A stretch of DNA of 16,171 nt. Source: Thermoplasmata archaeon (lineage in GTDB: Archaea > Thermoplasmatota > Thermoplasmata > RBG-16-68-12). The notes beneath the pieces were generated by a model. The model was not told where the DNA came from and did not search any database. It worked only from the letters and a program-made list of their open reading frames with translations. Position 1 is the first letter of the stretch. Every line of letters begins with the position of its first letter. Shown here in pieces: positions 1 to 16,171 of this stretch. The position numbers and the translations under genes are program-made. Where the stretch lies: positions 1 to 16,171 of the forward strand of contig DUJI01000103.1 of assembly GCA_013329855.1 (NCBI GenBank), in the 5' to 3' direction.

Positions 1-85
1 GAGGCCCGCTGAGCTGCTAGTGGCGGTCCGGCTTGCGCGGTTCCTGACCGTTTGAGTGCCCTAGATCCATCGACGTTGGGCCGCA

Positions 86-114
86 GGAAGGGCTATGCCC
101 GGACGGGTCGATGC
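86..114 (+). repeat. Copy 1 of a 29-base imperfect direct repeat in a gene leader
   Basis: Bases 86-97 are identical to 562-573 (12-base core GGAAGGGCTATG), and the next 17 bases match at 11 positions, giving 23 of 29 overall. This copy ends 9 bases before the ATG at 124; the other copy ends 15 bases before the ATG at 606. Both sit in the same place relative to the next gene, so a shared leader element or a duplicated remnant is possible. Function is unknown. Confidence 0.5.
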
Positions 115-123
115 CGCGCTAGC

Positions 124-477
124 ATGCAACGAGCTTGGAGGGCCGGGCGGGTGCGGGCCACGAGATGGGCACGGCTCAAGGTCCACGTCGTTTTCATTGC
201 AGCATACCTCGGATTGGGGCTGGCCCTCCTCTTCAGCCTCGACACGCGCTCGGCCCTGATTGCATGGGCGCTCCTGTTCCTCCCCTTCTTCGCGGTATTC
301 TACTACCTCGCGGCCCGGACGGCATGGGAAAGCCCGAAGGACTTCGTCTGCCCCACCTGTCAGCAGTTCATTCCATTCGACGCCGAGCAGTGTCCGTTGT
401 GCGGATACCGGCCCGTTGCTGTGCCTGATGGAAACCCTGTCCAGGTTACCGCCCGTAAGGTCCCCAAAGCCAAGTGA
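124..477 (+). CDS. Small membrane protein with C-terminal zinc ribbon
   Basis: A 117-residue protein whose specific function I do not recognise. The first 19 residues are rich in Arg and Trp. Two hydrophobic segments follow (about residues 20-38 and 43-62), then a cytosolic-looking zinc ribbon with the pairs C76-P-T-C79 and C90-P-L-C93. This resembles archaeal membrane-tethered zinc-ribbon proteins in which two TM helices precede a rubredoxin-like knuckle. The frame stays open upstream to a TTG at 52, but that 24-residue extension is Arg-rich and overlaps a repeated DNA element, so the ATG at 124 is preferred. No clear Shine-Dalgarno sequence is visible. The gene lies upstream of an aldo/keto reductase on the same strand with a 128-base gap. 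Zinc binding is inferred from the cysteines; any link to the reductase is unproven. Confidence 0.72.
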   Translation: MQRAWRAGRVRATRWARLKVHVVFIAAYLGLGLALLFSLDTRSALIAWALLFLPFFAVFYYLAARTAWESPKDFVCPTCQQFIPFDAEQCPLCGYRPVAVPDGNPVQVTARKVPKAK

Positions 478-561
478 TACGGTGGGCCCAAACGATCGCA
501 CAACTCCAGCACACCGAGCGAAGGTGCTCCCGCCCCCGTTCCCCGAAGCCGGCAAGCGGCC

Positions 562-590
562 GGAAGGGCTATGGCAAGACGAGCAGATGC
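562..590 (+). repeat. Copy 2 of the 29-base imperfect direct repeat
   Basis: Partner of the element at 86-114, with an identical 12-base core at 562-573 and 11 matches in the following 17 bases. It lies in the leader of the aldo/keto reductase gene, just before its Shine-Dalgarno sequence. If both leaders were read in the upstream-extended frames they would encode similar peptides (RKGY-x-[RK]-T-x-RC), so a decayed or genuine coding origin cannot be excluded. Confidence 0.5.
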
Positions 591-594
591 GCTC

Positions 595-604
595 AGGGGA
601 AGGG
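595..604 (+). promoter_or_regulatory. Shine-Dalgarno sequence of the aldo/keto reductase
   Basis: The purine run AGGGGAAGGG precedes the ATG at 606, with its AGGGG part 6 bases away. It settles the start against the longer frame that opens at a GTG at 474, overlapping the stop codon of the preceding gene. Confidence 0.6.
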
Positions 605-605
605 T

Positions 606-1409
606 ATGACAATCCGGGGACAAAGGACCGCGTTGCCTCCGCCCTTGGTGGAGCTGGGTAACTCCGGCTTGAAGCTCTCGAAGCTGGGTTTCGGGACGTA
701 CGACTTCGGCGTCAAGTCGAATCACATCACTCCGGAGCAAGGTGGCCAGATTCTCGCCGGGGCCTTCGAGCTTGGGATCAACTTCTGGGACACGTCGGAT
801 GACTACGGCAGCCAGGCACACGTCGCCTCGGCCTTGCGACACGTTCCGAGAGGGGAGGTCGTCGTCTCCACGAAGACGAGCGCCCGCAGCGCCGCGGCCG
901 CTGCCCGGAGCCTCGACCGCTCCTTGAAGGAACTCGGAACGGACTACGTGGACATCTTCTTCCTCCACTACGTGGAATGGGGCTGGGTCGACGGGTGCCG
1001 GAAAGTCGTGAAGGATCTCGCGGACGTCAAGGCCTCGGGCAGGGCCAGGGCCACCGGGCTGTCCACGCACAGCGTCAAAGTGGCTCAGGAGGCCAGCACG
1101 ATGGAGGGGGTGGACGTGGTCTTGGCGGTGTGTTCCAACGCGAAGAGGGCCGTCCTGCAGGCGCTCCCGGAAAACGTGCCCCTGGAGGACGGCTCCATGG
1201 ACGAGATGCTGGAGGCGGTGCACCGGATCCACAGGGCGGGCAAAGGCACTGTGGCCATGAAGGTGCTCGGGACGGGCGCTCCCGTTCTGGTCAAGGACTA
1301 CCGTTCGTCCATTGCGTCGGTCTCCCGGCTCCGCTTCGTCGACGCACTCCTCGTTGGGATGAAGGACCTCGAGCAGGTCCGGAAGAACATCGCCGCCATC
1401 GCGGCGTGA
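606..1409 (+). CDS. Aldo/keto reductase family oxidoreductase
   Basis: A 267-residue NAD(P)H-dependent reductase or dehydrogenase of the aldo/keto reductase superfamily, which folds as a TIM barrel and acts on aldehydes, ketones or sugars in the cytosol. The N-terminal strand reads LGNSGLKLSKLGFGTYDFG, a standard family opening. The catalytic tetrad is visible: D62 and Y67 in NFWDTSDDYG, K90 in VVVSTKTS, and H121 in VDIFFLHYV. The protein is shorter than the usual 300-340 residues, with a compressed C-terminal half that still ends in the family-like VGMKDLEQVRKNI helix. The ATG at 606 is chosen because of the purine-rich site at 595-604 and because the family motif begins about 16 residues later. 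The substrate cannot be told from sequence. The gene is convergent with the ACT-domain gene. Confidence 0.9.
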   Translation: MTIRGQRTALPPPLVELGNSGLKLSKLGFGTYDFGVKSNHITPEQGGQILAGAFELGINFWDTSDDYGSQAHVASALRHVPRGEVVVSTKTSARSAAAAARSLDRSLKELGTDYVDIFFLHYVEWGWVDGCRKVVKDLADVKASGRARATGLSTHSVKVAQEASTMEGVDVVLAVCSNAKRAVLQALPENVPLEDGSMDEMLEAVHRIHRAGKGTVAMKVLGTGAPVLVKDYRSSIASVSRLRFVDALLVGMKDLEQVRKNIAAIAA

Positions 1410-1691
1410 GTGCGGGTGCCGAGTCGAAGAGCTCTCGGCCGGACCGTTGAGAAGACCTCAGGGACCCGCGTGCCTTTTCCGAGCGGAGGGGCTCTGCCAC
1501 GATGGGCCAACGAAAGGTCCGCAAGCAACTCAGTCAAGCGGAGCCAGACCGAGCTCGACGGTCTCCAGGAGATTCGGGCACGCGTGGCGTGTCATTCGTC
1601 CCCTACATGCTTCCCCGCCTGCTACGCTCTGTGGAGACGCGTTCCACCGAGAGTCTCCCCTTACTCCATCGCCAGCCGGCCCGGCCGAACC
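1410..1691. other. Convergent intergenic region without a supported gene
   Basis: Both strands have open frames here, but their translations are Arg/Pro/Ser-rich and lack any domain. A weak 6-bp inverted repeat, GGAGAC at 1633-1638 with GTCTCC at 1653-1658, could be part of a termination region between the two convergent genes, but it has no T-run. The only start with a purine-rich upstream site is the ATG at 1502, and its frame runs on antisense into the next gene, so it is not called. Confidence 0.5.
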
Positions 1692-2354
1692 TCAGGTCTT
1701 CGCGTCGCCGAGCCGGTCCAGCGCCTGGTAGGCCCTCAGGACGTCCTTCTCCTCGGTCACGAACAGGAACGAGTGAGGCGGTCCGTAGCTCAAGACGTAG
1801 TACACGTTCACGTCGTTCATCGCGAACTCCGTCCCGATCGACCCGATGATGCCCGGCGTCGTCAGCGCGGCATCGGACAGGGCCACGGTCAGTTCGGCAA
1901 GGCCACTGAGCGTCCGCACAATGTGGCGGTGGGGGACCGCCGCCGTGAGCTTGCCCAAGTTCTTCGCGTCGATGAAGACGGACACGGAGTCCACCCCCGA
2001 GATGATCTGGAGGTTCTCCCCTCGCGCCGGTCGGATTTCCCCGGAGAACTTGGCCAGGAGCGTGGGGATCTCGGGCGCGTTCTTCATGGTCACCGCGACG
2101 ATCTTGTTCTTCAGCGTCAGCTTCGTGATGAGTCTGGCCACGCCTTCCTGCTTCGCGGACGCGGTCCGCACGGGATACCTTCGGGTGGCGCTGATGATCG
2201 CGTCGAGGGAGTGCGCGTCGCCCTCGGCGCGTTGGATGTAGCGCGCCAGGGCCCGGATGTTGATGAGCCCCCGCGCCAGGCCCTTTCGGATGGCCGCATC
2301 CCCTTCGATGGTCCGCCGCACGGCTTCGCTCGTCTCGCGTGTCGAATTCGCCAT
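1692..2354 (-). CDS. ACT-domain protein with N-terminal helical (HTH-like) region
   Basis: A 220-residue protein. Residues 1-55 are helical and basic (AIRKGLARGLINIRALARYI) and look like a small winged or HTH-type domain. The remainder resembles a tandem ACT arrangement: about 60-130 (with AVTMKNAPEIPTLLAKF and VSVFIDAKNLGKL) and about 140-215 (TTPGIIGSIGTEFAMNDVNV, then the strand SFLFVTEEKDV). The second part closely recalls the aspartokinase-type ACT pair that binds amino acids. Archaea have uncharacterised proteins of this build that are annotated as ACT-containing regulators. A role as an amino-acid-responsive regulator is inference. No kinase domain is present. The ATG at 2354 has no good Shine-Dalgarno site, so a leaderless transcript is possible. 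It shares a 74-base divergent promoter region with the DUF4242 gene. Confidence 0.75.
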   Translation of the reverse strand: MANSTRETSEAVRRTIEGDAAIRKGLARGLINIRALARYIQRAEGDAHSLDAIISATRRYPVRTASAKQEGVARLITKLTLKNKIVAVTMKNAPEIPTLLAKFSGEIRPARGENLQIISGVDSVSVFIDAKNLGKLTAAVPHRHIVRTLSGLAELTVALSDAALTTPGIIGSIGTEFAMNDVNVYYVLSYGPPHSFLFVTEEKDVLRAYQALDRLGDAKT

Positions 2355-2428
2355 GTTTGTGTCTCTCGCTCCCTGTCTAGCGCATTCCTGCCATAAGGGC
2401 CTTCCGTCCTCCGGGTTCCTTCGGCGGC

Positions 2429-2680
2429 ATGCCTCGATACATCGACGTGCATAGCAACTTGAAAGGAGTCAAGCTGAGTGACGTGAAGGAAGCGCATGCG
2501 AAGGACCTCCAGGTGCAGGACAAGTACGGCGTGAAGTTCCTGAGGTTCTGGGTGGACGAGGGCCAAGGCACGATCTTCTGCCTCTCGGACGCGCCGGACC
2601 GGGAGGCGCCCCGGAAGGCCCATGACGACGCCCACGGGCTTCTCCCGGACGAGACGTACGAGGTGCTCGAGGGGGCCTGA
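2429..2680 (+). CDS. DUF4242 family protein (SCO4226-like, possible nickel-binding)
   Basis: An 83-residue ferredoxin-like alpha/beta protein. The family pattern is clear: an opening PRYIDVHSNL, a central helix SDVKEAHAKDLQVQDKYGV, the strand GTIFCLSDAPDREAPRKAHD, and the closing HGLLPDETYEV. The family's characterised member, Streptomyces SCO4226, binds nickel; whether this protein binds metal is not shown here, although H8, H23, H65 and H69 are candidate ligands. The likely start is the ATG at 2429, and the protein is full length for the family. The stop is 4 bases before the ATG of the exported cysteine-rich protein, so the two are probably co-transcribed. A weak AT-rich stretch (CCATAAGG, 2391-2398) could be the promoter box. 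Confidence 0.85.
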   Translation: MPRYIDVHSNLKGVKLSDVKEAHAKDLQVQDKYGVKFLRFWVDEGQGTIFCLSDAPDREAPRKAHDDAHGLLPDETYEVLEGA

Positions 2681-2684
2681 GCCG

Positions 2685-3287
2685 ATGGACCGGACGAACG
2701 GAACTCTCGCGGTGGCTCTGGCCGTGGTCTTCATCCTCGGCGCGTTCCTCGCGGTCCCCCTCGCCGCACGGGCCGCGGGGCCTTGCGAGGAAACCGCGTA
2801 CGCCAACGGCCAGCTCTTTTGCATCCACGTGACCAAGATCATCGCGAACCCCAGCGCCGGCCTCCTGGCCACGGCCGAGCCGATCTACATCGCCGCGTAC
2901 TTCCCCTTGCCCTCGGGCTGCGACACGAGCAACCCGTCCACCTGCGCGCCGGAGGCCCTGCCCTCCGGATACCAGCCCCTCTGCAACCCGTGCTTCCACG
3001 GCGGCGCGCTGGACGCCTTCCCCTACCATGACCACGTCATGGAGGGCGCTCCGGGCTTCGGGACCCAAGGCACCGTGGATGCGATGAAGGGCCCGTGGGT
3101 CCTGATTGTCGCGGCGTACGACCCCGCGTACAGCAACCAAGCGGGATTCACGCCGTTCAAGAGCACCGCGGGCATTGCCGCCGGCGAGTTGGCCGGGGAC
3201 TTCCAAGCCATCCACCCGGGTGCGGTGAATCCCTACGAGATCAACACGGGGGTCGTCCTCATCTTCGGCGTCCAGCCGCTCGGGTAG
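2685..3287 (+). CDS. Exported cysteine- and histidine-containing protein, function unknown
   Basis: A 200-residue protein I do not recognise. Residues 1-31 form a signal peptide: short basic start, hydrophobic core LAVALAVVFILGAFLAVPL, and an ARA-A type cleavage site. The mature part has six cysteines (C34, C46, C79, C87, C100, C103) that could make three disulfides. C100-x-x-C103-x-H105 followed by H115-x-H117 could instead bind a metal. The C-terminal half has regular strands (GPWVLIVAAYDP, TGVVLIFGVQ) suggesting a beta-rich extracellular domain. There is no second TM helix or S-layer anchor. The ATG at 2685 is preferred over the upstream frame, which starts inside the DUF4242 gene and would hide the signal peptide. 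It is co-oriented with that gene (4-base gap) and followed by a good terminator. Confidence 0.78.
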   Translation: MDRTNGTLAVALAVVFILGAFLAVPLAARAAGPCEETAYANGQLFCIHVTKIIANPSAGLLATAEPIYIAAYFPLPSGCDTSNPSTCAPEALPSGYQPLCNPCFHGGALDAFPYHDHVMEGAPGFGTQGTVDAMKGPWVLIVAAYDPAYSNQAGFTPFKSTAGIAAGELAGDFQAIHPGAVNPYEINTGVVLIFGVQPLG

Positions 3288-3314
3288 ACGCAAGACCACC
3301 TCGCCACAGAACTC

Positions 3315-3354
3315 GGTTCCCCGCGCCCTTTCCAGAGCGGGGGAACCCCCTTTT
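3315..3354 (+). terminator. Intrinsic-type terminator after the exported protein gene
   Basis: GGTTCCCC at 3315-3322 pairs with GGGGAACC at 3340-3347; two more G-C pairs form further in if one G bulges. A run of CCCCTTTT follows at 3347-3354. The stop codon is 28 bases upstream. The T-run is on the + side only, so it best serves the + strand gene, though it lies between convergent genes. Confidence 0.6.
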
Positions 3355-3375
3355 CCGACGCGCCACGGGAAGGGA

Positions 3376-4758
3376 CTAGCGGCCCGCCTCGTGCTCCTCC
3401 ACGGCCTTCGCGAAGATGTCCACTCCCTTGTCCGCCAGTTCCTCGGTGAGGACCAGGGGTGGCAGGAACCGCACCACGTTGTTGTAGTGTCCGCCCAGCT
3501 CGACGATCAGCCCTTGGGAGTAGCACCGTCTCCGGACGTCGCGGGCGATGTCCTCCGCCGGTTTCTTCGTCTTCTTGTCGTGGACGAACTCGATGCCGAT
3601 CATCAGGCCCCGTCCGCGCACGTCCCCCATGTGGCGGCTGCGTCCCTGGGCCTCCTCCAGCCGCTTCAGCATCCGCGCGCCCAGGCTCCGCGCGTGCTCG
3701 GGAAGACGGTGCTTCTCCATGAACTGGATCGCGGCGTGCCCGGCGGCCATGGCCACGGCCTGCCCCCGGAACGTCCCGATGTGGGATCCCGGCGGCCAGG
3801 TGTCGTACTCGTCCCGGCAGACGCAGGCGGAGAGGGGATAGCCGATGCCCCCGAGTCCCTTGGAGAGGGTCATCAGGTCGGGCGTGGTCCCGGAGTGCTC
3901 GCAGGCGAACATCGTCCCCGTCCGCCCGAGACCGGCCTGGATCTCGTCCATGATGAGGGGGACCGCGTAGTCGTCCGCGATCGTGCGCAACTCGGCCACG
4001 TACGCGTCGGGCGGGACGATCGACCCTCCCTCTCCCTGGATGGCCTCGACGAGCAGCGCGGCGGGCGTGACGATCCCGGAATGGGGGTCCTCCAGCATGT
4101 GCCGCACATACTCCGCACACTGCATGCAGCAGTCGTCCGGCGATCCGTCCGCCTTGCCGAAGGGGCAACGGTAGCAGTACGCGTAGGGCGCGAAGTGGAC
4201 CTCGGGGAGGAGGGGCAGGAAGTTCTCCTTGAACTTCTTCCCGCTGCTGAACGAGAGCGCGCCTGAGGTCATGCCGTGGTAGCCCCCCTCGAAGGCGAGG
4301 ACCCCGATCCGCTTCGTGTGGAACTTGGCGAGCTTCACGGCGGCCTCCACGGCGTCCGAGCCCGTGGGCCCGCCGAAGAACACCTTGGAACGGTCCCTCA
4401 TCCCTCCGGGCGCGATGGCCACGAGCTTCTGGATGAGGTCCAGCTTGGGCCGCGTCGGGAAGTCCAGCGCGTGGATCAGTTTCGTCTCCTGCGCGCGGAC
4501 CGCGTCGAGCACGTCCGGGTTGCAGTGCCCGACGTTGAGCACGCCGGCGCCTCCGAAGAAATCGATGTACACGTTCCCGTCCAGGTCCTTGATCGTCGCG
4601 CCTCGGCCCTCCTCGAAGGCCACGGGGATCGCCTTGGAGTACGACACGACGTTGCTCTCGAACCGCTGCTGGAGCGCGAGGGCCTCCCGCGACCTGGGGC
4701 CGGGGACGGGGGTCACCATCTTGGGCGCGTCCGGATAGCTCAACTCCTCGAACCGCAT
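3376..4758 (-). CDS. PLP-dependent class III aminotransferase
   Basis: A 460-residue fold-type I aminotransferase of the GABA/ornithine/diaminobutyrate class (omega-amino group transfer to 2-oxoglutarate or pyruvate). Visible signatures are GDxxxxDFxGG-like [13 protein letters not shown] (58-70), the PLP phosphate loop GGPTGSDA (129-136), D271 in [13 protein letters not shown], which contacts the PLP ring nitrogen, and K300 in [10 protein letters not shown], the Schiff-base lysine. The length is normal. A five-cysteine patch (C195-x-x-C198 then C210, C211-x-x-C214) is noteworthy. It starts 1 base after the aldehyde dehydrogenase stop, with only GGCGGG upstream, so translation is probably coupled. 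With that partner it suggests amine to semialdehyde to acid catabolism (GABA, diaminobutyrate, putrescine or lysine derivatives). The substrate cannot be assigned from sequence. Confidence 0.92.
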
Positions 4759-4759
4759 G

Positions 4760-6139
4760 TCATCCCGCCCCCTGATACACCACGAGCTTGATCTCCGTCA
4801 TCGCCTCGATGGCGAACCGGATCCCCTCGCGTCCGAGCCCGCTGTGCTTGAACCCGCCGAACGGCATGAAGTCGACGCGGAAGTCCGAGGTCTGGTTGAT
4901 GAGGACGCTCCCGTATTCAAGGCCCTGGACGCACTTCTGGGCGACGGCCAGGTCGTTCGTGAAGACGCCGGCCTGCAGGCCGTACGGCACCGAGTTGCTG
5001 AGCTCGATGGCCTCGTCGAGAGAAGAGATCCGGAAGAGGATCGTCACGGGCCCGAAAATCTCCTGTTGCGCGATTCTGCTCTTCGGGCTGACGCCCTCGA
5101 GGACGGTGGGCGGGTAGACGCTCCCCTGCCTTTCGCCCCCCGCCAGGACCTGCGCACCTCCCTGGATGGCCTCCTGCACCCAGTCCGCCACGCGCTGGGC
5201 CTCCCTTTCCGTGATCATGGGGCCGACGTCCGTGTCCTCGGAGAGCGGATTGCCAACCTTCAGCCGCCGGGTGGCCTCGAGGATCCGCTCCCGGACCTCG
5301 TCGTAGATCCTCGCATGGACGAGGACCCGCTGGGCGTGGATGCAGTTCTGGCCCTGGGACTCGAACGCGGCATCGACGACCTGGGGCACCGCGCGGTCCA
5401 GGTCCGCGTCTTCCCACAGGATCACGGGAGAGTTGCTGCCGAGTTCCATCGAGTACTTCTTGACCCCGCCCCGGCGGACGATCTCCGCCGCGGCCTCCGT
5501 GCCGCCGGTGAAGGACACGACCTTGATCCGGTCCTCGCGGAGCAGCTCCCGGACGGGTTCGCTGTCTCCCCGGGCGACGAGGACCTGGGCGCACTCGTCC
5601 GGGAGGCCTGCCGACCGGGTGAGGTCGACAAGGCGGATTGCGGAGAGCGGCGTAAGGAGGGAGGGCTTGAGGATCGTCGAGTTCCCGGACGCGATCGCCG
5701 GGCCGAGCTTGTGCGCGACGAGATTCAACGGATCGTTGAAGGGTGTGATCGCGAACACGACGCCGACGGGCTCTCGGACGTAGTAGGCGAACATCCCCTC
5801 TCCGCGGGGTTCCGCGTCGAACGGGACCGTCTCGCCGTGGATCCGCTTCGCTTCCTCCGCGGAGAACTTCATCGTGACGGCGGCCCGTCCCGCCTCCTTG
5901 AGCGAGTACTTGATCGGCTTGCCGGCCTCGATGGCGATTGTCTCGGCCAGCATCCTCGCGTTCTTCCGCAGGGATTCGGAGGTCGCCTCGAGGATCCGGG
6001 CCCGTTCGTGGACCGGCATTCTCCTCATCCTCTTCGATCCGACCAGCGCCTTGTTCAGCATGGCCCGCGCGGCCTCGACGCTCGTCTCCTCGAGCTCCTT
6101 GTGGACACGGTGGGTGAACTTATCCTGGACCTGGATCAT
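4760..6139 (-). CDS. NAD(P)+-dependent aldehyde dehydrogenase
   Basis: A 459-residue cytosolic aldehyde dehydrogenase. Family residues are present: N135 in AITPFNDPLN (oxyanion), K158 in TILKPS (cofactor), the nucleotide turn SFTGGTEAA (209-217), general base E232 in MELGSNSPV, and nucleophile C266 in SQGQNCIHAQR. The QNC-IHAQRVLV and PFNDPLNLVAHK segments resemble archaeal lactaldehyde/glycolaldehyde dehydrogenases and succinate-semialdehyde dehydrogenases. The frame stays open to a GTG at 6223, but the ATG at 6139 has a perfect AGGAGG nine bases upstream and gives the normal family length, so it is chosen. It is the first gene of a two-gene operon with the aminotransferase, so its substrate is probably the semialdehyde that enzyme makes. 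A weak AT-rich box (GATTAGATAG on the minus strand, about 6245-6255) is the best promoter candidate. Confidence 0.92.
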   Translation of the reverse strand: MIQVQDKFTHRVHKELEETSVEAARAMLNKALVGSKRMRRMPVHERARILEATSESLRKNARMLAETIAIEAGKPIKYSLKEAGRAAVTMKFSAEEAKRIHGETVPFDAEPRGEGMFAYYVREPVGVVFAITPFNDPLNLVAHKLGPAIASGNSTILKPSLLTPLSAIRLVDLTRSAGLPDECAQVLVARGDSEPVRELLREDRIKVVSFTGGTEAAAEIVRRGGVKKYSMELGSNSPVILWEDADLDRAVPQVVDAAFESQGQNCIHAQRVLVHARIYDEVRERILEATRRLKVGNPLSEDTDVGPMITEREAQRVADWVQEAIQGGAQVLAGGERQGSVYPPTVLEGVSPKSRIAQQEIFGPVTILFRISSLDEAIELSNSVPYGLQAGVFTNDLAVAQKCVQGLEYGSVLINQTSDFRVDFMPFGGFKHSGLGREGIRFAIEAMTEIKLVVYQGAG

Positions 6140-6148
6140 GTCCGACGA

Positions 6149-6154
6149 CCTCCT
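6149..6154 (-). promoter_or_regulatory. Shine-Dalgarno sequence AGGAGG of the aldehyde dehydrogenase
   Basis: A perfect anti-16S core AGGAGG on the minus strand, 9 bases before the ATG at 6139. It fixes the start of the dehydrogenase and implies a leadered transcript of roughly 80 bases if the AT-rich box near 6250 is the promoter. Confidence 0.7.
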
Positions 6155-6395
6155 GAGGATCAGGAATCGCGGCTCGGGTTGTTCTCTCTTCGCCTCGGGC
6201 GCGCCCCTGCGAGTCGAAGACACGTCGTCCGGACGGAGCGGGGGAACTATCTAATCAGGGTTCCGCTCGTACAGTCACGTCGCGGTCCTGCGATGGGTTG
6301 TGACGTGTCCCGGAGATTCTGGGGCGGCACCGGGCGGGGAGGGCATCGTCCATGCAGCCCCGAGGTTCGGTCTCGTCGCGCCGAGGCAAAGCGGC

Positions 6396-7163
6396 CTAGA
6401 GATCCCAGTCCTCCCTTGCCCAGTAGTAAGGCCTGTACGCCTCGGGATCGATCTTCGTCAGGACCTCTCCTGCTGGAGTCGTCATGACGACGTGGGGGGA
6501 GTAGCCCGCGAGGACGATCTCCTCAATCGGGATTTCGTGGATGGGATCATGTTCGGACTTGCCGAAGGACAGCTGACCGGTCCCGACCTGCGGGCTCCCC
6601 CAGTCGATGTCGGGTTGCAACTTGATCAGGATGGGCGGGTATTCGAAGCCCCGGTTGGTGACGCTCCGAAACGCCTTGATCAGGTACACCGCGGTGGACG
6701 GGAACTGTCCCCCGAAGGGGCCCTCGAGCCGGACGCTCAACCGAAGGAGGCGGATTCCCCGCCGGACGCAGGTCCCGGTGACCGTGACTCCGTCGACCTC
6801 CAATCGGACCGACTCGGCGATCTTCTTCGGGTAGCCCGATCGCTCCCTCCCTTGGAACATCGCGGCATCGTTCGTGAGGGGCATCGAGACGCAGTAGTTG
6901 CCGACCTCCCCCTGGTACTGAGCCGAGAGGAACACGGCGGCCTCGACGTAGGCCGGACTGTAGTTCGTCTGGCGGAACTCCGCCACGTAGGCCGTGCCGG
7001 TCGGGACTGCCGCCGGTTCCAGCGGAGGAGGGAGCACCCTTCGGACCACGTCGGGATCCGTTCGGAAGATGGCCAGCAGCATGCGCACATCGCTTGCGAT
7101 GGAGCCCCTCGAGAGTTGCTCCTCTCGCCGATCGAGTTCATCGCGCGCCCGGACAAGCCCCAT
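6396..7163 (-). CDS. Acetoacetate decarboxylase family protein
   Basis: A 255-residue member of the acetoacetate decarboxylase superfamily. The classical enzyme converts acetoacetate to acetone and CO2 through a lysine Schiff base. Here the signature RVLPPPLEP (42-50), the strand YVEAAVFLSAQYQG containing E74, and the active-site pair K113-K114 in SGYPKKIAE are all present. In the clostridial enzyme the adjacent lysines are the catalytic Schiff-base lysine and the neighbour that lowers its pKa. The length matches the family. Members with the same lysine pair can act as aldolases or dehydratases, so decarboxylation is likely but not proven. The start ATG at 7163 has GGGG five bases upstream, and a weak TATA-like GGTATAGACG lies near 7204-7213. 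It precedes the dehydrogenase/aminotransferase pair on the same strand by 256 bases, probably as a separate unit. Confidence 0.88.
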   Translation of the reverse strand: MGLVRARDELDRREEQLSRGSIASDVRMLLAIFRTDPDVVRRVLPPPLEPAAVPTGTAYVAEFRQTNYSPAYVEAAVFLSAQYQGEVGNYCVSMPLTNDAAMFQGRERSGYPKKIAESVRLEVDGVTVTGTCVRRGIRLLRLSVRLEGPFGGQFPSTAVYLIKAFRSVTNRGFEYPPILIKLQPDIDWGSPQVGTGQLSFGKSEHDPIHEIPIEEIVLAGYSPHVVMTTPAGEVLTKIDPEAYRPYYWAREDWDL

Positions 7164-7262
7164 GGTTCCCCGTGGCGTATCGAGGGCCGGACCTAAGAAT
7201 CAACCGTCTATACCGCGGCCGATCCGCGCGACTCGGGCCGGGGGCGGTTTCCTGCCCCAGGC

Positions 7263-8273
7263 TCAGAGCCCGATGCTGTTGATCACGCCGCCGGAGTTCG
7301 CGTCGACGACCAGGGCGATCTTGCCCCCCTGATGCTCGTAGCGGGCGAACCAGATGGGCGCGTGGAGCAGCTCCACGTCCGCGGCGTTCACGTCGGAATG
7401 CAGCTCCTGGATCATGTGGTACTGCCGGTGCGCCTTCTCCGATTGGAGTTGCGCGACGAGCGCCTTGGCCTCGTTGCGGGCCCCGTCTTCGCCGACGTCT
7501 CCGTTCAGAATCTTCACGCTCTTGGGGACCTTCGTCACGTCGAAGAACGTGCGGTCCTCCAGGTTGAACTGGTAGTCCCGGGGCTGGTGCTCGAAGAGCG
7601 CCTTGAGCGCGACGACGGGGAAGTTGTAGTTGTCCGCGAACTCGTAGCTCTTCCTCGCGCCGCCTCCGCCGATCCCGCCGCCGCCCATCATGGTGCCCAC
7701 CATGGTCCCGGCGACGAGCGGCCCGGCGAAGCCCATGCCGCCGCGACGGCCGCCCATGGCGCCGCCCATGAGGCCGAACAGCGCGGCCGTCGTCGCGATC
7801 TGCCCCGCCTCGACAGCCACGTCGCTCGCGATGATCGTGGTCCTCGCGGAGACGGAGACGATCCAGTACGGGACCAGGCTGAGGTTCATCTCCTCGAGCT
7901 TCGAGGTCTCCTGCAGGTGGCGGTGGAGGAGGCCGCGGTCCATCAGTTCGTGGAGCTTGGCCTCGACCCGGTCCTGGCTGCCGATCCGGATCGGGAGCAT
8001 GGTCTGCTTCTCGATCCCCTTCCAGCCGGCGTTCGCCAGCGTCACCCCGGATCCGCAATACGGGCAGGTGATCACCATCTCGCCGAACTGGGGCGAAATG
8101 GGCGCGCCGCAGTTCGGGCACTTCAGGGAGGTGGCACCCGTGGGCGCGAGGACGGGCGCCGACGGGGCCGTGGGCTGCGCCGTAGCCGCAGCCCCGAGCT
8201 TCGTCCCGCACTTGATGCAGAAATCCGCATTATCCGGAAGCTGGGTGCCGCACTTGGGGCAGTACAAGGCCAT
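7263..8273 (-). CDS. Double zinc-ribbon protein with glycine-rich hydrophobic centre
   Basis: A 336-residue protein of unknown function. The first zinc ribbon is C5-P-K-C8 with C19-I-K-C22. A Pro/Ala/Thr linker (28-49) leads to the second ribbon, C52-P-N-C55 with C70-P-Y-C73. Residues about 85-150 are an alpha/beta region (ending LSLVPYWIVSVSARTTI). About 158-206 is a Gly/Met/Ala-rich hydrophobic stretch with GG repeats that could insert in membrane as a tight hairpin or be a flexible linker. The C-terminal part (210-336) ends APIWFARYEHQGGKIALVVD-like, recalling the beta strands of PepSY/YcdF-type modules. ATG at 8273 with GGAG 5 bases upstream. Proteins of this build occur in archaea and some bacteria as uncharacterised zinc-ribbon proteins. 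Membrane association and metal binding are inference. Confidence 0.8.
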   Translation of the reverse strand: MALYCPKCGTQLPDNADFCIKCGTKLGAAATAQPTAPSAPVLAPTGATSLKCPNCGAPISPQFGEMVITCPYCGSGVTLANAGWKGIEKQTMLPIRIGSQDRVEAKLHELMDRGLLHRHLQETSKLEEMNLSLVPYWIVSVSARTTIIASDVAVEAGQIATTAALFGLMGGAMGGRRGGMGFAGPLVAGTMVGTMMGGGGIGGGGARKSYEFADNYNFPVVALKALFEHQPRDYQFNLEDRTFFDVTKVPKSVKILNGDVGEDGARNEAKALVAQLQSEKAHRQYHMIQELHSDVNAADVELLHAPIWFARYEHQGGKIALVVDANSGGVINSIGL

Positions 8274-8404
8274 CGCGTCTCCAGGTCACCCCTGACCCTG
8301 GGCGGTATTTGAGGATTCCCCCCGGCCCGTCCGTGGCGCGGAGGACCCCTCGTGCCCCTACGACGCGCGGCGGCCTTCCTTTGCGCAGGCTCCTCCCGGC
8401 ATCC

Positions 8405-8896
8405 TCACGTACGCGGGTCGAAGAGACTCCGCGTCACCTGGAGGAGATGCTGGGTGTTCACCTCCCCCGTGAGTCGGCCGTCCGGGTCGACCACGGGGAA
8501 GTCGTTGAGGTGCTCGTCGACGACCATCCGCACGAGGTCCACGATCTTGGTCTCGCGGGTCACGGGCTTCGACCGATCCATGAATCCGCGGACGCCCTCG
8601 GACTGCATGTCTCGGACGAAGCGGAAGAAGGAGATGACTCCCGCGGGCCGCTCTCCGGCCCGATAGGCCACGAGCCGCATCAGGGTCTCGATCCCGATGA
8701 CGCCCTTCAGCTTCCCGTCCCCGTCGACGACGTACGCCTTCCGGGTCGTCGAGGAGCGGAGGACGGCGTCCACCGCATCGCGGAGGGTCCCCTCCTCGGG
8801 GACGGTCTCCGCCTGGGTGACGATGACGTCGAACACGTCTCCGATCGCGGTCGCCGTCTCGAACCGTTCCGGGTCCTTCACATCGCCCTCGTACAT
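8405..8896 (-). CDS. Two-CBS-domain protein coupled to the MscS gene
   Basis: A 163-residue protein made of a CBS pair, the Bateman module that senses AMP, ATP, SAM or similar ligands. CBS1 covers about residues 20-82 (ETVPEEGTLRDAVDAVLR, then KAYVVDGDGKLKGVIGIETLM). An insert of some 20 residues follows (GVISFFRFVRDMQSEGVRGF), then CBS2 at about 105-160 (TKIVDLVRMVVDEHLNDFPVVD, then RLTGEVNTQHLLQ). The ATG at 8896 is chosen because GGTGAGG lies 5 bases upstream and the longer frame overlaps the mscS gene with Arg-rich sequence. That Shine-Dalgarno site contains the mscS stop codon, so the two genes are translationally linked. By analogy with channels and transporters that carry CBS domains, it may gate or tune the MscS protein. 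This is inference. Confidence 0.88.
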   Translation of the reverse strand: MYEGDVKDPERFETATAIGDVFDVIVTQAETVPEEGTLRDAVDAVLRSSTTRKAYVVDGDGKLKGVIGIETLMRLVAYRAGERPAGVISFFRFVRDMQSEGVRGFMDRSKPVTRETKIVDLVRMVVDEHLNDFPVVDPDGRLTGEVNTQHLLQVTRSLFDPRT

Positions 8897-8901
8897 GGAC
8901 G

Positions 8902-8908
8902 CCTCACC
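8902..8908 (-). promoter_or_regulatory. Shine-Dalgarno GGTGAGG of the CBS gene, embedding the mscS stop
   Basis: On the minus strand the sequence GGTGAGG carries the TGA stop of mscS (8906-8904) and ends 5 bases before the ATG at 8896. Ribosomes ending on mscS are placed to restart on the CBS gene, which supports fixed-ratio production of both proteins. Confidence 0.6.
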
Positions 8909-10523
8909 CGCCACCCGCCGCGCCTCGCCGATCTCGCTCCCGATCGGGGCCCGACGGCGGCGGGTTCTGGGACCGATCCTCAAGATCGAGCGGGGCCTTC
9001 TTCTGGCTCGCCTCTCCGCCCTCTTCCATGTGGACATGCAGGGTGCGCTGGGGGAACGGGATCTCGATGCCCGCCTCCGTGAAGGCCCGGTACACCTCCG
9101 TGTTGAGGTAGTCCTGCACGGTGAACCGGTCGTCGCGGTTCTTCAGCCAGACGAGGACGAAGAAGTCGAGGCTCGACTCGCTCATCGCGTCGAAACGGAG
9201 GATGGGCTTGTAGGGGTCGTCCTGGAGGATGAGGGGCGACCGCGCGATGATTTCTTGGAGGATCTCCTTGACCTGCCGCGGGTCCGACCCGTAGCCCACG
9301 CCGAACGTCTTCATCACGCGACCCTTGTCCTGGGGGTTTGTGAAATTGGCCACCTTGTCGCTCACGAGCTTGTTGTTGGGCAGGGTCACGATGCTCGCGT
9401 CGGAGAAGCGGAAGAAGCGGGTCGTCCGCATCCCGATGTGTCGGACCTGGACCCAGTCCCCGTCGCTCAGGATGATCACGTCGCCCTCCTGGAAGGGGCG
9501 GTCCGTGAGGAGGAAGATCCCGCTGAAGAAGTTGGAGAGGGAATCCTGGGCGGCGAACGCGACGACCATGCTCGTGACCACGCCGCCGGCCACGAACAGG
9601 GTGAGGTCGATGTTCAGGTACCCGAGGAGGAGCCCGAGTCCCGCCAAGCCGATGATGACCACCCCGAGCTTCTCCACGATGGGGACGAGGACGTCGTCGA
9701 TGTTGGATGCGGTCTTCTTCGCGATGCTGCGGCTGAGGCTGATCACGACGTCCCGGAAGAGGCGGTAGGCCACGTAGAGCCCGACCAGGGCGACGACGAC
9801 CTGGTACACGCTGAGGGCGTCCGCCTGGACCCAGGACGGCAGGTACCGGTCTAGCGCGGAGAGGGACTGGATCGTGCCGTAGAGGACCAGGAGCACGAGG
9901 ACCGGCGTCCGCAGGATCCGGATCGCGATGCGGCCCACGTCCGTCTTCGTCCGCTCCCCCAGCTTGCGCAGCAAGGGGACGAGGATCAGGAGGACGAGCC
10001 CGGCGAGACCGGCCCAGAGGACGATATCGAGGAGGAACACGCCCCCCTCGTTGTCCAGCGGGGACGGGAGGGGATTGGGGAAGAGGCCGAGGACCTGCTT
10101 CTCGGCGAAGGTGCCCGGGATCGTGACGGTCGCCGTGCGGGCAGCGAGGTAGATGATCGCGCCGTCCTCTAGGACGGTGAAGATCACGTTGACCGTGACG
10201 GACGCCGCGGCCTCGATCCGATCGGGAGCCTGCACGGTCACCCGGATGGCCACCGCATGGGACGGCGTGAGGTTGGCCACCTGGGACGGTGATGCCGCGA
10301 CCGTCCAGCCCGCCTCGGCGCTCGCGTTGACCGTGACGTCGTACGGGATGACGTCCACGTTACGGACGGTCCAGTTGAACGAGGTCGCTTCTCCCGGGGC
10401 CAGGGTCTTCTGATAGGTGTCGATGGACAGGATCTGAACAGGGTCCTGACCCCTCGCGGAGAGGGCCGCGGCTAGGAGCAACGCGGTGATGAGAACGGTG
10501 GAAAGGACGATCCCGCGGCGCAC
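8904..10523 (-). CDS. mscS: MscS-family mechanosensitive channel with exported Ig-like N-terminal domain
   Basis: A 539-residue small-conductance mechanosensitive channel homologue that releases solutes on hypo-osmotic shock. Residues 1-25 are a signal peptide. About 28-137 form a beta-sandwich of NEW3/CARDB type (KTLAPGEATSFNWTVRN, then AIRVTVQAP), expected outside the cell. TM segments lie at about 163-185, 205-222, 238-256 and 285-303. The MscS pore helix is at 308-330 (FVAGGVVTSMVVAFAAQ, with the G/A packing pattern), followed by DSLSNFFSGIFLLTDRPFQEGDVI and the cytosolic beta domain (to about 395) and alpha/beta vestibule (about 400-500). The last 35 residues are polar and disordered. 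It starts at GTG 10523 and the MRRG... signal peptide supports this. A TATA-like box is 25 bases upstream, implying a leaderless message. The CBS-domain gene follows 7 bases downstream. Confidence 0.93.
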   Translation of the reverse strand: MRRGIVLSTVLITALLLAAALSARGQDPVQILSIDTYQKTLAPGEATSFNWTVRNVDVIPYDVTVNASAEAGWTVAASPSQVANLTPSHAVAIRVTVQAPDRIEAAASVTVNVIFTVLEDGAIIYLAARTATVTIPGTFAEKQVLGLFPNPLPSPLDNEGGVFLLDIVLWAGLAGLVLLILVPLLRKLGERTKTDVGRIAIRILRTPVLVLLVLYGTIQSLSALDRYLPSWVQADALSVYQVVVALVGLYVAYRLFRDVVISLSRSIAKKTASNIDDVLVPIVEKLGVVIIGLAGLGLLLGYLNIDLTLFVAGGVVTSMVVAFAAQDSLSNFFSGIFLLTDRPFQEGDVIILSDGDWVQVRHIGMRTTRFFRFSDASIVTLPNNKLVSDKVANFTNPQDKGRVMKTFGVGYGSDPRQVKEILQEIIARSPLILQDDPYKPILRFDAMSESSLDFFVLVWLKNRDDRFTVQDYLNTEVYRAFTEAGIEIPFPQRTLHVHMEEGGEASQKKAPLDLEDRSQNPPPSGPDRERDRRGAAGGG

Positions 10524-10545
10524 GGGTACCCGATGAGGTCATCTG

Positions 10546-10555
10546 CAATAAGACC
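10546..10555 (-). promoter_or_regulatory. Candidate TATA box for mscS
   Basis: The minus strand reads GGTCTTATTG here, the only AT-rich patch upstream of mscS, centred about 25 bases before the GTG at 10523. The spacing fits an archaeal core promoter whose transcript begins at the start codon. Confidence 0.4.
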
Positions 10556-10568
10556 TTCGTTCATGCAG

Positions 10569-10584
10569 CAGGTTCGAGAACCTG
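10569..10584. promoter_or_regulatory. 7-bp inverted repeat upstream of the mscS promoter, possible operator
   Basis: CAGGTTC-GA-GAACCTG is a perfect 7-bp inverted repeat with a 2-base centre. It lies 14 bases upstream of the candidate TATA box of mscS. Such a short centre favours a DNA-bound dimeric regulator over an RNA hairpin. The binding protein is unknown. Confidence 0.4.
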
Positions 10585-10737
10585 GGGGAGGCCGCGCACG
10601 GGCCGCTCTCGGAGAACATCCGGCTGCGCGGCGGATTGCATGCGCCCCCGTGCGGACGTCGATGCGAGGAGCCGCGGCATCGTCCGGTCGCCATTGCGAC
10701 GCTCTTACTCGACGGCGCTCGCGCGCGGTTTCATGGG

Positions 10738-10771
10738 AAGAAAAAGGACCTCCGCGATGGGCTCGCGGAGG
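10738..10771 (-). terminator. Intrinsic-type terminator of the ATP-cone gene
   Basis: CCTCCGCGA at 10749-10757 and TCGCGGAGG at 10763-10771 form a perfect 9-bp stem with a 5-base loop. On the minus strand it is followed by TCC and TTTTTCTT (10746-10738). It lies 37 bases beyond the ATP-cone stop. A second small hairpin, CCCCA/TGGGG at 10780-10793, sits between the stop and this stem. Together they should end the transcript before the mscS promoter region. Confidence 0.65.
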
Positions 10772-10807
10772 CGTGCTGTCCCCATGCGTGGGGGAATGAG
10801 GGTTGGT

Positions 10808-11377
10808 TCAGTGTGGCTGTTGCGCTGGCATGGCCGGCTCGGCCTTCGCGGCCGGCGGGGTCGTGGTCGCGGCTTGGGCAGGCGGCGTAGGCCCGGTGGG
10901 CTGCGGTACGGTGTTCAGCCGGAACCGCACGGCGATCCGCGCGCCTTCTTGAGCGGCGAGCTGCTCGAGGACGGCCTTGTTCAGCCAGATTTCGCCGTAG
11001 TTCTTGTGGGCGGGCTCGACCCGCACGTCCGCCTTGCGCGCCCCGTGGTAGAGGCTCGCGAGGAGCCCCTTCTGGGGTTCGAAGATCTTCGCGAGGTGTT
11101 CGGAGACCCGCCCCGCGTCGACGGGGACCTGCTCGTTCATCTTGGCCTTCAGCCGGCGCGTCGAGAGGTACGAGTCCGCGATGGCGGCGTCCTCCTTCCG
11201 GAGCTCCTCGCCGACCTTGCGCCGAACCTCCTCGGTGGTAAGGCCCTCCGAGGGCTGGATTCTCTCGGCCACTCGCTTCGCGACCTCTTCCTTGGCCCCG
11301 GCCCGCGTCATGGACTCCTCGAGCTTGGAGCGGCTGAATTCTTGCATCTCACCGGAGCGCTTCTTCACATTGGTCAT
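10808..11377 (-). CDS. Stand-alone ATP-cone domain protein with Pro/Ala-rich tail
   Basis: A 189-residue protein. Residues 3-80 match the ATP-cone pattern: VKKRSGEMQEFSRSKLEESM, then AGAKEEVAKRVAERI, LTTEEVRRKVGEELRK and a closing AIADSYLSTRRL. This domain binds ATP/dATP in ribonucleotide reductases, NrdR and a few kinases. Here there is no zinc finger (so not NrdR), no reductase and no kinase. Residues 81-152 form an unassigned alpha/beta segment (AKIFEPQKGLLASLYHG, then YGEIWLNKAVLEQLAAQEG). The last 36 residues are Pro/Ala/Thr/Gln-rich and disordered. ATG at 11377 with GTGAG upstream. It has its own terminator and no same-operon partner, though the upstream TrmB-type gene is co-oriented 138 bases away. 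A nucleotide-sensing role is inferred from the domain; the target is unknown. Confidence 0.78.
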   Translation of the reverse strand: MTNVKKRSGEMQEFSRSKLEESMTRAGAKEEVAKRVAERIQPSEGLTTEEVRRKVGEELRKEDAAIADSYLSTRRLKAKMNEQVPVDAGRVSEHLAKIFEPQKGLLASLYHGARKADVRVEPAHKNYGEIWLNKAVLEQLAAQEGARIAVRFRLNTVPQPTGPTPPAQAATTTPPAAKAEPAMPAQQPH

Positions 11378-11515
11378 GATCTCACTCGGGTCCTTCTGGT
11401 CATCGAACGTTCATCAAGGTTCCTCTGTCACGGAGGCGAGTTCCTCCTCCAGGAGATCCGATGCGGCGACCCGCGCCCCCGCGGCCCGACGGCCGGGGAA
11501 GCCCGCGGCTCCCGT

Positions 11516-12289
11516 CTACGGGTGGGGCACGCCCGACACGGGAGTCGCCGCCCTCCAGATATGCCGCGCGACGCGGAGCATCGCCGTGGCGATGGCCGAA
11601 TCGTCCGTCCAGATCGCGACATCCTCCCCGCGGTTCGGGGAGCGGTCGTCCGGGATCGGATGGCTCAGGAGGAACTCCCGACCGTCGGCCACATGGAGGG
11701 CGACGGGCATGGGGAAGTCGATCCCGCGGACCTGGGCGAACTCGGACATCCCGAGGACGCTTTCCCGGTTCTCCGGGGTGAGATGGAAGGCGTACCGGAC
11801 GGAGACGCCCGCGCGCGTCCTCTCCCGGAGGGTCGTCCCCAGGGCGCGGGCCAGCCGCCACGGGCTGTTCGCGGTCCCGATCCCCAGGATCTCGTGCTGC
11901 GCCCGAGCATACATCTCGTCCGTCCGCGAGGCCACGTTCCGCCGGCCGTAGAGGGCCTCGAACCGGCCGCGCTGCGCGGGCAGAATCTCCTCCATGACGG
12001 CGAACTCACGGGAGATTCCCTCGAGCGACTCTTCGAGGGTTCGTGCCCGTCTCCGCTGCTCCTGGGCCACCTTCCGTAGGTACGCGGCCAAGGGCACGGG
12101 CCGGTACCGCAGCGGTCGCTCGGGCAGGACCTTGGTGAGCCCCTTCTCGTGCAGCTGCTGGAGGACGGAATAGACGCGGCTCCGAGGGACGTGCGACACC
12201 GCGGGGATCGCGGCCGCGGTCGTGCTGCCCAGCTCGAGGAGGGCCAGGTAGACGCGGGCCTGGTATTCCGTGAGGCCGTACCCCCTCAT
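11516..12289 (-). CDS. TrmB-family transcriptional regulator
   Basis: A 258-residue archaeal regulator. The N-terminal winged helix is plain: YGLTEYQARVYLALLELGSTTAAAIPAVSHVPRSRVYSVLQQLHEKGLTKVLPERPLRYRPV (residues 3-64). A basic coiled-coil linker follows (EQRRRARTLEESLEGISREF, about 75-100), then a TrmB C-terminal domain of the phospholipase-D-like fold (about 115-258; AQHEILGIGTANSPWRLARALGTTLRERTRAGVSVRY). TrmB proteins classically bind sugars and control transport and sugar metabolism; this shorter form's ligand is unknown. No in-frame start exists between the ATG at 12289 and a distant Arg-rich upstream extension, so 12289 is used, although it leaves an unusually short lead-in to the HTH. 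No sugar transporter is nearby. Its neighbours suggest a role in controlling the ion-transport genes, which is inference. Confidence 0.88.
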   Translation of the reverse strand: MRGYGLTEYQARVYLALLELGSTTAAAIPAVSHVPRSRVYSVLQQLHEKGLTKVLPERPLRYRPVPLAAYLRKVAQEQRRRARTLEESLEGISREFAVMEEILPAQRGRFEALYGRRNVASRTDEMYARAQHEILGIGTANSPWRLARALGTTLRERTRAGVSVRYAFHLTPENRESVLGMSEFAQVRGIDFPMPVALHVADGREFLLSHPIPDDRSPNRGEDVAIWTDDSAIATAMLRVARHIWRAATPVSGVPHP

Positions 12290-12512
12290 CCGCTGGATGC
12301 GTTCCTGATTGACCGGGATCCCGTTCCCCCCTGTCGCCTCGGCGTGGGCGTCCGGATGCGGAAGGAAGGACGACCTGTTGAGGGTTTGGGTTCTGGATGC
12401 GCGACGCCGTCGATGCCTCCCCCGGCAGGGACCTAGGCTTCGCGGCTCCCCTCGCGGGGGAAGGTCTGAGGGAGGGGCGCTCCTCCGCCCCAACCCGATC
12501 CGCGTGGCGGGG

Positions 12513-14153
12513 TCAGGGACCTCTGGATCGGGTGCGCGGGGGCGGCGTGCGGCGGGCCGCCGTGGACGGCGGCTTCTCGCTGATCTGGAGGTCGTCCACG
12601 TCCAGGTCCTTGAAGAGCTCGAGCACCTGCGTGCTGTAGACGGCGGGGCGGGGCGCGGCCGCCTCGCGGCCCAGGGCGCGCTCCGCAGAGACGACGCCCA
12701 CGGTCGTCGCGATCACCGTGAGGAGGATGATGAAGAACGCGGCGTTCAGGAACTGGGTCTCGTACGGCGCGAGGATGGAGGCGTAGTAGACGTCCCCGGG
12801 CGCGGACGGCGCGAGGAAGGAAGGGATCGTGAACGGCAGGGACGCGAGCACCGCGGCGGCGAGGCCCCGGCCCATGACGGACCACAGCAGCCGCCGCTCC
12901 GCGGGCGGCTTCCGGTGGACCCGCGCCGTTGCCCGGGACACGAGGACCCGGACCCCGATGATCCCGAGGAACACGAGGAGGATGCCCAGGAGGAACAGCC
13001 AGAAGGTCCCGTTGAGCATGTCGAGCAATGGAACCTGGGTCGTCACGGCCCAGGCCCCCGTGAACTGGAGGGAGAAGACGATGCCGAGGAACACGAAGAA
13101 GAACGTGCGGACCACGAAGGCGATCTCCCCGTGGAACTGCTTGATCCGCTCGTCCACGACGAACCGGGACTTCAGGTTCAGGTGCCGCTCCAGGGTCACG
13201 TGGTTCCCGAGGATGAGCCCGAACGTGAACGCCGCCATGGCGCCGCTTCCCCCCGCCAGCTCCCCCGTCGCGTAGACGACGAAGAGGAGGGCGATCGTGA
13301 GCATGTACGAGAACGGCTTGTCCTCGAGCTTCCTCAGGAGGAGGAACCAGCCCAGCCCGAAGGCCGACCCCACCGCGATCGCGACGAGGAAGGACTGGCC
13401 CAGGCTCGCGAAGACGGGCAGGACGGACGCGCCCGGTCCCTCGCGGAGGAACTGGATGAGCGCGAGGACCGTGACGACGCACAGGACGTCCGTCAGGACC
13501 GACTCGAGGGTGAGGACGATCTTCGTCTCCTCGCTGGCCCGCAGGGGCCGCACGACGCCGATGACCACGGCGCTGCTCGTTCCCCCGAGGATGGCCCCGA
13601 GGAGGAGGCCCACGGGCCACGGGTACCCCAGCACCGCGACCGTGATGAAGGAGATCACGAACACCGTGGTGACGAAGGCGAGGCCCGTCTGGAGCCCGGC
13701 GACCCCGAGGTACTTCGCGATCTCGGAGAGCCGCAGGTTGAGCCCGCCGTCGAAGAGGATGATCATGAGGGCGACCGCGGTGAAATAGGGCGTCGAAAAC
13801 TCGAGGACCGCGGCGGGCACGAGGGTGACGCCGAAGAACGTGACCGTGACGGGCCCCAGGAGCACCCCCAGGAAGATGAGGATGAGGAGGTCCGGGACCC
13901 GCGTCCGTTCGAAGATGAGGCCGGCCGCGAAGCCGATGGCGATGACGCCTCCTGCGGCCAGGAACGCGGTGAGCAGGCTCACGGACCCCGCGCCGGTCGA
14001 GGTGGCGTTGCCGGTCTGCAGCGCGCCCAGGAGCCCGGCCGGGTGGGGGATCGGAGGCACGGGTCGCGGTGCAACGCCTCCTGCGACGATGCAGGCGGCC
14101 GCGAGCACGAGGAGGAGGGCCGGGGCGAGCGCTGCGAGCGAGGTTCGTCCCAT
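12513..14153 (-). CDS. Monovalent cation:proton antiporter (CPA family)
   Basis: A 546-residue Na+/H+ or K+/H+ exchanger of the CPA superfamily (PF00999). After a signal-like hydrophobic segment (8-27) and a Pro-rich stretch come about 12 TM helices from residue 58 to about 480. Diagnostic segments are IMIILFDGGLNLRLSEI-like ALMIILFDGGLNLRLSE (128-144), the unwound-helix region GAILGGTSSAVVIG (186-199), and the ion-site helix TLESVLTDVLCVV (215-227) with E217 and D222. The residue before D222 is threonine, not the Asn of CPA1 or Asp of CPA2. The cytosolic tail (about 495-546) ends in a Pro/Arg-rich stretch. The ATG at 14153 lies about 26 bases from a perfect TATA box, so the message is probably leaderless. 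It has its own promoter, separate from the upstream DUF389 gene. Confidence 0.92.
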   Translation of the reverse strand: MGRTSLAALAPALLLVLAAACIVAGGVAPRPVPPIPHPAGLLGALQTGNATSTGAGSVSLLTAFLAAGGVIAIGFAAGLIFERTRVPDLLILIFLGVLLGPVTVTFFGVTLVPAAVLEFSTPYFTAVALMIILFDGGLNLRLSEIAKYLGVAGLQTGLAFVTTVFVISFITVAVLGYPWPVGLLLGAILGGTSSAVVIGVVRPLRASEETKIVLTLESVLTDVLCVVTVLALIQFLREGPGASVLPVFASLGQSFLVAIAVGSAFGLGWFLLLRKLEDKPFSYMLTIALLFVVYATGELAGGSGAMAAFTFGLILGNHVTLERHLNLKSRFVVDERIKQFHGEIAFVVRTFFFVFLGIVFSLQFTGAWAVTTQVPLLDMLNGTFWLFLLGILLVFLGIIGVRVLVSRATARVHRKPPAERRLLWSVMGRGLAAAVLASLPFTIPSFLAPSAPGDVYYASILAPYETQFLNAAFFIILLTVIATTVGVVSAERALGREAAAPRPAVYSTQVLELFKDLDVDDLQISEKPPSTAARRTPPPRTRSRGP

Positions 14154-14175
14154 CCGATTCGGATTCCCCCCACCG

Positions 14176-14183
14176 TATAAATA
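14176..14183 (-). promoter_or_regulatory. TATA box of the antiporter gene (leaderless promoter)
   Basis: The minus strand reads TATTTATA in an otherwise very GC-rich region. Its centre is 26-27 bases upstream of the antiporter ATG at 14153, the standard archaeal distance from TATA box to transcription start. Transcription should therefore begin at or next to the start codon. This is the clearest promoter in the window. Confidence 0.75.
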
Positions 14184-14189
14184 CGCATT

Positions 14190-14220
14190 GACCGCGGGGC
14201 GCCTCCGCGGTCTCCGGAGA
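14190..14220. promoter_or_regulatory. Paired palindromes between DUF389 stop and antiporter promoter
   Basis: GACCGCGG at 14190-14197 and CCGCGGTC at 14205-14212 are a perfect 8-bp inverted repeat with a 7-base loop. The 10-base palindrome TCTCCGGAGA occupies 14211-14220, sharing two bases with it. They fill the gap between the DUF389 stop (14224) and the TATA box (14176-14183). They may terminate the DUF389 transcript or act as an operator upstream of the antiporter promoter; no T-run follows the stem directly. Confidence 0.5.
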
Positions 14221-14223
14221 CGC

Positions 14224-15237
14224 TCACAGGGGCTGCGAGATGAGGATGACCGCGACCAGGACGGCGAGGAGGGCCACCCACAGGGGGATGGCGAACCAAG
14301 TCGCTCGCTTCGCGCGGTCCGCCTCCCACCATCGGAGGGGGTGGATTCCCTCCACGAGGAAGGTCATCACCCCCGCCAGGTTGATCCCGATCAGGTTCAC
14401 GAGAATCAGGAGGAGGGCCCCCGTCGCGGGCGCCCAGAGCCGGGCGCCGAGGAGCATGCCGAACGCGACCACGGGCGGGAGGAGGGCCACGGCCACCATG
14501 ACCCCGATCATGATGCTCGAGAGGCGCGTGGTCACGGACAGGCTCCCCGCAACTCCCGCGACGAGGGCCAGGGCGATGTCGGCGAGCCCGACATGGGTGC
14601 GCAAGGCGACTTCGGGGATCGAGGGATTCACGCCGGCGATGAGGCCGATCACCGCGGCGAAGGCGATCGCGAGGAAGATGCCGAGGGCGTTCGCGCGGAG
14701 GGCTCCCTTCGCGAGCGGGATGTCCCCCAGGGTGGTCGCCAGGGAGAGCGCGACGTTGGGCATGAGGAGCGGGGCGATGACCATCGCAGCGATCACCACG
14801 GCGATGCTGTTCGACAGCAGGCCGATTGCGGCGACCGCCGTGGAGAGGAGGACCAGGGTGACGAACGTCGAGGAGACGCGGCTGCCCTCCTGGACGTCCG
14901 AGTAGAGCTCCTCGCGGCTCACGCGGGCGATCCGGCGGCCCGCCCGCTTCGGCTCAACCGTCGCGGGCGGCGGTGTCGCCTCCTCTGCGGGAGGGCGGGG
15001 GAGCGTCGCGCTGACCTCGAGGAGCAGGACGCGGAACCCCTCGACCGCGGCGAACCGCTGCTCGAGGGCATCCAGGACGGGCTCCGTCTGCTCGAGGGAG
15101 ACGAGAACCCGGATCACGAGCTGGTTGTCCGGAAGTTCCTGGCGCCACTGGGCCAGGGCCCGCTGTCCCTGGAGGACGGCGTGCAGTTGTTCCACGTAGC
15201 GGCTGGGGAGGTGGATCTCCAGCAGGCGCAGGCTCAC
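14224..15237 (-). CDS. DUF389 family membrane protein (archaeal type)
   Basis: A 337-residue integral membrane protein of the DUF389 (TIGR00341-like) family, whose function is not established. Residues 1-75 are a cytosolic ferredoxin/ACT-like domain (SLRLLEIHLPSRYVEQLHAVL, then LVIRVLVSLEQTEPVLDAL). A Pro/Ala linker (77-95) follows, then about seven TM segments from 122 to the end. The family signature IAAMVIAPLLMPNVALSLATTLGD is present near 150-173, and VALLPPVVAFGMLLGARL and LILVNLIGINLAG lie further on. The GTG at 15237 is chosen because GGGGGAGG lies 8 bases upstream and the protein then begins with the family's typical first strand; an ATG at 15255 is the alternative. It is upstream of the antiporter on the same strand and divergent from the pore protein gene, which fits a membrane transport role. 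Confidence 0.88.
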   Translation of the reverse strand: MSLRLLEIHLPSRYVEQLHAVLQGQRALAQWRQELPDNQLVIRVLVSLEQTEPVLDALEQRFAAVEGFRVLLLEVSATLPRPPAEEATPPPATVEPKRAGRRIARVSREELYSDVQEGSRVSSTFVTLVLLSTAVAAIGLLSNSIAVVIAAMVIAPLLMPNVALSLATTLGDIPLAKGALRANALGIFLAIAFAAVIGLIAGVNPSIPEVALRTHVGLADIALALVAGVAGSLSVTTRLSSIMIGVMVAVALLPPVVAFGMLLGARLWAPATGALLLILVNLIGINLAGVMTFLVEGIHPLRWWEADRAKRATWFAIPLWVALLAVLVAVILISQPL

Positions 15238-15245
15238 GGCGAGGG

Positions 15246-15253
15246 CCTCCCCC
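15246..15253 (-). promoter_or_regulatory. Shine-Dalgarno GGGGGAGG of the DUF389 gene
   Basis: A strong purine-rich site on the minus strand, 8 bases before the GTG at 15237. It would overlap the alternative ATG at 15255-15253, which argues for the GTG start. Confidence 0.6.
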
Positions 15254-15441
15254 ATCCGCGGTTGGCGGTTCCATCGCATTGGCCCGGGGACTTCCCGCCC
15301 CACGGCCCGTCGTGGAGGGACGGATGCATCGAGGACCTCGCACAGGCGTCCCCGCTCAAGAGTCTTGCGCACCGCGCCCCTGGGGCCGGCGCGGGTCGCC
15401 TAAGCCAAGGCTCATGGCCACGTATCCCATCCGCGGGAAGC

Positions 15442-15804
15442 ATGGCACGCGTGATCGACTGGCTGTTCGACCGGGAGCTTGGGAGTACGGTCATCCTGGG
15501 CTCCACGGTCCTCGTGTTGCTCCTTGCGATGGGTGCGGTCTTCGTGCATGAGGTGGAAGGGTGGGGATGGGTGGACTCGGTGTACTTCATCGTCACCGCG
15601 GTCACGACCCTGGGCAGCAGCTTCGTGCCTCAGCACGAGATCACGAAGATCTTCCTCATCGTGTGGCTGCCCGTGGGGATCGGAGTCGGCTTCACCGTGC
15701 TGGCCTCCATCGGGGCGGCGATCCTGGACGCCCAGCGCCGTCGCCTCCGGCGCTTCCGTGCGGCCGTCGGGAGCCGCGAGGGCCATGGCGAGGGGCAATC
15801 CTAG
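15442..15804 (+). CDS. Two-TM ion-channel-like protein with altered selectivity filter
   Basis: A 120-residue protein with the layout of the Ion_trans_2 (KcsA/MthK-like) pore: TM1 at about 15-36, pore helix WGWVDSVYFIVTAVTT (41-56), filter region, and TM2 at about 67-95 (IFLIVWLPVGIGVGFTVLASIG), ending in a basic Arg-rich tail (QRRRLRRFR). Potassium channels have T-T-V-G-Y-G-D at the filter. Here the aligned residues are T55-T56-L57-G58-S59-S60-F61, so the Tyr and second Gly are lost. It has no RCK or cyclic-nucleotide domain. The ATG at 15442 has GGGAAG just upstream, and the long open frame before it is antisense shadow. It is divergent from the DUF389 gene. It may be a non-selective or non-conducting pore protein, or a subunit. 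Confidence is high for the fold and low for the ion. Confidence 0.8.
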   Translation: MARVIDWLFDRELGSTVILGSTVLVLLLAMGAVFVHEVEGWGWVDSVYFIVTAVTTLGSSFVPQHEITKIFLIVWLPVGIGVGFTVLASIGAAILDAQRRRLRRFRAAVGSREGHGEGQS

Positions 15805-15874
15805 GCTGCGAGTCCCTCTCCGCCGCACGCCTCCGCGCCGAGAACCTTTTCTGGCATGGCGCACTGGGTCCTCC

Positions 15875-16171
15875 GTGCTCGCCTTCGCCTCGTACGGCAT
15901 CGCGGGGGACCCGCCGGTCGTCCTCCTGCACGGCTGGCCTCTGGACCGTTCCCTCTGGGCGGCCGTCGCCTCGGACCTCGTGGCGGTCGGGTACCGCGTC
16001 GTCTGCCCCGATCTCCCCGGTTTCGGGGCGAGCCCCCCGCTTGCGCCGGACGACTGGACCGTGGAGGCGTACGCGGACGAGGTCGCCGCGCTCCTGGTGA
16101 GCCTCGGCTCCGGGCCCGGCCCCGTTGCGGGGCCCAGCTTCGGCGGCCACGTCCCGCCCGCCCCTGCCGAC
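15875..16171 (+). CDS. Alpha/beta hydrolase, partial at window end
   Basis: The first 99 residues of an alpha/beta-hydrolase fold enzyme; the 3' end is outside the window. The oxyanion-hole motif is VVLLHGWPLDRSLW (residues 15-28), the next strand and turn YRVVCPDLPGFGASPP, and the nucleophile elbow GPSFGGH (G-x-S-x-G). The Asp and His of the triad would lie beyond the end. The start is the GTG at 15875, which gives the usual short lead to the first strand; no in-frame ATG lies just before it. An AT-rich AACCTTTTC at 15842-15850 is about 28 bases upstream, so a leaderless message is possible. The substrate (ester, lactone, halide or peroxide) cannot be inferred. The last residues, HVPPAPAD, are less family-like than the expected small hydrophobic helix, possibly a sequence error at an end. 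Confidence 0.8.
   Translation, partial: MLAFASYGIAGDPPVVLLHGWPLDRSLWAAVASDLVAVGYRVVCPDLPGFGASPPLAPDDWTVEAYADEVAALLVSLGSGPGPVAGPSFGGHVPPAPAD

Follow-up and report, generated by a model that had tools for sequence, protein, structure and literature searches.

What becomes of a pore of the potassium-channel type once the GYG of its selectivity filter is gone? The question is posed by a small gene (P0001; 15442..15804, + strand; 120 amino acids and a stop codon) in a 16,171-nucleotide stretch of DNA from a Thermoplasmata archaeon, which was analysed at its full length and is here called the window. A Pfam match, 14 close protein clusters and an AF2 model of a single subunit identify the gene product as a pore-only channel. 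Residues 23–94 match PF07885 (Ion_trans_2) with an E-value of 9.5e-11 and a score of 41.9 bits, where the cut-off is 22.5, placing the protein above the gathering score of this family across M1-P-M2, and no other Pfam family exceeds its cut-off in the 120 amino acids. Matches to NCBIfam were weak, found for five proteins and all far under the cut-off. The AF2 model, built from a 46-row alignment, has helices at residues 2–39, 43–55 and 66–114, corresponding to M1, pore helix and M2 (mean pLDDT 81 in the best of five models, range 66–81; pTM 0.60). The pore helix as assigned by DSSP (residues 43–55; 15568..15606, +) ends directly before the filter, and long helices flank both sides. M2 (residues 66–114; 15637..15783, +) has a charged C-terminal end with no additional domain in Pfam or AF2. 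The window protein is a two-helix (2TM), pore-only channel that ends after M2, and the pore around its filter is intact, as the sequence-only reading of this DNA had stated.

Translation of the open reading frame confirms that 15604-15624 (ACG ACC CTG GGC AGC AGC TTC) encodes T55, T56, L57, G58, S59, S60 and F61. The window protein thereby reads TTLGSS at the K+ channel signature TxG[YF]G, and the loss of GYG recognised earlier is common to all 15 members of the clade described below. The description of the change as GSS in place of GYG holds only in part. The GYG is gone, but not by plain substitution: according to the translation, the alignment and residue counts, the selectivity filter (T55–P63, TTLGSSFVP; 15604..15630, +) is one residue shorter than TTVGYGDLVP. 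The alignment of relatives sets TTLG-SSFVP against TTVGYGDLVP and positions the missing residue between G58 and S59 (15613..15618, +). From the YF pair of the pore helix to the conserved Pro, the window protein and 11 relatives with a GSN filter have 14 residues; the same spacing among 78 proteins was 14 residues in 12 and 15 in 63, with two unplaced by the count (P0041, which has no Pro, and P0069, wrongly anchored) and one a fragment (P0060). A simple GYG-to-GSS exchange is ruled out by this shorter filter. Given a one-residue deletion, Tyr and Gly are not paired one to one with the two serines, and S60 and F61 come to lie at the Asp and Leu positions.

A locus search of GTDB genomes with the single window protein as query returned nothing, and an alignment query yielded 349 confirmed loci. 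The best 80 of these 349 held no shortened filter, in a search that may omit records near the window's genome; their spacing was 15 residues in 77 and 16 in L104, with L052 and L086 anchored wrongly by the script. Other filter variants surfaced among these loci. Odd bacterial 2TM filters occur among L093, L098, L104 and L105, namely GSPG (Paucibacter), GDAN (Afipia, two) and SASTGLVP, one residue longer (Bhargavaea), and nine bacterial 2TM loci carry GLGD (L064, L069, L071, L073, L080, L085, L090, L091 and L095).

The close matches of the window protein comprise 14 protein clusters (P0002–P0015) with 67–83% local identity. Eleven close relatives, 66–80% identical, have the short filter as TTLG-SNLVP, and on this alignment GSS is a variant, private to the window protein, of the clade's GSN. 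At E≤1e-6, 22 proteins were retrieved: 12 short forms (GSS in the window protein, GSN in 11), three full-length forms that also lack GYG (P0008 with GAAN, P0009 with GSAN, P0010 with VAQN) and seven with GYGD or AYGD. Close homologues bearing GYG, which the sequence-only reading had named as evidence against its proposal, did not appear; the nearest GYGD relative, P0016, is 56% identical. A wider search brought the set to 77 proteins, these 22 included, with GDPN in four, AYGD or SYGD in 17 and GYGD or GFGD in 41, two-pore proteins being scored by their first pore. A profile of the 12 short forms retrieved 41 proteins and no additional short filter.

Two further filter types were seen in this wider set. 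P0050, P0052, P0054 and P0057 share TTLGDPNFAP, which recalls the GDGN of NaK, and form a separate clade within the family (100/100). In TTVAYGD and TTVSYGD filters, the first Gly is replaced by Ala or Ser and YGD is kept (P0017, P0018, P0020, P0022–P0031, P0034, P0035, P0037, P0058, L033, L034 and L046). L034 (VBOR01000069.1) is filed under Candidatus Eisenbacteria, and its pore is nearly identical to that of L033, from Euryarchaeota isolate EA_2; its contig may be misbinned, and the record titles hint at related sampling. In P0037 (204 residues), an AYGD pore is read in one frame behind a segment resembling the TATA-binding protein (PF00352), possibly a fusion or a prediction artefact.

The altered filters have a narrow distribution. 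When 400 genomes sampled from the class were searched with the profile, 24 pores turned up in 23 of them at E≤1e-8, and 21 of these pores have G[YF]G; the exceptions are the window protein (GSS) and the pores of genomes G020 (VAQN) and G014 (SYGD), all in the window's genus. Across the order, profile matches occur in 5 of 37 genomes, that of G019 being a different, RCK-type protein, and members of the non-GYG clade in only 2 of the 37. Within the family, PF07885 identifies five pores in 4 of 22 genomes, and only the one in G019 has GYG. A second non-GYG pore lies in the window's own genome (L112; G000 contig C305, 1501-2226); it is of the RCK type (Ion_trans_2 + TrkA_N) and has the filter MTLIGAANPHTF. 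At E≤1e-10, the 22 family genomes hold just one other match to it, a G019 protein that is 30% identical and has a GYGD filter. Among the titles and abstract openings listed from the open-licence PMC literature, none concerned a natural archaeal pore-only channel with this filter.

Phylogenetic analysis groups the 15 non-GYG rows as one clade (100/100) in two trees from which the filter columns were excluded. The trees hold 62 or 52 of the 77 proteins. Fragments, fusions, extended and two-pore proteins were omitted (P0022, P0037, P0044, P0051, P0055, P0058, P0059, P0060 and P0061; none in the non-GYG clade), and the outgroup was chosen without P0065, P0068, P0070, P0073, P0076 and P0077. Since 33 of the 37 other family rows keep YGD, the remaining four being the GDPN clade (100/100 in both trees), and every outgroup row (ten in all) carries GYGD or GFGD, GYGD is likely to be the ancestral filter of the family, with a rooting outside the family that relies on long outgroup branches (P0041 and P0056 are also long). 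The best tree requires two changes for the deletion, and holding the 12 short rows as one clade costs 1.14 log units (p-AU 0.449). In view of this value, we do not claim the full-length GAAN, GSAN and VAQN forms as true intermediates.

The change does not stop at the filter. Sixteen alignment columns set the non-GYG clade (15 rows) apart from the other 37 rows, under a rule of one residue in more than 80% of the 15 and less than 15% overlap. D10-R11-E12 in the N-terminal helix (15469..15477, +) occurs throughout the 15 rows of the clade and in none of the 37. A53, at the pore-helix position adjoining the filter (15598..15600, +), is Ala in all 15, where the others have Ser (36) or Thr (1), and W75 in M2 (15664..15666, +) is Trp in all 15, where the others have Tyr (36) or Trp (1). 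At the column of the filter Asp, the clade has Asn in 14 rows and Ser in one, and the other rows have Asp in 33 and Asn in four. The columns of residues 53, 75 and DRE, along with the shortening, overturn the earlier statement that only the filter has changed. In the PDB sequence match, the NaK residue opposite position 53 is a Thr, T60 by numbering. In the K+-selective NaK2K, the Thr at T60 presumably holds the filter Tyr, and Y55 presumably holds the filter Asp. With these roles, the clade would have lost Tyr, its partner and Asp jointly, while Y48, the equivalent of Y55, stays. The AYGD/SYGD relatives, which retain Tyr, also retain Ser at 53, as do the GDPN rows without Tyr, and the alignment suggests a link between filter Tyr and residue 53 that is strong and not absolute.

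Conservation is equally marked within the short forms. T55, T56, L57, G58, S59, V62 and P63 are invariant in all 12, and N60 and L61 differ only in the window protein. Comparison of the window gene with that of G020 gave dN 0.25, dS 0.97 and a dN/dS of ~0.26 by a simple Nei-Gojobori estimate, with dS near saturation. As judged from these substitution patterns, the shortened filter is under constraint and not in decay.

Searches of the PDB place the window protein closest to engineered channels. Among the matches listed (60 of 95), the best by sequence is 7oq1 and the second 7oph, titled NaK S-ELM and NaK S-DI; the profile of the 12 short forms gave 7oq1 first (49.5 bits), 7oph second (47.5) and the K+-selective NaK mutant 3ouf 39.6. 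As these three share one NaK scaffold, the differences in score should reflect the filter. K2P chains (potassium channel subfamily K member 2) ranked third in both sequence rankings. Foldseek returned NaK structures, led by a NaK-NavSulP chimera with NaK C-DI almost level behind it, and VIA-align placed 7oq1 first, also nearly tied; the modelled subunit has the NaK fold, and structure comparison does not separate the filter types.

Like NaK S-ELM, S-DI and C-DI (7oq1, 7oph, 7oor), which carry engineered glutamate-receptor filters, the archaeal proteins are 2TM, pore-only channels with a filter of equal, shortened length: TTVGSELMPQ in the NaK mutant compares with TTLGSSFVPQ and TTLGSNLVPQ. Identity in structural alignments with these mutants is about 26–32%, and the window filter aligns with S-ELM and S-DI without a gap. 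The likeness to ionotropic glutamate receptors (iGluRs), in filter length and the G-S-x-x-x-P pattern, is seen only through these mimics. S-ELM and S-DI are laboratory constructs with Glu and Asp, respectively, where the archaeal proteins carry Asn or Ser, so that their divalent affinity is not transferable. S-ELM is reportedly kainate-derived. The NaK2CNG mutants (NaK-ETPP and others; 3k0d, 4r50) are alike in another respect: their match ranges span 67/67 residues, as opposed to 67/68 for NaK2K 3ouf, and the equal lengths imply that their filter is shortened too, but it is proline-rich and acidic. The window protein is itself neither a CNG channel nor an iGluR and has no ligand domain. CNG channels are built of six helices together with a cyclic-nucleotide domain, and no such domain or S1-S4 is present in the 120 amino acids. 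In iGluRs, the ligand-binding domain is split and the pore inverted, and no ligand-binding domain lies beside this pore, where PF07885 alone passes the Pfam cut-off.

NaK (TVGDGN) and NaKTs (LPMGNGPLSP; PMC5052707) are likewise pore-only 2TM channels with non-GYG filters, but these are bacterial, full-length and of other residues; the window filter is one residue shorter than that of NaK and lacks its Asp and second Gly. NaKTs is described as a natural bacterial non-selective channel, Ca2+-gated at its filter (PMC5052707), and a survey of bacterial iGluRs that includes members without a recognised filter (Group 2) reports none in archaea (PMC2950845). The GYGD relatives of the same archaeal family (such as P0016, P0021 and L008) are 42–56% identical and equal in size and motifs, but have a TTVGYGD filter, Ser 53, Tyr 75 and no DRE. 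The suggestion of a new filter class therefore survives in reduced form. What appears new, from the filters compared, is a shortened filter of natural origin, which none of the other natural pores read here shows. In length and pattern, however, it matches the glutamate-receptor and CNG filters already engineered into NaK.

These likenesses bear on function. C-DI, in which AMPA-receptor residues take the place of DGNF, is reported to bind monovalent ions at S3/S4, within the TTV part, and Ca2+ in a wide upper part (PMC9976283, which credits Minniberger et al. 2023 for the glutamate-receptor-derived NaK mutants). The ETPP NaK chimera models CNG channels, described as not discriminating among alkali cations (PMC6091977), NaK with only sites S3 and S4 is reported to be non-selective (PMC9822992), and weak K+ selectivity in CNG, HCN and NaK channels has been tied to filter flexibility (PMC13088309). 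By analogy, we consider it probable that the window protein is a non-selective cation pore of natural origin, which acts like the NaK-iGluR and CNG mimics by convergence, and non-selectivity is the most likely consequence of the GYG loss. For the ancestors of this minimal Ion_trans_2 pore, a TVGYGD K+ filter is the most likely state. One clade would then have lost the filter Tyr, the identity of the adjoining pore-helix residue and the filter Asp, and in 12 of its 15 known members one residue would have gone missing, giving TTLG-S[N/S][L/F]VP. Four subunits would presumably form the pore. The lower filter, with the TTL carbonyls and the Thr hydroxyl, would be kept as sites equivalent to S3/S4, while the upper filter may have become a vestibule that is wide, flexible and hydrated, with Ser/Asn along its walls. 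With the lower sites alone, Na+ and K+ would pass with little discrimination, as in the AMPA, kainate or CNG-filter NaK mutants, and divalent ions might bind in the vestibule as they do there. Some preference for K+ may persist, as the lower filter still has its Thr and Leu.

GYG loss often abolishes K+ conduction, and the window protein has no gating domain recognised by Pfam. Both would suit a non-conducting or regulatory subunit, in which the shortened loop collapses and the protein serves as a scaffold, a sensor or a dominant partner of another pore. We regard this as unlikely: the filter columns are conserved across the 12 short forms, the pore-helix residue beside the filter has changed along with it, and in the 98% complete genome G020 the sole PF07885 pore at E≤0.001 is the non-GYG one, with no partner pore of this family found. 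A pore that passes Ca2+ or other divalent ions to a specific end, as opposed to a general monovalent leak, would find precedent in the Ca2+ bound in the widened upper filter of C-DI (PMC9976283) and the Ca2+ gating of NaKTs (PMC5052707), but with the acidic filter residue being Asn or Ser throughout the clade this reading is improbable. We likewise give little credence to a pore that is still K+-selective through its kept TTL sites, the upper filter being rearranged. T55, T56 and L57 are indeed invariant in the shortened rows, and the TTV[A/S]YGD filters of another lineage imply that the family's filter tolerates change; against this stand the reported non-selectivity of NaK with S3 and S4 alone (PMC9822992) and of ETPP-modelled CNG channels (PMC6091977), and the loss from the clade of Tyr, Asp and the neighbouring pore-helix hydroxyl together. 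Sequencing error, frameshift or a pseudogene is extremely improbable: with its 315 contigs and 65% completeness the assembly is indeed fragmented, but the window protein is present on seven contigs, its reading frame is intact with the low dN/dS against G020, and the deletion recurs in 11 other clusters from several databases, which rules out a local mutation or error.

The pore gene adjoins a divergent DUF389 gene (14224-15372, −) on one side and an alpha/beta hydrolase gene on the other; the window also encodes a Na+/H+ exchanger-family protein (12513-14153, −) and an MscS-type channel (8904-10523, −), all three assigned by Pfam. The MscS-type, exchanger and DUF389 neighbours possibly reflect a role in ion or osmotic balance. 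In G020, where 10 of 54 listed ORFs were scanned, the pore gene adjoins an amidohydrolase gene, with a short-chain dehydrogenase further away; within these ORFs of this one genome no neighbour is common to the window, the MscS-type, exchanger and DUF389 genes being absent, and we rejected a conserved operon on this basis. Of the genes screened as possible K+ uptake routes of these cells, TrkH and Kup were found in 0/22 family genomes and KdpA in 3/22, with control values of 11/14, 6/14 and 5/14, respectively.

How a K+ pore could turn into the non-selective pore of glutamate receptors or CNG channels is an old question, approached in the available accounts through engineered NaK and viral-channel chimeras (PMC6091977, PMC12332018, PMC9976283), and a descent of iGluRs from K+-channel pores has been proposed (PMC12332018). 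Close natural relatives of ~120 residues, which differ in whether they have GYG and whether they have the deletion, allow a side-by-side comparison in which the linked positions 53, 75 and DRE can be swapped. In size these proteins are similar to NaK, a channel that has been crystallised repeatedly. Tentatively, and with slightly less than even confidence, we suggest that the series TVGYGD; TV[A/S]YGD; TLGDPN; TLG[A/S]AN and TLVAQN; TLG-SN and TLG-SS, within one family of ~120-residue pores, may record the passage from a K+ pore to a shortened, glutamate-receptor-like non-selective pore without a ligand or voltage domain. It would then represent an independent, convergent route to the filter of the animal receptors, with the compensating changes in the pore helix and M2 still visible.
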